54,920 nt of DNA from a virus (IMGVR_UViG_3300013005_000046:1-54920); one strand, 5' to 3'; counted from the stretch's first letter, positions 1 through 54,920 are shown. Notes: generated by a model from the letters alone, not told the origin. A program made the numbers and translations.

Positions 1-650
1 GGGAAGTACGGGAAGAATGGTGGGAAGAATGGTGGGAAAAATGGTGGGGTAGTTGTGATGTCGCCAGAATATGGAGACCACTCTCCTAGACCATTTGCAT
101 TTTCTGCACGTACACGGTACTTCTGTGTAGTGCCTCCTTCTTGGGTAACTGCAGCAGAGGTACCAGAGGTATTTCCGCTTTTTGCATCATTACTCTCCCA
201 GTAGTAAAGAGTAATAGCACTTCCACCAGCTGATGGAGCAATCCAGCTAATGTTATCCTGATTAACCTGAGTAGATACAGAAGGTGCTGAAGGAGTTCCT
301 GGAACGGTAGTTATTGCTGCAGTTGCAGGTGGAGTAGATGCTGCTGAAGTTCCAGCTGCGTTTGTTGCAGTAACTACAAAAGAATATGTTACATTAGAGT
401 CAAGCTGTGTTATTGTAATTGGAGATGTGGCTCCAGTAGCAGTTCTCTCTGATGCTCCAGAACCTGTAGCTGTTACTGTATAAGAAGTTGCTGCTGGAGA
501 ATTTTCTGGTAATTCAAAAGTGACGGAGGCTGCTCCATCATTAAATGGTCTGTTGGTTCCAACGTTAGAAGCTGAAACATTGATTGGGGCCGATGGCTCT
601 AGAAAATCGTTTTGCTGAGATGACCGTCCGCCAACTTCTTTTTTTGCCAT
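1..650 (-). CDS. FN3-domain tail appendage protein, 3' end outside window (partial)
   Basis: Starts with ATG at 650 (MAKKEVGGRSSQQNDF) and stays open through the left edge, so the C-terminus is missing. After a short polar leader there are two fibronectin type III-like beta-sandwich domains (about residues 18-110 and 112-195), ending in WSPYSGDITTTPP. A run of PFFPPFFP repeats follows and continues off the window. The second FN3 plus PFFP segment is clearly paralogous to the frameshift extension at 1238-1714. FN3 domains are common on phage tail surface proteins and are thought to make weak glycan contacts. The role as a virion-surface appendage is inferred from the domains and the neighbouring fibre genes. 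Confidence 0.75.
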   Translation of the reverse strand, partial: MAKKEVGGRSSQQNDFLEPSAPINVSASNVGTNRPFNDGAASVTFELPENSPAATSYTVTATGSGASERTATGATSPITITQLDSNVTYSFVVTATNAAGTSAASTPPATAAITTVPGTPSAPSVSTQVNQDNISWIAPSAGGSAITLYYWESNDAKSGNTSGTSAAVTQEGGTTQKYRVRAENANGLGEWSPYSGDITTTPPFFPPFFPPFFPYF

Positions 651-742
651 TTAATAAAACCCTTCTTTTAATCGGTATTCAAACCTTATCTAATTATAAG
701 GCATTTTTATAATGTTTTAATTATTAAAGGTTTGTTTTTTAA

Positions 743-1189
743 CTATTCTGGCACAATCTGGCCATTAACAATTTGTCTTCCTATAAGGTCAAACGGATTA
801 CCGTCTATTTCTTCTGCCTGATCTGTAATATCAACAAAAGTTGGATTGCTTCCATAAACAGCAAATATCATCTGCCCCATAGGGTCGTCTATTCTAATAA
901 CAGACCTTCCAACAAAAATATTATCAACCACGTAAGCAAAAACCTTAAAAACTTCTGGATTAAGCTCTTGATATGGCTCAAGTGGCATTAAGTCTTCTGG
1001 GATATCAAAGCTTTCTCCATTCCAGATAGCACCAAGTGGTGGCATTACGCCAAGGTTTGTTGCTTCTATTACTGTTGGGTTTAACCTAAGAGTTGTATTT
1101 AGCTTGCCATTCGAACGTACTTTTAAGATTACGCCAATTTCTTCATCAACAACCGCAGCAAACACTACTTCAGTCACTACATCATTCAT
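743..1189 (-). CDS. Conserved hypothetical protein in tail-fibre block
   Basis: 148 aa. ATG at 1189 is preceded by a strong AAAGGAG ribosome site. No domain is recognised with certainty. The C-terminal half (VFAYVVDNIFVG, FVDITD) resembles the small protein at 7518-7769 (VFALITDNEVFH, KIVDITD), so the two are probably paralogues of one alpha/beta or beta-rich fold. It lies between two FN3/PFFP tail modules, and a structural or tail-chaperone role is possible but unproven. Confidence 0.65.
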   Translation of the reverse strand: MNDVVTEVVFAAVVDEEIGVILKVRSNGKLNTTLRLNPTVIEATNLGVMPPLGAIWNGESFDIPEDLMPLEPYQELNPEVFKVFAYVVDNIFVGRSVIRIDDPMGQMIFAVYGSNPTFVDITDQAEEIDGNPFDLIGRQIVNGQIVPE

Positions 1190-1237
1190 TTTTTCTCCTT
1201 TATGTTATATATTGTAGCAGATTTAATTTTATAAATA

Positions 1238-1714
1238 TTAGTCATCACAGAAACATGTTCCTGGTACGTAACACCAGTTACAGCTCATATAGAATCCACC
1301 ATTACCATCAGCAGCCATCGCACAGCAATTACATCCTGAACACGAAGGCTGGAAGGACGGGAAGTACGGGAAATACGGTGGGAAGAACGGTGGGAAGAAC
1401 GGTGGCGTTGTTGTTATTTCATCAGAATACGGTGACCAGTTGCTCAAAGCAACTGCATTTTCTGCACGAACACGATATGCCTGACTTGTAGAACCTTCTT
1501 GTGTAACAGTTACAGAAGTATTAGTCGTAAATCCGCTCTTGCCGTCAGTGCTTTCCCAATAATATGTATCAATTGGACTACCGTTGCCGTCTGGGGCTAT
1601 CCAACTAACAGTATCCTGGTTAATGTCAGTAGTCACAGTTGGTGCCAGAGGTGTTCCTGGAACAGTTATGCCCTCTGGGGCTGACGAAGCAGGGGAACTA
1701 TTATCCCCTAGGCT
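1238..1714 (-). CDS. FN3 / PFFP / Cys-rich extension of the tail fibre, reached by -1 frameshift
   Basis: This 158-codon frame is open from the end of the fibre gene at 1708-3729 but has no ATG. Its only start candidate, GTG at 1636, lies inside the FN3 domain. It encodes a Pro/Ser linker, an FN3 domain (WIAPDGNGSP to WSPYSDEITTTPP), PFFPPFFPPYFP repeats and a Cys-rich tail with about eight cysteines. It follows the slippery heptamer at 1720-1714 in the -1 frame, so it is best read as a fibre extension rather than a separate gene. An alternative is a separate protein starting at GTG 1636 (132 aa). The paralogous FN3/PFFP tail of the gene at 1-650 supports coding. Confidence 0.7.
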   Translation of the reverse strand, partial: SLGDNSSPASSAPEGITVPGTPLAPTVTTDINQDTVSWIAPDGNGSPIDTYYWESTDGKSGFTTNTSVTVTQEGSTSQAYRVRAENAVALSNWSPYSDEITTTPPFFPPFFPPYFPYFPSFQPSCSGCNCCAMAADGNGGFYMSCNWCYVPGTCFCDD

Positions 1715-1720
1715 TTTAAA
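1691..1720 (-). promoter_or_regulatory. Programmed -1 ribosomal frameshift signal
   Basis: The heptamer TTTAAAA (1720-1714) is read in the zero frame as T-TTA-AAA, a canonical X-XXY-YYZ slippery site. Four bases downstream is a 6-bp perfect stem AGGGGA/TCCCCT (1709-1704 with 1696-1691) around a 7-base loop. The zero frame ends two codons after the heptamer, while the -1 frame stays open for 158 codons of FN3/PFFP sequence. The spacer is a little shorter than the usual 5-9 bases. Confidence 0.7.
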
Positions 1721-3729
1721 TCGCCGTAAGCAATCCAGCTGTTTTCTGCACGTTTTAGAATTGTTGCAGAAGACCAGCGAGTTCTAAGCTTAAGACCTGG
1801 TGTTGAGTTTACAGTAACTCCATCAGCTCCAGCAATTGTTACCTCACCAGTACCAGTTCCAAGAATATCCATAGACGCACCTACTGGCCAAGCCAAGGTT
1901 GCATTTAGGGGAATTGTAAAGGTAGTTGCTGAAGATGAGTTCATTTCTACAATACCGTCTCTTAGATCTAGGTCATCTAATGTGTAACTTGCAGTCTTTT
2001 CTACAAACTCAGTAAGTGATGGAACACCAGCTTTTGTCTGGGTACCGTCAGTAAATACTACTCCAGCAGCCTTAATATTGTTTAGCTCTAGGTCATCTAG
2101 AGAACCTTCACCAAAAGCAACTGTAGTTGCTGGCTCTGTCTCTACACCCTTAAATAGCTTCCAAGTGTTTTCAGATACGTCTCTTACGATACCTGCATGT
2201 TGAGCTGTTCCGTCATTGTAACCAACTACAAGACCTAGGTCTACAGTATTTACTGCATTTGTGTGAGCAATCTGAACTAGGTTATCTTCAATTGTAATGC
2301 TGGTAGCAGATGCTATGAATTCTGTACCGTTTACAGTAAGGTTTCCGTCTACAACTAGATTTCCATCCATCTCTACGTTGCCTGTAAAGGTGGCACCAGC
2401 AAGGCTTGCCTTAGCATCCAGAGCTGTCTGAGTAGCTGTAGAAACTGGCTTGTCTGCATCTGAGGTATTGTCTACGTTGGCTAGGCCCACGTGAGTCTTG
2501 GTAACACCAGAAACTGTTCCAGTGAAGGTTGGTGATTCAAGTGGAGCCTTGGCATCTAGAGCAGTCTGAGTTGCTGTTGATACAGGCTTTGCTGAATCTG
2601 CAGTATTGTCAACATCACCAAGACCAACCATAGCTTTAGTAACACCAACAACAGTTCCCGTAAAGGTAGGGTTGGCAGTTGGAGCTTTAGCATCAATCTG
2701 AGTCTGAATTGCTGAAGTTACTCCATTAAGGTGTCCAAGCTCAGCAGATGATACATCTCCGATTGAGGTTGTTGATGGTAGAACTACTGTTCCAGTAAAT
2801 GTTGGGGCATTAGTAGGTGCCTTTGTTCCAACGTCAGTAGTCAGGTTTCCTAGATCAGAAGTAAGTGTTCCAACATCGGTTGACAGGGTGTTAAAGCTAG
2901 AAGTTAGGCTAGTAAGGTCTCCAGCTACATCATTAATTTCCCCAGATAGAGTGGATGTGTTAGTAGCAAGGTCTGTTTCTAAACCGTCAGCCTGTATAAC
3001 CAAAGCGGCAACAGCATCATCTAAGTCACTAACGGCATTTGTTAGGACTCCATCAGCGGCCTCTAGAGTAGCCGATAATGAGGCTAGCTCTCCATCTACA
3101 TATCCCTTATTGGCTGCGTGGAAAGTTGTTGTTGGCTCTCCTGAAAGAGTAAGAGCTCCAGTCATGGTGTCTCCAGACTTACTTACCTTTGCTCCAATAG
3201 CTGTAGTAACAGTTGATGCATAGCTAGCGTCATCATTAATAGCTGCTGCAAGCTCATTAAGAGTATTTAGAGTTGATGGAGCAGCATCAACAAGTCCAGA
3301 AACTGCTGAAGCAATTCTGCTGGTTATAGTATTTCCGCCAACACCAGTTACAGTTGCATCTCCAATAAGAGCAGTAACATATGAGTTATCTGCTTTTGCA
3401 TCTAAACTTGTTCCAATTGTTGAAATAAAGTTTGGGTCATCACCTAGAGCAGCAGCTACCTCATTTAATGTATTTAAAAGATTTGGGGCACCATCAACAA
3501 GGCTAGAAATTGCTTGACCTACATAGGCTTCTGTGGCATAGTCTCCTAGCTCACCTGCTAGGTCATCTGAATTTACGAAGTAAGCGAGGTCGTCCCAAAA
3601 GTTGACATCGTCACCTACTTTAAACTTGCCAGTGTCGGTTTCAAATCCGATTTCTCCAGCCGCTAGCCTTGGGTTTGCGTCTGTCCACTGCTGTGCAGTG
3701 CCTCGTCTTTGCTGCATTCTAGTTGCCAT
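1708..3729 (-). CDS. Large tail fibre / receptor-binding protein
   Basis: 673 aa. ATG at 3729 follows GAAGGAG. The N-terminus (RRGTAQQWTDANPRLAAGE) is the typical head of phage fibres related to the Mtd N-terminal domain. Then come long alanine/threonine coiled-coil segments, three copies of a repeat with TFTGTV, VGLGDVDNT and PVSTATQTALDAKAP, and a C-terminal beta region ending SWIAYGDLKA. That end resembles the end of the protein at 8881-9498 (WILIGDLTA), so both share a C-terminal domain. The stop is preceded by T-TTA-AAA and followed by a stem-loop, giving a probable 830-aa frameshifted form. Adsorption is the inferred role. Confidence 0.85.
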   Translation of the reverse strand: MATRMQQRRGTAQQWTDANPRLAAGEIGFETDTGKFKVGDDVNFWDDLAYFVNSDDLAGELGDYATEAYVGQAISSLVDGAPNLLNTLNEVAAALGDDPNFISTIGTSLDAKADNSYVTALIGDATVTGVGGNTITSRIASAVSGLVDAAPSTLNTLNELAAAINDDASYASTVTTAIGAKVSKSGDTMTGALTLSGEPTTTFHAANKGYVDGELASLSATLEAADGVLTNAVSDLDDAVAALVIQADGLETDLATNTSTLSGEINDVAGDLTSLTSSFNTLSTDVGTLTSDLGNLTTDVGTKAPTNAPTFTGTVVLPSTTSIGDVSSAELGHLNGVTSAIQTQIDAKAPTANPTFTGTVVGVTKAMVGLGDVDNTADSAKPVSTATQTALDAKAPLESPTFTGTVSGVTKTHVGLANVDNTSDADKPVSTATQTALDAKASLAGATFTGNVEMDGNLVVDGNLTVNGTEFIASATSITIEDNLVQIAHTNAVNTVDLGLVVGYNDGTAQHAGIVRDVSENTWKLFKGVETEPATTVAFGEGSLDDLELNNIKAAGVVFTDGTQTKAGVPSLTEFVEKTASYTLDDLDLRDGIVEMNSSSATTFTIPLNATLAWPVGASMDILGTGTGEVTIAGADGVTVNSTPGLKLRTRWSSATILKRAENSWIAYGDLKA

Positions 3730-3797
3730 TAAAAACTCTCCTTCAGGGTGGGTTTACCCAATTGATTCTTGTTTAATTATAACAGGTTTTATTATAA

Positions 3798-4253
3798 TTA
3801 ATTAAAGTTGTCTATTGCAATTCCGCCAGAAAGTGTGTTTAACCAAACAGTCGTAAGCGGAGTTCCTGCGTCTACACCAGTTCCTTGTGGGCTATTAAAA
3901 CTTCCGCCATCAAGGAATGTTGTGACAATCAAACCATTTCCATCAATAGATGTGTCGTGGATGTGATCAGGAATACTAAGTGTATCATCAATTGTAGCAA
4001 TTGTCATCCAACTACCACCATAGTACACGTTAACTCTTTCGACTAATGTGTCGAACCATAGGTCTCCATTAGAAGCATTTTCTGGTGGAGTTAATCCTGT
4101 AGGAATACCCCCAGTTGCTGCGTCTACATAGGCTTTTGTTGCTAAATGACCAGATGCCGTAGGAGTGGCTCCAGAAACAGTTCCATTAATGACAGCATCG
4201 CCGTTTACCTGTAAACCATTTTTGACCTTAAAGTCTTTATTTACTGTAGCCAA
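3798..4253 (-). CDS. Short tail fibre protein
   Basis: 151 aa. It begins with TTG at 4253 after GGAGTAGGA. This start is supported because the N-terminus (ATVNKDFKVKNGLQVNG) matches the head of the next fibre (ATVTKDFKVKAGLIVEG). It carries the phage-fibre elements GHLATKAYVDAATGG and GDLWFD, and ends in a predicted beta region with IHDTSIDGNG. The shared head suggests both fibres attach to the same baseplate site. The exact receptor role is inferred. Confidence 0.75.
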   Translation of the reverse strand: MATVNKDFKVKNGLQVNGDAVINGTVSGATPTASGHLATKAYVDAATGGIPTGLTPPENASNGDLWFDTLVERVNVYYGGSWMTIATIDDTLSIPDHIHDTSIDGNGLIVTTFLDGGSFNSPQGTGVDAGTPLTTVWLNTLSGGIAIDNFN

Positions 4254-4280
4254 TCCTACTCCATCCTATCTTGTTTTAAA

Positions 4281-5864
4281 TTAAGCGACTAGTGTTCCAA
4301 CAACAGTAACATCTGAGTCATTATTAGCAGTTGTTACACGTAGTCTGACGTCAGTGCCAGAAACATCTGCAGAGATAGTAGATGCAGAACCGTTGGTTCC
4401 AACAATTGCATACTCTGTAATTGCTATATTGTCTGATGTGTCTAGTGTTAGCAATACCTTGGAAATTTCTGTGTGAGTTCCGTAAGCAACCTTTACCAAG
4501 TATTCTGCTGAACGGTAGTCAGCCTTAGCAAAAGCGTGAGCAGTTACAGTGCTTGCAGTTGCAACAGCAACTGTAGCAGCTACCTGAGTAGCAACAGAGT
4601 TAATGTCTATTTCTGTAAAGTTAGGAACTACAGCCTCTAGAGCAGATACAGCACGTGCATCTGTAAAGTAAAGGTTTGTTGCACCCTCTGTAAGGTCATC
4701 AGTATCTGAATCTGCAACACCGTTTTCTGCTGTAATTACAAGACCAGTCTCGTCACCAGTAATAGTGATGTTGGTCAGGCTTGCACCAGTTAGAAGGTTA
4801 GCTGCAGATGTCTTTGCACGAACGTCAGTGTGGTAAAGGTTGTTTGAACCCTCTTCAATGTCGTCTGTGTCAAGAGCACTAATTGCATTTGTAGCAAAAG
4901 ATTCAGCATTAGTCTGTGCTGTTGAAGCAGAACCTGCTGCATCGTAGTTGATTGCAAGGCCATCTGCGTAGTCTTCTGCTGCGGCTTGTGCTGCTGCTGC
5001 TGCACCATACATATCGTATGCTGCAACTGTTGCTGCAAGTGCTGCTGCATCAAAGTCTGATATGTCTGCTGCATCAAGACCAGTTACGGAAATTGTTGCT
5101 CCTGTAATGTCAATGTTTGCACCAGCGGTTAGCTCATCCTGCTTACCAGCAGCAATGTCCTGTAGGTCACCAATAACGTCTGGGTTATCCTGCAGTGCAG
5201 CTGCTAGCTCGTTTAGAGTGTCCAGAAGTTCTGGAGCTCCATTAACAAGTGCTGCAATTTCCGCATCTGCATAAGCCTTGGCATCAACCTCTGCCTGGTC
5301 AGCGTAAGCTTCGTAAGCAGTTGTAATAGCAGTTTCACGAGTGTCAGTATAAGCCTTGGCATCAACCTCTGCCTGGTCAGCGTAAGCTTCGTAAGCAGTG
5401 GTGATAGCAGTCTCACGGCCATCTGTGTAAGAGTTAGCTGATGTTACTGCATCTGCTTCTGCTGTGTCAGCATATGCTTCGTAAGCAGTTGTAATAGCTG
5501 TCTCACGAGTATCTGTATAAGCTTTTGCATCTACCTCAGCCTGATCTGCATATGCCTCGTAAGCAGTGGTGATAGCAGTCTCACGAGCGTCTGTGTGTGC
5601 AATTGCATTATCTTCTGCGGTATCTGCAGAACCTGCTGCATCGTAATAGGCGTCTACAACTGTGCGATCAATTGAAAGCTCTTTTCCAGCTGAAACATCA
5701 AATTCGTTAGAAACCGATGTAATAAAACTTTCTCCGCCTACAAGGCCAAGAATATATGCGTCACCATCTACCTCTGTGAGGATTGTCTGGTTGTTGATTG
5801 TACCTTGGGTACCTTCAACGATAAGGCCAGCTTTGACCTTAAAATCTTTAGTTACTGTTGCCAT
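4281..5864 (-). CDS. Tail fibre with tandem coiled-coil repeats
   Basis: 527 aa, ATG at 5864 after TAGGAGAT. The head domain (residues 1-90) is shared with the neighbouring fibre. Residues about 90-200 hold four copies of a roughly 27-residue repeat with the core RETAITTAYEAYAD, visible as tandem DNA repeats near 5290-5610. Next comes LVNGAPELLDTLNELAAAL, shared with the large fibre, then further Ala-rich segments with NLYHTD and NLYFTDARA motifs typical of fibre shafts. The C-terminal 90 residues look like a beta-sandwich. The repeats are probable sites of length variation by recombination. Confidence 0.8.
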   Translation of the reverse strand: MATVTKDFKVKAGLIVEGTQGTINNQTILTEVDGDAYILGLVGGESFITSVSNEFDVSAGKELSIDRTVVDAYYDAAGSADTAEDNAIAHTDARETAITTAYEAYADQAEVDAKAYTDTRETAITTAYEAYADTAEADAVTSANSYTDGRETAITTAYEAYADQAEVDAKAYTDTRETAITTAYEAYADQAEVDAKAYADAEIAALVNGAPELLDTLNELAAALQDNPDVIGDLQDIAAGKQDELTAGANIDITGATISVTGLDAADISDFDAAALAATVAAYDMYGAAAAAQAAAEDYADGLAINYDAAGSASTAQTNAESFATNAISALDTDDIEEGSNNLYHTDVRAKTSAANLLTGASLTNITITGDETGLVITAENGVADSDTDDLTEGATNLYFTDARAVSALEAVVPNFTEIDINSVATQVAATVAVATASTVTAHAFAKADYRSAEYLVKVAYGTHTEISKVLLTLDTSDNIAITEYAIVGTNGSASTISADVSGTDVRLRVTTANNDSDVTVVGTLVA

Positions 5865-5884
5865 TTTTTATCTCCTAGGGTTAG

Positions 5885-6331
5885 TTAAGCCTTTAGACCA
5901 ATGCGAGCAAATCGCACGGTGACAGGCTTGATTGATGGAACTGGAGTAACAGTTAAAGCAACTGTATTTCCAATCCTAGAGACATTAACGGTGCCAATAT
6001 TCCCATCATTGTCTATTGTGCCATATTCAGAGACGTTTACATTCGTACCGTCAACCAAAATGGTCAATTCTGTAGCATAGAACTTATTATCTCCTGCTGA
6101 AGTTTTTGAAATTGATACAATGTATTTGACCATACGCCAAACAGTTGCATCAAACGAGTCAATTGGTGTTGGGTTTTCAATACCATAGATCGTATTCTCG
6201 TTGTTACCAAAGGTGCCAAGGTCAGTAGCCTGACCTGCAGCGGTATCAATCAGGTCAACATAGTCTTCCTGAGACGGACGGTCACCAGTTTCAAATCTGG
6301 TTTTTACATAAGGGATTGATGATCTAGCCAT
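5885..6331 (-). CDS. Tail fibre head / baseplate-attachment-like protein
   Basis: 148 aa. ATG at 6331 lies exactly six bases after a TATAAT box, so the mRNA is probably leaderless. The N-terminus (RFETGDRPSQEDYVDLIDT) is a pattern seen at the head of phage fibre proteins. The C-terminal 100 residues alternate in a way typical of beta-strands and end in RFARIGLKA. It heads the fibre block in transcription order. Function as a connector between baseplate and fibres is inference. Confidence 0.65.
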   Translation of the reverse strand: MARSSIPYVKTRFETGDRPSQEDYVDLIDTAAGQATDLGTFGNNENTIYGIENPTPIDSFDATVWRMVKYIVSISKTSAGDNKFYATELTILVDGTNVNVSEYGTIDNDGNIGTVNVSRIGNTVALTVTPVPSIKPVTVRFARIGLKA

Positions 6332-6375
6332 GTTAAAATTATAACACTCTTTTATGTGTATTTATTTTATTATGA

Positions 6376-6600
6376 TTATAAGATGTAGTTGCTAAAGCCA
6401 ATTACCTGAATACCAATTCCTGGAATGTTTGATGAGCTATATCCTGGAACAGTAATATTTGTAAGTTTTACTCTAAACGGCAAGATTTCTTTTATAGCTA
6501 CTTTTCTGGGGCGATAAATAATCTTTGCTATAGGATAGTCAACAGGTTTTATGCTTTTTAGCTTTTGTTTTTGCTTATCTATAATAACTGCAGTAGCCAT
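6376..6600 (-). CDS. Small basic hypothetical protein coupled to an RGDT protein
   Basis: 74 aa. The start overlaps the stop of the upstream gene as TAATG, indicating translational coupling. It is lysine-rich in the first half (KQKQKLKSIKP) and hydrophobic/glycine-rich at the end. No domain is recognised. A similarly coupled short basic peptide follows the RGDT paralogue at 12158-12538, which suggests a conserved two-gene unit. Confidence 0.55.
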   Translation of the reverse strand: MATAVIIDKQKQKLKSIKPVDYPIAKIIYRPRKVAIKEILPFRVKLTNITVPGYSSSNIPGIGIQVIGFSNYIL

Positions 6601-7010
6601 TAGTCAGTTACATCTTCCAGGATAATCATGCTACCCTGGGCTACAGTCCAAACTATTTGATCCTGTTCAGTAGACAACTCAATGTCAAAGATATCGCCTG
6701 TTTCTAAAAGAGTAGACTGGGCAGCTGTCAAAGATACGGTAAACTCTCCAGCAGAGTCATCTGGGTCTGCTTCTGGGGTTAAGCTAAAAACAAGAGTAGC
6801 GTTGTCTGTAATAACGCCAGCGTTTGCTGAATTATTTGGTCTTTTAATCTTCATCTGGATTGACCAGTCGTCAATATTTAAAGGTGCCTTAAGGTCGTCA
6901 GTAACGTATACCTTAAATCCTGCTGTGTCGCCACGAACCACTGTCCAAGTTACTCTTGGTGGGTTGTTTCCAACGGAATACGACGAGCCAGTTCCTCTTA
7001 TAGTTGCCAT
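6600..7010 (-). CDS. RGDT-motif virion-associated beta protein (paralogue 1)
   Basis: 136 aa. ATG at 7010 follows TATAAT by six bases (leaderless). Residues 20-32 carry TWTVVRGDTAGFKVYV. Two paralogues sit in the same block: 10922-11293 (NYYRGDTYEFKIY) and 12158-12538 (KWQVVRGDTASLRVEF). All are 120-136 aa, beta-rich and end in a GT/GS-I-V strand. This pattern resembles the N-terminal domain of baseplate upper proteins, but that link is only inferred from length and strand pattern. Confidence 0.65.
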   Translation of the reverse strand: MATIRGTGSSYSVGNNPPRVTWTVVRGDTAGFKVYVTDDLKAPLNIDDWSIQMKIKRPNNSANAGVITDNATLVFSLTPEADPDDSAGEFTVSLTAAQSTLLETGDIFDIELSTEQDQIVWTVAQGSMIILEDVTD

Positions 7011-7047
7011 TTTTAAATTATATCACACTATATGCTGTTTAGGCTTA

Positions 7048-7266
7048 CTAGCTTATATCTGCTTTCCAATGGAAGTACGATTTTATGTATACAATCCCAT
7101 ATGCTATAGCTGAAACAATAAATCCGTACTGTTCTGTAATAACAGCATAGATTATCCAGATTGCTTCATTAAATAGCAAGACAAACCAGCCCCATAGGGT
7201 TTTCTTGCCAACAAAATAGATTCCCGCAACGCCAATTACGGCAAGGATCCATGACCAATATTCCAT
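7048..7266 (-). CDS. Small membrane protein (PnuC-fragment-like)
   Basis: 72 aa with three hydrophobic segments (about 4-20, 25-42, 47-64). The arrangement WGW..LLFNEAIWIIYAV and YGFIVSAIAYG resembles part of PnuC-type nicotinamide riboside transporters, though it is far shorter than a full transporter. Similar short proteins are frequent in actinobacteriophages. Host-membrane location is clear; function is unknown. Holin activity cannot be excluded, but there is no lysin next to it. Confidence 0.6.
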   Translation of the reverse strand: MEYWSWILAVIGVAGIYFVGKKTLWGWFVLLFNEAIWIIYAVITEQYGFIVSAIAYGIVYIKSYFHWKADIS

Positions 7267-7275
7267 TTGGAATTA

Positions 7276-7515
7276 CTACCAATTTCCAACAGGACACTCA
7301 GCATGTTTTAGCTTTGTTTTTAAGTGCATAATGCATCCACACTTTTGACATTGGTTTGTAGCTTTAATTAAAAATGGACATGCCTTGCAGATATCCATTC
7401 GTCTATCAGCTTCTTCTTTTTCAACATACTCAGTGTTTGGGTTAAGCATGTCCCATGGTCTTGTAGTGCCTAGGTTCTTTTTCCATTGCTGATATGGTGT
7501 AAGCTTTTCTTCCAC
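7276..7515 (-). CDS. Cys-rich zinc-ribbon-like protein (paralogue of 13355-13552)
   Basis: 79 aa, GTG start at 7515 after GAGGGG. The C-terminal part has the spacing C-x2-CPF...C-x2-CGC-x-M-x2-KT-x-L-x3-ECPVGNW, a compact metal-binding fold. The same module occurs at 13355-13552 (ICNACP, CKHCGCFM, SCPIGKW) on the other strand. This family is widespread in tailed phages, with no known function. The four to six cysteines make zinc binding likely. Confidence 0.7.
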   Translation of the reverse strand: MEEKLTPYQQWKKNLGTTRPWDMLNPNTEYVEKEEADRRMDICKACPFLIKATNQCQKCGCIMHLKTKLKHAECPVGNW

Positions 7516-7517
7516 AA

Positions 7518-7769
7518 TTACCCCTCAGAAATTGGCGGGATAAAGGAATCTCCATCATTGGTCCAGCCAAAATCAATCTCTTCATGATTTAAATCAGTAA
7601 TGTCGACAATCTTTGGACCAGACTTCAGTCCATAAATTAAAGCAGCAATATATGGATTGTCATAGTCTTCATCAATATACCATTTATGAAAAACTTCGTT
7701 ATCTGTAATTAATGCAAAAACTCTTTGTGGCTTAGGGGATTCTTCGGCTACTACGTTTTCTTCAGTCAT
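7518..7769 (-). CDS. Small conserved hypothetical protein
   Basis: 83 aa from ATG at 7769. A longer reading from TTG 7787 is unlikely because the TATAAT box lies between the two starts and is followed by exactly six bases and this ATG. The sequence RVFALITDNEVFHKWYI resembles part of the protein at 743-1189. A negatively charged C-terminal half ends in PPISEG. No function is recognised. Confidence 0.6.
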   Translation of the reverse strand: MTEENVVAEESPKPQRVFALITDNEVFHKWYIDEDYDNPYIAALIYGLKSGPKIVDITDLNHEEIDFGWTNDGDSFIPPISEG

Positions 7770-7857
7770 AAAAGTATTATAGCACAAACTCTTTAAAAGT
7801 AAAACCTGCGTATTTCTTATATTTTTAATATAAAGAAAGTCTCAGTATTAAAACTAA

Positions 7858-8871
7858 TTAGCAACGAGGTGGGCAACCGCCAACAAACCTAGGTGGGAAG
7901 AACGGGAACCTAGGTGGGAAGAACGGAGGGAAAAACGGGAACCTAGGTGGGAAAAACGGAGGGAAAAACGGAGGGAAGAACGGAGGGAAAAACGGTGGTG
8001 TATATACCGCTGCACAAGCTTCTACAAATGACAATGCTGACTGACTGCAGTCTTCTTTTGTTGTTGTAGTTGTACAGTTTCGAACGCTGCCTCCTTTGGT
8101 GGATTGGCAAGTTCCACAGGTTGTAGTGCTTCTTGGCGTACATCTAGTTTCATAATCAGTGTAAGTGCTGCAGTCAGCTTTTTGACAAGTTCTAGATCTT
8201 TCCTGAACCCCAGGTGCAGAAGCTGACCAACTACTCCAAGCACCAAAGCAACCAGCTTGACAGCATACAACAGTTTGCACTTCTGGGTATGGAGAACAAT
8301 CTGCTCTAGTATTAGTTCTAGTTCTAGTTCTTGTACCACCAGTACCGTAAAGAATTTGGCAAGGGCTAAAAGCAGACCAAAGGCCTTCGGTTGGAGTACA
8401 TGTTTTTGCTGGAGGAACATATCCACATGATACGCTATTTGGAAAAGTGTCAGTTCCTATAAATGGTTCGCAAGGATCGTAACCCTGAAATACTCCGTCA
8501 AAAAAGTATGGTCGATGACGATATTGTGTTGATGTTGTTATTTCAGTAAAAGTTCCAGGAACACATCTAGTCTGAGTGGTTGTGTAATCGGGCGAGCAGT
8601 CTCCATATGTTACTGTTGGAGTGTATGCAACATAAACGTAGTTTTCAAAAGATATTGCAGTTTCATACTCTACTAAAGTCCCGCTAGCAATTGATTGAGA
8701 GAATACCTTATCTCCTAAAGATGATGAAGACGTTGTAGATGTTGAACTGCCAGAAAATTTTAAACCAGCATTTTGTATTGCAGAAGTGGCTTCGGAGGTA
8801 GTTAGTCCAGAAAGATTAGGAACTAAAACCATTCCTTTAGAAGAGCCAAATCTAGCAATAATTCCTAACAT
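7858..8871 (-). CDS. PASTA + thrombospondin-type-1-like + PFFP-repeat surface protein
   Basis: 337 aa. Residues about 14-80 (MVLVPNLSGLTTSEATSA, then KVFSQSIASGTLVEY) match a PASTA domain, a fold that can bind peptidoglycan. Residues about 85-285 are Cys-rich with thrombospondin type 1-like features: LWSAFSPC, GAWSSWSASAPGVQERSRTC and repeated TRTRTRT tracts. The last 50 residues are PFFPPFFPPRFP repeats ending GGCPPRC. It starts eight bases after the preceding fibre gene, with the AAAGAG stretch in between. A cell-wall-contacting tail tip role is inferred. Confidence 0.75.
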   Translation of the reverse strand: MLGIIARFGSSKGMVLVPNLSGLTTSEATSAIQNAGLKFSGSSTSTTSSSSLGDKVFSQSIASGTLVEYETAISFENYVYVAYTPTVTYGDCSPDYTTTQTRCVPGTFTEITTSTQYRHRPYFFDGVFQGYDPCEPFIGTDTFPNSVSCGYVPPAKTCTPTEGLWSAFSPCQILYGTGGTRTRTRTNTRADCSPYPEVQTVVCCQAGCFGAWSSWSASAPGVQERSRTCQKADCSTYTDYETRCTPRSTTTCGTCQSTKGGSVRNCTTTTTKEDCSQSALSFVEACAAVYTPPFFPPFFPPFFPPFFPPRFPFFPPFFPPRFPFFPPRFVGGCPPRC

Positions 8872-8880
8872 GACTCTTTC

Positions 8881-9498
8881 CTATGCCGTCAAATCACCAA
8901 TTAAAATCCAAGTATCGGTATCTTTTTTAATTAGGGTTGCTGGAGAATATCTAGACGATATTTTTTTATTAGAGCTCTTGCTTAGAATTGTTGTAGTTAC
9001 TCCATTTGCTGCAGCAAAAGATGTTTGTCCAGGACCAGTCTGAACAAATGCTATCTGAGTTCCTATTAAGAATGGCACTGATGCATTTGTAGGAATTGTT
9101 ACTGTATTCGCAGTACCAGCATCCATCTCAATAGTTCTTCCAGCATCAGAAATTTCTAGTACATGTCCAGCAGTTTTAGTAAGTAAGCTAGCATTTTCAC
9201 CATAAACTCTCCAGGCACCGTTAAAATAATACTGAATTTGATTTAACTGTCTTACAAATACAACGATTCCGTTTGTTGGAGCTGTAATAGCTGCATCTCT
9301 GGCTGCTGCGTCTGCAAAATTATTTACCCCAGCTTTTGCGTTTAAAACAGAATTAAAGTTTACTGTATTAGAAAAGTTGTGAATTCCAGACCAAGCAAAT
9401 GCTTCTGATGTGTTTGTATATCCAGCGACTGGATACCATGTATCGCTTGGCTGGTCATAGATATATGCAATTTTTCCAACATTACTAATAGTAGACAT
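8881..9498 (-). CDS. Tail fibre / minor tail protein
   Basis: 205 aa. The start is ATG 9498, preceded by TAGGAG and overlapping the upstream stop as TAATG. An in-frame ATG at 9519 is less likely. It includes GVNNFADAAARDAAI and YYFNGAWRVY, motifs common in phage fibre and tail tip proteins. The C-terminal domain, ending TWILIGDLTA, is homologous to the end of the large fibre at 1708-3729. There is no slippery heptamer at this end. Confidence 0.75.
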   Translation of the reverse strand: MSTISNVGKIAYIYDQPSDTWYPVAGYTNTSEAFAWSGIHNFSNTVNFNSVLNAKAGVNNFADAAARDAAITAPTNGIVVFVRQLNQIQYYFNGAWRVYGENASLLTKTAGHVLEISDAGRTIEMDAGTANTVTIPTNASVPFLIGTQIAFVQTGPGQTSFAAANGVTTTILSKSSNKKISSRYSPATLIKKDTDTWILIGDLTA

Positions 9499-10097
9499 TA
9501 TACTCCTAGAGGTCTCCATCCAACTGACGAATCAAAAACATACATCATTAGCGGTACAGAATCTTTATCTACCCACAAAGATCCTTCTACAACATTTGTA
9601 TTTGATGGTGGGGAATTTTGATATTTTGCAACTTGCCCAGTTCTGACCCAAGAAGTTCCTGTTTCGTCATAAACATATGTATTTACGAATTGATCATCTT
9701 TGTCTACCCAAATCATTCCATCTTTTAAATTTGTTGTTGGTTGAGAATTTTGATACTTAACAACGGATGGAACAGAAACTAATGTTTCGTCAAATATTGG
9801 TGCAGCTGAGTCAGCATCTACCCACAAGAATCCATTTGGAACGGATGTTGGTTCATTGGCCTGATATCCAGAACCAATTCCAGTAGATTCTACAATCTGA
9901 ACTCTGTCGGATATAGACTTAAAATAACCAGCAACAGACTTCGAGGTTACTCCAGCTAAATTTGAAGGTGGTGTCTTAGATCCATAGTGATAAATTCTAA
10001 GGGCTTCCTGAATATCAGCATTATCTGATAATCCAGGTATAGAGGTATTAAACGGACCAGTACCACCAGATGTGCCATCAATATTTTCAATTGCCAT
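9498..10097 (-). CDS. Minor tail protein with repeated LWVDKD motifs
   Basis: 199 aa. Three copies of a short repeat, (V)KYQNSxP...G-x-(L/I)WVDxD, occur near residues 90-100, 115-135 and 155-180. Such repeats are typical of phage proteins that bind through small beta-hairpin modules. ATG 10097 has a weak ribosome site (GGTGAT). It is coupled to the downstream fibre gene by a one-base TAATG overlap, so both are made together. Specific function unknown. Confidence 0.65.
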   Translation of the reverse strand: MAIENIDGTSGGTGPFNTSIPGLSDNADIQEALRIYHYGSKTPPSNLAGVTSKSVAGYFKSISDRVQIVESTGIGSGYQANEPTSVPNGFLWVDADSAAPIFDETLVSVPSVVKYQNSQPTTNLKDGMIWVDKDDQFVNTYVYDETGTSWVRTGQVAKYQNSPPSNTNVVEGSLWVDKDSVPLMMYVFDSSVGWRPLGV

Positions 10098-10130
10098 TTT
10101 TTATCACCAAATAAATTCTATCATTATATG

Positions 10131-10919
10131 TTAAATCTCCAAAGATCCAATATTAGCAGTAACTACAAAGTTTAACTCTTTAATTCCAGTTACCGCTTCC
10201 CAGGTTATAAGGTCTTCCCCAGTCTGAGACGCTGTAATATAAACTGGAAGATAAATCTTACTTCCAAGTTCGGTTAGCTCTCCCAAAGTAAGACCAGAAG
10301 CAATTGGGGTTTCGTTACGAAGAATATATTGAATATTAAAAGTATCTACAGAAAGATTTAGTTCTGGAAAATAGTCGCTAATAGGAAAAGATAGTCCATT
10401 AATAATAATTCCAAGCTTAATCCACGGAGCTAAAGGAATAGCACTGTTATACACCATAAGTTCATTTGGTGTTTTAGAAACATCCAGCCATAACATTCCA
10501 TCTACTGCTGGTGATGGGGCTACTGGGCTAGGAATAATTAATCCAATACTTTCATCTGTTGGCCTTGTTGTTACTCCTGATTCAGGAACAAAAGTTACAG
10601 CCTGTCCGTTATAAAAAATTACTGGGATATTGGCAAGTGCTGTATTAGGAATAAGTCTAAGAACCTTTGACCATGTCTCTACTCCATTAACGCTACCATA
10701 CTGATATAAGAATAGGTATTCTGTATCAGAAGGCTTTTCATTAATATAAAGATCGTATGGCTGAATTGGAGGCAGGTCAACGTCTGGATCTGTTGGTTTT
10801 CCAGGGCCAGCAAAAATAAAACTTCCACGAGTCCCTTGTGCACCAAAATCAACATTTACGTCTATAGAGGCTGGACCACCATAGACAGAAACATTTTCTG
10901 AAGATAGCAGAATATCCAC
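10131..10919 (-). CDS. Minor tail / baseplate-associated protein
   Basis: 262 aa with GTG start two bases after the stop of the RGDT gene upstream (TAG-TC-GTG), so it is translationally coupled. The N-terminus has GTRGSFIFAGPGKP and DLYINEKPSDTEYLFLYQY. The middle has DGMLWLDVSKTPNELMVY, echoing the LWVD repeats of the next gene. The C-terminus is beta-rich (ELNFVVTANIGSLEI). The shared LW-D motif and synteny indicate a tail-surface structural protein. Confidence 0.65.
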   Translation of the reverse strand: MDILLSSENVSVYGGPASIDVNVDFGAQGTRGSFIFAGPGKPTDPDVDLPPIQPYDLYINEKPSDTEYLFLYQYGSVNGVETWSKVLRLIPNTALANIPVIFYNGQAVTFVPESGVTTRPTDESIGLIIPSPVAPSPAVDGMLWLDVSKTPNELMVYNSAIPLAPWIKLGIIINGLSFPISDYFPELNLSVDTFNIQYILRNETPIASGLTLGELTELGSKIYLPVYITASQTGEDLITWEAVTGIKELNFVVTANIGSLEI

Positions 10920-10921
10920 GA

Positions 10922-11293
10922 CTATACCGCCCCAGTAATCTGATTAGTAACTGAGATTGTTCCAGTTAAAAGTGTTGTGACCAAGTTATACGGAGTTCCA
11001 GTTTTACTAATCTCTATATCATAGACATAGTTTGTTGCTGTCATAGCAGTTCCGTTTGCTGGTAGGATTGCACAGTCTATGTGAGTACGGTCTGCTGAAA
11101 TTACAGAGTATGCCTGAATCTGATCTTCAAGTCCGTCTACCCCTCTTTGAGTAGAAATGGTAAACTTTGCTCCCTGAGCTAAGTCATAACCAGTCAGTGG
11201 AAATGCTGCACCGCTAGCGTCTTTGGGGTAGATCTTAAACTCATAAGTATCTCCCCTGTAATAATTAATATCAAATGTTCCTGGAAATGCCAT
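10922..11293 (-). CDS. RGDT-motif virion-associated beta protein (paralogue 2)
   Basis: 123 aa, ATG at 11293 after CAGGAGGACAG, a near-perfect ribosome site. INYYRGDTYEFKIYPKD near the N-terminus aligns with the other two RGDT proteins, and the C-terminus has TTLLTGTISVTNQITGAV. Beta-rich throughout. It is followed directly by a larger tail protein, as in the 12158 and 6600 paralogues where a coupled gene follows. Confidence 0.65.
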   Translation of the reverse strand: MAFPGTFDINYYRGDTYEFKIYPKDASGAAFPLTGYDLAQGAKFTISTQRGVDGLEDQIQAYSVISADRTHIDCAILPANGTAMTATNYVYDIEISKTGTPYNLVTTLLTGTISVTNQITGAV

Positions 11294-11320
11294 CTGTCCT
11301 CCTGTTTATATTATAACACG

Positions 11321-12058
11321 TTAACGGACTGAAATATGGATACTTTTTAGGCTTGCCATAGCGTCTAAATCAGTTCTTAGTTGTGGGATGATTCCAGACC
11401 TTTTTTCAGAATCCCCACTTAGAAAAATATTGTGAGTTTCTGAGATTAAGTATTCGTGCTGATATTTTAAGGTGGCAACAAAAGACGTCACTTCATATCC
11501 ACTATTTAAAAAATAAGACCTCAGCCAAAGCTCTGTATTTGAGTGAATTGTGGTTACTAAAAACTCATAGGTTATCTGAACTTGACTTCCAAGTTTTAAA
11601 CTTTTTAGGTTGATAGATCTTGTTTCTGGATTATATAAAGAAGCTTCTCCAGCGGGCAAGTATTTTTCTTCTGATATAGAGTCTTTACCAATAGAAAGAG
11701 TAACCCATCCGTCAGTTCCTTCGGTTGCCCCTAGTTTTATTTGATTATTTTTTAAGGCTTGATAACTAGCCCAACCTGGCTCTTGTTCATAGACTGTTTG
11801 ATAAGATTTTCCATCTTTACCAGGAAGCCCCCTATCTCCCTTTGGGCCAACTTTTCCGTCTTTACCATCTAAACCATTTTTTCCAGATAAGCCATCTTTT
11901 CCAGCTGGACCTCTATCGCCTTTTGGACCAGGATCCCCTTTAGGTCCAGGTACTGGAATAAATAAGCCCTCGTTAGGCAGAGGGATTGAACCTTCTACCT
12001 TAGAAGCATAACTGTTTTTGCTGCTAACTGGAAAATCCATGCTTTTGGAAGATGACAA
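11321..12058 (-). CDS. Collagen-like tail protein
   Basis: 245 aa. TTG start at 12058 after AAGGAT; ATG six codons later is an alternative. Residues about 37-82 form about 15 uninterrupted Gly-X-Y triplets (such as GPKGDPGPKGDRGPAGKDG), expected to make a trimeric collagen helix. A globular C-terminal domain of about 160 residues follows, with SDSEKRSGIIPQL-like polar loops and beta-strands. Phage collagen helices usually act as stiff fibre shafts. The C-terminal domain is probably the binding head. Confidence 0.75.
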   Translation of the reverse strand: MSSSKSMDFPVSSKNSYASKVEGSIPLPNEGLFIPVPGPKGDPGPKGDRGPAGKDGLSGKNGLDGKDGKVGPKGDRGLPGKDGKSYQTVYEQEPGWASYQALKNNQIKLGATEGTDGWVTLSIGKDSISEEKYLPAGEASLYNPETRSINLKSLKLGSQVQITYEFLVTTIHSNTELWLRSYFLNSGYEVTSFVATLKYQHEYLISETHNIFLSGDSEKRSGIIPQLRTDLDAMASLKSIHISVR

Positions 12059-12074
12059 GGTTTATCCTTTGGGG

Positions 12075-12158
12075 TTATTTTGTTTTGAAGACTTTATTGC
12101 TAATCCTTATAATTGGAGGAATGGCAGGTTTATTATTTGAAATTTTAATAACTGGCAT
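12075..12158 (-). CDS. Tiny basic peptide coupled to RGDT paralogue 3
   Basis: 27 aa (begins MPVIKISNNKPAIPP). Its ATG overlaps the TAA of the upstream RGDT gene as TAATG. Seven lysine/arginine residues and several isoleucines are present. Its position matches the 74-aa basic protein coupled to RGDT paralogue 1. It is short enough that chance cannot be excluded. Confidence 0.4.
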   Translation of the reverse strand: MPVIKISNNKPAIPPIIRISNKVFKTK

Positions 12159-12538
12159 TACAAACTTCCTAAGGTTATGTCCCCAAAAACTTTTATCGTT
12201 CCAATGACTGGAGTCCAAACAACGTCATCAATAGTGACCTGAAGGTCAAAGGCAAGCTCTGCGATTACTGAGTTAAATCCTGATCCCCAAAATTCTGTAA
12301 TTTCTGGAGATGCTTTGATGTCTACATAGCCATCGCCTGATACAACCTCTAGCTCATCAAGAACGTCGCCTCTGAAATCATATGATGTGGCAGCAAATAC
12401 CCAGCCTTCAGTATCAAAATAGGTTTTTTCATCGTTTTCAAGGAATTCTACACGAAGACTAGCGGTATCTCCTCTAACGACTTGCCATTTAACGTTGGCG
12501 GGATCAGCACCAAAAGTGTCAAGATTGTAATAGCTCAT
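12158..12538 (-). CDS. RGDT-motif virion-associated beta protein (paralogue 3)
   Basis: 126 aa, ATG at 12538 with a TATAAT box ending eight bases upstream (nearly leaderless). KWQVVRGDTASLRVEF at residues 17-32 aligns with paralogues 1 and 2. The C-terminus reads VVWTPVIGTIKVFGDI, matching IVWTVAQGSMIILEDV of paralogue 1. It is the first gene of the tail block in transcription order. Confidence 0.65.
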   Translation of the reverse strand: MSYYNLDTFGADPANVKWQVVRGDTASLRVEFLENDEKTYFDTEGWVFAATSYDFRGDVLDELEVVSGDGYVDIKASPEITEFWGSGFNSVIAELAFDLQVTIDDVVWTPVIGTIKVFGDITLGSL

Positions 12539-12837
12539 ATAAAGAATTATAGCATAATTAAATGACTAATACCCAGGCAAGTGGGTATGAGAGACAAACC
12601 TGGGTACTAGTCTTTAAAATTATATCATACTTGTAGTTTATCGAATTGTTATAAAATTGTTGTCAAATTGTTATCAAAAATATTGTTTGCACAAAAGTAA
12701 AAAGTGTGGTATATTGTTATAATTAGGTTTTAGAAAAGCTATATATAAATATATAAATATATTAATATATAGTATAGTTTATATATATTATATATAATAA
12801 TCGGTTTTTAAGTTTTTAGCTCTTGACGATTTAGCGA
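12539..12837. other. AT-rich intergenic segment with 11-bp iterons
   Basis: About 300 bases without a credible gene. It contains three tandem copies of an 11-bp unit TTGTTATCAAA-like (about 12648-12685) and then a very AT-rich alternating TATA tract (about 12735-12800). The same 11-bp unit recurs at 15360, 15450, 16035, 16935 and 18812. This looks like a protein-binding and duplex-melting region rather than coding sequence. Confidence 0.5.
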
Positions 12838-13194
12838 CTACTTGATTTTTTTCTTTATATCCTGAATCTCTTTTTGGATCTCCATAAATGCAAGATCTCC
12901 AGATTCTAGTCTAGCTTCTATTCTGTCTACTGCGTCTTTTAATGAGCTACCGCCATTATTTCTTAGTTCTCCGTCAATACGGTTTAAGCGTTCCATGACT
13001 CCGTGAACTTCGCCTCTGCCAGGTTTTGCTGGGGTACCAGCCCAATCTTCAATAAACTGCTCTAAGGCAGTAATGAGCTTTTTAATCTTTTTAAAAAATG
13101 GATTAATAAAAGTTGCGATAGCAAACCAGGCTCCGAGAATCGTGGCAATCCATCCAGATGCCATTAAAATCATATTAAGTTCGTCGGAAGTCAT
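12838..13194 (-). CDS. DUF2746-like membrane protein, possible holin
   Basis: 118 aa. A transmembrane segment near the N-terminus (ILMASGWIATILGAWFAIAT, about residues 9-28) is followed by a charged, coiled-coil C-terminal half (MERLNRIDGELRN, DAVDRIEARLES, KEIQDIKKKIK). Length and layout fit the DUF2746 family of actinobacteriophage membrane proteins, often near lysis genes. A holin or spanin-like role is plausible. It is flanked by AT-rich regulatory sequence rather than an endolysin. Confidence 0.6.
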   Translation of the reverse strand: MTSDELNMILMASGWIATILGAWFAIATFINPFFKKIKKLITALEQFIEDWAGTPAKPGRGEVHGVMERLNRIDGELRNNGGSSLKDAVDRIEARLESGDLAFMEIQKEIQDIKKKIK

Positions 13195-13354
13195 AATGTT
13201 ATAATTATAATATAGTTTTTAAAGTTCGACGGCATAAAGCGATTTTTAAAACGGCGATTTTAAATTCGGCGGTATAGAGATACCAAACACCACCCCCTAC
13301 AACAAATGCATGTCCCATGCAACTATGTAGGATTAGGTGTGATATAATTCATTT
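13195..13354. promoter_or_regulatory. Divergent promoter region with TTCGGCGGTA element
   Basis: Separates the minus gene ending upstream from the plus gene at 13355. It contains AAATTCGGCGGTATAG near 13262-13277, also found (other strand) near 28299 and 30124, a short palindrome TGCATGTCCCATGCA, and TATAAT (13343-13348) six bases before ATG 13355. A second TATAAT-like box faces left for the gene at 12838-13194. Confidence 0.5.
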
Positions 13355-13552
13355 ATGGGAGACGTCACATTCTTTGATCTATTTGATCCAAACCAACCTC
13401 GTAGCGATAAAGAGCTAATTGAGAAGAGGCTAGCTATTTGCAATGCCTGTCCCGATTTAAAGAAAAATACCAAAAGATGCAAGCACTGTGGCTGCTTTAT
13501 GGAATTAAAGACTACTCTTAGCCAGGCTAGCTGTCCAATAGGAAAATGGTAA
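13355..13552 (+). CDS. Cys-rich zinc-ribbon-like protein (paralogue of 7276-7515)
   Basis: 65 aa, leaderless (TATAAT then six bases then ATG). Cysteines are arranged ICNACPDL, then CKHCGCFMELKTTL, then SCPIGKW at the end, as in the paralogue at 7276-7515 but without its longer N-terminal arm. Metal binding is likely, function unknown. It is the first rightward gene of the central region. Confidence 0.7.
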   Translation: MGDVTFFDLFDPNQPRSDKELIEKRLAICNACPDLKKNTKRCKHCGCFMELKTTLSQASCPIGKW

Positions 13553-13741
13553 TATGATTCTTTCAATAAATACGCTGTACGGGCTTATAAGGCTTCAGAA
13601 GATGTCGACCTACTCATTACATGCTTTATATGCTGTAATGGCTTCAGGATGGCATACAGGGGTTAATAGGGGGTTATTGTTGTTTGGTCGTCAAGAAAGA
13701 ATTCTTGGACTTATACCCTCGAAAAATATGAGAATCTAAAA

Positions 13742-13801
13742 TTAGTTAGATTCAGGCTGTGGATTTTGTTTTCCACAACCACAATTAGTACAATTACACA
13801 T
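13742..13801 (-). CDS. 19-aa cysteine-rich peptide with leaderless promoter
   Basis: Reads MCNCTNCGCGKQNPQPESN: four cysteines in the first nine residues, metallothionein-like in miniature. A TATAAT box (13813-13808) ends exactly seven bases before the A of ATG, the same spacing seen at about 20 other genes here. It is divergent from the HTH gene at 13831. Short length keeps confidence moderate. Confidence 0.45.
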   Translation of the reverse strand: MCNCTNCGCGKQNPQPESN

Positions 13802-13830
13802 AAAATAATTATATCACGATAGGAGACAAA

Positions 13831-14007
13831 ATGGAGAAGAAGCCTTATATTAAGTATTATGAGGATAGGGATTGGTTGCAGAACGAATACAGTACCTTGC
13901 AAAAATCATCAAGAGAGATTGGCAATGATTTGCATGTATCTTATAAGCTAATTGAGATTTGGCTGAAGAAGTTCAATATCCCTGTCAGACAGCCTATTTC
14001 TTATTAG
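13831..14007 (+). CDS. Small helix-turn-helix DNA-binding protein
   Basis: 58 aa, ATG at 13831 after GATAGGAGACAAA. Residues 14-51 (WLQNEYSTLQKSSREIGND, then LHVSYKLIEIWLKKFNIPVR) have the layout of an HTH: the turn at GNDLHVS and a recognition helix ending WLKKF. This single-HTH type occurs alone or attached to phage homing endonucleases. A regulator of the switch region is plausible. Confidence 0.65.
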   Translation: MEKKPYIKYYEDRDWLQNEYSTLQKSSREIGNDLHVSYKLIEIWLKKFNIPVRQPISY

Positions 14008-14080
14008 GTTTCTGGCTGCACCTATTGCAAAACATGTCTTGAAAGATCTTTAGTGCCCATGGGCATGATGGCTTATCCAT
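13994..14080 (-). CDS. 28-aa hypothetical peptide, leaderless
   Basis: Begins MDKPSCPWALKIFQDMFCN and ends in a lysine-rich tail, with three cysteines in all. TACAAT (14092-14087) ends seven bases before ATG 14080. Its end overlaps the HTH gene convergently by 14 bases. It is supported mainly by the promoter-to-ATG spacing. Confidence 0.4.
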   Translation of the reverse strand: MDKPSCPWALKIFQDMFCNRCSQKPNKK

Positions 14081-14102
14081 AGGATTATTGTATACCCGAT
14101 TT

Positions 14103-14126
14103 TTTAAAAAATAGCCAAATGTGGCT
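14103..14126 (-). terminator. Intrinsic terminator of a 26-aa membrane peptide gene
   Basis: On the minus strand the stem AGCCA/TGGCT with a CATT loop is followed by a run of T (ATTTTTT). It lies immediately after the stop codon at 14127. This isolates a one-gene transcription unit. Confidence 0.6.
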
Positions 14127-14207
14127 TTAGGGTTTATCTTTGTAGCGTATCAGGATATAGATCATAGCTCCTGTGAATAGGAAGAATACTATATGTGGCC
14201 AGTCCAT
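14127..14207 (-). CDS. 26-aa single-pass membrane peptide
   Basis: Begins MDWPHIVFFLFTGAMIYILI and ends RYKDKP: one transmembrane helix and a charged C-terminus. It has its own TATAAT box (14219-14214) with ATG exactly seven bases beyond, and its own terminator. A similar peptide (ending LLYLNKP) lies at 26737-26820. A small toxin-like or membrane-modulating role is possible but unproven. Confidence 0.55.
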   Translation of the reverse strand: MDWPHIVFFLFTGAMIYILIRYKDKP

Positions 14208-14451
14208 GATCTTATTATACCCCCGAATTTGTGCGTTCACACGAAAATCTGAAAAATTTTAAATTTACCAAAATCTGAATATTTCTAACAAGTGTATGAT
14301 GCATAATTTGTATAAAAAAACAAGTGATTATTAGTGAGCACACACACGCCCAAATAATAATAACTTGATTTCTATCTAGTGCCAGCAACTAGTGCCAGCA
14401 TTTTTATAAACAGTAGTGCCACTATTTTTGTGAACACTACTGCCACATTTT
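14208..14451. other. Non-coding segment with short repeats and fold-backs
   Basis: No gene seen. Direct repeats of AGTGCCAGCA occur near 14380-14402, and an 8-bp inverted repeat CAGTAGTG/CACTACTG lies near 14411-14447 with T/A tracts. These follow the minus gene at 14452 and may end its transcript. Confidence 0.4.
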
Positions 14452-14667
14452 TTATTTGATAATGCTTAGACTAGCTAATGCGTCTTCCGCATTGTCAAAC
14501 ATTGCAGTAAAAGCATTTAGACTTTTTTGCTTTCGCAATTCGCCACACACTTTCAAATCGTGATTAGCTTTCCAAGCTTTAGCGTGAAGGTAATAGCTAA
14601 CGCTATCTTCCTGAGTGTAGTTGCAGTTAGTGCAAACAGTTTTTCTATACATTGTAGTTTTAGTCAT
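14452..14667 (-). CDS. Small zinc-finger-like protein
   Basis: 71 aa, ATG at 14667 after AAAAGGAAAA. Contains VCTNCNYTQEDSVSYYLHAK with a later H and C (HDLKVC), a possible C-x2-C...H...C site. Last gene of a four-gene minus operon (15124 to 14452) of very small proteins. Function unknown. Confidence 0.6.
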   Translation of the reverse strand: MTKTTMYRKTVCTNCNYTQEDSVSYYLHAKAWKANHDLKVCGELRKQKSLNAFTAMFDNAEDALASLSIIK

Positions 14668-14766
14668 TTATTTATTTTCCTTTTCATTGAGAGAGATAGT
14701 TAGTGTAGTGATAGAAGAGATAGCATTGTCGTATTCTTCCCAAGTGTCGAAGGTTAGTGTTATCAA
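14668..14766 (-). CDS. 32-aa peptide, paralogue of the plus-strand gene at 15691
   Basis: TTG start overlapping the upstream TGA. Sequence ITLTFDTWEEYDNAISS aligns with ITLTFETWEEFDNAISG of the plus-strand gene at 15691-15786. The stop TAA directly abuts the next ATG. The paralogy is the reason to believe a gene this short with a TTG start. Confidence 0.5.
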   Translation of the reverse strand: MITLTFDTWEEYDNAISSITTLTISLNEKENK

Positions 14767-14921
14767 ACTCTACCCCCAAAACTTTTGACTAACTTAGTTA
14801 GTGATAGCAATTCATTTTGGAATTGTGGCGTAAGCTCTACGCCGTTAGCAATAGAAGAATTAGCTATTTTTAGCATAGTATCGTATTGCTTTTGGTAATA
14901 AGCTACTGATTTGATTTTCAT
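14763..14921 (-). CDS. 52-aa hypothetical protein
   Basis: Begins MKIKSVAYYQKQYDTMLKI, mostly helical and polar, ending SFGGRV. It starts two bases after the TAG of the upstream Cys-rich gene and overlaps the next start, so it is part of a coupled minus operon. No recognised domain. Confidence 0.55.
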   Translation of the reverse strand: MKIKSVAYYQKQYDTMLKIANSSIANGVELTPQFQNELLSLTKLVKSFGGRV

Positions 14922-14923
14922 AA

Positions 14924-15124
14924 CTATTCACCGTCCCAACACTCAGGGCTTGACTCGCAAGACTCCCAATAGGCGAAACTTGAACAAAAGGCACAGCCTT
15001 GAAACTTATCGTGTTGGACACAGTAATACCTATCTTGGTATTCCTCGCAACAGCGGAATAGGTCATCACCGCTTAGGGTGTAGTAAAAGCCTTCAGGCTT
15101 TAGAATTGTTTTGACTTGAGTCAT
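14924..15124 (-). CDS. Cys-rich hypothetical protein
   Basis: 66 aa, ATG at 15124 after GAAAGGATACAAATT. The sequence contains FRCCEEYQDRYYC, FQGCAFCSSF and ESCESSPECWDGE: eight cysteines, suggesting metal binding or disulfides. First gene of the minus operon running to 14452. Its ribosome site and position mirror those of the Cys-rich 46-aa gene at 15551 on the other strand, but the sequences are only loosely alike. Confidence 0.6.
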   Translation of the reverse strand: MTQVKTILKPEGFYYTLSGDDLFRCCEEYQDRYYCVQHDKFQGCAFCSSFAYWESCESSPECWDGE

Positions 15125-15550
15125 AATTTGTATCCTTTCTAAAATACTTGGCTTTTTTATTCGCTAGGCTCATACCGCTAAGGGTCTTATTTGCTAGGCT
15201 CAAAAGCTCTTTTTTGTTTATTCTTATTTATTTATCTATCTATACACTATCACGACCTACCGACATTTATAGCCCTTTTTAGCCCTTTTTTACCCCTTTT
15301 TTTATTTTGTTTACCTATTGTTCACTTAGTAAACAGTTATCCACAAGTTATCCACAGCTTTGTTATCAAATTGTTATAAAACTACGGCGTGTCGGTTTGA
15401 CATCTAGAAAATTTTTTGCGCCCCTGTGTATAACCCTGTGGATAAGTCTGTTATGAAACTGTTATAAAAACCCCCCTGAATTACGGCGTGTCGATTTGAC
15501 TTTGTCGGTGGTCTGTGATAGGTTATAAAGTAGTTAGAAAGGATAAATAA
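15125..15550. other. Candidate replication origin / divergent control region
   Basis: About 425 bases without a gene. It holds two perfect tandem TTATCCACA boxes 11 bp apart (15337-15345, 15348-15356), the reverse TGTGGATAA (15437-15445), a near match TGTGTATAA (15425-15433), and paired GTTATNAAA iterons near 15363 and 15450. Two copies of a 19-bp ACGGCGTGTC...TTGAC element lie at 15384-15402 and 15483-15501. T-rich and A-rich tracts lie at 15275-15310. It sits at the strand switch and is flanked by outward-facing operons. Origin function is inferred from the DnaA-type boxes. Confidence 0.55.
15497..15522 (+). promoter_or_regulatory. TGTCGGTGG-class promoter, copy a
   Basis: TGTCGGTGG at 15503-15511, then seven bases, then the -10 TAGGTT. 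TTGACT lies directly upstream at -35 spacing (17 bases). It drives the operon starting at 15551. Confidence 0.6.
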
Positions 15551-15691
15551 ATGACTAAATTGCTTACAAGGACTTGGGGAGATGTAGCCTATTGCGACAT
15601 CTGCGACAACTACACTGAGCAGGTGTATGTTGAGGAGTTCAATCAGAAGTGCTGTGAGAATTGCTACCTAGCGTATGGGGAGTGCAACTAA
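15551..15691 (+). CDS. 46-aa Cys-rich zinc-ribbon-like protein
   Basis: ATG at 15551 after GAAAGGATAAATAA. The sequence has YCDICDNYTEQ and CCENCYLAYGEC: two CxxC knuckles expected to bind zinc. TAATG overlap couples it to the next gene. First gene of a five-gene plus operon. Confidence 0.6.
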   Translation: MTKLLTRTWGDVAYCDICDNYTEQVYVEEFNQKCCENCYLAYGECN

Positions 15692-15786
15692 TGATAACAC
15701 TAACATTTGAAACTTGGGAAGAGTTTGATAACGCTATCTCAGGAATTGTTTCTATCGCTACCGAAATTTCTAAGGAGAATAAATGA
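15691..15786 (+). CDS. 31-aa peptide, paralogue of 14668-14766
   Basis: Begins MITLTFETWEEFDNAISGI, nearly the same as the minus-strand peptide at 14668. Coupled upstream by TAATG and downstream by an ATGA-type overlap. An acidic amphipathic helix is likely. Duplicated on both sides of the putative origin. Confidence 0.55.
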   Translation: MITLTFETWEEFDNAISGIVSIATEISKENK

Positions 15787-15872
15787 TGATACTAATTCAG
15801 GAAGTTGTTTACTCAGATGACACAATGTTTGACATCGAAACTATTCTAAGCGAAAAGGAAGTTGAAATATGA
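15783..15872 (+). CDS. 29-aa hypothetical peptide
   Basis: Begins MMILIQEVVYSDDTMFDIET. The start overlaps the preceding TGA, and the end overlaps the next ATG (ATGA). It is acidic with no recognisable domain. Coupling on both sides supports translation. Confidence 0.45.
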   Translation: MMILIQEVVYSDDTMFDIETILSEKEVEI

Positions 15873-15976
15873 TTTTTTATAACGGGTTCAATCTATTGTT
15901 AGATTTAGTTCTTGTGTTTATTGCTTTTGTAATTGGGCACGGAATTGGATACCGCAAAAATAAACCTCCGTTCTAA
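15869..15976 (+). CDS. 35-aa single-pass membrane peptide
   Basis: One hydrophobic helix (LLLDLVLVFIAFVIGHGIGY) followed by a short basic tail RKNKPPF. ATGA overlap with the preceding gene. The gene ends inside the third copy of the 19-bp ACGGCGTGTC element. Function unknown. Confidence 0.5.
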   Translation: MIFYNGFNLLLDLVLVFIAFVIGHGIGYRKNKPPF

Positions 15977-16134
15977 CGGCGTGTCAACTTGACAAGATCC
16001 CGAAAGGGCTGCGCCCCTGTGGATAACTCTGTGTAAAACTTTGTTATGATACTGTTATGAAAACCCCCCGAAATCTCCCCAAAATGTCGGTGGTTTATGA
16101 TAGGGTTTTAGTAAGTCAAAAGAAAGGAAACAAA
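15976..16134 (+). promoter_or_regulatory. Intergenic control module with TGTCGGTGG promoter, copy b
   Basis: In order: the 19-bp ACGGCGTGTC...TTGACA element (15976-15994), a CCCGAAAGGG hairpin followed by GCGCCCC, a TGTGGATAA box (16018-16026), paired GTTATGA iterons, and TGTCGGTGG (16085-16093) seven bases before TAGGGT. It drives the gene at 16135. Confidence 0.55.
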
Positions 16135-16290
16135 ATGGATTTGATGTGTGTTTACTGCGAGGGTGTCTTTTCACCTGACACTTATGTCTGCTCAAATTGT
16201 GATGAATACAAGGGGCTAATGCCACTGAAAGACGCTGTTGAGTATCTGGATTTGCCAATTGGTGATTTCCCAGAACTACGCCACGCCTAA
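16135..16290 (+). CDS. 51-aa zinc-ribbon-like protein
   Basis: Start chosen at ATG 16135 after AAAGGAAACAAA. A longer frame from 16057 would run through the promoter. Has MCVYCEGVF and VCSNCDEY (two CxxC) followed by an acidic C-terminal half. Zinc binding is likely, function unknown. Confidence 0.6.
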   Translation: MDLMCVYCEGVFSPDTYVCSNCDEYKGLMPLKDAVEYLDLPIGDFPELRHA

Positions 16291-16293
16291 AAA

Positions 16294-16315
16294 TGTCGGT
16301 GGGTTATGCTAGGTT
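16294..16315 (+). promoter_or_regulatory. TGTCGGTGG-class promoter, copy c
   Basis: TGTCGGTGG at 16294-16302, seven bases, then TAGGTT. No good -35 hexamer is present, which points to the TGTCGGTGG element as the upstream recognition site. Drives 16338 to 16905. Confidence 0.55.
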
Positions 16316-16337
16316 GGAACTAACGAAAGGAAATAAA

Positions 16338-16502
16338 ATGAAAAAAACAGAAATTGCTAGTGGTGGATTAGTTGAGCTTGTAAAGTCAAAGACTAACCTA
16401 ACAGACATTGGAGCTTATGCCTATGGGCTAACCCTTGTTTGGGCTTTGGCTGATGACAAGCTAAAGAATAAAGTTATTGAGCTAATTGAAAGTGAGGTCT
16501 AA
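16338..16502 (+). CDS. 54-aa hypothetical protein
   Basis: ATG 16338 after GAAAGGAAATAAA; the apparent upstream ATG at 16293 is part of the promoter motif. Largely helical (GGLVELVKSKTNLTDIGAYA, then LVWALADDKLKNKVIELIE). No recognised family. One base separates it from the next ATG. Confidence 0.55.
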   Translation: MKKTEIASGGLVELVKSKTNLTDIGAYAYGLTLVWALADDKLKNKVIELIESEV

Positions 16503-16682
16503 ATGACAGAAGAAGAATTTGATGATTGGCTAGATGATGTTTACCCAACTTACCAAATTGCTGGTGTTGAATTGCGTCCCTCGCAAATGCTAAAGAACTG
16601 CGACCCTATCGCATACAGAATTGCGTTATCAGAATGTGAAGATAGAGAAGAAGAATGGAATGGCTACTTTGACAACAAGTGA
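16503..16682 (+). CDS. 59-aa acidic hypothetical protein
   Basis: Begins MTEEEFDDWLDDVYPTYQIA. The ATG directly follows the previous TAA. Strongly acidic with a C-terminal EDREEEWNGYF. The small size and negative charge resemble phage proteins that mimic DNA or bind host factors, but that is speculation. Confidence 0.5.
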   Translation: MTEEEFDDWLDDVYPTYQIAGVELRPSQMLKNCDPIAYRIALSECEDREEEWNGYFDNK

Positions 16683-16764
16683 ATTGGAAGAACTAATTTT
16701 CAAGATTGACCTAATGCTAACTGAAGATGTTGGCGAATTGTTTACAACACCAGAGGAGAAATAA
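16660..16764 (+). CDS. 34-aa acidic peptide
   Basis: Begins MATLTTSELEELIFKIDLML and ends TTPEEK. It overlaps the previous gene by 23 bases with AAGAAGAATGGA as a possible ribosome site, and abuts the next ATG. A helical acidic peptide; coding is likely but unproven. Confidence 0.4.
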   Translation: MATLTTSELEELIFKIDLMLTEDVGELFTTPEEK

Positions 16765-16905
16765 ATGGAACTAGGTTTGATTGTTATTTTTATAATCGTT
16801 GGCGTTTCAATTTTTGTTGGAATACAACTTGCCGCAATTTTATTTTTGCTACAAGAAAATAATAGACTTGGCGAAGAGTTAGAAAAAAACGAACCGCCTT
16901 TTTGA
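16765..16905 (+). CDS. 46-aa single-pass membrane protein
   Basis: Hydrophobic helix at residues 3-29 (LGLIVIFIIVGVSIFVGIQL), then a polar tail ending EKNEPPF. The ribosome site GAGGAG lies in the preceding gene. The ending resembles RKNKPPF of the 35-aa membrane peptide at 15869, hinting at a family of small membrane peptides. Confidence 0.5.
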   Translation: MELGLIVIFIIVGVSIFVGIQLAAILFLLQENNRLGEELEKNEPPF

Positions 16906-16916
16906 TTTGACAATCA

Positions 16917-16936
16917 CCGAGAAATCGGGGCGCACC
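16917..16936 (+). terminator. GAAA-loop hairpin with GCGCACC tail
   Basis: CCGA-GAAA-TCGG stem-loop followed by GGCGCACC. One of several near-identical elements closing cassettes in this region. No T-run follows, so it is either an unusual terminator or an RNA-processing/stability element. Confidence 0.5.
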
Positions 16937-16991
16937 TGTTATCAAATTGTTATAAAAATTCTTACGAAGACACGGAAAAACCCCCCAGAAA

Positions 16992-17013
16992 TGTCGGTGG
17001 CTTATGCTAAGAT
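16992..17013 (+). promoter_or_regulatory. TGTCGGTGG-class promoter, copy d (leaderless)
   Basis: TGTCGGTGG at 16992-17000, seven bases, TAAGAT at 17008-17013, then six bases to ATG 17020. Transcription would begin at or next to the start codon. Confidence 0.6.
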
Positions 17014-17019
17014 TATTTT

Positions 17020-17172
17020 ATGTTGAACAGAAGTAATGAAGCAAGACGCAAGGCAGAGAGCCAAGCGTTATTCCAGTCTATGCTAAAGGCACCTCACCTA
17101 GTTCAGACTCCAAAGAAATACAAAGGCAGCCGTCAGTCTACAAAGGCTAAGGCAATAAAGGAGAGCGAATGA
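17020..17172 (+). CDS. 50-aa basic hypothetical protein, leaderless
   Basis: Begins MLNRSNEARRKAESQALFQS and is rich in Lys/Arg toward the end (KKYKGSRQSTKAKAIK). No ribosome site; the -10 box is seven bases from ATG. A small basic protein, possibly nucleic-acid-binding. ATGA overlap with the next gene. Confidence 0.55.
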   Translation: MLNRSNEARRKAESQALFQSMLKAPHLVQTPKKYKGSRQSTKAKAIKESE

Positions 17173-17321
17173 TTTTTCCAGGCTTGATTCACTATGTTTG
17201 TGAAGACTGTAATAAGTTTGTTCACACCAATGCGGTCTATTCCTATGACCTCAAGAATGTCTGTGGTAGATGTTATGCTATTCAGGCAGGACACCCTTCA
17301 ACAAGAAAGTTGGTAAAGTAA
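17169..17321 (+). CDS. 50-aa zinc-ribbon-like protein
   Basis: Contains YVCEDCNKFVH and NVCGRCYAIQAGH: two CxxC pairs, with nearby histidines. Coupled by ATGA upstream and TAATG downstream. The RNA- or DNA-binding zinc ribbon assignment is inference from the cysteine spacing. Confidence 0.6.
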   Translation: MIFPGLIHYVCEDCNKFVHTNAVYSYDLKNVCGRCYAIQAGHPSTRKLVK

Positions 17322-17515
17322 TGTCAAAGTATGCCGTATCAGTTCAGCTATCAGGTAATGATGGAAATGCTTTTGCCGTAATGGGAGCCGTAAAGTCTGC
17401 CCTCAAAAAAGCTGGAGCAAGCAAGGAAGAAATTGAGCAATACCTAACAGACTCTATGTCTGGCGACTACGACAACCTGTTGCGTGTAGCAATGGAATGG
17501 GTAAAGGTAAAGTAA
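17321..17515 (+). CDS. Conserved small phage protein (GNAFAVMG family)
   Basis: 64 aa from ATG 17321, coupled by TAATG. VQLSGNDGNAFAVMGAVKSA, then GASKEEIEQYLTDSMSGDYDN and MEWVKVK, matches a family widespread in phages and plasmids with the pattern QL.G.DGNAF...G.V. The family is small, alpha/beta and of unknown function. Confident as a gene. Confidence 0.7.
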   Translation: MSKYAVSVQLSGNDGNAFAVMGAVKSALKKAGASKEEIEQYLTDSMSGDYDNLLRVAMEWVKVK

Positions 17516-17640
17516 TGCTAGGACAACTAAGCATAAGCTTTTGTGATACCTGTAATGAGTTTGGTATGGTGTCGGTAGTAGATGGTAAACTAATGGTACA
17601 GTATTGTGATTGTGAAGTAGAAACTCTAGAAGGAGAATAG
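17515..17640 (+). CDS. 41-aa Cys-containing peptide
   Basis: Begins MLGQLSISFCDTCNEFGMVS, with later QYCDCE. CxxC plus CxC could bind a metal. TAATG coupling upstream. Its tail contains the AGAAGGAGAATAG ribosome site of the next gene. Confidence 0.55.
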   Translation: MLGQLSISFCDTCNEFGMVSVVDGKLMVQYCDCEVETLEGE

Positions 17641-17642
17641 AA

Positions 17643-17936
17643 ATGGGATACGCAACAGCAGTTGGACTTACAGATACAGACCTAACCCTATCAGACCAAT
17701 TGGCAATTCACTTTAGCAGTAATTGTTATCCACCAATTCCAAAAATAATGATACCTGTAGCAGTAGCAGCTATTGACGCCTATTGGGAAGAAGACTACGC
17801 TAGAGTAATCAAGTTGCCCGAAGGTGTTGAGTTTAGAAATGGTGAAGATTGGGTATTCGCCTCACAAGCAGTTGAGTCCCTCAGACTTGACGCCTGGTTG
17901 CAGGAAATTTACTGGACAGACGAAGACGAAGAGTAA
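17643..17936 (+). CDS. Conserved hypothetical phage protein
   Basis: 97 aa, ATG 17643 after GAAGGAGAATAGAA. The sequence has AAIDAYWEEDYARVIKLPEG and ends in an acidic ESLRLDAWLQEIYWTDEDEE. No domain is named with certainty. Confidence 0.6.
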   Translation: MGYATAVGLTDTDLTLSDQLAIHFSSNCYPPIPKIMIPVAVAAIDAYWEEDYARVIKLPEGVEFRNGEDWVFASQAVESLRLDAWLQEIYWTDEDEE

Positions 17937-18002
17937 ATGGATAACCTGATTGTAATTATCTTTGCAGTCTGGATAGTAATAATGTTTCTTGCTTTGGAGT
18001 GA
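17937..18002 (+). CDS. 21-aa membrane peptide
   Basis: MDNLIVIIFAVWIVIMFLAL plus E: a single hydrophobic helix with almost no tails. ATG directly follows the TAA of the previous gene. Coding is plausible from position and hydrophobic pattern, but length limits certainty. Confidence 0.4.
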   Translation: MDNLIVIIFAVWIVIMFLALE

Positions 18003-18005
18003 CGT

Positions 18006-18026
18006 CCCCCAGAAATGGGGCGCACC
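18006..18026 (+). terminator. Hairpin with GCGCACC tail
   Basis: CCCC-CAGAAAT-GGGG stem-loop followed by CGCACC, directly after the stop at 18002. Same class as the element at 16917. Confidence 0.5.
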
Positions 18027-18079
18027 TATTGATCCACAATAGAATGTTAATTAAGAATTAACTAAAAAATCCCCCAAAA

Positions 18080-18101
18080 TGTCGGTAGGTCATGGTAATG
18101 T
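18080..18101 (+). promoter_or_regulatory. TGTCGGTAG-class promoter, copy e
   Basis: TGTCGGTAG (one mismatch) at 18080-18088, seven bases, then TAATGT, preceded by a CCCCCAAAA tract. Drives the gene at 18126, which has GAAAGGAAACCC as ribosome site. Confidence 0.5.
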
Positions 18102-18125
18102 TATCTTATCAACGAAAGGAAACCC

Positions 18126-18644
18126 ATGGACTACTACGCAATTTATTCAGGTCTAATCAAGAACGCTACTTTTGGTCAAGTAGAGCAAGCAAGCAAGTGG
18201 TATCTAGACGCAGAACGTGTTGCAGCACAGGTTGCACGTAATCTAGATTCTACCCTTGAGGTTGGTGCAAGCGTAGTGTCTGCATTCTCACCTAGAGAGC
18301 GTTGGACTAACAACGTTACTAAGGCGATTAGCTTCTCACTTGGTAATCACATTCCAGGATTCAAGAACAACATGCTAATGGCTAACAATGCAATAGCCTT
18401 TGGGTATGACGCTCTAAAAGGATTGAAGACTAACGCATTCGCTAGAGCTATCGCAGGTGATGAGAATGCTGTAGTGATTGACGTATGGATGTTGCGAGCT
18501 GTTGGTATTGAAAAGAAAACACCTAATCAAACACAGTATAAGCAATTAGCTGACGCAGTTGCTAAGGTTGCATTTGATAATGGCATGACACCTAGAGCAA
18601 CTCAAGCCCTAATCTGGATTGTTGTTAGAGGTAGTTCGGAATAG
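18126..18644 (+). CDS. DUF7178-like conserved phage protein
   Basis: 172 aa. Key blocks are VVSAFSPRERWTNNVTKAIS, ALKGLKTNAFARAIAGDENA, VVIDVWMLRAVG and GMTPRATQALIWIVVRGS. These match a family common in actinobacteriophages (the DUF7178 label is from memory). The K-x-x-x-F...GD...VDVW order is reminiscent of helix-hairpin-helix glycosylase cores, so a DNA repair or base-flipping role is possible but speculative. Start ATG follows GAAAGGAAACCC. Confidence 0.65.
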   Translation: MDYYAIYSGLIKNATFGQVEQASKWYLDAERVAAQVARNLDSTLEVGASVVSAFSPRERWTNNVTKAISFSLGNHIPGFKNNMLMANNAIAFGYDALKGLKTNAFARAIAGDENAVVIDVWMLRAVGIEKKTPNQTQYKQLADAVAKVAFDNGMTPRATQALIWIVVRGSSE

Positions 18645-18648
18645 CTAC

Positions 18649-18668
18649 CCCTCGAAAGAGGGCGCACC
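18649..18668 (+). terminator. GAAA-loop hairpin with GCGCACC tail
   Basis: CCCTC-GAAA-GAGGG followed by CGCACC just after the stop codon at 18644. A perfect 5-bp stem with a GNRA tetraloop, and no T-run beyond a short CTTTT. Confidence 0.55.
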
Positions 18669-18750
18669 CTTTTGCCTGATTGTCAAGTTTAAGAAGATAA
18701 CAATTTTTCCCCCAAATCGTTATAAATAAAAGCTGCTAAAGACTTATAAA

Positions 18751-18772
18751 TGTCGGTGGGTGGGGCTATAAT
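18751..18772 (+). promoter_or_regulatory. TGTCGGTGG-class promoter, copy f
   Basis: TGTCGGTGG at 18751-18759, seven bases, then a perfect TATAAT. TTATAA occupies the -35 position. Confidence 0.6.
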
Positions 18773-18839
18773 AGAAACATCACAGAAAAAGACAAAAAGT
18801 AATACAAAAAGTTGTTATCAAAATGTTATCAAAATGGTA

Positions 18840-18868
18840 TTGACAATTTGACCTTTTTCTGGGATAAT
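18840..18868 (+). promoter_or_regulatory. Sigma70-type promoter beside iterons
   Basis: TTGACA (18840-18845), 17 bases, GATAAT (18863-18868). Three GTTATCAAAAT-like 11-bp units lie directly upstream (about 18812-18840). It drives the gene at 18933 together with copy f. Iterons abutting the -35 suggest regulation by their binding protein. Confidence 0.55.
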
Positions 18869-18932
18869 GGATTTATCAACAAGTCGTTGGTAAATAATCA
18901 AAACAGTCCCTCTGGGGCGGAAAGAAGCAAAA

Positions 18933-19085
18933 ATGAAAGACACTCTAACTGTTGGCTCACAGTTCACTACTGCTAAGTCTGGCGTAGTAGGCACAATTCA
19001 GGAAGTCAAGGAGAACAAGAACGGCTCGTTCCGTGTTCGCCTAGATGTAAATGGTGAGCCTCGCTGGACTACTGTTAGCAAGTAA
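18933..19085 (+). CDS. 50-aa conserved small beta-barrel-like protein
   Basis: Begins MKDTLTVGSQFTTAKSGVVG, then TIQEVKENKNGSFRVRLDV and WTTVSK. The strand pattern and Gly positions suggest a small SH3/KOW-like barrel. Similar short proteins occur in actinobacteriophages. Nucleic-acid binding is possible, unproven. The leader contains two promoters. Confidence 0.6.
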   Translation: MKDTLTVGSQFTTAKSGVVGTIQEVKENKNGSFRVRLDVNGEPRWTTVSK

Positions 19086-19130
19086 TCCGCCTCTGCTGGG
19101 TATCAGATAAAACTGCCCAACCCTCACAAA

Positions 19131-19152
19131 TGTCGTATGCTAATGCTACAAT
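19131..19152 (+). promoter_or_regulatory. Degenerate TGTCG promoter, copy g
   Basis: TGTCGTATG at 19131-19139, seven bases, then TACAAT. The spacing matches the intact copies though the element has diverged. It drives the gene at 19195. Confidence 0.45.
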
Positions 19153-19194
19153 GATAAAGCAATAAACCCAATCAAGAAAAGGAAGAAACAAACT

Positions 19195-19638
19195 ATGGCA
19201 AGAACCCTGTCAGTAAAAATCCCAGTCGCAAAACTAATCGCAGATGTAGAGCAGTCTATTGCTAAGATAGATGTTGCTATTGCTGAGTATGCTGAAAAGC
19301 GTAAGCAGTATGAAGCAGAAAGCAAGCAGTATGACCTAGACATTGTTGCTCACGCTATCAAAGCACTATCAGACCCAAGTAATGTTGGAACAGAACACGG
19401 CTCATTAGTTCGTGTGTCAAGAGGATACAACGGAAACATTTCTGTTGATTTTGATGTTGAGGCACTTGGACTACCAGCCAAGCCAGTAGAGCCAGCAAGA
19501 CCAAATGAGAAAACTTATTTTGGTCGTGAGTATGCCACACGCAAAGAAGTCTTAGAGCGTAATCTTCGTATTCTAAAGATGACAACCCAAGAGGAAGTTT
19601 CGGCAAGTTCTTACTCTGCTGTTATTGACCTTATCTAA
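19195..19638 (+). CDS. Coiled-coil conserved phage protein
   Basis: 147 aa. Residues 10-55 form a long amphipathic helix (LIADVEQSIAKIDVAIAEYA, EKRKQYEAESKQYD). The middle has a beta segment (GSLVRVSRGYNGNISVDFDV). The C-terminus has the helix TRKEVLERNLRILKMTTQEE. No family name is assigned. Start ATG follows AGGAAGAAACAAACT. Oligomerisation through the coiled coil is likely. Confidence 0.65.
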   Translation: MARTLSVKIPVAKLIADVEQSIAKIDVAIAEYAEKRKQYEAESKQYDLDIVAHAIKALSDPSNVGTEHGSLVRVSRGYNGNISVDFDVEALGLPAKPVEPARPNEKTYFGREYATRKEVLERNLRILKMTTQEEVSASSYSAVIDLI

Positions 19639-19857
19639 ACTTAGGGAACAAGCCTTGCTTTGACAAGGAAAACGCCCGAAGCAACCTGAGCAAGTTGTGA
19701 AACTGCTTCCCCTTCCCCCTCTAAAGCTGAAGATCGTAAGATCACAAATACTGCGGGGGACTCAAAGGGGGGCGCACCTTATAACAGATAGATAACATCT
19801 TTAAGAAAAGCTTTAAGAACCCTTGTAAATGTCGGTGGGTACCTGTAAAATATAGAC
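19639..19857 (+). ncRNA. Possible structured RNA segment plus copy h promoter
   Basis: About 219 bases without a gene. Between 19650 and 19770 there are nested fold-backs (CCTTG/CAAGG, GAAGCA/TGCTTC, GATC-GTAA-GATC) ending in GGGGGGCGCACC. TTTAAGAACCC follows, then TGTCGGTGG (19830-19838), seven bases, and TAAAAT (19846-19851). The fold-backs could form a small RNA or a terminator with upstream pairing. No known RNA family is recognised. Confidence 0.35.
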
Positions 19858-19998
19858 ATGACAAAAAACCAGATTATAGATGAACAAGCAGAAGAAATCC
19901 GTGAGGCCTTGGCTGACTACTATGCTAACCCAGAGGAGTACACACTCGAAGACTGGGAAGAAATCTTTCAGGATAGGGACCCATTCGAATTCCTATAA
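19858..19998 (+). CDS. 46-aa acidic hypothetical protein, leaderless
   Basis: Begins MTKNQIIDEQAEEIREALAD. The -10 TAAAAT ends seven bases before ATG and no ribosome site is present. Very acidic helix-rich protein. Its stop codon TAA is immediately followed by the TGTCGGTGG of the next promoter (copy i), a very compact arrangement. Confidence 0.6.
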   Translation: MTKNQIIDEQAEEIREALADYYANPEEYTLEDWEEIFQDRDPFEFL

Positions 19999-20020
19999 TG
20001 TCGGTGGGTCATGGTAGAAT
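19999..20020 (+). promoter_or_regulatory. TGTCGGTGG-class promoter, copy i
   Basis: TGTCGGTGG at 19999-20007 directly after the previous stop, seven bases, then TAGAAT. It drives 20047-20585. Confidence 0.6.
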
Positions 20021-20046
20021 TCAAAAAAGAAATGAAAGGAAAACAA

Positions 20047-20247
20047 ATGTCTTATGACACAATAAGAAACGTTGGCTACGTATCGTATGACGGAAACTAT
20101 GGAGCGGAAGCGGACTTGCTAATGTTTGATAGTAATGCACTTACCTTGCAGCAGTGGGAAACCCTAGGTGAGCTAGGCGATAACTCCAGGTATGAGTATG
20201 TTGAAGCAGTATTCAACAACAAGGACCTAACTGAGTGGGAGGGCTAA
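20047..20247 (+). CDS. 66-aa hypothetical protein
   Basis: ATG 20047 follows GAAAGGAAAACAA; the longer frame from 20011 would start inside the promoter. YVSYDGNYGAEADLLMFDSN and LTLQQWETLGELGDNSRYEY suggest an alpha/beta protein. No family is recognised. TAATG coupling to the next gene. Confidence 0.6.
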   Translation: MSYDTIRNVGYVSYDGNYGAEADLLMFDSNALTLQQWETLGELGDNSRYEYVEAVFNNKDLTEWEG

Positions 20248-20585
20248 TGTTGGATACTCTAGATACTTATCTAATCGATGAGTTCACTGATGAAGCTAAA
20301 GGTATTGCATTCGACACATGTCACAAAATTTATATTCTCATGGATAACGAACAGGTTGACCTTATGCGTGAGTATGGTTATGGTGATGCAAATGACCCAG
20401 ACAGTCTACTGACGTCGTACCAGCTGACACCAAGAGAGATGAGCAACAAGGTTGTTGAGTGGTTCCATGGCTCGTGTGGCCTAAGATTTATCAGTGCCGT
20501 TTATTCTGATGAGCGAGGTTTTGTAGACGTCGTCAGTCAGTTTGAAGGCAATGGATATGACGAAGATGAGGATGAAGACTTGTAG
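20247..20585 (+). CDS. 112-aa acidic hypothetical protein
   Basis: Start at ATG 20247, overlapping the previous stop (TAATG). The sequence includes GIAFDTCHKIYILMDNEQVD, MREYGYGDANDPDSLLTS and an acidic end YDEDEDEDL. No recognised domain. Probably co-regulated with the 66-aa partner. Confidence 0.6.
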   Translation: MLDTLDTYLIDEFTDEAKGIAFDTCHKIYILMDNEQVDLMREYGYGDANDPDSLLTSYQLTPREMSNKVVEWFHGSCGLRFISAVYSDERGFVDVVSQFEGNGYDEDEDEDL

Positions 20586-20731
20586 TGCATTCCCTTACTT
20601 CCTTTCTGGAATGTACTACCGTCCTGGCCATGACGTAAATCTGGCCACCTTCAATTTGCGCCCCGTCGGGCGTGTCGGATCCATTTACGAAGGCTATTAA
20701 GAATGCCCCAAAATAAACCCAGTCTTGACAA

Positions 20732-20753
20732 TGTCGGTGGTTGGGTGTAAAAT
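20732..20753 (+). promoter_or_regulatory. TGTCGGTGG-class promoter, copy j (with perfect TTGACA)
   Basis: TTGACA ends one base before TGTCGGTGG (20732-20740), then seven bases and TAAAAT. This is the best -35/-10 match of the set. The rest of 20586-20731 is non-coding and includes GCGCCCCGTCGGGCGTG and TTTACGAAGG. Confidence 0.6.
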
Positions 20754-20791
20754 AAGACTATAATAAACAACCCCTAAAGAAAGTAGAAAAC

Positions 20792-21805
20792 ATGGCACAT
20801 TTGCTAGAATCACAAAACGGAGAAACCGCATTTGCTTCATTCAGACAGCCAGCTTGGCATGGTCTAGGCGAAGTATTCACTGAGGAAGTATCCACAGCAG
20901 AAATGCTAAAGAAAGCTAAACTAAACAATTGGGATGTTCGCTTGGAAGACATCGAGATTCCTAATCAGTTTAGTTCCGACAAGAATTATTCTTTTGTCGT
21001 TAGAGATAACCCGTTTACCTTAGGCAACAAGGATGTTCTTGGTGTTGTTGGTGAGCGTTATGTTCCTCTCCAGAACGAGGACTTGTTTGATTTCGCAGAC
21101 AACCTACTAGACAATGGTGGTCGTTGGGAAACAGCAGGTTCAATCAAGGGCGGTAGAGTTGTATTCGGTGCTCTTGCTCTTGAGCGTGAAACAGTTCTTG
21201 ACAAGGACGGCGTTGCTGACAAGATAAACACTTATCTTCTTGTAAACACATCTCATGACGGGTCTATTGCTATTCAGGCAAGTATCACACCAGTTCGTGT
21301 TGTTTGTGCTAACACACTAAACCTTGCTCTTGGTAATCGTGGTCGTGGTGGTTCAGTAAAGCAGTCATTCAAGATTAGACACACACAGACTGCTCAGGGT
21401 AAGGTTGCTGTTGCTCGTGAGGCTCTTGGTCTTGCTAATGCTTACATGGATGAGTTCGACAAAATGGCAAGTGCTATGATTGAAACTGAAATTACTAAGG
21501 CACAGTTTGACAAGATTGTAAACTTGGCTTATCCAATGCCAAAGGATGACGCTAAGAAAGTTTCAATCACCAAACACGCTAACAAGATTGACCTCATCAA
21601 CGACATCTATGTTGGTGATTTCAATAACACAATTAGCGGAACAGCTTGGGGAGCATTGAACGCTCTAACCGAAAGACTAGACTGGCACAGAGCAGGTCGC
21701 AAGGGACAGACTGAAACAATTTTGTCTGGTGCTTCTGGTTTTGACCCAGTCATCAACGCAGAGAAGAATCGCTTGATGAAAATTGTTCAGAGTGTAATGG
21801 CATAA
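20792..21805 (+). CDS. DUF932 family phage/plasmid-like protein
   Basis: 337 aa, full length for the DUF932 (TIGR03299) family. Landmarks: PAWHGLGEVFTEEVSTAEML near the N-terminus, GVVGERYVPLQNEDLFDFAD, GRVVFGALALE, INTYLLVNTSHDGSIAIQAS, TPVRVVCANTLNLAL and IRHTQTAQGKVAVAREALGL. The family is widespread in phages and plasmids; its biochemical role is not settled. It is the longest gene in the cassette region and has its own strong promoter, which suggests high early expression. Confidence 0.85.
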   Translation: MAHLLESQNGETAFASFRQPAWHGLGEVFTEEVSTAEMLKKAKLNNWDVRLEDIEIPNQFSSDKNYSFVVRDNPFTLGNKDVLGVVGERYVPLQNEDLFDFADNLLDNGGRWETAGSIKGGRVVFGALALERETVLDKDGVADKINTYLLVNTSHDGSIAIQASITPVRVVCANTLNLALGNRGRGGSVKQSFKIRHTQTAQGKVAVAREALGLANAYMDEFDKMASAMIETEITKAQFDKIVNLAYPMPKDDAKKVSITKHANKIDLINDIYVGDFNNTISGTAWGALNALTERLDWHRAGRKGQTETILSGASGFDPVINAEKNRLMKIVQSVMA

Positions 21806-21930
21806 CCCAAAACTCCTAGGCATGAGAATAAACTGCCTCCAATTTCGGGGCGCAATCTAATAATAACCTAGTTATCTATCTAAAATTCTTTAAGAAGATC
21901 CTAAAATTTTTGCCGAAATCTCTTGACTTT

Positions 21931-21952
21931 TGTCGGTGGTTAGCCTTATACT
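21931..21952 (+). promoter_or_regulatory. TGTCGGTGG-class promoter, copy k
   Basis: TTGACT, then TGTCGGTGG at 21931-21939, seven bases, then TATACT. Upstream is TTTAAGAAGATCC. It drives the long operon starting at 21980. Confidence 0.6.
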
Positions 21953-21979
21953 TATAACAACAAACAGAAAGGAACCCAA

Positions 21980-22477
21980 ATGGGAACCAGAAACCTAACA
22001 GTAGTAAAGAATCTAGAAGGCACTACAAAGATTGCTCTATACGGACAATGGGATGGCTATCCTAGCTATTCAGGTGTTGAAGCCCTAAAGTTTCTAAGAG
22101 ATAAAGTAAATAGGGATAACCTATTGGTAGAACTACAGCAAGTAGAGTTTATTAGCGAGGAAGAATCAGAAGCCCTTTGGGAAACCTTTGAGCATGATGA
22201 CAATGACCCAACCAAAGCACAAACAGCTATGCCAGGACTAACCAGGGATACTGGTATCGGTATTCTAGAGATAGTTGCTAATACTATGAATCCTATCAAG
22301 ATGATTGACAATAGTGAGTTTAGGAACGATACCCTATTTTGTGAGGGTGTCTATGAGGTAGACTTTAGCACTAACAAGTTTATTACTACCTATGCTGACA
22401 AGGTTGTTGAGTATGACCTTGATACCCTGCCAAGTGATGAAGAATACCTAGCCCAATGGGAAACTGCTAACGCATAA
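21980..22477 (+). CDS. Conserved phage protein (YGQWDGYPS family)
   Basis: 165 aa, ATG after CAGAAAGGAACCCAA. The N-terminus MGTRNLTVVKNLEGTTKIAL, then YGQWDGYPSYSGVEALKFL, is diagnostic of a family found in many unrelated phages; function unknown. The C-terminal half is acidic with CEGVYEVDFSTNKF. First gene of an operon of about five small genes. Confidence 0.7.
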   Translation: MGTRNLTVVKNLEGTTKIALYGQWDGYPSYSGVEALKFLRDKVNRDNLLVELQQVEFISEEESEALWETFEHDDNDPTKAQTAMPGLTRDTGIGILEIVANTMNPIKMIDNSEFRNDTLFCEGVYEVDFSTNKFITTYADKVVEYDLDTLPSDEEYLAQWETANA

Positions 22478-22491
22478 GAAGGAATAGAAAA

Positions 22492-22644
22492 ATGACAATG
22501 AATGAACTAATGAGCAAAATCCTAGAAATCCTTCCTAACGCTGTATTTGGCGAAGAGGACAATGGAGAAATCCTAATCGCAACAGGATTTGTAGAACGCA
22601 AAGACGGAACCCTAGCAGAATTGGATGACAGCGATGAACTTTGA
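22492..22644 (+). CDS. 50-aa acidic hypothetical protein
   Basis: Begins MTMNELMSKILEILPNAVFG after AAGGAATAGAAAA. EEDNGEILIATGFVERKDGT suggests a small alpha/beta fold. The end overlaps the next start. Confidence 0.55.
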   Translation: MTMNELMSKILEILPNAVFGEEDNGEILIATGFVERKDGTLAELDDSDEL

Positions 22645-22822
22645 TAATTTAGATACAAAACATGTAACAGGAGACCTAGCAACAGACGTTCAGTTCATCA
22701 AAGATAATCTTAGTATTGATGACGCTGAGTTCTTTAGACAGGCTATGGCCAACATAATGTCGGAGGGTACTGCTAGAATAGAATCCCTAACCAATGAAGA
22801 GATAGATAGGTTCTTTGAATGA
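22625..22822 (+). CDS. 65-aa hypothetical protein
   Basis: Start ambiguous: ATG 22625 or ATG 22634 (MNFDNLDTKHVTGDLATDVQ); both overlap the previous gene and neither has a strong ribosome site. Helical, with IKDNLSIDDAEFFRQAMANI and ESLTNEEIDRFFE. ATGA overlap with the next gene. Confidence 0.55.
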   Translation: MTAMNFDNLDTKHVTGDLATDVQFIKDNLSIDDAEFFRQAMANIMSEGTARIESLTNEEIDRFFE

Positions 22823-23013
22823 TGAGTCTAACAAGTAATGACCTAAAAACTTGGCAGGTAGAGTATTCGGCTGCTTACTGGGTAGAAGCAACAAGTGAAG
22901 AAGAAGCTATTGATAAGGCTATGGAAGAACACTCCGAATTTCCTGACGGTAGTTGGGAAGCTATGATTGACCCCTATGATAGCAACAACTTCAATACCCT
23001 AGGAGAAAAGTAG
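22819..23013 (+). CDS. DpnD/PcfM-like small protein
   Basis: 64 aa, ATGATG start overlapping the previous TGA. WQVEYSAAYWVEATSEEEAI resembles the short beta-beta-alpha DpnD/PcfM-like module (WxVEAxSxEEAxxxA). The gene at 23340 has a similar pattern (WEEITVEADSKEHAL). Family assignment is tentative. Confidence 0.5.
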   Translation: MMSLTSNDLKTWQVEYSAAYWVEATSEEEAIDKAMEEHSEFPDGSWEAMIDPYDSNNFNTLGEK

Positions 23014-23204
23014 TGCAGACTATCAGGATAACTATTGACTTAGACTATGACTTAGAGTCTCACTACAATAGCCCAGAGGAATACAAAAACCTATCTTTAG
23101 ACGCTATCGTAGATGACTTGGAAGATAATGTGTATGAGGATTTGTTAGACCTTATGCGTAATGATAGATTGAGATTTTGGTCAGAGACGAGGGTAATCGC
23201 CTGA
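23013..23204 (+). CDS. 63-aa hypothetical protein
   Basis: GTG start sharing a base with the previous TAG, with GGAGAAAAGTA as ribosome site. IRITIDLDYDLESHYNSPEE and VDDLEDNVYEDLLDLMRNDR indicate a beta-strand followed by acidic helices. Last gene of its operon; a CCCCC-GAAA-GGGG hairpin follows at 23211. Confidence 0.55.
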   Translation: MQTIRITIDLDYDLESHYNSPEEYKNLSLDAIVDDLEDNVYEDLLDLMRNDRLRFWSETRVIA

Positions 23205-23210
23205 CCTGGT

Positions 23211-23230
23211 CCCCCGAAAGGGGTGCGCCC
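23211..23230 (+). terminator. GAAA-loop hairpin with GCGCCC tail
   Basis: CCCCC-GAAA-GGGG then TGCGCCC, seven bases after the stop codon. Variant of the cassette-closing element. Confidence 0.5.
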
Positions 23231-23277
23231 ACTATTATAACGATCTTGTTATCTAATAAAAAACCTTTACGAACTAC

Positions 23278-23306
23278 TTGACTTTTTCCCCGAATTGTGA
23301 GATACT
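23278..23306 (+). promoter_or_regulatory. Sigma70-type promoter with TTTACGAA upstream
   Basis: TTGACT (23278-23283), 17 bases, GATACT (23301-23306); no TGTCGGTGG element. CTTTACGAAC lies just upstream, as at several other promoters here. Confidence 0.55.
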
Positions 23307-23339
23307 TGATTTATCAAACCCCAACCCTTAGGAGCTAAC

Positions 23340-23516
23340 GTGCCTACTTTCAAAATCCAAAGAGAATACACCAACTGGGAAGAAATTACAGTTGAAGCTG
23401 ATTCAAAAGAACATGCCCTAGAACTTGCAGATGATGATGACACATGGGACATGGCCTATGATGTAAACTCCTACAACTACACTGGAGAGACATGGGTAGG
23501 AGAAGCAGATGAGTAA
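23340..23516 (+). CDS. 58-aa DpnD/PcfM-like protein
   Basis: GTG start at 23340 after TTAGGAGCTAAC. TFKIQREYTNWEEITVEADS and KEHALELADDDD fit a small beta-beta-alpha module. It is similar in pattern to the gene at 22819. ATG of the next gene lies inside its last codons. Confidence 0.5.
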   Translation: MPTFKIQREYTNWEEITVEADSKEHALELADDDDTWDMAYDVNSYNYTGETWVGEADE

Positions 23517-23619
23517 GAAATGTTTCCACTACAACTGGGGTGGATACTGTGCCCTTTGCGGTAAGCAACTATACAATAAAGGACTAGGCGTAGACCTATA
23601 CAAAGGAAAGAAAGTCTAA
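23509..23619 (+). CDS. 36-aa zinc-knuckle-like peptide
   Basis: Begins MSKKCFHYNWGGYCALCGKQ and ends YKGKKV. The C...H...CxxC set could bind zinc. It overlaps the previous gene by eight bases and couples to the next through TAATG. Confidence 0.5.
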   Translation: MSKKCFHYNWGGYCALCGKQLYNKGLGVDLYKGKKV

Positions 23620-24137
23620 TGCACGTATTACAATACATAGCTGTTCAGGCAGATAGCAATGACGAAGCCTTTCGTACCGTCAAGGATACACTTGAATCCG
23701 AGCTAGGCAATAACGAGTATTCAACTAATGCTTGGTTTGACTGGTTCGTAGTTGGTGGCGGTAGGTTTGTAGAAGGAAACCCATATGAAGAATCTACTAA
23801 TAGTATAATCTCCTATGACGAAGCACCAGCTGAGTATCTGGCTATGGTTGATAGTCTTATTAGTAATCGTATGGATGAGTTTGAGGCCTACCGTAAACAC
23901 TATAACGAAAAGGGTGTTGACATTGAAGCTAAGTTAGATAACTATAGAGGTGTTATGAACTATGACTTTGAGCTATACCCCTTGAAAAAAATGATTGACA
24001 TGATTCAGGGTGAGTGGGACATGAACTCATACTTTTATGACATGCACCATTCCAGCACTAACCCTGACCACATGCACAAGAGCCTTGACTTAGGCAACAA
24101 GAACTGGTATGCTGTACCTGTAGACTTTCACTTCTAA
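23619..24137 (+). CDS. Conserved phage protein (DWFVVGGGRF family)
   Basis: 172 aa. YIAVQADSNDEAFRTVKDTL, then AWFDWFVVGGGRFVEGNPYE, matches a family seen in actinobacteriophages, without known function. The C-terminal half is His- and Asp-rich near MHHSSTNPDHMHKSLDLG. Translationally coupled to the upstream zinc-knuckle peptide. Confidence 0.65.
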   Translation: MHVLQYIAVQADSNDEAFRTVKDTLESELGNNEYSTNAWFDWFVVGGGRFVEGNPYEESTNSIISYDEAPAEYLAMVDSLISNRMDEFEAYRKHYNEKGVDIEAKLDNYRGVMNYDFELYPLKKMIDMIQGEWDMNSYFYDMHHSSTNPDHMHKSLDLGNKNWYAVPVDFHF

Positions 24138-24149
24138 AAAGGAAACCCA

Positions 24150-24545
24150 ATGACAGAAACCCCATACACAGAATACCAAGGTTGGCATGAGTGGGCAGAA
24201 AAGTTCAAGCCTATAAAAAACCACCTTGTCAATGACCCTGACCAGCAAATGTTTGAGACCTATGGTGAAGAGGTTGAGTTTGTATCTAATTATGATAACA
24301 AGTATGTTTGGACTTGGCTTCAAGGAGACATGTCAGACCTTGTTTGTGCTGGCTACCACTATGTAAATAGATTGGGATACTACATTTCCGAGGTACCTTG
24401 GGAAAACGAAGATGACTATGCTTTACTATCAGTTGAGGTAGAGTGTGAATGCTATAAAGAGGAAGGCTATGAAGATGGCGAATACGGAAGAGCTGACTGT
24501 GAGGAGTGTGAAGGTAATGGACACATCACTAAGTACATCGACTAA
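24150..24545 (+). CDS. Hypothetical protein with C-terminal DnaJ-like zinc ribbon
   Basis: 131 aa after AAAAGGAAACCCA. The N-terminal 85 residues include EWAEKFKPIKNHLVND and TWLQGDMSDLVCAGYHY. The C-terminus carries VECECYKEEGY and ADCEECEGNGHITKY, the CxC...CxxCxGxG pattern of a DnaJ-type zinc knuckle. Function unknown. Confidence 0.6.
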   Translation: MTETPYTEYQGWHEWAEKFKPIKNHLVNDPDQQMFETYGEEVEFVSNYDNKYVWTWLQGDMSDLVCAGYHYVNRLGYYISEVPWENEDDYALLSVEVECECYKEEGYEDGEYGRADCEECEGNGHITKYID

Positions 24546-24912
24546 ACCAGTATCACAAGGTTACGGTAGATTCAAGAGGAATGCAAATGCAGATAGAACT
24601 AAGTTTATCTATGACCTAAACATCTATCAGCTGGAGCAGTTGGACGCAGATGGGGAGTACAGATTCTTTGGACCATGGTACATCCATGTCTATGAGTATA
24701 CTGGCCAGACGACGGAAGAGGTATCAGTTCCGATCGAGCTCACACCTGAAGAGCAAGAGTTTCTAATCGATAACGACCCCTACTTTGATAATGAGGTAGA
24801 CACGTGGTATGGATTAGATGGCTTTATATTTGAGAAGTGGGAGGTCATCTCAGATAGACTAAAGTTTATCTTTGAAATGCTTCCTAAATATAAAGATGAA
24901 GTTCTATTCTAG
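24517..24912 (+). CDS. 131-aa acidic hypothetical protein
   Basis: Preferred start ATG 24517 (after GAAGGTA), overlapping the zinc-ribbon gene by 29 bases. Earlier in-frame starts at 24445 and 24475 exist but would extend the overlap. YDLNIYQLEQLDADGEYRFF and DNDPYFDNEVDTWYGLDGF are typical of acidic small phage proteins. No family is recognised. Confidence 0.55.
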   Translation: MDTSLSTSTKPVSQGYGRFKRNANADRTKFIYDLNIYQLEQLDADGEYRFFGPWYIHVYEYTGQTTEEVSVPIELTPEEQEFLIDNDPYFDNEVDTWYGLDGFIFEKWEVISDRLKFIFEMLPKYKDEVLF

Positions 24913-24915
24913 GAC

Positions 24916-24944
24916 TTGACAAATACAACTGAATACTGTACAAT
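24916..24944 (+). promoter_or_regulatory. Sigma70 consensus promoter
   Basis: TTGACA (24916-24921), 17 bases, TACAAT (24939-24944). No TGTCGGTGG element. Drives 24994. Confidence 0.65.
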
Positions 24945-24993
24945 GGAATAGCTACAAAAACCAATAATAACCAACAACCCTTAGGAGAACCAA

Positions 24994-25152
24994 ATGGCAA
25001 AGAAGAGCAAAGCAAAAACCTATCCATACCTAGAGACTTGGGACACACGCTATGGTATGAGTCAGCGTGTAGTCCTACGCAAGGATGGTAAGTTTGTAGA
25101 TAACATCTCGCTTACCGCACTGAAGCAAGGGGTTAGGGTTTCCTCTCGCTAA
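24994..25152 (+). CDS. 52-aa basic hypothetical protein
   Basis: ATG after TTAGGAGAACCAA. Begins MAKKSKAKTYPYLETWDTRY, followed by VVLRKDGKFVDNISLTALKQ. Basic N-terminus; the strand pattern fits a small beta fold. It has its own consensus promoter and a G-run (25169-25177) after the stop, so it is a single-gene unit. Confidence 0.6.
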   Translation: MAKKSKAKTYPYLETWDTRYGMSQRVVLRKDGKFVDNISLTALKQGVRVSSR

Positions 25153-25188
25153 TCAGTAAATGAGAAAAAGGGGGGCACAGGTTCAGGC

Positions 25189-25217
25189 TTGTGTCCCTCT
25201 CCCATTTCTGGTATAAT
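25189..25217 (+). promoter_or_regulatory. Promoter TTGTGT-17-TATAAT
   Basis: TTGTGT (25189-25194) and TATAAT (25212-25217) with a 17-base spacer, followed by GAAGGAAACT and ATG 25228. Confidence 0.6.
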
Positions 25218-25227
25218 GAAGGAAACT

Positions 25228-25437
25228 ATGAGAAGAATAAAAACAGACGAAGAAAAAGCGGCAATCAAATTAGCAACAATCGTTTCTGATGTAAGACTAG
25301 ACTTAGATGAAGTCGGAGTTTATCTTGGAAGATACGCACCAACAATTTCATACAATCGTTTATTGCTTATAGCAGAATCAGCAGAGTTCGAGAAGGAGAA
25401 CATAGATGTCAGACACGCCCACGAACCACTTTTCTAG
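25228..25437 (+). CDS. 69-aa hypothetical protein
   Basis: Start at ATG 25228, after the promoter and GAAGGAAACT; an in-frame upstream start at 25189 would overlap the promoter. Helical: TDEEKAAIKLATIVSDVRLD and YNRLLLIAESAEFEKENID. No domain is recognised. Overlaps the next gene by 32 bases. Confidence 0.6.
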   Translation: MRRIKTDEEKAAIKLATIVSDVRLDLDEVGVYLGRYAPTISYNRLLLIAESAEFEKENIDVRHAHEPLF

Positions 25438-25699
25438 ACAATGTGAGATACTGGCTGACCTTTGGCTAAATCATAAAGGTGATGAGCAGTTAGCAGATTT
25501 CATTGAATACAATGACATTGGCTTGCCACTTGCTTATGCTTTTGCTGAGGACTTGGCAAAGCCAACAGAGTTAGCAACTAAATACATTACCGAAACTTAT
25601 TCTTTGTTGGTTGAGGCATTAGGTCTTACTGATTCAGAAGAGTGGGAATCTATTGACGAAATGTTTGATAACTCTCCAAATTATGAATCAGATTTCTAA
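25406..25699 (+). CDS. 97-aa acidic hypothetical protein
   Basis: ATG after GAGAAGGAGAACATAG. Helical protein with CEILADLWLNHKGDEQLADF, LPLAYAFAEDLAKPTELATK and SEEWESIDEMFDN. No family is recognised. Last protein gene of the rightward cassette region, 35 bases before the tRNA. Confidence 0.6.
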   Translation: MSDTPTNHFSRQCEILADLWLNHKGDEQLADFIEYNDIGLPLAYAFAEDLAKPTELATKYITETYSLLVEALGLTDSEEWESIDEMFDNSPNYESDF

Positions 25700-25734
25700 T
25701 AGATAAAGCTGGCATTTAGGAGATAACATCTCCA

Positions 25735-25807
25735 ACCCCCATAGCCCAATGGCAGAGGCGATAGACTTAAAATCTATTCAGTGTTGGTTCGAGTCCAACT
25801 GGGGGTA
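25735..25807 (+). tRNA. tRNA with UAA anticodon, short variable loop (tRNA-Leu-like)
   Basis: Cloverleaf: acceptor ACCCCCA/TGGGGGT, D-arm GCCC-AATGGCAGA-GGC, anticodon stem ATAGA/TCTAT with loop CTTAAAA (anticodon TAA at 25768-25770), T-arm GTTGG-TTCGAGT-CCAAC, discriminator A. CCA is not encoded. UAA reads leucine UUA, yet the variable loop is only five bases (TCAGT) where bacterial tRNA-Leu normally has a long arm. A73 fits leucine. Identity is therefore uncertain. GGGGCGCACA follows the gene, as after the protein cassettes. Confidence 0.75.
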
Positions 25808-26066
25808 CGTTTCGGGGCGCACATATGTTTGTCCAAATGTCAAATACCAAATACCAAATATCATTAAGAACCCTATCCAAAAAATCGCTGAAAGTTTATT
25901 ACGATCCCTATCATATTTTTCCCAAATTGTCAAATAGGGTATTACGAACCTATAAAAAAATGTCCTATATTTTTACACATTATCCAAACATGTAAAGTAT
26001 CTTTCCCCAAAATGGGATTACGATCCAAAGGATCCTTTTCCCCAAATAGGGGTATATAATTGTTAT
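25808..26066. other. AT-rich repeat region, left part
   Basis: No gene seen. Contains CAAATACCAAATACCAAATA direct repeats (25841-25860), ATTACGATCC at 25898 and 26017, the related ATTACGAACC at 25941, and CCCCAAAT/GGGG fold-backs near 25998-26016 and 26040-26052. TATAAT at 26055-26060 serves the gene at 26067. Confidence 0.5.
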
Positions 26067-26282
26067 ATGAGTCCAAGAGGTTTTTACACTAAAGAGTATA
26101 TCTCTCCTTATTTTACTTCAAGTACATATTTGAATTCAGAACAACATAAGAATGAGCTAGAGAGTATGTCTGTTATATATACTAGGTATAAAGCTCTCTT
26201 ACAATACCCCGCCAAAATCGCCAGGCGGGTCTGGTACTGGGCCCTGCTTCGGGCGGGGTATATCAAAGACCTAATGAAATAA
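26067..26282 (+). CDS. 71-aa hypothetical protein, leaderless
   Basis: TATAAT ends seven bases before ATG. The N-terminal two-thirds (GFYTKEYISPYFTSSTYLNS) use AT-rich codons. The C-terminal third (PAKIARRVWYWALLRAG) is encoded by a strikingly GC-rich 56-base stretch that is also a fold-back. Either a small membrane-associated protein or a short gene with an embedded structured element. Confidence 0.45.
   Translation: MSPRGFYTKEYISPYFTSSTYLNSEQHKNELESMSVIYTRYKALLQYPAKIARRVWYWALLRAGYIKDLMK
26205..26260. repeat. GC-rich fold-back element
   Basis: TACCCCGCC (26205-26213) pairs perfectly with GGCGGGGTA (26252-26260). A smaller inner stem CCAG/CTGG is also present. GC content is far above the surrounding AT-rich DNA. 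It could be a terminator, a structured RNA or an imported recombination element. Confidence 0.5.
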
Positions 26283-26736
26283 CCCCTAGTATAATACATT
26301 ACGATCCCTTGATTGTTTTCCCCAAATATGGGATATGTTTTCCAAAATAAGATTACGATTATCAAATATTTTATCCCAAATTGGGGATATTATTATATGT
26401 TTTTATACGCCAAATACGAGTATATTCGGATACAGTATTTGACAATTTGATGGATATGTGGTATACAGTATTTGGTATTTGATATTGGGTATTGACAAAT
26501 CAGGAAAAGTGTGCTAGGGTATTTGGCCGTCAAAAAGATTACGACGCCATCTAAATATAAGTTCCATTCTCCATATCTCTCCACAACTATCCACAAATAG
26601 CCAAATAGAATTATCAACAGTAAGATATATATGTGCATAACTTGTTAATAACTTATCAAATATGTGTATAACTTTAGTATCAAAGTGGTATCATGGTATC
26701 AATTTTTTGGGGGTATTTGGATCAACGGATAGGCGG
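26283..26736. other. AT-rich repeat region, right part, with DnaA-box-like cluster
   Basis: About 450 bases with no convincing gene. ATTACGA motifs occur at 26298, 26352 and 26538, with CCCCAAATATGGG and CCCAAATTGGGG fold-backs. From 26580 to 26690 there is a group of TTATCCACA-like sites: CTATCCACA, TTATCAACA, TGTGCATAA and TGTGTATAA. A hydrophobic frame on the minus strand (26393-26638) is a weak alternative reading. A second origin or partition-like locus is possible. Confidence 0.45.
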
Positions 26737-26820
26737 CTATGGCTTATTCAGATACAATAAAATAACAGTACAAACGCCAAAGAAGGCTATCAGGCATATC
26801 ACTATTTGCTCAGCTGTCAT
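26737..26820 (-). CDS. 27-aa single-pass membrane peptide, leaderless
   Basis: Begins MTAEQIVICLIAFFGVCTVI and ends LLYLNKP. TATACT (26832-26827) ends seven bases before ATG. It is similar in length, layout and ending to the peptide at 14127-14207 (IRYKDKP). The pair supports a family of tiny phage membrane peptides. Confidence 0.5.
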   Translation of the reverse strand: MTAEQIVICLIAFFGVCTVILLYLNKP

Positions 26821-26902
26821 GTATCCAGTATATGGGTGTTTTCAAAACCACCATGTATTCCTACTAGGGGTTATATCTTATACTAGGGATTACGATGCTT
26901 CC

Positions 26903-26930
26903 TTGACATCCCCCGAAAATTTGATACAAT
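26903..26930 (+). promoter_or_regulatory. TTGACATCCCCC promoter of HNH gene
   Basis: TTGACA (26903-26908), 16 bases, TACAAT (26925-26930), six bases to ATG. It shares TTGACATCCCCC and GAAA with the promoter at 30993. ATTACGA lies just upstream at 26889. Confidence 0.6.
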
Positions 26931-26936
26931 TGATAG

Positions 26937-27407
26937 ATGCATCCTAAATGTGGAACCAAAGCTGGTCATGATGATCATAGGCGTAAATACAGGGATGCCT
27001 TTTGCGAGCCATGCATTGAGGCTATGAGAGCCTACTGGATAGAGTATAGGAAGCGTCCAGAAAAGAAAGAAAGAATTAAGCATTACAATCGGACCAATAG
27101 GAACATTAGGTCTGGCACAAGATTTAAGAATTTAATCAAACAAGGATTTGATATACAAAGAGACTTTTTCTCTGCTTCTACAGTTATCTTTACTTATGGA
27201 ACTATTTGTCATTTGTGTAATGAGGAAGTTGATCTAAATGCCCCTAGGGGTGTAGGACAGCCTGGATGGGAAAGAGGTTTGCATATTGACCATGTCATTC
27301 CATTGTCAAGAGGAGGACACGATATCCTGGATAATGTTAGACCTTCTCATGGCCAATGTAATATAAAAAAACATAACAAAATGGACTATATCCATTTGTC
27401 TTATTGA
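26937..27407 (+). CDS. HNH endonuclease
   Basis: 156 aa, leaderless. The N-terminus has a possible zinc site (HPKCGTKAGHDDHRRKYRDA, FCEPCIEAMR). The HNH core is CHLCNEEVDLNAP...HIDHVIPLSRGGHDILDNVR followed by CNIKKHNK: catalytic H in HIDH, N in DNVR, and the CxxC...C-x2-K zinc scaffold. A free-standing phage HNH enzyme of this size may be a homing nuclease or act in packaging. It is isolated on the plus strand next to a minus operon, which fits a mobile homing gene. Confidence 0.85.
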   Translation: MHPKCGTKAGHDDHRRKYRDAFCEPCIEAMRAYWIEYRKRPEKKERIKHYNRTNRNIRSGTRFKNLIKQGFDIQRDFFSASTVIFTYGTICHLCNEEVDLNAPRGVGQPGWERGLHIDHVIPLSRGGHDILDNVRPSHGQCNIKKHNKMDYIHLSY

Positions 27408-27586
27408 CTAACTGATCCTGGAGCTAAAGGTCTATACTGTTTACGTGCCCTATTGAAAGACTTATAGCAGTCAGAATGGACTGTGACATCTATCCTATAT
27501 TTCTTAGTCTTGTGTGACCGTCTATAGGTGGTTAATGGCTCTACTAGTTCTTTATTACAATACCAACAAGGATTACGATCCATCAT
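27401..27586 (-). CDS. 61-aa zinc-binding-like protein
   Basis: Start at ATG 27586, fixed by its ATGA overlap with the upstream DUF2061 gene; an in-frame start at 27625 would lie inside that gene. RNPCWYCNKELVEPL and VHSDCYKSFNRA give C-x2-C...H-x2-C, typical of a treble-clef or HNH-like knuckle. Converges with the HNH gene with a seven-base overlap. Confidence 0.6.
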   Translation of the reverse strand: MMDRNPCWYCNKELVEPLTTYRRSHKTKKYRIDVTVHSDCYKSFNRARKQYRPLAPGSVSQ

Positions 27587-27795
27587 TTGATACCCCCAGA
27601 TTTTCCCCAGGTTACCTTGAGCCAAATACGCTCATGCAGGTAGTACAATACAAAGTTAATTACGTTAGATACTACTGTCAAAGACGCAGCAAAGGTTAGA
27701 CTGCCTGTCATGGCATATCCTATTATGAATGTGCTGACAACAGCTATGACCCTCCAGGTGAGTGACTTAGCTAAAGACCTTTTCTTAGTAGCCAT
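27583..27795 (-). CDS. DUF2061 membrane protein (copy 1)
   Basis: 70 aa. SLTWRVIAVVSTFIIGYAMTG and NFVLYYLHERIWLKV carry the DUF2061 signature (WR near the start, YxxHERxW at the end) with two transmembrane helices. Other copies are at 28006-28203 and 44032-44238. The family is found in bacteria and phages; role unknown. Confidence 0.75.
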   Translation of the reverse strand: MATKKRSLAKSLTWRVIAVVSTFIIGYAMTGSLTFAASLTVVSNVINFVLYYLHERIWLKVTWGKSGGIK

Positions 27796-28003
27796 CAGTC
27801 TCTACCCAATCTTTGGCATAGCCATAGCATACACCACCTGTGGTCATATCCCAAACAGCTATTTCTCCTAGCTGGAGATACTTGACCTCATTTGGTGATG
27901 TGATATGGAACATCCATTTGCCTTCTGGAATGGCAAGCTCAATGTCTGAGTTGTTCATTCTGTTGATGTGGGTGTCTCGTTTGGCTGTTACAAACTGAGC
28001 CAC
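27785..28003 (-). CDS. 72-aa hypothetical protein
   Basis: GTG start two bases after the upstream TAA. Beta-rich (GKWMFHITSPNEVKYLQLGE, IAVWDMTTGGVCYGYAKDW). No recognised family. It lies between two DUF2061 genes, with an 11-base overlap downstream, so it is part of that operon. Confidence 0.55.
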   Translation of the reverse strand: MAQFVTAKRDTHINRMNNSDIELAIPEGKWMFHITSPNEVKYLQLGEIAVWDMTTGGVCYGYAKDWVETDGY

Positions 28004-28005
28004 GA

Positions 28006-28203
28006 TTACTTGATCTTTACGAATTTAGCCCAGATACGCTCATGAATGAAGTATGCCAGAGCTTCCCAAGCGATATAGACAAGTGCTCCTAGAGTAGCGT
28101 ATTCCCACTCTCCTGTGATTACAAAGATCACTCCTGCTATGATAACAAGGTGTACGAATTCCCAGCTAAGGGTCTTGGTTAAACTTCTTTTTGTGCTTTC
28201 CAT
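28006..28203 (-). CDS. DUF2061 membrane protein (copy 2)
   Basis: 65 aa. SLTKTLSWEFVHLVIIAGVI...YFIHERIWAKF shows the DUF2061 pattern, with W in place of the usual WR. ATG follows AGGAAAGAG, and a perfect TTGACA-17-TATAAT promoter lies upstream. First gene of the four-gene operon to 27401. Confidence 0.75.
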   Translation of the reverse strand: MESTKRSLTKTLSWEFVHLVIIAGVIFVITGEWEYATLGALVYIAWEALAYFIHERIWAKFVKIK

Positions 28204-28226
28204 TTTTACTCTTTCCTGTTATATCA

Positions 28227-28255
28227 ATTATACGGTATGCTAGGATGTTTGTCAA
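28227..28255 (-). promoter_or_regulatory. Perfect consensus sigma70 promoter
   Basis: On the minus strand TTGACA (28255-28250), 17 bases, TATAAT (28232-28227). It drives the DUF2061 operon. Confidence 0.75.
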
Positions 28256-28336
28256 TAGCATTACGGAGTAATGTAGTAAGACATTAACCTTCTATTTACC
28301 GCCGAACTTTTCGCCCGAACTTTATATATTATTTTT

Positions 28337-28864
28337 TTAACCTGGATACTTGTCAAACCACTTGGTAGTCGAGCTGCCTATGCCATTCCAAGCAGACCAG
28401 TTTTTTCCGCCGTCTGACATCTGGAATGCAATCCTTGCATTTACCCATGGGTCAAACAGGTCTTTGTAACTATCTAATCCGTATTGCTCAAGCCTTGCTG
28501 GGCCCAAGCTCCCAATCATATTGATCTGGAATAGTCCATGAGAGTTGTCCCCTGTCTTAGGGTTATCATTATGAGACCTTGGTCTGCCAGTCGATTCCTT
28601 CATAGCTACTGCCCAGGCCTCTTTTAGATTGCTGCCACGAAACCCAACTTCATACAAGATAGCCTTAAGATCTTTAGGAGATAGTTGCTCATTCTTCTTG
28701 TATGTTTGCTTTATGTTTACCTTTGGCTTTTCTAAAGCAAGAAACCTCTGAGTTTCTGCCTTATCGATAGATGCTGTGTAAGCACTATTACTAGGCTGGT
28801 TAAGTATTGACAAGCCAACAAGTGCCAACGAGCATGCGAATGTAACTGTTAAAGCTTTATTCAT
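28337..28864 (-). CDS. Secreted lytic transglycosylase / lysozyme-like protein
   Basis: 175 aa. An N-terminal signal peptide or anchor (ALTVTFACSLALVGLSIL) is followed by a linker and a C-terminal SLT-like domain: AWAVAMKESTGRP (candidate catalytic Glu), NSHGLFQINMIG and LFDPWVNARIAFQMSDGGKN. This layout resembles actinobacterial transglycosylase/Rpf-like enzymes that cut glycan strands. It is three bases downstream of the NlpC/P60 gene, so the pair would attack both glycan and peptide. The signal peptide suggests holin-independent export. Confidence 0.8.
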   Translation of the reverse strand: MNKALTVTFACSLALVGLSILNQPSNSAYTASIDKAETQRFLALEKPKVNIKQTYKKNEQLSPKDLKAILYEVGFRGSNLKEAWAVAMKESTGRPRSHNDNPKTGDNSHGLFQINMIGSLGPARLEQYGLDSYKDLFDPWVNARIAFQMSDGGKNWSAWNGIGSSTTKWFDKYPG

Positions 28865-28867
28865 GGC

Positions 28868-29626
28868 TTAGTTATTTGTCTCAATTATTCGAGTATAGGT
28901 GACTTCGCTATTACCATTAGCTTTAGACCAGTTCTTAATAGAACGTATTTCAGTCCTGTCTCCTGGCTTACCACCTGCGTGTATCATCTCATCAGGCCCT
29001 ACATAGATTCCAATATGATAGGCACTGCCATAGCTTTGGAAGTTGAAAGAGACTAGGTCTCCAATCTTAGGGTTGGTAACAATTGCTCCAGATTCTCTCT
29101 GAACAGAAGCTCTGTGCTCAAGATCAACCCCAAGACGAGCATATGTCCACTTAACAAGTCCTGAGCAATCCCAAGCGTCTGGTGTGGATCCACTAAAGAC
29201 CCAAGGGGTTTTTCCAATTTGCTTTTTAACCAAGATTAAGGTTTCATTTAATTTCTTGGTGTCACTGGCAACTTTTTCCAGTCTGGCAATCTCTGCCTCA
29301 AGCTCATCTTGCTTTCTTTCAGCATCGGACTTGAGCTTATCCTTTGCTGCCTTCTCCTGAGCCATCCAATCAACGGAACCGATAAGCGGTGCGTCTGAGG
29401 CCAGGACTGGCCCAGTTGCTAGCTCCAAGGCCTTCACTGGCCCTGAGAAGATAACTTCTTTTGTTACTGGAGAATCAATTACTGGTGTTGGCTTTGTTAC
29501 TTGTGTTACTGGTTGTTTCATGTTCGATGACTCAGCAGACTCTATCATAGCTCCAAAAGCTACTCCAGTGCCACTAGTCAGTAGCAGTGCAATCATACCA
29601 ATTGCGATGAACCTTTTTCTTTTCAT
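28868..29626 (-). CDS. Secreted NlpC/P60 peptidoglycan hydrolase
   Basis: 252 aa. Basic N-terminus and hydrophobic segment (FIAIGMIALLLTSGTGVAFG) act as a signal peptide. A Lys/Glu-rich coiled coil follows (about residues 90-130). The C-terminal NlpC/P60 domain has catalytic Cys in DAWDCSGLVKWTYARLG, His in SAYHIGIYVGPDEMIHAGG, and Asn/other polar residues nearby. The coiled coil plus NlpC/P60 order resembles actinobacterial RipA-type enzymes. Cuts peptide stems. A structured leader precedes it. Confidence 0.85.
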   Translation of the reverse strand: MKRKRFIAIGMIALLLTSGTGVAFGAMIESAESSNMKQPVTQVTKPTPVIDSPVTKEVIFSGPVKALELATGPVLASDAPLIGSVDWMAQEKAAKDKLKSDAERKQDELEAEIARLEKVASDTKKLNETLILVKKQIGKTPWVFSGSTPDAWDCSGLVKWTYARLGVDLEHRASVQRESGAIVTNPKIGDLVSFNFQSYGSAYHIGIYVGPDEMIHAGGKPGDRTEIRSIKNWSKANGNSEVTYTRIIETNN

Positions 29627-29755
29627 TTGGCGACCTACCTTTCCTTGGTAGTTAGTACTCGGTCGTTGAGCGTTAGCGGGTGGTTTCCCTATATTAAGTT
29701 ATAAACCCTTGAAATAGATACATCCATCTCAAAGGCGTACTACTATTTTACCACA
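29627..29755 (-). promoter_or_regulatory. Structured 5' leader of the cell-wall hydrolase operon (riboswitch candidate)
   Basis: Minus-strand leader of about 115-125 bases after a TAAAAT box. It contains a 10-bp hairpin (TTGAGATGGA / TATCTATTTCAA, 29732-29709), a conserved-looking core GGGAAACCACCCGCTAACGC, and a CTACC/GGTAG hairpin whose loop holds AAGGAAA, the likely ribosome site. In actinobacteria, NlpC/P60 and transglycosylase genes are often controlled by c-di-AMP (ydaO) riboswitches. The match here is suggestive only. Confidence 0.45.
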
Positions 29756-29774
29756 AATTAAGACAAAATACACA

Positions 29775-30029
29775 TTACTTAGTTTTATTTCTTGTTTTTA
29801 GCTTTAAGCCAGTAGCCTTTTTTAGCCAAGGCTTGTCAGAATATCTAGCCCACTCATACACAAAAATGCAGGCTGCAATAAGCAATCCAAGGGAAGCTGA
29901 TTGCACAATGTAGTATGGAGTTGGGTCAATTAGATAGGTTTCCCAAGGGAAGCTATAAGCCACTACTGGGAATGCAATGATGTTTCCAAATACTACAGCA
30001 ACTACAATACTCTTATAAACGTTTTTCAA
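29775..30029 (-). CDS. Two-pass membrane protein
   Basis: 84 aa, ATG after AAGGAGAACAATTG. Hydrophobic segments at about 8-26 and 42-60 (SIVVAVVFGNIIAFPVVAYS; IVQSASLGLLIAACIFVYEW), then a basic tail GLKLKTRNKTK. Possible holin because it lies directly upstream of the two hydrolases, but there is no family match. Controlled by the consensus promoter with GGTGCAACAC operators. Confidence 0.6.
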   Translation of the reverse strand: MKNVYKSIVVAVVFGNIIAFPVVAYSFPWETYLIDPTPYYIVQSASLGLLIAACIFVYEWARYSDKPWLKKATGLKLKTRNKTK

Positions 30030-30061
30030 TTGTTCTCCTTGTTAATTAAATCCTATGTATG

Positions 30062-30124
30062 ATTATACAGGTGGTGGTACAGAATGTCAAGTGTTGCACC
30101 TTCTATTAGGTGTTGCACCTACTT
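30062..30124 (-). promoter_or_regulatory. Perfect promoter with paired GGTGCAACAC operator
   Basis: Minus strand TTGACA (30090-30085), 17 bases, TATAAT (30067-30062). Directly upstream are two GGTGCAACAC repeats about 20 bp apart; one is the palindrome AGGTGCAACACCT. TTCGGCGGTA lies just beyond. Two sites on one helix face next to a -35 box are typical of repressor or activator binding. Confidence 0.65.
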
Positions 30125-30135
30125 ACCGCCGAATT

Positions 30136-30234
30136 TTAATCTATTAATGATTCTTCTGCGATTTCGACGAACTCTATATCTTTTAGATCTTCGTCAGTAA
30201 GTCCCTCAGCGTGAAGGCTTGCCATTTTAGCCAT
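30136..30234 (-). CDS. 32-aa acidic peptide
   Basis: Begins MAKMASLHAEGLTDEDLKDI and ends EESLID. ATG shares a base with the TAA of the upstream gene (TAATG). Acidic helix; no known family. Coupling supports translation. Confidence 0.5.
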   Translation of the reverse strand: MAKMASLHAEGLTDEDLKDIEFVEIAEESLID

Positions 30235-30443
30235 TAGTAGCTCCTATCATTTGGGTCGTACCAGTTATATATCCATCCTTGTGGTGTAAAACATTTTTTA
30301 CAAATCTGCATTAGCATTGTGCCTTTGTCTAAAGCATTTACAGCATCTTCAAAGTCATGCTGATTATCATTGCAGGGATTCCTCATTGCTGCACTAATTA
30401 TCTTAAGTCTTTCAGAAAACTCTTCATCGCTTAGTCTAGCCAT
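30234..30443 (-). CDS. 69-aa hypothetical protein with CxxC
   Basis: Contains LSDEEFSERLKIISAAMRNP, NDNQHDFEDAV and ICKKCFTPQGWIYNWYD. A C...H...CxxC arrangement could bind zinc. Overlaps the upstream gene by eight bases and couples downstream by TAATG. Confidence 0.6.
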   Translation of the reverse strand: MARLSDEEFSERLKIISAAMRNPCNDNQHDFEDAVNALDKGTMLMQICKKCFTPQGWIYNWYDPNDRSY

Positions 30444-30651
30444 AGATAATCTCCCTTATTTTGGCAAATACAGTTTCTTGATATAGCGGTGTTCTTGTTG
30501 CATGGGATTGATCTTCTAGCCTCTGGATGCCCTGCAAAATTCTCTCACGTTCATCTAAGGTTCCAGCCTGATAGCCAAGATTATAGTCGTCATAGTCATC
30601 CAAGAAGCTGTCATCATCAAAGTCTTCGTCCAAAAAGTATTCTTTGCTCAT
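30436..30651 (-). CDS. 71-aa acidic hypothetical protein, leaderless
   Basis: Very acidic N-terminus (FLDEDFDDDSFLDDYDDYN) then LDERERILQGIQRLE. TATAAT (30663-30658) ends seven bases before ATG. The acidic start could mimic nucleic acid, but that is speculation. First gene of a three-gene unit. Confidence 0.6.
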   Translation of the reverse strand: MSKEYFLDEDFDDDSFLDDYDDYNLGYQAGTLDERERILQGIQRLEDQSHATRTPLYQETVFAKIREIIYG

Positions 30652-30689
30652 AGTACGATTATACAGGAAACCCAGGATAAAGTCAACGA

Positions 30690-30848
30690 CTAATCTTCGG
30701 TCAAGTAGTCCTTAAATATCTTTAAAATCTTGGCGGTATACTTCTGATATTCAACATCCATAACAGTATTATCGCTATCAACCTTATACAGCTTGATATC
30801 TTTTACTAACTCAAAGAGGATATCATCAACTTCTTTGCCTAGGTCCAT
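30690..30848 (-). CDS. 52-aa hypothetical protein
   Basis: Begins MDLGKEVDDILFELVKDIKL, followed by MDVEYQKYTAKILKIFKDY. Helical. TATACT (30859-30854) ends six bases before ATG, so probably leaderless. Divergent from the nuclease gene at 31028. Confidence 0.55.
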   Translation of the reverse strand: MDLGKEVDDILFELVKDIKLYKVDSDNTVMDVEYQKYTAKILKIFKDYLTED

Positions 30849-30992
30849 ACCTAAGTATACCAGATTCATAAAGCATTGGTAAAATTAAGTGTGATCTATA
30901 AGTGTAATTGTGGCAAGATACATGTTATAGGGATAGAGCTATATTTTGAGATAATTAAGTATAAAGAGTACTGTTATTGTCCTATAATTAAC

Positions 30993-31021
30993 TTGACATC
31001 CCCCTGAAATTCTGGTACCAT
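30993..31021 (+). promoter_or_regulatory. TTGACATCCCCC promoter of PD-(D/E)XK gene
   Basis: TTGACA (30993-30998), 17 bases, TACCAT (31016-31021), six bases to ATG. The first 12 bases are identical to the HNH promoter at 26903. Confidence 0.6.
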
Positions 31022-31027
31022 TTTCAT

Positions 31028-31444
31028 ATGAATATTACTAATGTGAATTTTCAAGCAGAGTCAAAACATTCTGGAGATATTTTTGAGTCCCAGGTTCTTG
31101 AAGACCTTGACCGCTTTGGGCAAAAAGATATTAAGAAGAATGTAGTAGTTAAAGATGCTGGCTGTGAAGTTGACTTTGCTTATGACTTTCATGGGGTTCA
31201 GGTTTACGTTGAAGCAAAAGGTGGACTTCAGGGTGAGGGCAAGCGTCCTGGGGCCAAGAGAACTGACAATGTAAAGAAAGCAATTGCCAATGCTGCACTT
31301 ATTAAGTCTCTCTATCCAGAAACCCAATATATAGTTTATTTCTCAGATCTGCCAAAGCATGGCTCTTCTTCTCACAAGATGCTAAGGACTGCTGTTCGTG
31401 CAGGTTTTATAGATGGCGTAAGATATCTTATTGACATCAACTAA
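31028..31444 (+). CDS. PD-(D/E)XK nuclease-like protein
   Basis: 138 aa, leaderless. The core AGCEVDFAYDFHGVQVYVEAKGG gives D in EVDF and the E-x-K in VEAKGG, with a Glu in the first helix (FESQVLEDLDRFG): the layout of a restriction-endonuclease-like fold. IVYFSDLPKHGSSSHKMLR follows. Similar to Holliday-junction or restriction-type phage nucleases. Shares its promoter type with the HNH gene. Confidence 0.7.
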   Translation: MNITNVNFQAESKHSGDIFESQVLEDLDRFGQKDIKKNVVVKDAGCEVDFAYDFHGVQVYVEAKGGLQGEGKRPGAKRTDNVKKAIANAALIKSLYPETQYIVYFSDLPKHGSSSHKMLRTAVRAGFIDGVRYLIDIN

Positions 31445-31450
31445 TTATTT

Positions 31451-32032
31451 TTAGAGTTTGTGTAACTCATCATAGCTAAGCCAGATTGGCAGGGTATACC
31501 TTACCTCTGGCGATTCCGAAACTCCGTGGTAGCCAGTAGTTTTAGTTGGAAAAAATACGAGGTCACCCTCTTCTGGTTTATAAGAATATCCTGAGTCAAT
31601 AAACGATAACTCTCCACCAGACTGCAAGGTGTTCAGATAAACGATGCAACTGTATTCAAGATGAAGGTTTACTCCATGATCAGTGTCATTGTGTGCTGGA
31701 ATCATTCCTCCAGGGTATTGTTTAGAGAGCCAAAAAGAGCATACATAAAGGCTTTTATCTAAAGACAAAGTTTCTTTAACCCCTTTTTCTAGTCTTTGAA
31801 ATAATGTTCGAACAGTGGCTTCACTGTTTGCTAAAAGGGCTAAGTTTTCTTGGGCTACAACGTTTCCCTGGATATCGTTTTTGGGATTTCCAAAAGCAAG
31901 ACTAATTCTTAACCAATCCTGCCAAGAGAAGAATTTATCAATATGATTTGTTTCGTAATCATCAATTAGTTTTTTAAAAAACAATATTTCATCACTAGAG
32001 ATGAAGTTTTTTATGATCCTGACATCATCCAT
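31451..32032 (-). CDS. 2OG-Fe(II) oxygenase (prolyl-4-hydroxylase-like)
   Basis: 193 aa. Iron ligands are H and D in IPAHNDTDHG and the distal H in TTGYHGVSE, with R in VRYTLPIWLS for 2-oxoglutarate. GGELSFID and GDLVFFP are usual double-stranded beta-helix strands. Many phages carry such enzymes; targets may be protein side chains, glycans or nucleic acid bases. The next gene upstream encodes a virion-like protein, so virion protein hydroxylation is one possibility. Coupled to it (stop and start three bases apart). Confidence 0.8.
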   Translation of the reverse strand: MDDVRIIKNFISSDEILFFKKLIDDYETNHIDKFFSWQDWLRISLAFGNPKNDIQGNVVAQENLALLANSEATVRTLFQRLEKGVKETLSLDKSLYVCSFWLSKQYPGGMIPAHNDTDHGVNLHLEYSCIVYLNTLQSGGELSFIDSGYSYKPEEGDLVFFPTKTTGYHGVSESPEVRYTLPIWLSYDELHKL

Positions 32033-32035
32033 AAT

Positions 32036-33193
32036 TTACACAAGTTTAACAGATGATGTATAATCTTTACCAAAATCAGAGAACAGGGCCTTGTCTGCTT
32101 CACGCTGAGCTATTCTGCGTGACCATGAATAACCTGCGTCTCCACCCCATGCTAGCCACATAATGTATCCATTAGATGGGTTGGCTTGGTTTCCCCAGTC
32201 CTTGCCCTTCTTGTCTACCTCATGACGTGAGAAGTAAGAATACATACGCTTTACTGTGCTTAGCGAAAGTGTCTCTCCATTAGCCAGCTGTCTAGCTCTA
32301 GTCCATCCAACTGCAGTTCCTGCTCCTGTTGCTTTGCCATCTTCTTTGAACTTGATAGCACGACGAGCAGCACTCCTAGCCCCAGCAGGAGGGCTGTAAC
32401 CTTCAGCTTTGTCCATGTATTCATCATCTTCATCCTCATAATCTTCTAAACTAATGTTTGGCATATCAATTCGTGTTACATCAGATCTTAATGCACCAAT
32501 TGAGTATGCTGTGTAATAGTAAACACCATCATCTTCTTCAAGAATTCTAACCGCTACCGCTGGATTTTCAGGAGTTGACTCTACGGAATAAGGGTTTCCA
32601 GGCTGACCATATGTTCCACCTTCAATCATAATGTGTTCAACTTGACCAACTATTACACCTTCAGTTGTCATTGCCACTACAAAGTCGCCTTCGACTAATG
32701 TAGCATCTGCCTTTGATACTGGAATGCAGTTTGGAACCATTCTTCCATTGTCGCCTGGCTTCATGCCTCTTTGAGTATAGCCATCCCAGCATGGAGCAGC
32801 TTTTTCGTCTGACTTAGTTCCCATCGATGTTCCAGAGTTAGTTGTAGATATTGCTCCAGAAGGGTCTCCACCAGCACCACCAGTAGTAGTCTTTGGTTTT
32901 TTCTTAGGATCTTTTAATACGGAAGGCTTCTTAGAAGCTGGTTCTGGCTGCCCAATAGCAGACCCCATACCATCTTTATCTGTAGCTGATTTTATTGCCG
33001 TTCCTGGCCATTCTTCTGGGTCTTTGATGCCAACACCCTTATCTGGAATATTTCCTTCAGATTGGTTGATTGCATAGATTTGGTTAGCGGCTTCTTCAGC
33101 TGACTTGTGGCAACCCATTACGGTTCCATCGTCTTTAACGGCAGGGTATCCCGAACAACCGTATGAATCTTTTTCTCCAACATGATATGGCAT
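32036..33193 (-). CDS. Phage structural/scaffold-type multidomain protein
   Basis: 385 aa, leaderless (TATAAT 33205-33200). N-terminal domain PYHVGEKDSYGCSGYPAVKD...CHKSAEEAANQIYAI is a small Cys module seen in phage head/portal-associated proteins. A Gly/Lys/Thr-rich linker follows. The middle beta domain has ADATLVEGDFVVAMTTEGVI. The C-terminal domain has AGARSAARRAIKFKEDG, GAGTAVGWTRARQLANG, VKRMYSYFSRHEVDKKGK and WLAWGGDAGYSWSRR, a module attached to prohead or capsid proteins in other phages. Exact role unproven. Confidence 0.65.
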   Translation of the reverse strand: MPYHVGEKDSYGCSGYPAVKDDGTVMGCHKSAEEAANQIYAINQSEGNIPDKGVGIKDPEEWPGTAIKSATDKDGMGSAIGQPEPASKKPSVLKDPKKKPKTTTGGAGGDPSGAISTTNSGTSMGTKSDEKAAPCWDGYTQRGMKPGDNGRMVPNCIPVSKADATLVEGDFVVAMTTEGVIVGQVEHIMIEGGTYGQPGNPYSVESTPENPAVAVRILEEDDGVYYYTAYSIGALRSDVTRIDMPNISLEDYEDEDDEYMDKAEGYSPPAGARSAARRAIKFKEDGKATGAGTAVGWTRARQLANGETLSLSTVKRMYSYFSRHEVDKKGKDWGNQANPSNGYIMWLAWGGDAGYSWSRRIAQREADKALFSDFGKDYTSSVKLV

Positions 33194-33300
33194 AACTAAA
33201 TTATACCATGAATGTTAGGCCTTTTTTCAACATGCCCAGGTTGTCTCCTAAGGTAGCGGCCTTTCGGAAACCTTAAGCTGCTACAAGGATATCATTATTT

Positions 33301-33690
33301 TTAACTTATTTTAATTTGCTTTGGCTTCTTTTCTTCTGGAATATTCCTGACCAAATCAATATACAGGATTCCATCCTCAAAGCCAGCTGCCTCTACCTCA
33401 AAGTACTCAGGTAGTGTGAATGAACGGTGAAACTTACGAGCAGCAATACCCTTGTGTAGGTATTCCTTTTCTGTAGTTTCTGGCTTTTCAGCCTTGATAG
33501 AAAGAACGCTCTTTTCAGTAGTAATACTGATGTCTTTCTTCTTGAATCCAGCTACCGCAAATTCCATAACAAGTTTGTCATCATTAATCTTGACAACATT
33601 GTAGGGTGGGTATGCTGGGGTAGTGCTAGTAGCAGAAAAGAACTTGTCAATATCTAGACCAAGTCCTCCGAATGGTGTTGTAATAACCAT
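33301..33690 (-). CDS. hsp20: Hsp20 small heat shock protein
   Basis: 129 aa. An alpha-crystallin domain spans residues about 28-125: PPYNVVKINDDKLVMEFAVA, GFKKKDISI, KSVLSIKAEK, YLHKGIAARKFHRSFTLPE and DGILYIDLVRNIPEE. It ends with the IxI-like QIKIS. ATG follows AAGGAGATGATATAA. ATP-independent holdase, expected to protect folding virion or host proteins. Hsp20 is known from several large phages. A TAAGGTAGC...GCTGCTACAAGG fold-back downstream may end transcription. Confidence 0.9.
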   Translation of the reverse strand: MVITTPFGGLGLDIDKFFSATSTTPAYPPYNVVKINDDKLVMEFAVAGFKKKDISITTEKSVLSIKAEKPETTEKEYLHKGIAARKFHRSFTLPEYFEVEAAGFEDGILYIDLVRNIPEEKKPKQIKIS

Positions 33691-33759
33691 TTATATCATC
33701 TCCTTATGTTAAGCGAGTTAATTGCCTCCATTTGGCAGGCATAAATATTATACCATAAG

Positions 33760-33788
33760 TTGAACAAAGCTCTTTTTAGTGGTATAAT
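33760..33788 (+). promoter_or_regulatory. Promoter TTGAAC-17-TATAAT
   Basis: TTGAAC (33760-33765), 17 bases, TATAAT (33783-33788); drives 33798. It faces away from the Hsp20 promoter region. Confidence 0.6.
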
Positions 33789-33797
33789 ATAGTCATT

Positions 33798-34388
33798 ATG
33801 AATATTCCAAAGTCATTTAGAGATAGACAGAAAATGCTTGCTGAGAGAGCAAATTACACTGGTGGGGTAGAGGCTACTGTTAGACGTGTAGAAGATACTA
33901 GGCGTCAAAGATATGAACTTCAGGAATCTAAACGTGCCCCCAAAATTCAGGTTGATCAAAAGATTATTCTTTGGTCTTGGCTAATTGGTATTGGCTTTGC
34001 CTTTATTTCTTCTGCAATTGTTTCTTTTAACGGAATTACTGCTGTAGCACAGTTTGTTGGGCTATCTCAGGCATGGATGGCTGGACTATTTTTCTTTTTT
34101 ATTGAGCTTATGTATCTTTTGTTCTTAGTAGCGTATCTAGTTCTTGCTTCTAGAATGAGAGAAGATGGCAAGCCAGAAAAAACTTTTGGAGCTATTCTTG
34201 GAATGGTTGCGTTTGGTGGCATTGCAGTCTTAGCAAATGCTTTCCATACTTTTGATTTTTGGGAATGGAACTATCTTGAGCCACGGATGTGGGCGGGTAC
34301 TGTTCTAAGCGTTGCTGCCCCTATTGCAATTATTGCAGCATCTAAGATGGCATCTAGAGTTGTGTTTGCCAAAGCCATTAAGCTCTAG
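33798..34388 (+). CDS. Four-pass membrane protein (DUF2637-like layout)
   Basis: 196 aa. About 55 polar residues (RQKMLAERANYTGGVEATVR) precede four transmembrane helices (about 57-80, 88-118, 133-152, 163-182). The layout resembles DUF2637/Spd-type proteins of actinobacterial plasmids and phages. Promoter three bases too far for a strictly leaderless start. Function unknown. Confidence 0.65.
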   Translation: MNIPKSFRDRQKMLAERANYTGGVEATVRRVEDTRRQRYELQESKRAPKIQVDQKIILWSWLIGIGFAFISSAIVSFNGITAVAQFVGLSQAWMAGLFFFFIELMYLLFLVAYLVLASRMREDGKPEKTFGAILGMVAFGGIAVLANAFHTFDFWEWNYLEPRMWAGTVLSVAAPIAIIAASKMASRVVFAKAIKL

Positions 34389-34400
34389 GCCGCAGGCCTA
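34386..34400 (+). terminator. Perfect hairpin after membrane gene
   Basis: TAGGCC-GCA-GGCCTA, overlapping the stop codon region of 34388. No T-run. It separates the membrane gene from the glycan cassette. Confidence 0.45.
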
Positions 34401-34436
34401 AGCCCTCAAGATGGGTCTCTATGATATACTATTGCT

Positions 34437-35108
34437 ATGGACAAAATTAAATTAGCTATTCTAGTTCCCACTCGTGGAAGACCACATAACCTTGAAAGAT
34501 TAGCAAAAGCTGCTAAAAAAACATGCAAGACAGAGTATCAAATCTTTGCAAGACTAGACGAAGATGATCAATCAAAATATCCAGAGCTTGAAGGTGTTAG
34601 ATACTCTATTGGAAAAAGAATTTTTTATGCTAACTCTGTTAATGAGATAGCTGAAACCGCACTCAACGAAGAGTTTACACACTTAGCAATTCTTGGTGAT
34701 GATGTTTTGCCAGAAACAATTGGCTGGGATGAAAAACTAATTAGTTCTTTGAATGGTCTTGGAGTTGTTTATGGCAGCGATGGTCTAGAACATTTACATG
34801 GAGAAGACCTTCCTACTCACGTTGTAGTGCCAATTGAAATGTATAAAAGGTTGGGTTGGATTGCTCTACCAACACTAAGGCATTTGTTCTGTGATAATGT
34901 CTGGCGTGAGCTTGGAAAAGCAACTAAGTTTATTTATCGTCCAGATGTCAATCTTAGCCATTTGCACCGTTGGAACAAAGCAGCTCCTGATGATCAGACA
35001 TACCAAGAGGCTAACGACAAGGTAAAACGTGATCTTGATAGAATTGCATTTGAGACTTGGCGTGATGGAGAAGGTCTGCAGATTGCAAAAGAAGCACTTA
35101 CAAAATGA
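34437..35108 (+). CDS. Glycosyltransferase-like protein (GT-A fold)
   Basis: 223 aa, leaderless (TATACT 34425-34430). LAILVPTRGRPHNLERL is the nucleotide-sugar-binding start of GT2-like enzymes, and AILGDDVLPETIGWDE supplies the DxD-like acid pair. HLHRWNKAAPDDQTY near the end is common in phage members. Likely transfers a sugar to virion protein, glycan or DNA. First gene of a five-gene plus-strand cassette (34437-37831). Confidence 0.75.
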   Translation: MDKIKLAILVPTRGRPHNLERLAKAAKKTCKTEYQIFARLDEDDQSKYPELEGVRYSIGKRIFYANSVNEIAETALNEEFTHLAILGDDVLPETIGWDEKLISSLNGLGVVYGSDGLEHLHGEDLPTHVVVPIEMYKRLGWIALPTLRHLFCDNVWRELGKATKFIYRPDVNLSHLHRWNKAAPDDQTYQEANDKVKRDLDRIAFETWRDGEGLQIAKEALTK

Positions 35109-35689
35109 CTTTTGCAGTTATCCCTACCCGCACTGAAAGAAAAACTCTTTGGCCGCTGATTGATGTTCTTAATCAGGCTGGTGTCACACCAGTCATTGTC
35201 CGAACATGGGAGCATGCAAAGCCAGTACCAGGAGCGGTAGAGCTAGACGGTTGGGGCAAGATGTCAATTACATATTGGTGGAATCTTGGCATTGATTATG
35301 TCACAAAGACAATGCCGAATGCCCCCATTCTGGTGCTGAACGACGACCTTGGCATGTCAGTTGAAATGGTCAATGAACTTCTTGACGAGCTAAAGGACAA
35401 CGATCTTATTTGGTCTCGCAATTATGGCCCATATGTTTATAGTCCATTTTCTGGGGCTTGCTTCGGCCTTCGTGCTGGGACTATACGTCTGGACGAGGAG
35501 TTTGTTTGGTGGCATGGTGACGATGACCTGTATCACCGTGCAAAGGAATCTGGACTACGACTTAAGGCCACAAAGGTTGAGCCTATTCACGTTCGTGCAA
35601 ATGACTACGAAAACTGGGGAGAAACAATGTTTGCTGAAGACATTCCACGTGACACTGCCTTGTTTGTTAGCCGCTGGGGGGAACAGTGA
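35105..35689 (+). CDS. Glycosyltransferase-like protein, second copy type
   Basis: 194 aa with an ATGA overlap upstream. FAVIPTRTERKTLWPLIDVL, LVLNDDLGMSVEMV, GACFGLRAGTI and WWHGDDDLYHRA resemble a small GT-A glycosyltransferase with acid clusters NDD and GDDD. It differs from the previous gene but probably acts in the same pathway. Confidence 0.7.
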   Translation: MTFAVIPTRTERKTLWPLIDVLNQAGVTPVIVRTWEHAKPVPGAVELDGWGKMSITYWWNLGIDYVTKTMPNAPILVLNDDLGMSVEMVNELLDELKDNDLIWSRNYGPYVYSPFSGACFGLRAGTIRLDEEFVWWHGDDDLYHRAKESGLRLKATKVEPIHVRANDYENWGETMFAEDIPRDTALFVSRWGEQ

Positions 35690-36123
35690 AAGTCCTTTAC
35701 CCAGGCGGATTTGATTTACTTCATGCTGGTCACATAAACGCTCTTGCCTTAGCTCGTAAAATAGCTGGACCTGGTGGCCGTCTTGTAGTAGCGGTCAACA
35801 CTGACAGTTTTATGTCAGATTACAAGCGTGTCCCTGCACGAACACAACAAGAACGTGTAGATGATGTTATTGCTACTGGATTAGCAGATGAAGTAATTCT
35901 TTGGCATGGACCAGAAAAACAAGATGAACAAATACTTTTCCAGAGTCCAGACGTTTACGTTGCTAGTTTTGACTGGGTTGACCGTGACTTGGCTCGCCAG
36001 CTTCGAATTCCTAGTCTTTCTTGGATAGATGACCAAGGAATTAGTTTGCTTTATATCCACAGAACGCCAGGCATTAGCACAACTCTTTTAATTAATAACC
36101 AAGTAGAGCAAAGTTTATCATAA
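35686..36123 (+). CDS. Cytidylyltransferase-like nucleotidyltransferase
   Basis: 145 aa, GTG start overlapping the previous TGA. VLYPGGFDLLHAGHINALAL contains the HxGH signature (HAGH), and VAVNTDSF and RTQQERVDDVIA are standard for the TagD/RfaE cytidylyltransferase family; the usual ISTT signature appears as GISTTLL near the end. It would activate a sugar or polyol phosphate with a nucleotide, supplying donors for the neighbouring glycosyltransferases. Confidence 0.8.
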   Translation: MKVLYPGGFDLLHAGHINALALARKIAGPGGRLVVAVNTDSFMSDYKRVPARTQQERVDDVIATGLADEVILWHGPEKQDEQILFQSPDVYVASFDWVDRDLARQLRIPSLSWIDDQGISLLYIHRTPGISTTLLINNQVEQSLS

Positions 36124-36780
36124 ATGGATAGTTACATTTGGCTTCAGCCTATCATTGAAGCACATCAAAAATATTTTGGTGGAGATGCTCTTAGAATTAT
36201 TGATGCAGGATCTCGTGATGGTGATGATGCCCAATGGATTTTATCAAAATTAGGTAATCAGGCTAATTGTACTGTTATCTGTATAGAAGCTAGAGAGGCT
36301 GCTGCTAATGAGATTAAAAACAAGTATCCAAACTTTGTGGTGTTTCCAACAGCAGTATCTAACTTTATTGGAGAATCAGAGTTTGTACAAATGAATGAAC
36401 AAGAGTTTTTTGGTTCCTCATCGCTTGAGCTAATAAGATCAAAAGCGTATCCGACAGAAAGCACAATTATTAATGTCGAAGTTACTAGGCTAGATGCTAT
36501 AATTGAACCAGGAATAACTGATGTTTTAAAAATAGATGTTGAGGGGCACTCTGTTCCAGTAATTGAAGGAATGGGAGATTTAATAAAAGACGTCTTAGTT
36601 GCTCACATTGAAACTGAAACTCCAGAAAGAATTTCTTGGGGAGAACCATCAAATAATTTAATAGTTATGGACATTATGCAAAAACTTGGATTCTCTTTGG
36701 TTGACGTTAGCTACCAATGGGGATGGAGTATTCAAGATCAAACTTGGATAAACACAAAACATGAAAGATATAGGGGCTAA
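36124..36780 (+). CDS. FkbM-family methyltransferase
   Basis: 218 aa. RIIDAGSRDGDDAQWIL is the SAM-binding loop. CIEAREAAANEIKN and VFPTAVSNFIGESEFV follow the FkbM pattern, with the hallmark DVLKIDVEGHSVPVIEGM. FkbM enzymes methylate sugars or small molecules. ATG directly follows the previous stop. In this cassette it most likely methylates the phage-made glycan. Confidence 0.85.
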   Translation: MDSYIWLQPIIEAHQKYFGGDALRIIDAGSRDGDDAQWILSKLGNQANCTVICIEAREAAANEIKNKYPNFVVFPTAVSNFIGESEFVQMNEQEFFGSSSLELIRSKAYPTESTIINVEVTRLDAIIEPGITDVLKIDVEGHSVPVIEGMGDLIKDVLVAHIETETPERISWGEPSNNLIVMDIMQKLGFSLVDVSYQWGWSIQDQTWINTKHERYRG

Positions 36781-36781
36781 A

Positions 36782-37831
36782 ATGACAGTAGTTGCAATTT
36801 CTCACGGATATCCACCACTTTGGAACATGGGTGGAGAAGTATCTCTTCATAGATCAATGGTAGCTGTTAAAGGAAATAGGGTTGTTTTAACAAATACTGA
36901 AGCCGAATACTATATTGATGGGATACGTGTTAGTCAAATAAATACCCCAGATGTCCTTAATGTAAACGCAAATCCATCTCCAATTGCTGAACAGCTTAAA
37001 GATCTTAATGCCAGAGTTGTAATTGCTCAAAACGAACTATCGTTACCCGCAGCTTTAGCAGCAAGCTCTGCTGGGGCAATCTCTATAGCAAGTGTTCATA
37101 CACCACCAAGGTATGGTAAAAACATTCGAGAGGGAGTTGTTTATTCTGATTATGCAGTATACAACACTGAAACTTCTGCAAGGCAGTGGGGGGAGCCTGG
37201 GGCTGTAGTTTTGCATCCACCTATTAGCGATTTACCGTCTAACACTAACACCAGTGGTGACGCTTACACCTGCCTTTCATCTTTAAGGAACAAAGGTGTT
37301 GAGGTAATGCTTTCCTTAGCAGAAACGCATGCAGATAAAAGATTCATTATTGTTAGATCGCCAGCCGAACCAACTCATGGTATACCAAACTTAGAGGAAA
37401 GAGTTTCTAAGCTGCCAAACGTTGAGCTACATCCAAGGGTAGATCCCAAAGATGTATATAAATACCTAGAGCAAACAAGAATACTCATAGTGCCATCTAT
37501 GTATGAAACTTATGGGATGTCCGCTATTGAAGCAGCAGGATATGGTATTCCATCTATTCACGTAGATACCCCGCATGTGAGGGAGGGTATTGGAGATGCT
37601 GCAGTGTTAATTAGTCCACTAAGCGTAGCTGAAGCTGAAAATGGAATTAGACTTATAGAGAATAGCTATAACCATTATAGTGAAAAGGTAAGATCCAAGG
37701 CTGAATGGATTCACGACAGGCAAGCTATGGAGCTTGATAACTTTTCTGAGTTTGTCAAAAACGTTAGCAAGCCAACCGACAAAACTGCAAGACAGAAGGC
37801 TGTTGCAAGAGCTTCTAGGATAAATCGCTAA
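36782..37831 (+). CDS. Glycosyltransferase family 4-like
   Basis: 349 aa from ATG 36782 after AGGGGCTAAA. The N-terminal Rossmann domain starts VVAISHGYPPLWNMGGEVSL. The C-terminal domain has the GT4 signature PSMYETYGMSAIEAAGYGIP, with E residues for the nucleotide, and then HVREGIGDAAVLISP. Retaining GT-B transferase. Converges with the Stealth-like gene with a four-base overlap. Confidence 0.85.
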   Translation: MTVVAISHGYPPLWNMGGEVSLHRSMVAVKGNRVVLTNTEAEYYIDGIRVSQINTPDVLNVNANPSPIAEQLKDLNARVVIAQNELSLPAALAASSAGAISIASVHTPPRYGKNIREGVVYSDYAVYNTETSARQWGEPGAVVLHPPISDLPSNTNTSGDAYTCLSSLRNKGVEVMLSLAETHADKRFIIVRSPAEPTHGIPNLEERVSKLPNVELHPRVDPKDVYKYLEQTRILIVPSMYETYGMSAIEAAGYGIPSIHVDTPHVREGIGDAAVLISPLSVAEAENGIRLIENSYNHYSEKVRSKAEWIHDRQAMELDNFSEFVKNVSKPTDKTARQKAVARASRINR

Positions 37832-38514
37832 GCTTCATAAACTGTTTTGTTTGCAAAATCAACATCTAAAATCTTATCTTTAATTATTTCAAAAGAATCG
37901 TCATTGCTAGATAGGTAGTCATATTTTAACATATCTATCTTGTCTGATTTTTTTGCAAGGCCACCAGAAGAATACACCTTAACGTCATCGATCTCTATTC
38001 CACCAACATTAAATACGTTGCCATACCTTGATCTCCATAAATCTGGAACATCTATTATTTTTAAAAGCTTTTCTTTTTCCATAACCATTGGAACATGCAA
38101 CTCATAATCTAAAACGTTTTCCTTTGCTCTGCGAGATAAGTTAGTTAAGGTTTTCTTTAGCATTAAAACATATCTTGTATTTCCAGTTAGCTCTTTATAC
38201 CTTGATATTTTTTTAAATAGAGATCCACCATGCATATATGGAACGTTGTCGACCTTTTTTATAACATAAAAATCATCATTCATCAAGATAAATGAGTCTG
38301 ATACCTGCTCAGAATTACAGATGGCCCTAAGATTATTTCTAGCATTTACATACTTAGATTTATTCTGAGGAACGTGTAAGTGGTTTCCTACATACCAGTC
38401 TGGCTTTCCACCAACTACCCACAAATTATCAAAGGCTAGGTTCTTTACGGCAGACCTAATAGAATACCTAAGCTCTTCATTATCGCCGTCTCTACAAATA
38501 TAAACTAAGTCCAT
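37828..38514 (-). CDS. Stealth-like glycan phosphotransferase
   Basis: 228 aa from ATG 38514; an in-frame start at 38538 lies upstream of the TATACT box (38529-38524). VYICRDGDNEELRYSIRSAV matches Stealth CR1, and VPQNKSKYVNARNNLRAICN and SDSFILMNDDFYVIK match CR2. Later NVGGIEIDDVKVYSSGG is less conserved. Stealth proteins transfer hexose-1-phosphate onto polysaccharides. This fits the glycan cassette although it is on the opposite strand. Confidence 0.75.
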   Translation of the reverse strand: MDLVYICRDGDNEELRYSIRSAVKNLAFDNLWVVGGKPDWYVGNHLHVPQNKSKYVNARNNLRAICNSEQVSDSFILMNDDFYVIKKVDNVPYMHGGSLFKKISRYKELTGNTRYVLMLKKTLTNLSRRAKENVLDYELHVPMVMEKEKLLKIIDVPDLWRSRYGNVFNVGGIEIDDVKVYSSGGLAKKSDKIDMLKYDYLSSNDDSFEIIKDKILDVDFANKTVYEA

Positions 38515-38541
38515 TATAATAAAAGTATAGCATAGCAAAAC

Positions 38542-38568
38542 GGACTGCCATAATCGACAGTCCGCTAG
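38542..38568. terminator. Bidirectional hairpin between converging/diverging units
   Basis: CGGACTG...CAGTCCG, a 7-bp perfect stem around about ten bases, directly downstream of the gene at 38581-38871. Confidence 0.5.
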
Positions 38569-38580
38569 CTAAGTAAATAG

Positions 38581-38871
38581 TTACTTCTTTTTGTTTGCTG
38601 GAGCCTTCTTAGCTACAGCTTTCTTAGCAGCTGGTGCCTTTAGGGGCTTAGCGGCCTTTGCAGCCTTCTCTACGGCCTCAGCAGATGGCATAACACCAAA
38701 AGCTGGGTCATTTGGATTAACGGCTCTCAGAGCCACTGGCAGCAATGCTGCTAGTAGTGAGTAAGCTAGGTCAGCTGGGTCTGTAACTCCAGCTAGGTAC
38801 AAAGCAGTTGCTGCTCCCAGAACGCTTCTTCCATAAGAAGCCAACATATTTTTTAGTTTTTCTGTATTCAT
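38581..38871 (-). CDS. Small membrane protein with Lys/Ala tail, holin-like
   Basis: 96 aa, ATG after AAGGAGAAAA. GRSVLGAATALYLAGVTDPA and LAYSLLAALLPVALRAVNPN form one or two helices; RAVNPNDPAFG is a recurrent phage motif. The last 30 residues are Lys/Ala/Pro-rich, like histone-tail repeats. Often found near lysis genes. Holin function is possible but unproven. Confidence 0.65.
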   Translation of the reverse strand: MNTEKLKNMLASYGRSVLGAATALYLAGVTDPADLAYSLLAALLPVALRAVNPNDPAFGVMPSAEAVEKAAKAAKPLKAPAAKKAVAKKAPANKKK

Positions 38872-38920
38872 TTTTCTCCTTGTTTTTTCTATCTATATCG
38901 TTGATATAGAATCTTTATAG

Positions 38921-39358
38921 CTACTTGGCCTTGTTTTCTTTAGGCTCGTCTTCGGGCATGATCTTTTTAAGTTCTATGTATGCTAAGTTAATTTCTTGTA
39001 GTATATCAGAGTGAGCACTTTGACCAGTGACAGTTCCATATGTATTTGCATATTCTAGATTTGGTTCTACTTTATTTTTAAATGTAGTAAGGGCAGCCTG
39101 GACATCCTCTATGTACTGAAATGCCCAATCCCTTGACTCAGAAATAAACTTTAAAAAGCCATCTGTTTTTTCTACATCATCAGGCTTTCTTTTGTCCAGC
39201 TGTTCTTTAAGATTTCCAATAATCACAGCCTTGTCAATAGAGTGTTGCAAAAAATTAGCTGTAAGCTTTTTAGCTTTTAGCTGTAGTCTAAAGTTATTTA
39301 TTAATAAAACAATAACTAAGAATGAAAGTATTCCAAATACAATTAGGTCCGTAATCAC
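38921..39358 (-). CDS. Membrane-anchored coiled-coil protein
   Basis: 145 aa. One N-terminal transmembrane helix (DLIVFGILSFLVIVLLINN) is followed by a long charged helical region (RLQLKAKKLTANFLQHSIDK, LKEQLDKRKPDDVEKTDGFL). GTVTGQSAHSDILQEINLAY follows. ATGA overlap with the upstream gene. Unknown function, possibly a scaffold at the membrane. Confidence 0.6.
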   Translation of the reverse strand: MITDLIVFGILSFLVIVLLINNFRLQLKAKKLTANFLQHSIDKAVIIGNLKEQLDKRKPDDVEKTDGFLKFISESRDWAFQYIEDVQAALTTFKNKVEPNLEYANTYGTVTGQSAHSDILQEINLAYIELKKIMPEDEPKENKAK

Positions 39359-39594
39359 TCTGTTCCACCTTCTCTTACAAGTAAAACAATTGCCCCATTA
39401 TCTTCCAGGGCTTTCTTAATTCTGATCATGTACTCTACAGCCTGTCTTTTACCATCATGTGATAGTGACATAAAAGCTTTTTCACTTGCCTTTACTGTAA
39501 TAAAATTATCATTGTCTACTAGCTGTACCGCAAAATTTGTTGGGGCGAAGTGTGCCAGAGAGCGAAACGCTCTTTTCATCTCATCTGTATACAT
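39355..39594 (-). CDS. 79-aa hypothetical protein
   Basis: Contains FAPTNFAVQLVDNDNFITVK and LSHDGKRQAVEYMIRIKKAL. Alpha/beta pattern, no named family. Six bases downstream of the WhiB gene and overlapping the next gene by ATGA, so co-transcribed. Confidence 0.6.
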   Translation of the reverse strand: MYTDEMKRAFRSLAHFAPTNFAVQLVDNDNFITVKASEKAFMSLSHDGKRQAVEYMIRIKKALEDNGAIVLLVREGGTE

Positions 39595-39600
39595 TAGTTT

Positions 39601-39885
39601 CTACTCATCTGTTGTTAAGTCTTTCCATTTTGAGCCCCAGTCTTTTTTAGTTCTATGGCTATTAAACTCTCTAGATATTTTACCAGACTCTAGAAAGATT
39701 CCTCCCCAGACTCCCCATTCTTTTTGAGAAACACCAACAGCAAAACACTTTCTAGCAACAGGACAACCAGAGCAGACTTTGTCAATCGCTGGCCTTAGTC
39801 CTTCGTTCTCTTCATACTTATCAAAAAATAGATTTGTGTCATACCCTACACAAGATCCGAGCTCTTTCCACTCATGCTTGTGCAT
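39601..39885 (-). CDS. whiB: WhiB-family Fe-S transcription factor
   Basis: 94 aa. Four conserved cysteines: GSCVGYD, then KVCSGCPVARKCFAVG, the usual Cys...Cys-x2-Cys-x5-Cys set for a [4Fe-4S] cluster. The WGVWGGIF beta-turn follows and then a basic segment (SHRTKKDWGSKWK). WhiB proteins are confined to Actinobacteria and their phages and bind the host principal sigma factor region 4. A phage copy probably redirects host transcription. It overlaps the upstream gene by 14 bases. Confidence 0.9.
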   Translation of the reverse strand: MHKHEWKELGSCVGYDTNLFFDKYEENEGLRPAIDKVCSGCPVARKCFAVGVSQKEWGVWGGIFLESGKISREFNSHRTKKDWGSKWKDLTTDE

Positions 39886-40090
39886 CGCTATTCCGATCTG
39901 GGATTAGCCATCCATTGCCAGATAGCTCAAAGCGTTGCTGCACATACCAGACCCCCTTGATTCTAACTCCGTCTTTAGAAGTCCTGCCTTTGTCAGACGG
40001 GTATCTTTTTACAACAGTCCATCCGTCCCAAAAAAAGCCTTTATTCTTAGAAATAAAGCTTTCCATCTCTTCGATTGTCTTGATAATCAT
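39872..40090 (-). CDS. 72-aa hypothetical protein
   Basis: Basic and aromatic: NKGFFWDGWTVVKRYPSDKG, RIKGVWYVQQRFELSGNGW. Probably a small beta fold. Its end overlaps the WhiB start, so the two are coupled. No family is recognised. Confidence 0.6.
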   Translation of the reverse strand: MIIKTIEEMESFISKNKGFFWDGWTVVKRYPSDKGRTSKDGVRIKGVWYVQQRFELSGNGWLIPDRNSDAQA

Positions 40091-40114
40091 TTTGGTGCTT
40101 TCTATTTTTATTGT

Positions 40115-40465
40115 TTAAAAGCGGTAAACGCCTACGGAAGCATCTTTGCTTTCTGCATAAGATACTAATGGCGAAACAGCTTCTTTCGGTTTGCTAAAAA
40201 ATGCAAAGTAGTTAACGATACTGATGTTTTCTTTTATCCAGCTTGGAGGAACCTTAATTAAACGAATCTTAATTCCTCTAGCCTTCAGGCTTCTTTCAGA
40301 AACATTACAAAATTCTAAGGCCATAGAGTTTATCTTTGATGGACCTGCAGAATAGACATAAAACTCTTTATCGTCTTCACCCATCTGAGAAAGGGCAGTT
40401 CCCATAGCTCTTAAGAATACAGAGTATTCATCAAAAGACTTGGTTCCCTGGGCAGCAACAATCAT
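40115..40465 (-). CDS. Conserved phage protein, SLOG/Rossmann-like (tentative)
   Basis: 116 aa. MIVAAQGTKSFDEYSVFLRA, YVYSAGPSKINSMALEF, RSLKARGIKIRLIKVP and SPLVSYAESKDASVGVYRF suggest an alpha/beta Rossmannoid with an early GTK motif. Similar proteins occur in many phages. Assignment to the SLOG superfamily is a guess from the strand order. ATGA overlap upstream. Confidence 0.55.
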   Translation of the reverse strand: MIVAAQGTKSFDEYSVFLRAMGTALSQMGEDDKEFYVYSAGPSKINSMALEFCNVSERSLKARGIKIRLIKVPPSWIKENISIVNYFAFFSKPKEAVSPLVSYAESKDASVGVYRF

Positions 40466-40860
40466 TTTTCTTTTCCTTCAGTTAGGGCTTCTACAATATG
40501 TATAACCTTTTCTAATTGTACCCTATCCATACCCATTGTGTCAACCTCTCTCGTGGTTTGTTCGTCGACGAGACCCTCTTCCATGTCTGCGACAAAAAGA
40601 GTATTGTTTTTAATCCAGTAAGCCTGGTTTTCTAGAAACACAACTCTTGTATACATAGAGCTTCTGTGGTTTTGTGATTGAGTGTTTGGCCTTTTAACCT
40701 CAAACTCATAATCTGGGACGTGGTTTTTTATTATTTCGTGTACCCTCGTCTGGCTGTATTTAATTGACCAGCTTTTGTCTTGGTCTATACCTTTGATAAC
40801 AAAAAAACGGAACACTAGGATAGTAGCACATGCTAAGACAAACCCCATTAAAAATTCCAT
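40462..40860 (-). CDS. Membrane-anchored hypothetical protein
   Basis: 132 aa, ATG after TAGGAGATAACG. One transmembrane helix at residues 3-21 (FLMGFVLACATILVFRFF), then a soluble domain (HVPDYEFEVKRPNTQSQNHR, VVFLENQAYWIKNNTLFVAD). No family is recognised. Confidence 0.6.
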   Translation of the reverse strand: MEFLMGFVLACATILVFRFFVIKGIDQDKSWSIKYSQTRVHEIIKNHVPDYEFEVKRPNTQSQNHRSSMYTRVVFLENQAYWIKNNTLFVADMEEGLVDEQTTREVDTMGMDRVQLEKVIHIVEALTEGKEK

Positions 40861-40898
40861 CGTTATCTCCTAGTAATATTTTACATAACTTTATGGAA

Positions 40899-41147
40899 TT
40901 AATCAGATTCTACTAATCGATTTTCGATTAGCTTTTCGGTTTCATCAACAATCTGATAAGCAAATTTCATCATTTTGTCATAACCAACAGCATTATCTAC
41001 AATACTATTATAATGATGTGCACAAAATAAGAGGTCTCCAGAAACACCAGTTACCCAGACGTAAGCCTGAGCACCGCAAGAATCACACCTGTCCGAAGCA
41101 TTTAGTTGCCAAACAGTCTTTTTCTCTATTGTAGAGTTTGTGTCCAC
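40899..41147 (-). CDS. DUF7455-like zinc-binding protein
   Basis: 82 aa. SDRCDSCGAQAYVWVTGVSG...LLFCAHHYNSI has the C-x2-C...C-x2-H pattern of the DUF7455 family, common in Actinobacteria. The C-terminal helix is acidic. Its function is not known. Together with WhiB it supports an actinobacterial host. Confidence 0.75.
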   Translation of the reverse strand: MDTNSTIEKKTVWQLNASDRCDSCGAQAYVWVTGVSGDLLFCAHHYNSIVDNAVGYDKMMKFAYQIVDETEKLIENRLVESD

Positions 41148-41152
41148 GTTAC

Positions 41153-41338
41153 CTACTTAGCCTTATTGTCAGTTGAATAGAATCCACCACCATTAAAGGC
41201 GACTCCTACAGGATAGTATACACGAGATAGCGGTAGATTGCAAGCATGGCAATCGTACCCTGGATCTTTATCCGAAATGCTTCTTACAAAAGTTTCTTTT
41301 GTTTTGCACTCACGGCATTCATACTCATATATAGGCAT
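41153..41338 (-). CDS. FmdB-type zinc ribbon protein
   Basis: 61 aa. PIYEYECRECKTKETFVRSI...YDCHACNLPLSRVYYP matches the FmdB/CxxC_CxxC_SSSS family: two CxxC knuckles and the usual MPxYEYxC start. The tail VAFNGGGFYSTDNK is also typical. Regulatory role suspected in the family. Confidence 0.85.
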   Translation of the reverse strand: MPIYEYECRECKTKETFVRSISDKDPGYDCHACNLPLSRVYYPVGVAFNGGGFYSTDNKAK

Positions 41339-41392
41339 AGTTATCTCTTATAGTTTATCATAAAATATAAGATAACGCAACAGGTAAGTATG

Positions 41393-42157
41393 TTAGTTTA
41401 GCTTAGACCAAGTTTTTGGGCCAACAATTCCATCTGCCGTTAGCTTGTGCTTTTTTTGAAAAGCAACTACTGCAGCGTGAGTCTTAGGACCGAATGGGCC
41501 GTTTGGGCTTACACCTAGCTTGTCTTGTAAGTAAACAACATCTGGAGTTTGTGGTTCACCCTGCTTTAGAAGTTTACCACCATAAGCCATTGCTCCGCTC
41601 TTAGTTGTTTTACCATGCACTGGAGCAGGGGAAGGAGGTGCATCAACAGGAGTTTGATCCTTAGCAGTCCCATTAATTGCTTCGTACTTAATCAGAGCAT
41701 CAAAGAAAGCTACTGGCTCAATAAAGTTTAATCCTGTAGCACTCCACTCGTACTTCTTGCCCTTGTGCAGCTCCCAGTGAAGGTGCTTGCCAGTTGACAT
41801 ACCAGTTGTGCCCATCTTTCCTAGCGGTGTGCCAGCTTCGATTTTTTGACCAACTTTAACCTTGATGCTGTCATCCTGCATGTGGGCAAAGAGTGTAGTA
41901 TACTGCTCCCCATTAATTTTGTGATGTATCATTACATAATTTCCAAAGCCACCACCTGCAGCGGTTGACTTCTTAGCCTCTGTTACTACACCATCAAAAG
42001 GTGCTTCGATCCAGCATGGTTCAGCTGGTGCCCAAATGTCTGTGCCGTTGTGGTGTTTTGGGGCTTTTGTTACAGGGTGAATGCGGTTGCCCATGATGCT
42101 GGTAATTTTCCAGTCTTTGCCCTGTTTGCCATCAATAGCTTGTTGTGCTTTAGCCAT
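41393..42157 (-). CDS. M23 endopeptidase with peptidoglycan-binding domain (lysin)
   Basis: 254 aa, ATG after AAGGAGAAATATT. M23 domain: HHNGTDIWAP supplies H and D, LFAHMQDDS and GKHLHWELHKG supply the catalytic HxH. A Pro-rich linker (about 175-190) leads to a C-terminal PG_binding_1 domain (PDVVYLQDKLGVSPNGPFGP, AVVAFQKKHKLTADGIVGPK). No signal peptide. Either an endolysin or a tail-associated hydrolase; the catalytic plus binding layout fits an endolysin. Confidence 0.85.
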   Translation of the reverse strand: MAKAQQAIDGKQGKDWKITSIMGNRIHPVTKAPKHHNGTDIWAPAEPCWIEAPFDGVVTEAKKSTAAGGGFGNYVMIHHKINGEQYTTLFAHMQDDSIKVKVGQKIEAGTPLGKMGTTGMSTGKHLHWELHKGKKYEWSATGLNFIEPVAFFDALIKYEAINGTAKDQTPVDAPPSPAPVHGKTTKSGAMAYGGKLLKQGEPQTPDVVYLQDKLGVSPNGPFGPKTHAAVVAFQKKHKLTADGIVGPKTWSKLN

Positions 42158-42276
42158 AATATTTCTCCTTGGTTTTCCATAATTATTTGGAATGTGCGTT
42201 GTTACCGCTTTTTAGCGTGTAATTAATTATACCATAATGGGTGAAAAATGCTTCATATGTTTCGTTTAAGCGTAAA

Positions 42277-42313
42277 AATGCCCCCACACAAAAACCAGGC
42301 TCTGTGTGAGGGA
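42277..42313 (-). terminator. Rho-independent terminator between the two M23 genes
   Basis: Minus strand CCCTCACACA...TGTGTGGGGG stem followed by CATTTTT, about 15 bases after the stop of the gene at 42328. Confidence 0.65.
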
Positions 42314-42327
42314 CACTTAGTTGTAAA

Positions 42328-42993
42328 TTATTTTGTTTTCTTTTTCTTTGGAGCTGCACCAAATCCTGGAACTGGATTAACCAACTTAGCATCCTTGCCA
42401 GGCTTTTTCTTAGCGGCCAAGTGACTTACGTCAAGGCTTGGTGCTGCAGTAGAAATTACTCCGTCATCTGGAGTTGCCATTGGAGCAGAGTCTCTTAGCT
42501 TTTCCCATGCCATTACAGCTTCAACAAACTCGATAGGGCTAACAAAGCCTTTACCATTTAGATCCCATCTGTGAACCTTTCCTTCTACAATCTCAAAGTG
42601 AAGGTGTCTTCCAGCAGAAGCTCCAGTGTTTCCCATGATGCCTAGGATAGTTCCAGCTTCAACCTTCTGACCAGTCTTAACCTTAAGAGAGCCCTCTTCC
42701 ATGTGACCTGAGCGAGATACATACCACTTACCATTAATCTTTGAGCGAATGTCTACGTAGTATCCGATGCCACCTAGAGAGCCATCAGAGTTTTTTAACT
42801 TTGAGGGACCTGCATATACCACCGTTCCGTCGTGCCATGCTTCAATATAAATCTTTGGGTTACTGCCCCAAAGGTCAGTGCCATTATGATGTTTCTTGAT
42901 TTTCTCTATAGGATGCACCCTCCATCCAAAAGGACTCGTAATTTTCCAAGCCTTTCCTTTTTTCCCGTCAATCGGGTATTGTGATTTTGCCAT
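42328..42993 (-). CDS. Second M23 family peptidase
   Basis: 221 aa, ATG after AAGGAGATTTT. The start MAKSQYPIDGKKGKAWKITS is paralogous to the first M23 gene. HHNGTDLWGS and GRHLHFEIVEG carry the zinc ligands and HxH, and SRSGHMEEGS the other His. Instead of a peptidoglycan-binding domain it ends in a Lys/Pro-rich tail (AAKKKPGKDAKLVNPVPG, then KKKK). The two copies probably differ in targeting: one free lysin and one virion-bound is a reasonable inference. Confidence 0.85.
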   Translation of the reverse strand: MAKSQYPIDGKKGKAWKITSPFGWRVHPIEKIKKHHNGTDLWGSNPKIYIEAWHDGTVVYAGPSKLKNSDGSLGGIGYYVDIRSKINGKWYVSRSGHMEEGSLKVKTGQKVEAGTILGIMGNTGASAGRHLHFEIVEGKVHRWDLNGKGFVSPIEFVEAVMAWEKLRDSAPMATPDDGVISTAAPSLDVSHLAAKKKPGKDAKLVNPVPGFGAAPKKKKTK

Positions 42994-43058
42994 AAAATCT
43001 CCTTAACTATTGTCCTAACAAATTAGAACATATTATTATTATACCACCGAAAAGTCTT

Positions 43059-43631
43059 TTAAATCTTGGCTAAAAAGGCTTGGTATCTTTCGTTTAAGCT
43101 ATGCACTGACTCCATAGAAGAGACCTGTTTTTCTATCTGTAAACGGATTTCATCTTTTTCCCTAGGCATATGACCATCATACTTGTCTGCCCAAATGGGA
43201 CTATCTTTGTCTAAAGCGATACGGCCTTCGTATCCATTATTAATGGCCAGAGAAAATCTATCTGAAATAGTTTTAATTACTGACTGGTAGTCTTTTTCTA
43301 AGTTTTTAAATAGAATTACACAAACATTATCTAAATTATTAGTAACAGAATCTAAGTACTTATCATAGGTTTCAATAGCTTTAAGTACAGAAGCTTCAAT
43401 ATCTAATTCTCCAGACTTTGTTATAAAATTAGAATGTTCTCTAAGTTTATTTAACAAAGATGCTATGGCATCTGATGGTTCTCTAAAAATGGAAACATGA
43501 TAAAGATCTTTTACTACAAAAATTTCTGGTAAATGAGCAGAAGATATTGGCATATGAAAGGCATATCCAGCAACATTGCTTAAAAACACTTGACCAGATC
43601 TTGGAATAGAGTTAACTACTAAATGAGACAT
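43059..43631 (-). CDS. Sulfotransferase-like protein
   Basis: 190 aa. NSIPRSGQVFLSNVAGYAF resembles the 5'-phosphosulfate-binding loop (PRSG), and HVSIFREPSDAIASLLNK the 3'-phosphate motif (R-x-P-x-D...S) of PAPS-dependent sulfotransferases. It is smaller than most. It sits about 600 bases from a PAPS-synthesis-like fusion gene (44228-44983), supporting a sulfation pathway. P-loop kinase of another type is the alternative. Confidence 0.65.
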   Translation of the reverse strand: MSHLVVNSIPRSGQVFLSNVAGYAFHMPISSAHLPEIFVVKDLYHVSIFREPSDAIASLLNKLREHSNFITKSGELDIEASVLKAIETYDKYLDSVTNNLDNVCVILFKNLEKDYQSVIKTISDRFSLAINNGYEGRIALDKDSPIWADKYDGHMPREKDEIRLQIEKQVSSMESVHSLNERYQAFLAKI

Positions 43632-43640
43632 AGATAAATA

Positions 43641-44039
43641 CTATGCCTTTCTCTTAGCTGCAAGCTCATCAAAGTTTTTTACTTTTGTATCACCCAAGTA
43701 ACCCCAAGCATAGCCCTTATCAATCATCTCAGTATTGATTGAGTTACCTTCTCCATCAAGATATAACCAACCAAGGATACGACCATACTTCTCGGATGAA
43801 TCCATCTTTTCAGTTTTAATAACAACAGTCTTTGCTGCCTTGATGCGATCTGCCAAATACTTTTTAGACTCTAGCCCTAAAGCTTTTTCTACTTTGTCCT
43901 TAGTACGACTTTCTGGGGTATCAATGCCAGCCAGTCTAACACGTGAAGTAAAACTAATATCAAAACCTAAATCAATTACAACATCAATAGTGTCTCCATC
44001 GACTACATTAGTAACCTCTTTTACATAATACTCAAACAT
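43641..44039 (-). CDS. Staphylococcal-nuclease-like thermonuclease
   Basis: 132 aa. VTNVVDGDTIDVVIDLGFDI, VRLAGIDTPESRTKD and GRILGWLYLDGEGNSINTEM, then GYAWGYLG, are the canonical SNase blocks with Asp ligands, catalytic R in RLAGIDTPE, E in TPES and R in YGRILG. Ca2+-dependent nuclease. No signal peptide, so it acts inside the cell, perhaps in host DNA or RNA turnover. It overlaps the DUF2061 gene upstream by eight bases. Confidence 0.85.
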   Translation of the reverse strand: MFEYYVKEVTNVVDGDTIDVVIDLGFDISFTSRVRLAGIDTPESRTKDKVEKALGLESKKYLADRIKAAKTVVIKTEKMDSSEKYGRILGWLYLDGEGNSINTEMIDKGYAWGYLGDTKVKNFDELAAKRKA

Positions 44040-44238
44040 CTTTTCTTTCCCATCTAATCTTGCTCCAGATCCTTTCGTGCCAGAAGTAAACCACTATCTT
44101 GATTAAAACCTCTATGCTTACAATAGCTGCAGCCATTTCTATTTTACCAGTAACTATTAAAGATATTAGAAAAGTATTAAGGCTTTGCCAAAGCCTATAA
44201 GTTAATGCTTTTACTATTGATCTTAAGTTAGATTCCAA
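44032..44238 (-). CDS. DUF2061 membrane protein (copy 3)
   Basis: 68 aa. SIVKALTYRLWQSLNTFLIS...YFWHERIWSKIRW retains the DUF2061 pattern. Third paralogue in the window (others at 27583 and 28006). Overlaps both neighbours, so it is embedded in the nuclease/sulfation operon. Confidence 0.7.
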   Translation of the reverse strand: MESNLRSIVKALTYRLWQSLNTFLISLIVTGKIEMAAAIVSIEVLIKIVVYFWHERIWSKIRWERKDV

Positions 44239-44713
44239 GTTCTTTCCTTTTTTGCGTAGCGGAAATAGCCTGTATCTCTGGTGGTAAATCTATTTGCTCA
44301 ATCTTATACCCAACGTCACGACCGTAAACGATGTTAGTAATGTTTGGAAGCCTAAGGACTAAAGTATCCAGCCGCTCTTTACTATTGTTATGTATATGGT
44401 GTTTAACTTCTTCATAGGTAAGAGGATCTTTTTCTGAAGTACCGTGGGTATTTCTTACTCCTACAAGAACTTGTTCAGTTCTTTTATGTGCCTCGTCTTT
44501 TAAAGCTTCGTGCCCCTCATGCCAGGGCTGATATCTGCCAAGCTGAAGGGTGGTTGGGGCTGACCAATCAAATAAGCCCAAGTGTTTAATTATGACATCA
44601 GCCTTATTTGATTGCTCTAGGTCAGTAAATACGTAGTCAGGTTCCTCTGGATCAGACCAGATAGCGTTGGTGTTTTCATACCTGCCCTCGCTTATAGTGT
44701 TCATCCAAATCAA
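44228..44713 (-). CDS. Nucleotidyltransferase part of a split APS-kinase fusion
   Basis: 161 aa from TTG 44713, but in the same frame as the upstream APS kinase segment with only TGA (44740-44738) between them. The first part (IWMNTISEGRYENTNAIWSD, PEEPDYVFTD) is the C-terminal end of an APS-kinase-like domain. The second part has LQLGRYQPWHEGHEALKDEA, a HxGH-type (HEGH) nucleotidyltransferase signature, and VLVGVRNTHG. A complete 251-residue bifunctional protein is expected if the TGA is read through or is a recent mutation. Confidence 0.65.
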   Translation of the reverse strand: MIWMNTISEGRYENTNAIWSDPEEPDYVFTDLEQSNKADVIIKHLGLFDWSAPTTLQLGRYQPWHEGHEALKDEAHKRTEQVLVGVRNTHGTSEKDPLTYEEVKHHIHNNSKERLDTLVLRLPNITNIVYGRDVGYKIEQIDLPPEIQAISATQKRKELGI

Positions 44714-44737
44714 ATAATCTGGATTACCGAAAGCCTT

Positions 44738-44983
44738 TCAAGTTTTATTTGTAGGACACACAAAGTCAACTATAACCAAGTGCCCCTGTTTAGAAAGAAG
44801 TCTTGCAATTGCCCCTAGCCTACGAGCCTGCTCATACCTAGCATCTAAAGAAAATCCTAGGTCAGAGCTTATGTCTGCACGAACCTCATCTGCATTCAAA
44901 TGAATAGCATTTGTTCGTTCTTTTAGTGCTTTCGCTAAAGTTGTTTTGCCACTTCCAGGCAAGCCTATAATCTGAATTATCAT
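44738..44983 (-). CDS. cysC-like: Adenylylsulfate (APS) kinase-like domain, ended early by in-frame TGA
   Basis: 81 aa, leaderless (TATAAT ends seven bases before ATG). IIQIIGLPGSGKTTLAKALK is the Walker A loop. HLNADEVRADISSDLGFSLD and QGHLVIVDFVCPTNKT match APS kinase. The TGA occupies the place of the conserved Arg after CPTxxT, consistent with a CGA to TGA change. The remaining C-terminal part follows in frame. As it stands the kinase is truncated. It would make PAPS from APS. Confidence 0.65.
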   Translation of the reverse strand: MIIQIIGLPGSGKTTLAKALKERTNAIHLNADEVRADISSDLGFSLDARYEQARRLGAIARLLSKQGHLVIVDFVCPTNKT

Positions 44984-45003
44984 TCTTTAATTATAGCAGA
45001 GAG

Positions 45004-45076
45004 AGCCTCCAACAGGACTTGAACCCGTCACCTACGCATTACAAGTGCGTCGCTCTACCAGATGAGCTATGGAGGC
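45004..45076 (-). tRNA. tRNA-Thr (UGU)
   Basis: Acceptor GCCTCCA/TGGAGGC, D-arm GCTC...GAGC, anticodon loop CTTGTAA (anticodon TGT), T-arm GACGG-GTTCAAG-TCCTG with small mismatches. CCA is not encoded. First of three closely spaced minus-strand tRNAs. Confidence 0.85.
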
Positions 45077-45077
45077 G

Positions 45078-45151
45078 TGGGGGGTACTGGACTTGAACCA
45101 GTGACCGACGGATTATGAGTCCGCTGCTCTAACCAGCTGAGCTAACTCCCC
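45078..45151 (-). tRNA. tRNA-Met (CAU)
   Basis: Acceptor GGGGAGT/ACCCCCC with one A-C mismatch, D-arm GCTCAGCTGGTTAGAGC, anticodon loop CTCATAA (CAT), T-arm ACTGG-TTCAAGT-CCAGT. G1-C72 pairing argues against an initiator. A lysidine-modified tRNA-Ile2 is an alternative. One base from the Thr gene. Confidence 0.8.
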
Positions 45152-45156
45152 TAGTG

Positions 45157-45309
45157 TTACTTACGGTGTTTCCCAGTACCCTTCTTAATTAAAGCATTTA
45201 CCAAAATCATATAGGTTAGCCAAGCAAAAGCTAGTTCAAATCCTACATTCATCAAAAAATCTGCCAAGATGTGGTGTGGATCTGTAATTATTTCTATCCA
45301 GTTTTGCAA
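45157..45309 (-). CDS. 50-aa small membrane protein between tRNAs
   Basis: TTG start at 45309 after AGGAGAAACG. Sequence includes NWIEIITDPHHILADFLMNV and a hydrophobic segment FELAFAWLTYMILVNALI, ending in a basic KKGTGKHRK tail. It fits tightly between tRNA-Asp and tRNA-Met. Unknown function. Confidence 0.5.
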   Translation of the reverse strand: MQNWIEIITDPHHILADFLMNVGFELAFAWLTYMILVNALIKKGTGKHRK

Positions 45310-45331
45310 ACGTTTCTCCTATTTTTACCAG

Positions 45332-45405
45332 CGACTCCAACCAGACTTGAACTGGCGACCCCTACCGTGACAGGGTAGTGCTCTAACCAACTGAGCTATG
45401 GAGCC
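45332..45405 (-). tRNA. tRNA-Asp (GUC)
   Basis: Acceptor GGCTCCA/TGGAGTC, D-arm GCTCAGTTGGTTAGAGC, anticodon stem CTACC/GGTAG with loop CTGTCAC (GTC), T-arm GCCAG-TTCAAGT-CTGGT, discriminator G as expected for Asp. Confidence 0.85.
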
Positions 45406-45431
45406 TTTGTATTAGTATAGCAGGAAAGGGA

Positions 45432-45632
45432 TTAATCCACAAGTCTTTCGTATGCCCAGCCAAGAACGCTTGCTGAAACATCGTCATGATCATACTGCTT
45501 TTCATAAATAAGATTACGAAGCTTAGAGAAGATTTTAATTCTTTCAGACATTCTAATTAGCTCAACAGTCATTGGATCAATGCCGTCGATACTTTTGGAG
45601 ATATCCATATCTATTTCATTAGGATTATCCAT
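45432..45632 (-). CDS. 66-aa hypothetical protein
   Basis: Contains IDMDISKSIDGIDPMTVELI and SKLRNLIYEKQYDHDDVSAS, ending GWAYERLVD. Helical, acidic. ATG follows GGAGGCAAAGCCTT, placing it in the operon with the collagen-like fibre upstream. No family is recognised. Confidence 0.6.
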   Translation of the reverse strand: MDNPNEIDMDISKSIDGIDPMTVELIRMSERIKIFSKLRNLIYEKQYDHDDVSASVLGWAYERLVD

Positions 45633-45647
45633 AAGGCTTTGCCTCCG

Positions 45648-46961
45648 TTAAGCAGCTATGTAAGTGCCGTTAATGTATATTTTGCTAATAGTTGAAAGTG
45701 TTACTGGTGTACCCTGCACAAACAGGCCTTCTCTAATTGGAGCATTAGCACCACCTGCTGACTTGAGGTAGTGCAAGTCTAGAACGTCAGTAACTCCTGC
45801 AGTATCAGCATTAATAATTGTGTGCCCAGTTCCAGTGTCTGGACTTACATCTGGATCAGCCCATGCCCAACCACTAAAGTGATTAAATCCAAATTGTGGA
45901 GTAAACGGAAGCTGTAGTTTGTACTGTCCAGTTCCGAAATTTGTCACGGTAGATAGATCAACCTCAATAACAAAGCTAACTAGTTTGCCTGCCTTAACGT
46001 AGTATGAATTATAGGTAGGGTGTGTTGCACCTGTTCCAGTAAAGGTTAAACCAGTTGCCGTGAAGGTTGGTGTGTATCTTGTCGAAGCTTCTAAACCAGA
46101 GGTTCCACTAGCACCGTCTGCACCATCTGCACCTTTTGGAAGAAATATGGCCCACTCCGCAGTGTTGCCAACTGGATCTCCTAAGCCACCGCTTGATGTT
46201 GCAATGTAAAGATTATTATCGCTTCCCTTTACAACAGCTAGGTTTGCAATATATCCATTACCTGAAACATAGTTGCCTAAATAGACAAGTCCTGGACTAC
46301 CAGGATCACCCTGTGGTCCCTGTGCCCCATCAGCACCGTCTTCACCAGGAGCACCATCACTACCATCTGCACCGTCTGCTCCATCAGCACCAGCTGTGCC
46401 AGCAGGAATAATTAGAGTCCATTGACCTGGGGTAGGAGCATATCCTGCAGCACCAATAAAATTATTTAATTTCCAAAGACCACCCTGAAAAGTAACTGCA
46501 TCATTACCAGCATAAGTTACTCCGTAGTCAAACTCGCCTTGATAGTTAAATGGCATGGGTCCAGGGTCACCCTGTGGGCCCTGTGCACCATCAGCACCGT
46601 CTGCACCTGGGGCACCGTCAGCACCATCAGCTCCAGGGGCTCCGCCAGCACCTGCTGGCAAGATAAAAGATTCGTTGTCATCGATAACCCAACCAGTTGC
46701 AGAATTTGGATCTTCACGAACTACATAAACTTTAGTTGGGTCGCTATTGTCTTTTACAAAAGCCCACCAGTCTCCATCAGCTAAGCCTACTGGCCCACCC
46801 TGATATACTGCAAGAAAAGCAGTTACGCTATTCCACGTACCAAGAAACAAAGAGTCTTTGCCATCAATACCATCCGCTCCATCTGCACCATTAGATCCTG
46901 CTGGACCTGCTGGGCCTACATCGCCTTCTCCGCCAGCAGAGCTGCCACTAAACCTAGCCAT
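45648..46961 (-). CDS. Collagen-like tail fibre with interspersed beta domains
   Basis: 437 aa. Three to four blocks of Gly-X-Y triplets (GPAGPAGSNGADGADGIDG near the start; GADGADGAPGADGADGAQGP; GADGADGSDGAPGEDGADGA) separate small beta modules such as DSLFLGTWNSVTAFL, PFNYQGEFDYGVTYAGNDAV and LVYLGNYVSGNGYIANLA, which resemble carbohydrate-binding repeats. The C-terminal 150 residues form a jelly-roll-like head (YVKAGKLVSFVIEVDLSTV). Probable second receptor-binding fibre, apart from the main tail block. Confidence 0.8.
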   Translation of the reverse strand: MARFSGSSAGGEGDVGPAGPAGSNGADGADGIDGKDSLFLGTWNSVTAFLAVYQGGPVGLADGDWWAFVKDNSDPTKVYVVREDPNSATGWVIDDNESFILPAGAGGAPGADGADGAPGADGADGAQGPQGDPGPMPFNYQGEFDYGVTYAGNDAVTFQGGLWKLNNFIGAAGYAPTPGQWTLIIPAGTAGADGADGADGSDGAPGEDGADGAQGPQGDPGSPGLVYLGNYVSGNGYIANLAVVKGSDNNLYIATSSGGLGDPVGNTAEWAIFLPKGADGADGASGTSGLEASTRYTPTFTATGLTFTGTGATHPTYNSYYVKAGKLVSFVIEVDLSTVTNFGTGQYKLQLPFTPQFGFNHFSGWAWADPDVSPDTGTGHTIINADTAGVTDVLDLHYLKSAGGANAPIREGLFVQGTPVTLSTISKIYINGTYIAA

Positions 46962-47242
46962 TAGTTACCAGTCTCTAGGTTAGTCTTTATAACTGCAACC
47001 TGAGAGCTGTTTGTGTCAGTGATTGCATACATGGCATCCTTTCCTGGAAGCTCAAAAGAAATAGCTGTTCCAGGATTTAGGCGGTATCCATAAGAAGAAG
47101 TTGTTACACCCTCTCCACCAATGTAAACATAAGCAGAGGCGTGAATATTCTGAATGGTAATATCCATTCCAGAGTGAACTCCATTAGGAGTTAGGCGGGT
47201 AGCAGATGAACTGCTAAGAGTAGTTAAGGCATGAGAAGTCAT
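46961..47242 (-). CDS. Small virion-associated beta protein
   Basis: 93 aa from ATG 47242, leaderless (TATAAT 47254-47249); an in-frame start at 47278 lies upstream of the promoter. Beta-rich with GMDITIQNIHASAYVYIGGE, SSYGYRLNPGTAISFELPGK and VAVIKTNLETG. The fold pattern resembles small head-tail or fibre-associated proteins. TAATG coupling to the collagen fibre. Confidence 0.65.
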   Translation of the reverse strand: MTSHALTTLSSSSATRLTPNGVHSGMDITIQNIHASAYVYIGGEGVTTSSYGYRLNPGTAISFELPGKDAMYAITDTNSSQVAVIKTNLETGN

Positions 47243-47299
47243 ACCTCTATTATATAGCAATATAACGCAGACTAACACTTTTATTGCTATAATATATGC

Positions 47300-48013
47300 A
47301 TGACTTTATCTTATGAGAATATTCCAAAAATTGTACCAGGGGCCTATGGCAAAGCAAAAATAGAGTACTCCTTGGAGTCTAGATCATTTTTCTTGTTTTA
47401 TGATGATGTAAAGTGGATGGGGGTTTACGATGACTTTTCTGATGCTTTTGATAATCTATATTCTCAATATGAGATTGCTTATGGCAATGTTTTGATTACT
47501 GGATTGGGGTTTGGAATTCTTTTAAAAGCCCTTGAAAAAAAGGAAGAGGTTACATCTATAACTGTTTTGGAGCAGCAGCAAGACGTTGTCGATGCATTCT
47601 TAATGCATAATGAAATTGACAAGAATAAGACAAAAATACTTATTGAAGATGCGACTACATATCATACAGACGAAAAATTTGATTGTTTTTTACCAGACCA
47701 TTATGAGCAACAAGGATTTTGGTGGAAGGTAGAAGATATGAACAAGCTTTCAAAAAGAATAAATAATGACCATTTTTGGCCGTGGTCAATAGAGGCTTTG
47801 TTTTTTAAAGCCATGTATCCAATTGCCGTGTATCCAGAAAGTCCTGAAGAAATATTCACAATATATGCTTCAGAGATTTACCCAAAATGGGAATTCTTTA
47901 TCAACAAGTATTTTGATGGAAACACTAGCTTGCTGTCAGTCCCAGAAGATAAAGTTATAAATTACCTAACTCGCCCAGACTGGATCTTAATTTCAAGATC
48001 AATGATGAATTAA
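47300..48013 (+). CDS. SAM-dependent methyltransferase-like (spermidine-synthase-like fold)
   Basis: 237 aa, leaderless (TATAAT 47288-47293). NVLITGLGFGILLKALEKKE is a Rossmann glycine loop, and SITVLEQQQDVVDAFLMHNE the acidic second strand of spermidine-synthase-like methyltransferases. The expected third acidic motif appears as KILIEDATTYHTDEKFDCFL. The C-terminal half is specific. Divergent from the fibre operon. Substrate unknown. Confidence 0.65.
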   Translation: MTLSYENIPKIVPGAYGKAKIEYSLESRSFFLFYDDVKWMGVYDDFSDAFDNLYSQYEIAYGNVLITGLGFGILLKALEKKEEVTSITVLEQQQDVVDAFLMHNEIDKNKTKILIEDATTYHTDEKFDCFLPDHYEQQGFWWKVEDMNKLSKRINNDHFWPWSIEALFFKAMYPIAVYPESPEEIFTIYASEIYPKWEFFINKYFDGNTSLLSVPEDKVINYLTRPDWILISRSMMN

Positions 48014-48076
48014 TCTTTTTATATTGCCCATTTTTATTCCTCTCTCATATGGAAGTGGTATGGGCCACACCATTAG

Positions 48077-48148
48077 CTCCCCCTCGTGGATTCGAACCAC
48101 GGACCTTAGAGTTAACAGCTCTCTGCTCTGCCGCTGAGCTAAGGGGGA
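48077..48148 (-). tRNA. tRNA-Asn (GUU)
   Basis: Acceptor TCCCCCT/AGGGGGA, D-arm GCTCAGCGGCAGAGC, anticodon loop CTGTTAA (GTT), T-arm CCGTGGTTCGAATCCACG, discriminator G. The anticodon stem has one mismatch at its outer end. Confidence 0.85.
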
Positions 48149-48157
48149 TAATTTCTC

Positions 48158-49138
48158 TTATGGAGAAACCCTTACCCACTTTTCTGTTACCAGACCATCT
48201 AGCCACATAGCAGCGACACTGGCCGTTGCTGATGAGGTGGCATGGGGAATATTACCAAACACTATAGACTTATAGCTAAGTGTGCTTGATGGCAAAGCAC
48301 CAACATAGTCAGTAGCTGCATCATGGTTGCTTGATGCCAAGAACTTATCTCCAAATCCAGATGCAACAGATGCTACGTCTGGAATACAGGCTGGATAAGA
48401 AACTGGTCTTCTGTTTCCATCATTGCCAGTTGCAGCAAATACTGGAATACCAGCTATTTTAAGATCCGCAACTGTGGATCTAATTTGAGGATCTACAACT
48501 GAAGTGTTTACAGAACCAGAAGTAGAAAGTCTGCAGTCTCCAACCTTTGTCATGTTTCCATTCATGCTGTAGGAGAAAGAAACTGCACCAACCTCATCCT
48601 TCTTAGACTGTACAAACTTTAGTGCGTTCAAAAAGTCATTTCCATTTACTACCTGTAATGTTACAGCACCAGTTCTTGAATCTCTTGCTGCAGATGCTGC
48701 CCTAACAAGATATATCTTTACGTCTGGGTTAGCTTTTCTTGCAAGATCAGCCATTACAGTACCGTGGTTAAAAGCACTTGACAGTCCAGCAACTGGGCTT
48801 GGTGTCAGGTCGCATCCTGTTCGTGCAACACAAACATTTACAACTTCCCCAGAAATCTTGCTAGAATCAAAATAGGCATCTACAATTACCAAAGCTTTTT
48901 CTGGAACTCTTTTGACTTCTTCTGTGACTACTAGCTCTGCAGTTGGCTTTGGCTGTTCTACGCTTCTCTGAACAATCTGGCTATTTACAACCCAGCCATT
49001 GTCAACTCCAGCTTTTAGCCACTCTTCATAGTTTGAGATGCTGATAATTGGTCGCTCTGCTGTAGCCTGAGCTGATAGAGGAACGATTGCTAGTAATGCT
49101 GCAAATAATATTGCTGTTGTTTTCTTCATTTTTCTCAT
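48158..49138 (-). CDS. Secreted subtilisin-like serine protease (S8)
   Basis: 326 aa. A signal peptide (KKTTAILFAALLAIVPLSAQ, cleavage near ATA) is followed by a propeptide-like segment. The catalytic set is D in ALVIVDAYFD, H in FNHGTVMADLARKANPDVKI, oxyanion N in FAATGNDGNRRP and S in HATSSATASVAA, all in S8 order. Two cysteine pairs (VNVCVARTGC, GDCRL, YPACIP) suggest disulfides outside the cell. A phage-encoded exported protease is unusual; it could cut host surface proteins or process virion proteins at the cell surface. Confidence 0.8.
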   Translation of the reverse strand: MRKMKKTTAILFAALLAIVPLSAQATAERPIISISNYEEWLKAGVDNGWVVNSQIVQRSVEQPKPTAELVVTEEVKRVPEKALVIVDAYFDSSKISGEVVNVCVARTGCDLTPSPVAGLSSAFNHGTVMADLARKANPDVKIYLVRAASAARDSRTGAVTLQVVNGNDFLNALKFVQSKKDEVGAVSFSYSMNGNMTKVGDCRLSTSGSVNTSVVDPQIRSTVADLKIAGIPVFAATGNDGNRRPVSYPACIPDVASVASGFGDKFLASSNHDAATDYVGALPSSTLSYKSIVFGNIPHATSSATASVAAMWLDGLVTEKWVRVSP

Positions 49139-49160
49139 ACCTTCTTTTTTATGTTATTGG

Positions 49161-49403
49161 TTATAGCTTAAAACCAGAATTTGTTGCTCTCCAAATAGAT
49201 GGAGAATGATTTTCTTCTACTGCAAGCTTTGTTTCCTCATCTTCATAGAGTCTTAAAATGTGTATGCATGGATCTCCACCATTGTCAAATTCTTCATCTT
49301 CTTCAATGGTTTGTGGCAATCCGTCGTGTGGCAGACAAACTGCTGGTCCACAAAAACCTAGGGACAGCCCCTCTTGTAGCCATTCGTCAAAAGTTTTTTT
49401 CAT
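49161..49403 (-). CDS. Conserved actinobacterial small protein
   Basis: 80 aa, leaderless (TATAAT 49415-49410). FDEWLQEGLSLGFCGPAVCL, PHDGLPQTIEEDEEFDNGGD, PCIHILRLY and NHSPSIWRATNSG match a short protein family seen in actinobacterial genomes and phages. Two cysteines plus a histidine may bind a metal. Function unknown. Confidence 0.65.
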   Translation of the reverse strand: MKKTFDEWLQEGLSLGFCGPAVCLPHDGLPQTIEEDEEFDNGGDPCIHILRLYEDEETKLAVEENHSPSIWRATNSGFKL

Positions 49404-49418
49404 ACCTATATTATACCT

Positions 49419-49946
49419 TTACGTATTTAAAATGTCAATAGTTCCAGAGCATGTCTGAGAAAACTTTATAGCTGCCTTAACTGCTCCCTGAGCAACTTCT
49501 TCAGGCTTATCAAAAGAAGTGGCTCCATATAAATAACCCAAAGCAAAATGACATCCAGAGCCTATAGCAAGATACCCCAAAGAGTAATCATTTAAAGACA
49601 TGTCAGAAGAGCTGTGCTCATAAAGCCTGTCCTTAATTCCAATAATCATCTCTAGCTCAGAATCTTTTGACGTATCTACCCACCACTCATCGTAGAATTC
49701 TCTAAGGTATTTTAAGAAAGTTGTGTGCATGAATTCATCTAGGTTTTCATCTTCATGTGGTCTTGGTGGATCAAAGGTATAGGCTAACCTCTGCCCTTCC
49801 ATAGTTCCAGCAAATCCAATTACGTATGGTCCAAAACGATGAATCTTTGGTTTTGTTAAATGCATAATGCTGTCTTCAGTAGAAGCCCCACGCTCCCCAG
49901 CAATATATACTTTATTATTAGCCTTTAGGCCAACTATGCATGTCAT
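49419..49946 (-). CDS. Proteasome/HslV-like Ntn hydrolase
   Basis: 175 aa. The N-terminus MTCIVGLKANNKVYIAGERG puts Thr2 in the place of the catalytic N-terminal threonine after Met removal. YVIGFAGTMEGQRLAY, LAIGSGCHFALGYLYGA and VAQGAVKAAIKFSQTCSG follow the proteasome beta / HslV pattern. It probably forms a ring peptidase or a related amidase. Phage homologues are known as hypothetical proteins. ATG follows GAGGGG. Confidence 0.7.
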   Translation of the reverse strand: MTCIVGLKANNKVYIAGERGASTEDSIMHLTKPKIHRFGPYVIGFAGTMEGQRLAYTFDPPRPHEDENLDEFMHTTFLKYLREFYDEWWVDTSKDSELEMIIGIKDRLYEHSSSDMSLNDYSLGYLAIGSGCHFALGYLYGATSFDKPEEVAQGAVKAAIKFSQTCSGTIDILNT

Positions 49947-50022
49947 GACAAAACCCCTCGTAGATGATTTACTGTATCAGTATACACCATCCAGAGGGGG
50001 TCTGTCAACTAGGGTTTAAAGC

Positions 50023-50298
50023 CTATTTCTTGCCTGACTTCTTGTCAACTGTAGCAAAAGCATCGTTGATCTCAGCCATGGTTAGCTTACCATCATCTAG
50101 GTATGCACGAGCTAGCTTCTCAACTACCGCTGCAACTCCTAGGATTCCAGCCATCATTACAGCAGAAATTAGATCTACGCCTACAACTGCACCAGCACCT
50201 AGGACGGTAAGTCCAGATGCTGCAAATACTGCTACAATCCTAAAGATGATGTTTTTAACTGTGGACCAGCCACCAGTTACTCCATATTCTTCTTCCAT
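50023..50298 (-). CDS. Two-pass membrane protein, possible holin
   Basis: 91 aa. Helices at about 20-42 and 44-60 (RIVAVFAASGLTVLGAGAVV; VDLISAVMMAGILGVAAVV), then ARAYLDDGKLTMAEINDAFA, an EF-hand-like acidic tail, and KKSGKK. Size and topology suit a holin. It lies in a series with 50317-50502, another membrane protein. No lysin within 5 kb. Confidence 0.6.
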   Translation of the reverse strand: MEEEYGVTGGWSTVKNIIFRIVAVFAASGLTVLGAGAVVGVDLISAVMMAGILGVAAVVEKLARAYLDDGKLTMAEINDAFATVDKKSGKK

Positions 50299-50316
50299 TT
50301 TTGGGTTTCCTATCTA

Positions 50317-50502
50317 CTAGTTATCTTCTTTTTCATAACGAAAAATCGGAAATGTTACTATCCATACTAATAGGGTAATTAGTATTAGATTTCCTGTTAG
50401 CTCCTTTGCAGAACCCTCCAGGACAAGCCAAGCCACGACCATACCAAGCAATGTCCATGCCTGATCTATGACGTCCTTAGCTAATGCTATTAAAAATTTC
50501 AT
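50317..50502 (-). CDS. Two-pass small membrane protein
   Basis: 61 aa. DQAWTLLGMVVAWLVLEGSA and LILITLLVWIVTFPIFRYEK give two transmembrane helices with a short loop. Conserved in some phages. Holin or antiholin partner of the preceding gene is possible. Its start is one base from the stop of the large secreted protein upstream. Confidence 0.6.
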   Translation of the reverse strand: MKFLIALAKDVIDQAWTLLGMVVAWLVLEGSAKELTGNLILITLLVWIVTFPIFRYEKEDN

Positions 50503-50503
50503 T

Positions 50504-51595
50504 CTATGCTCCGTTCCTTAAATTAACTGTTGTTGCTATACCGCTTAGAGAAACTGCTGATAGTGCTGCTTGCACTGCAACAACTGCGATAACTACTATC
50601 TTTTCTGAATCTTCTCTCACTTGTGGACTCATGTCTGCTCCCGCATTTCCAAGAAAGTTAATGAGCTCTGTAGCTCCTCCAAGAACATCTCCAAGAAGAG
50701 GAATGGCTGCAAGAGCTTCATCCAAAATAATGTCATCTGCCTGTGCTGCTACAAACAAAGCCTTAAGGGCCTGTTCGTACTCTGGAGAGCCTTGCTCGGC
50801 TGTTTCAAAGGTTTGTAGGGCAGCCTCAATAAGAGCCTCTACCTGAGCCTCTGAGAGGTCTGTAGCTATGATCTGCTCTAGATCTACCTGCATCAACTCT
50901 TCAGTAGAAAGCTCCTCTGGTAATTCTTCTGCAGATGTGATAGAATCTTCTTCAGGTTCTATAATAGGAGGTTCAATTGGTTCAGGTTCAGTGGGGGATG
51001 GTTCTTCAACGGGTTCTTCAGGTTCTGTGGATGGCTCTTCTGGTTGCTCTGTTTCCTCTGGCTGTGGTGGTGTCGTTACTTCTGGCTCTGGCTCCAACGA
51101 TGGTTCTGGTTCTGGGACTACTGGTGTGGAGGGCTGTTGTCCTGATCCAGCGTTCTCGCCAGGGGATGGCTGAGGAAGACTCTCAACAGGAATATCTTCA
51201 TAAACTATAAGCAAAATTAAAACTTTTGGTGTTCCTGGTGCTGGATCATTAGCAAATGTTGTATTAGAAACTTCAATAGTTGCAGAAGTTTCTCCCGCTA
51301 GTAGCTCAAAAAGGATAGATGAAACCTCTCCTCCACGTGTACTATCATTTGGATCCCCATAATACCCAACAGCACTTGCAATTCTTTGCCCTTCGGGTGC
51401 AACCACCTGAACAAGTGAACCTTCATTCGTAACTGTTGCCCCATCTGGAATAGTTGGTGGAGTTAGTGTTGGAGTAGGTTCTGGAGTTGGCGTCGGTTCT
51501 GGAGTAGGCTCTGGTGTTGGCTCTGGAGTAGGGGTAGGGGTGGGCTCTGGGGCTGGCGGATTAAATGGAGCCTCTTCAGTTGGCTCTGGTGCCAA
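50504..51595 (-). CDS. Pro-rich, membrane-anchored C-terminal part of secreted protein
   Basis: 363 aa if started at TTG 51595, but the frame runs unbroken back to the amber codon at 51697-51695. Extended region: about 30 residues, then a PEPTPTPEPTPEPTP spacer, a beta domain (ATVTNEGSLVQVVAPEGQRI), a second Pro/Glu-rich spacer, a helical bundle (QVEALIEAALQTFETAEQGS), and a C-terminal transmembrane helix (KIVVIAVVAVQAALSAVSLS). Pro/Thr spacers of this kind usually cross cell walls. Best read as the distal part of the protein at 52228. Confidence 0.65.
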   Translation of the reverse strand: MAPEPTEEAPFNPPAPEPTPTPTPEPTPEPTPEPTPTPEPTPTLTPPTIPDGATVTNEGSLVQVVAPEGQRIASAVGYYGDPNDSTRGGEVSSILFELLAGETSATIEVSNTTFANDPAPGTPKVLILLIVYEDIPVESLPQPSPGENAGSGQQPSTPVVPEPEPSLEPEPEVTTPPQPEETEQPEEPSTEPEEPVEEPSPTEPEPIEPPIIEPEEDSITSAEELPEELSTEELMQVDLEQIIATDLSEAQVEALIEAALQTFETAEQGSPEYEQALKALFVAAQADDIILDEALAAIPLLGDVLGGATELINFLGNAGADMSPQVREDSEKIVVIAVVAVQAALSAVSLSGIATTVNLRNGA

Positions 51596-51694
51596 TACTG
51601 GTGGCTCCTCTGCTTCTTCAATTCCATAAGTTTCGAAGTCAACAACTTGACCGTTGTTTAGACGTACTCCAGTTCGTGGATTGTTTTGTGGGTA

Positions 51695-52228
51695 CTATGG
51701 GCCACTAAGGGTGTAAGCCATTGCAACTGTGCCATCTGAAAGAATGGCAGCAGTAATGATGATCCTTGTTGGTTCTGGTGTGCCTTGTAGCCAGATTGGT
51801 CTAGCTGAAATGTCTACCTGGAATCCACCATCCGATGAACGAATAATTAAGTGCTCGTCATTTCTCCACTGTGGATAGACAACCCAGTCGAAAGAGTAGA
51901 GGGAGATAGAGGGGGTTGACGGGTAAGTCCAGTAGGTTCCGTCTGGAGCACCAAACGTAATTACTGAGTTTGTGGTTGCATAGATGTTATTGTAGACAAC
52001 TCCATCAAAAGTTACAGTAGTTGTAAGTGGTATCTGGTATGAGACGTCGTCTCCACCACAAGTAAAAATTTCAGTAACTACAGGCTCTGTAGACCCATTT
52101 TGTTGGGCAGCAGCAACGGCTGCAACCTGTCCTGGGTTGACACAACTAGCGTTTGCTGAATCGGCAACGAGAAAAAGGGGGCCAAATGATATAGCAAAAG
52201 CTAAGAAAATTCTAATTAGGGTTTTAAT
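51695..52228 (-). CDS. Secreted protein, AUU start, closed by in-frame amber codon
   Basis: 177 codons. The only start that fits is ATT at 52228, six bases after AAGGAG; no ATG, GTG or TTG precedes the signal peptide. The signal peptide (TLIRIFLAFAISFGPLFLVA, then DSANA) is clear. The mature part is beta-rich with two cysteines (NASCVNPGQ, EIFTCGGDD) and ends AYTLSGP-TAG. The next codons continue in frame as YPQNNPRTGVRLNNGQVVDF and on to 50504. Either a nonsense mutation or stop readthrough producing a 574-residue anchored form. Confidence 0.6.
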   Translation of the reverse strand: MKTLIRIFLAFAISFGPLFLVADSANASCVNPGQVAAVAAAQQNGSTEPVVTEIFTCGGDDVSYQIPLTTTVTFDGVVYNNIYATTNSVITFGAPDGTYWTYPSTPSISLYSFDWVVYPQWRNDEHLIIRSSDGGFQVDISARPIWLQGTPEPTRIIITAAILSDGTVAMAYTLSGP

Positions 52229-52288
52229 TTTCTTCTCCTTGTTAGTCTTATACTAACAGGATAATTATAACATTTTATTTAATGTAAA

Positions 52289-54920
<2,632 letters not shown>

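Follow-up and report, generated by a model that had tools for sequence, protein, structure and literature searches.

The 54,920-nt stretch of viral DNA analyzed here (IMGVR_UViG_3300013005_000046, referred to as the window) carries the element TGTCGGTGG repeatedly in front of short genes, which raises the question of what kind of promoter these repeats belong to and which regulator reads them. The original prediction described a phage promoter class with nine exact copies and two variants (18080 and 19131), in which the element is followed by 7 bases and TAnnnT, a -35 is recognizable at only some sites, and every copy precedes rightward genes. The nine exact copies are present, all on the (+) strand, with no other copy on either strand of the window, compared with 0.16 expected from dinucleotide shuffles. 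TAnnnT lies exactly 7 nt downstream in all nine, and a clear -35 (TTGACT or TTGACA) is seen in the window only at 15503, 20732 and 21931.

The whole window was scanned with a 39-column matrix trained on 878 sites in 104 fragments of other phages only. This matrix recovers all nine exact copies and both variants, which are real, and adds sites at 17570(+), 22758(+), 17258(+) and, in leftward orientation, 15244-15265(-). Array sites score between 13 and 34 bits, compared with 11.4 bits for the best of ten Markov-shuffled controls. The promoter class, about fifteen short promoters, is confined to 15.2-22.8 kb and faces rightward with few exceptions. The copies at 17258 and 22758 are less certain, both lying inside short open frames. 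The leftward copy at 15244 and the copy at 15503 point away from each other, which makes the claim that no copy stands before leftward genes wrong, and the rightward orientation holds for nearly all sites rather than strictly. One more weak match to the matrix (13.2 bits) occurs at 38529(-), in a different region of the window.

Predicted promoters and motif copies in the array region of the window (scores from the 39-column matrix)
Feature	Position	Strand	Remarks
Leftward PafBC-type promoter TGTCGGTAGgtcgtgaTAGTGT	15244..15265	-	16.4 bits; pyrimidine-A at +1; divergent from 15503
First well-placed leftward ATG for promoter 15244(-)	15124	-	
PafBC-type promoter	15503..15524	+	Exact copy; 13.9 bits; gene start 15551; -35 TTGACT, 17-nt spacer
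PafBC-type promoter	16085..16106	+	Exact copy; 25.4 bits; gene start 16135
PafBC-type promoter	16294..16315	+	Exact copy; 26.3 bits; gene start 16338
PafBC-type promoter, leaderless	16992..17013	+	Exact copy; 29.0 bits; ATG 17020 is predicted +1
Possible copy TGTCTGTGG, doubtful	17258..17279	+	13.1 bits; inside short frame; lacks pyrimidine-A at +1; start 17321 downstream
Variant copy TGTCGGTAG	17570..17591	+	16.9 bits; start 17643 downstream
Variant copy TGTCGGTAG	18080..18101	+	23.6 bits; upstream of DUF7178 gene 18126-18644
PafBC-type promoter, TATAAT	18751..18772	+	Exact copy; 34.3 bits; upstream of gene 18933-19085
Plain sigma-A-like promoter, second one of gene 18933-19085	18840-18868	+	
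Variant copy TGTCGTATG	19131..19152	+	14.0 bits; upstream of gene 19195-19638
PafBC-type promoter, leaderless	19830..19851	+	Exact copy; 27.7 bits; ATG 19858 is predicted +1
PafBC-type promoter	19999..20020	+	Exact copy; 29.5 bits; gene start 20047
PafBC-type promoter	20732..20753	+	Exact copy; 28.1 bits; -35 TTGACA, 17-nt spacer; DUF932 gene 20792-21805 downstream
PafBC-type promoter	21931..21952	+	Exact copy; 21.3 bits; -35 TTGACT, 18-nt spacer; gene 21980-22477
Variant copy TGTCGGAGG	22758..22779	+	27.7 bits; inside short frame; start 22819 downstream

Similar arrays are found in many other phages. A scan of IMG/VR with AATGTCGGTGG-N7-TAnnnT (the G form) identified at least 119 fragments, and a second scan with the A form yielded at least 102 further ones. 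Among the matches listed, at least 104 fragments from uncultured phages carry three or more copies, and in 103 of these 104 all copies lie on one strand. Whole records hold up to 24 copies, compared with zero or one for a reversed-pattern control. Array fragments among the matches listed fall into 16 groups by DNA similarity, one of which has 81 members, and thus much of the set represents one broad lineage. Because the fragments were selected by the G form, the A form provides an unbiased test of spacing: among the matches listed, TAnnnT follows TGTCAGTG at 8 nt in 94 of 120 copies, at 5-7 nt in none and at 9 nt in two. Among the matches listed from the A-form scan, the 8-nt gap is seen in 17 of 26 TGTCGGTG copies. 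Fifteen cultured actinophages that share DUF932 or DUF7178 genes with the array phages have zero or one copy and were ruled out as members, and the same low count was obtained for one Bacteroides phage. Arrays are a property of some uncultured phages, and inheritance of the cassette genes does not by itself account for them. A search for near-identical matches to the array region in annotated phages returned none.

In a sequence logo of 262 unique sites from the phage fragments, the -10 is extended by TG, and at a distance of exactly 7 nt beyond it stands a pyrimidine (81%) with A (69%) as the next base. Positions 1-4 of the box refuse change and position 6 nearly so, position 5 is A or G, and positions 7 and 8 allow some variation. 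Start codons form two peaks after the -10, one at 6-7 nt (leaderless) and one at 19-36 nt, where a ribosome-binding stretch is present, with almost none between, in a count that includes near-identical phages. Messages of the leaderless kind would begin with the A of the ATG. This arrangement is seen at window sites 16992 and 19830, and also at host uvrB and most genes of a DUF222 family in Microbacterium. As far as sequence can tell, the fixed initiator and the start-codon peaks are what functional promoters with a defined start site would show.

The same architecture has been described in bacteria. The RecA-NDp promoter of actinobacteria reads tTGTCRgtg, 8 nt, TannnT, a consensus derived from M. 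tuberculosis damage genes that are independent of LexA/RecA, and the activity of recA P1 is lost in M. smegmatis ΔpafBC (PMC5656591). In the polymerase complex, the HTH of PafB makes contact with a -26 motif and PafC with domain 4 of sigma-A; binding of ssDNA to the WYL domains activates PafBC, which engages only together with polymerase at the promoter (PMC11804915). A later paper places the PafB contact at -24 (PMC12340889). Host PafBC is a WYL-domain heterodimer, and its mode of action is sigma adaptation.

The window sites are almost certainly promoters of this RecA-NDp type. The phage consensus equals the published one, with the box TGTCRGTG (nine exact instances in the window, and across phages a purine, A or G, at position 5), an 8-nt gap in all nine window copies as well as in most A-form copies of relatives, and TAnnnT. 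Counted from the inferred start, the box spans -28 to -21, close to the -26 motif. Most sites have no consensus -35, with 205 of 262 matching TTGACA at three or fewer of six positions, and host recA and uvrB carry the motif also found at the phage sites. The phage sites differ in forming many-copy arrays before small genes of unknown function rather than repair genes, in the usual presence of AA and not T just ahead of the box, which selection explains in part, and in that about a fifth keep a usable -35. The original prediction was right in proposing a class of promoters whose spacer element is fixed and whose -35 is mostly weak; the class is not specific to phages, however, and corresponds to the host RecA-NDp/PafBC promoter. 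Although the promoter type is known, its adoption by phages as an array appears new among the papers searched. Our literature search, which did not reach most subscription papers, returned none linking PafBC promoters to phage gene expression, and a search for the bare string TGTCGGTGG returned unrelated papers only.

If these promoters are read by PafBC, the host should encode it. In its NrdF, the phage shares 83-85% identity with freshwater Microbacteriaceae of the Luna lineage (such as Rhodoluna and Aquiluna), and going by NrdF identity only, the host is likely a freshwater member of this family. The phage is also marked as an actinophage by its WhiB gene at 39697-39870 (-), in another gene cluster than the array. 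Co-occurrence of WhiB with the motif had been suggested as a test; among array-bearing records of 40 kb or more, 9 of 14 have WhiB, compared with 1 of 12 among records that contain just one or two copies. The gene is thus a marker of actinophages, and it does not explain the motif.

Two adjacent WYL genes, the pafB-pafC pair, are found in nearly all streamlined genomes of the probable hosts and in neither of two Bartonella controls; PafBC is thus present in nearly all genomes of this probable host group. Rhodoluna limnophila PafB matches the solved chains 6sj9, 9fnd and 7p5x, and its PafC matches 6sj9 and 7p5x and has an HTH_PafC domain. The recA gene of this species bears TGTCGGTAGccaaaagTAaTGT, a TAG variant common to phage sites 15244, 17570 and 18080, and the motif also occurs at a UvrD-type helicase gene and a LysM-domain gene. 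In Microbacterium album, it is found ahead of recA, of uvrB and of nine members of a single DUF222 family. Across 150 Microbacteriaceae genomes the motif gives 1135 matches and its reversed control 61. Against a role for PafBC, the recA box has drifted to TGTCTTAG in Aquiluna-type hosts, which have few exact sites, as do streamlined host genomes. Host and phage sites have in common the consensus, A or G at position 5, the TAG variant and a bias toward G or C at the base following the box, the last of which is absent from the published string.

We infer from these observations a dependence on PafBC, a trigger by ssDNA and a timing in infection. Each site consists of a -26 box TGTCRGTG(G/C), 8 nt, TAnnnT (often with an extended -10) and a predicted start at the A 7 nt after the -10. 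The box would be contacted by the PafB HTH while PafC docks on domain 4 of sigma-A, allowing the housekeeping polymerase to start without a good -35. With such a promoter before about fifteen small genes, the phage probably has its block driven by host RNA polymerase, SigA and PafBC. The ssDNA arising from genome entry, replication or breakdown of host DNA would then switch on PafBC, and the genes of the block would come on together. That host PafBC drives these promoters during infection is, in our judgment, highly probable. Some sites could do without PafBC, given the usable -35 at about a fifth of them (57 of 262, matching TTGACA at four or more of six positions with 17-nt spacing). Some may also have basal activity, as does the two-promoter recA, in view of these -35s and of the sigma-A-like promoter at 18840-18868 ahead of gene 18933.

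The genes themselves offer few clues to this connection. Among the matches listed, 509 first genes behind sites in array fragments form 119 families of mostly short proteins, and few of the cassette families scanned contain a known domain. Named products are DUF932, DUF7178 (annotated as DNA glycosylase in some phages), GP88, whose gene is common to some related fragments and mycobacteriophages, and an Api92-like protein. Two cassette genes of the window and one of a relative have no match in annotated phages. The cassette looks like an early-type one. Since most of its proteins are without known function, its gene content shows no evident connection to DNA damage. A candidate cassette-border element, GGGGCGCACCT, was discarded because its count is not significant.

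The original prediction left open whether RNA polymerase makes direct contact or an activator or sigma factor, of phage or host origin, acts in the spacer. The fixed spacer element and mostly weak -35 fit an activator acting there. A phage-encoded activator that mimics the specificity of PafB would place control with the phage instead of the host damage sensor, and many-copy arrays would suit such a dedicated regulator. It might also escape notice among cassette proteins that are mostly of unknown function, in records that are fragments. Within these fragmentary records, however, no WYL domain was detected in the window and 17 array-bearing relatives and no sigma-70 region 2 in the window and 14 relatives, and the traits shared by host and phage sites also argue against a separate protein. 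We consider this explanation improbable, and a promoter class for a phage-encoded sigma factor was rejected on the same sigma-70 result. With no PafBC-like activator found in the phage, host PafBC is probably used.

Alternatively, these could be plain sigma-A promoters at which the element only improves spacer geometry and no activator is involved. The sites with a usable -35 and the many with an extended -10 TG would be consistent with this reading. It does not account for the majority of sites, which lack a -35 and yet carry an almost invariant 8-nt box, or for the fifteen cultured actinophages that share cassette genes and do without the element; we therefore regard it as quite unlikely. 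Still less likely is that the arrays serve mainly as decoys, titrating PafBC and polymerase off host repair genes with transcription being secondary. The copies in a fragment can outnumber the few exact sites of a streamlined host genome, but PafBC engages only with polymerase at a promoter (PMC11804915), and a decoy would have no need of the full -10, initiator and well-placed genes.

L5 and other cluster A mycobacteriophages have stoperators, repressor-binding sites that are asymmetric, oriented repeats in intergenic gaps and are not known to be locked to promoters. The array copies resemble them in being asymmetric, on the same strand and mostly intergenic in an actinophage, and GP88 provides a link to mycobacteriophages, but such a role is scarcely credible. 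The sites are locked to a -10 and initiator and differ in sequence; the L5 consensus, which we take to be GGTGGMTGTCAAG, has no exact match in the window and only five weak ones, not above chance and none in the array. Nor did the window or 14 relatives yield a tyrosine integrase.

The proposed activation by host PafBC invites comparison with two other ways in which phages control promoters. At the middle promoters of T4, MotA and AsiA appropriate sigma, and the activators are phage proteins. As in T4, an activator placed between sigma region 4 and a weak -35 would direct the housekeeping polymerase to a new box. The candidate here is instead the PafBC of the host, and the window and sampled relatives revealed no phage counterpart. 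Phage promoters tied to host DNA damage classically act via LexA or RecA and lysogeny, as in the SOS-controlled promoters of temperate phages, which respond to LexA or to RecA-cleaved repressors. LexA/SOS promoters were rejected for the array, where no exact actinobacterial SOS-box core GAACN4GTTC occurs, the only one in the window being at 2781. Phage genes would be tied to host DNA damage in both systems, but here through the proposed activation by PafBC and not through derepression. On balance, we favor the view that widespread, apparently non-lysogenic freshwater actinophages have placed a gene block under the ssDNA-sensing PafBC of the host, reading their own replication or the breakdown of host DNA as a start signal. 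The motif is a sequence tag for this block in many unannotated viral contigs, whose viruses seem to run it from the DNA-damage alarm of the host. If this is correct, loss of PafBC would lower phage gene expression and yield, and the arrays would represent a second, activator-based damage route alongside SOS derepression, used by phages that, by the tyrosine integrase test, give no sign of lysogeny.

Three copies of GCGTGTCRNNTTGAC are present on the + strand of the window, versus 0.01 expected, and one of the three has a nearly palindromic form, TGTCAACTTGACA. The 15486 copy, which may be a site for a second regulator, shares bases with the -35 element of the promoter at 15503; that promoter is of the PafBC type, with the box of the host DNA-damage activator. 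Two plain sigma-A-like promoters are also found, one between the PafBC-type site at 18751 and the gene at 18933, the other preceding a gene block that lacks such sites. A weak extra match to the promoter matrix is located just upstream of the leftward gene 37828-38538.

Promoters, repeats and other phage genes in the window
Feature	Position	Strand	Basis or remark
GCGTGTCRNNTTGAC repeat	15387-15401, 15486-15500, 15979-15993	+	3 copies
Sigma-A-like promoter, TTGACA-17-GATAAT	18840-18868	+	between 18751 site and gene 18933
Sigma-A-like promoter, TTGACT-17-GATACT	23278-23306	+	precedes gene block lacking PafBC-type sites
HSP20 chaperone	33301-33690	-	phage gene
Weak matrix match, TGGCAGTCC...TATGCT	38529	-	13.2 bits
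WhiB gene	39697-39870	-	distant from PafBC-type promoter array
Staphylococcal-nuclease-like protein	43641-44039	-	phage gene
Marginal match to proteasome-subunit family PF00227	49419-49946	-	E 8e-5
Class I ribonucleotide reductase NrdE/NrdF	52289-54840	-	phage genes

In one Microbacterium album genome, a PafBC-type promoter accompanies each of nine paralogous DUF222-family genes (loci L291-L296 and L299-L301), and in most of them only 6-7 nt separate the -10 from the start codon. These paralogues are predicted to constitute a damage-inducible, leaderless repeat family. The recA box of Aquiluna-type genomes (loci L280-L282) now reads TGTCTTAG...TAGCTT, a consistent drift suggesting that the specificity of PafB, the subunit contacting the box, is altered in that lineage.
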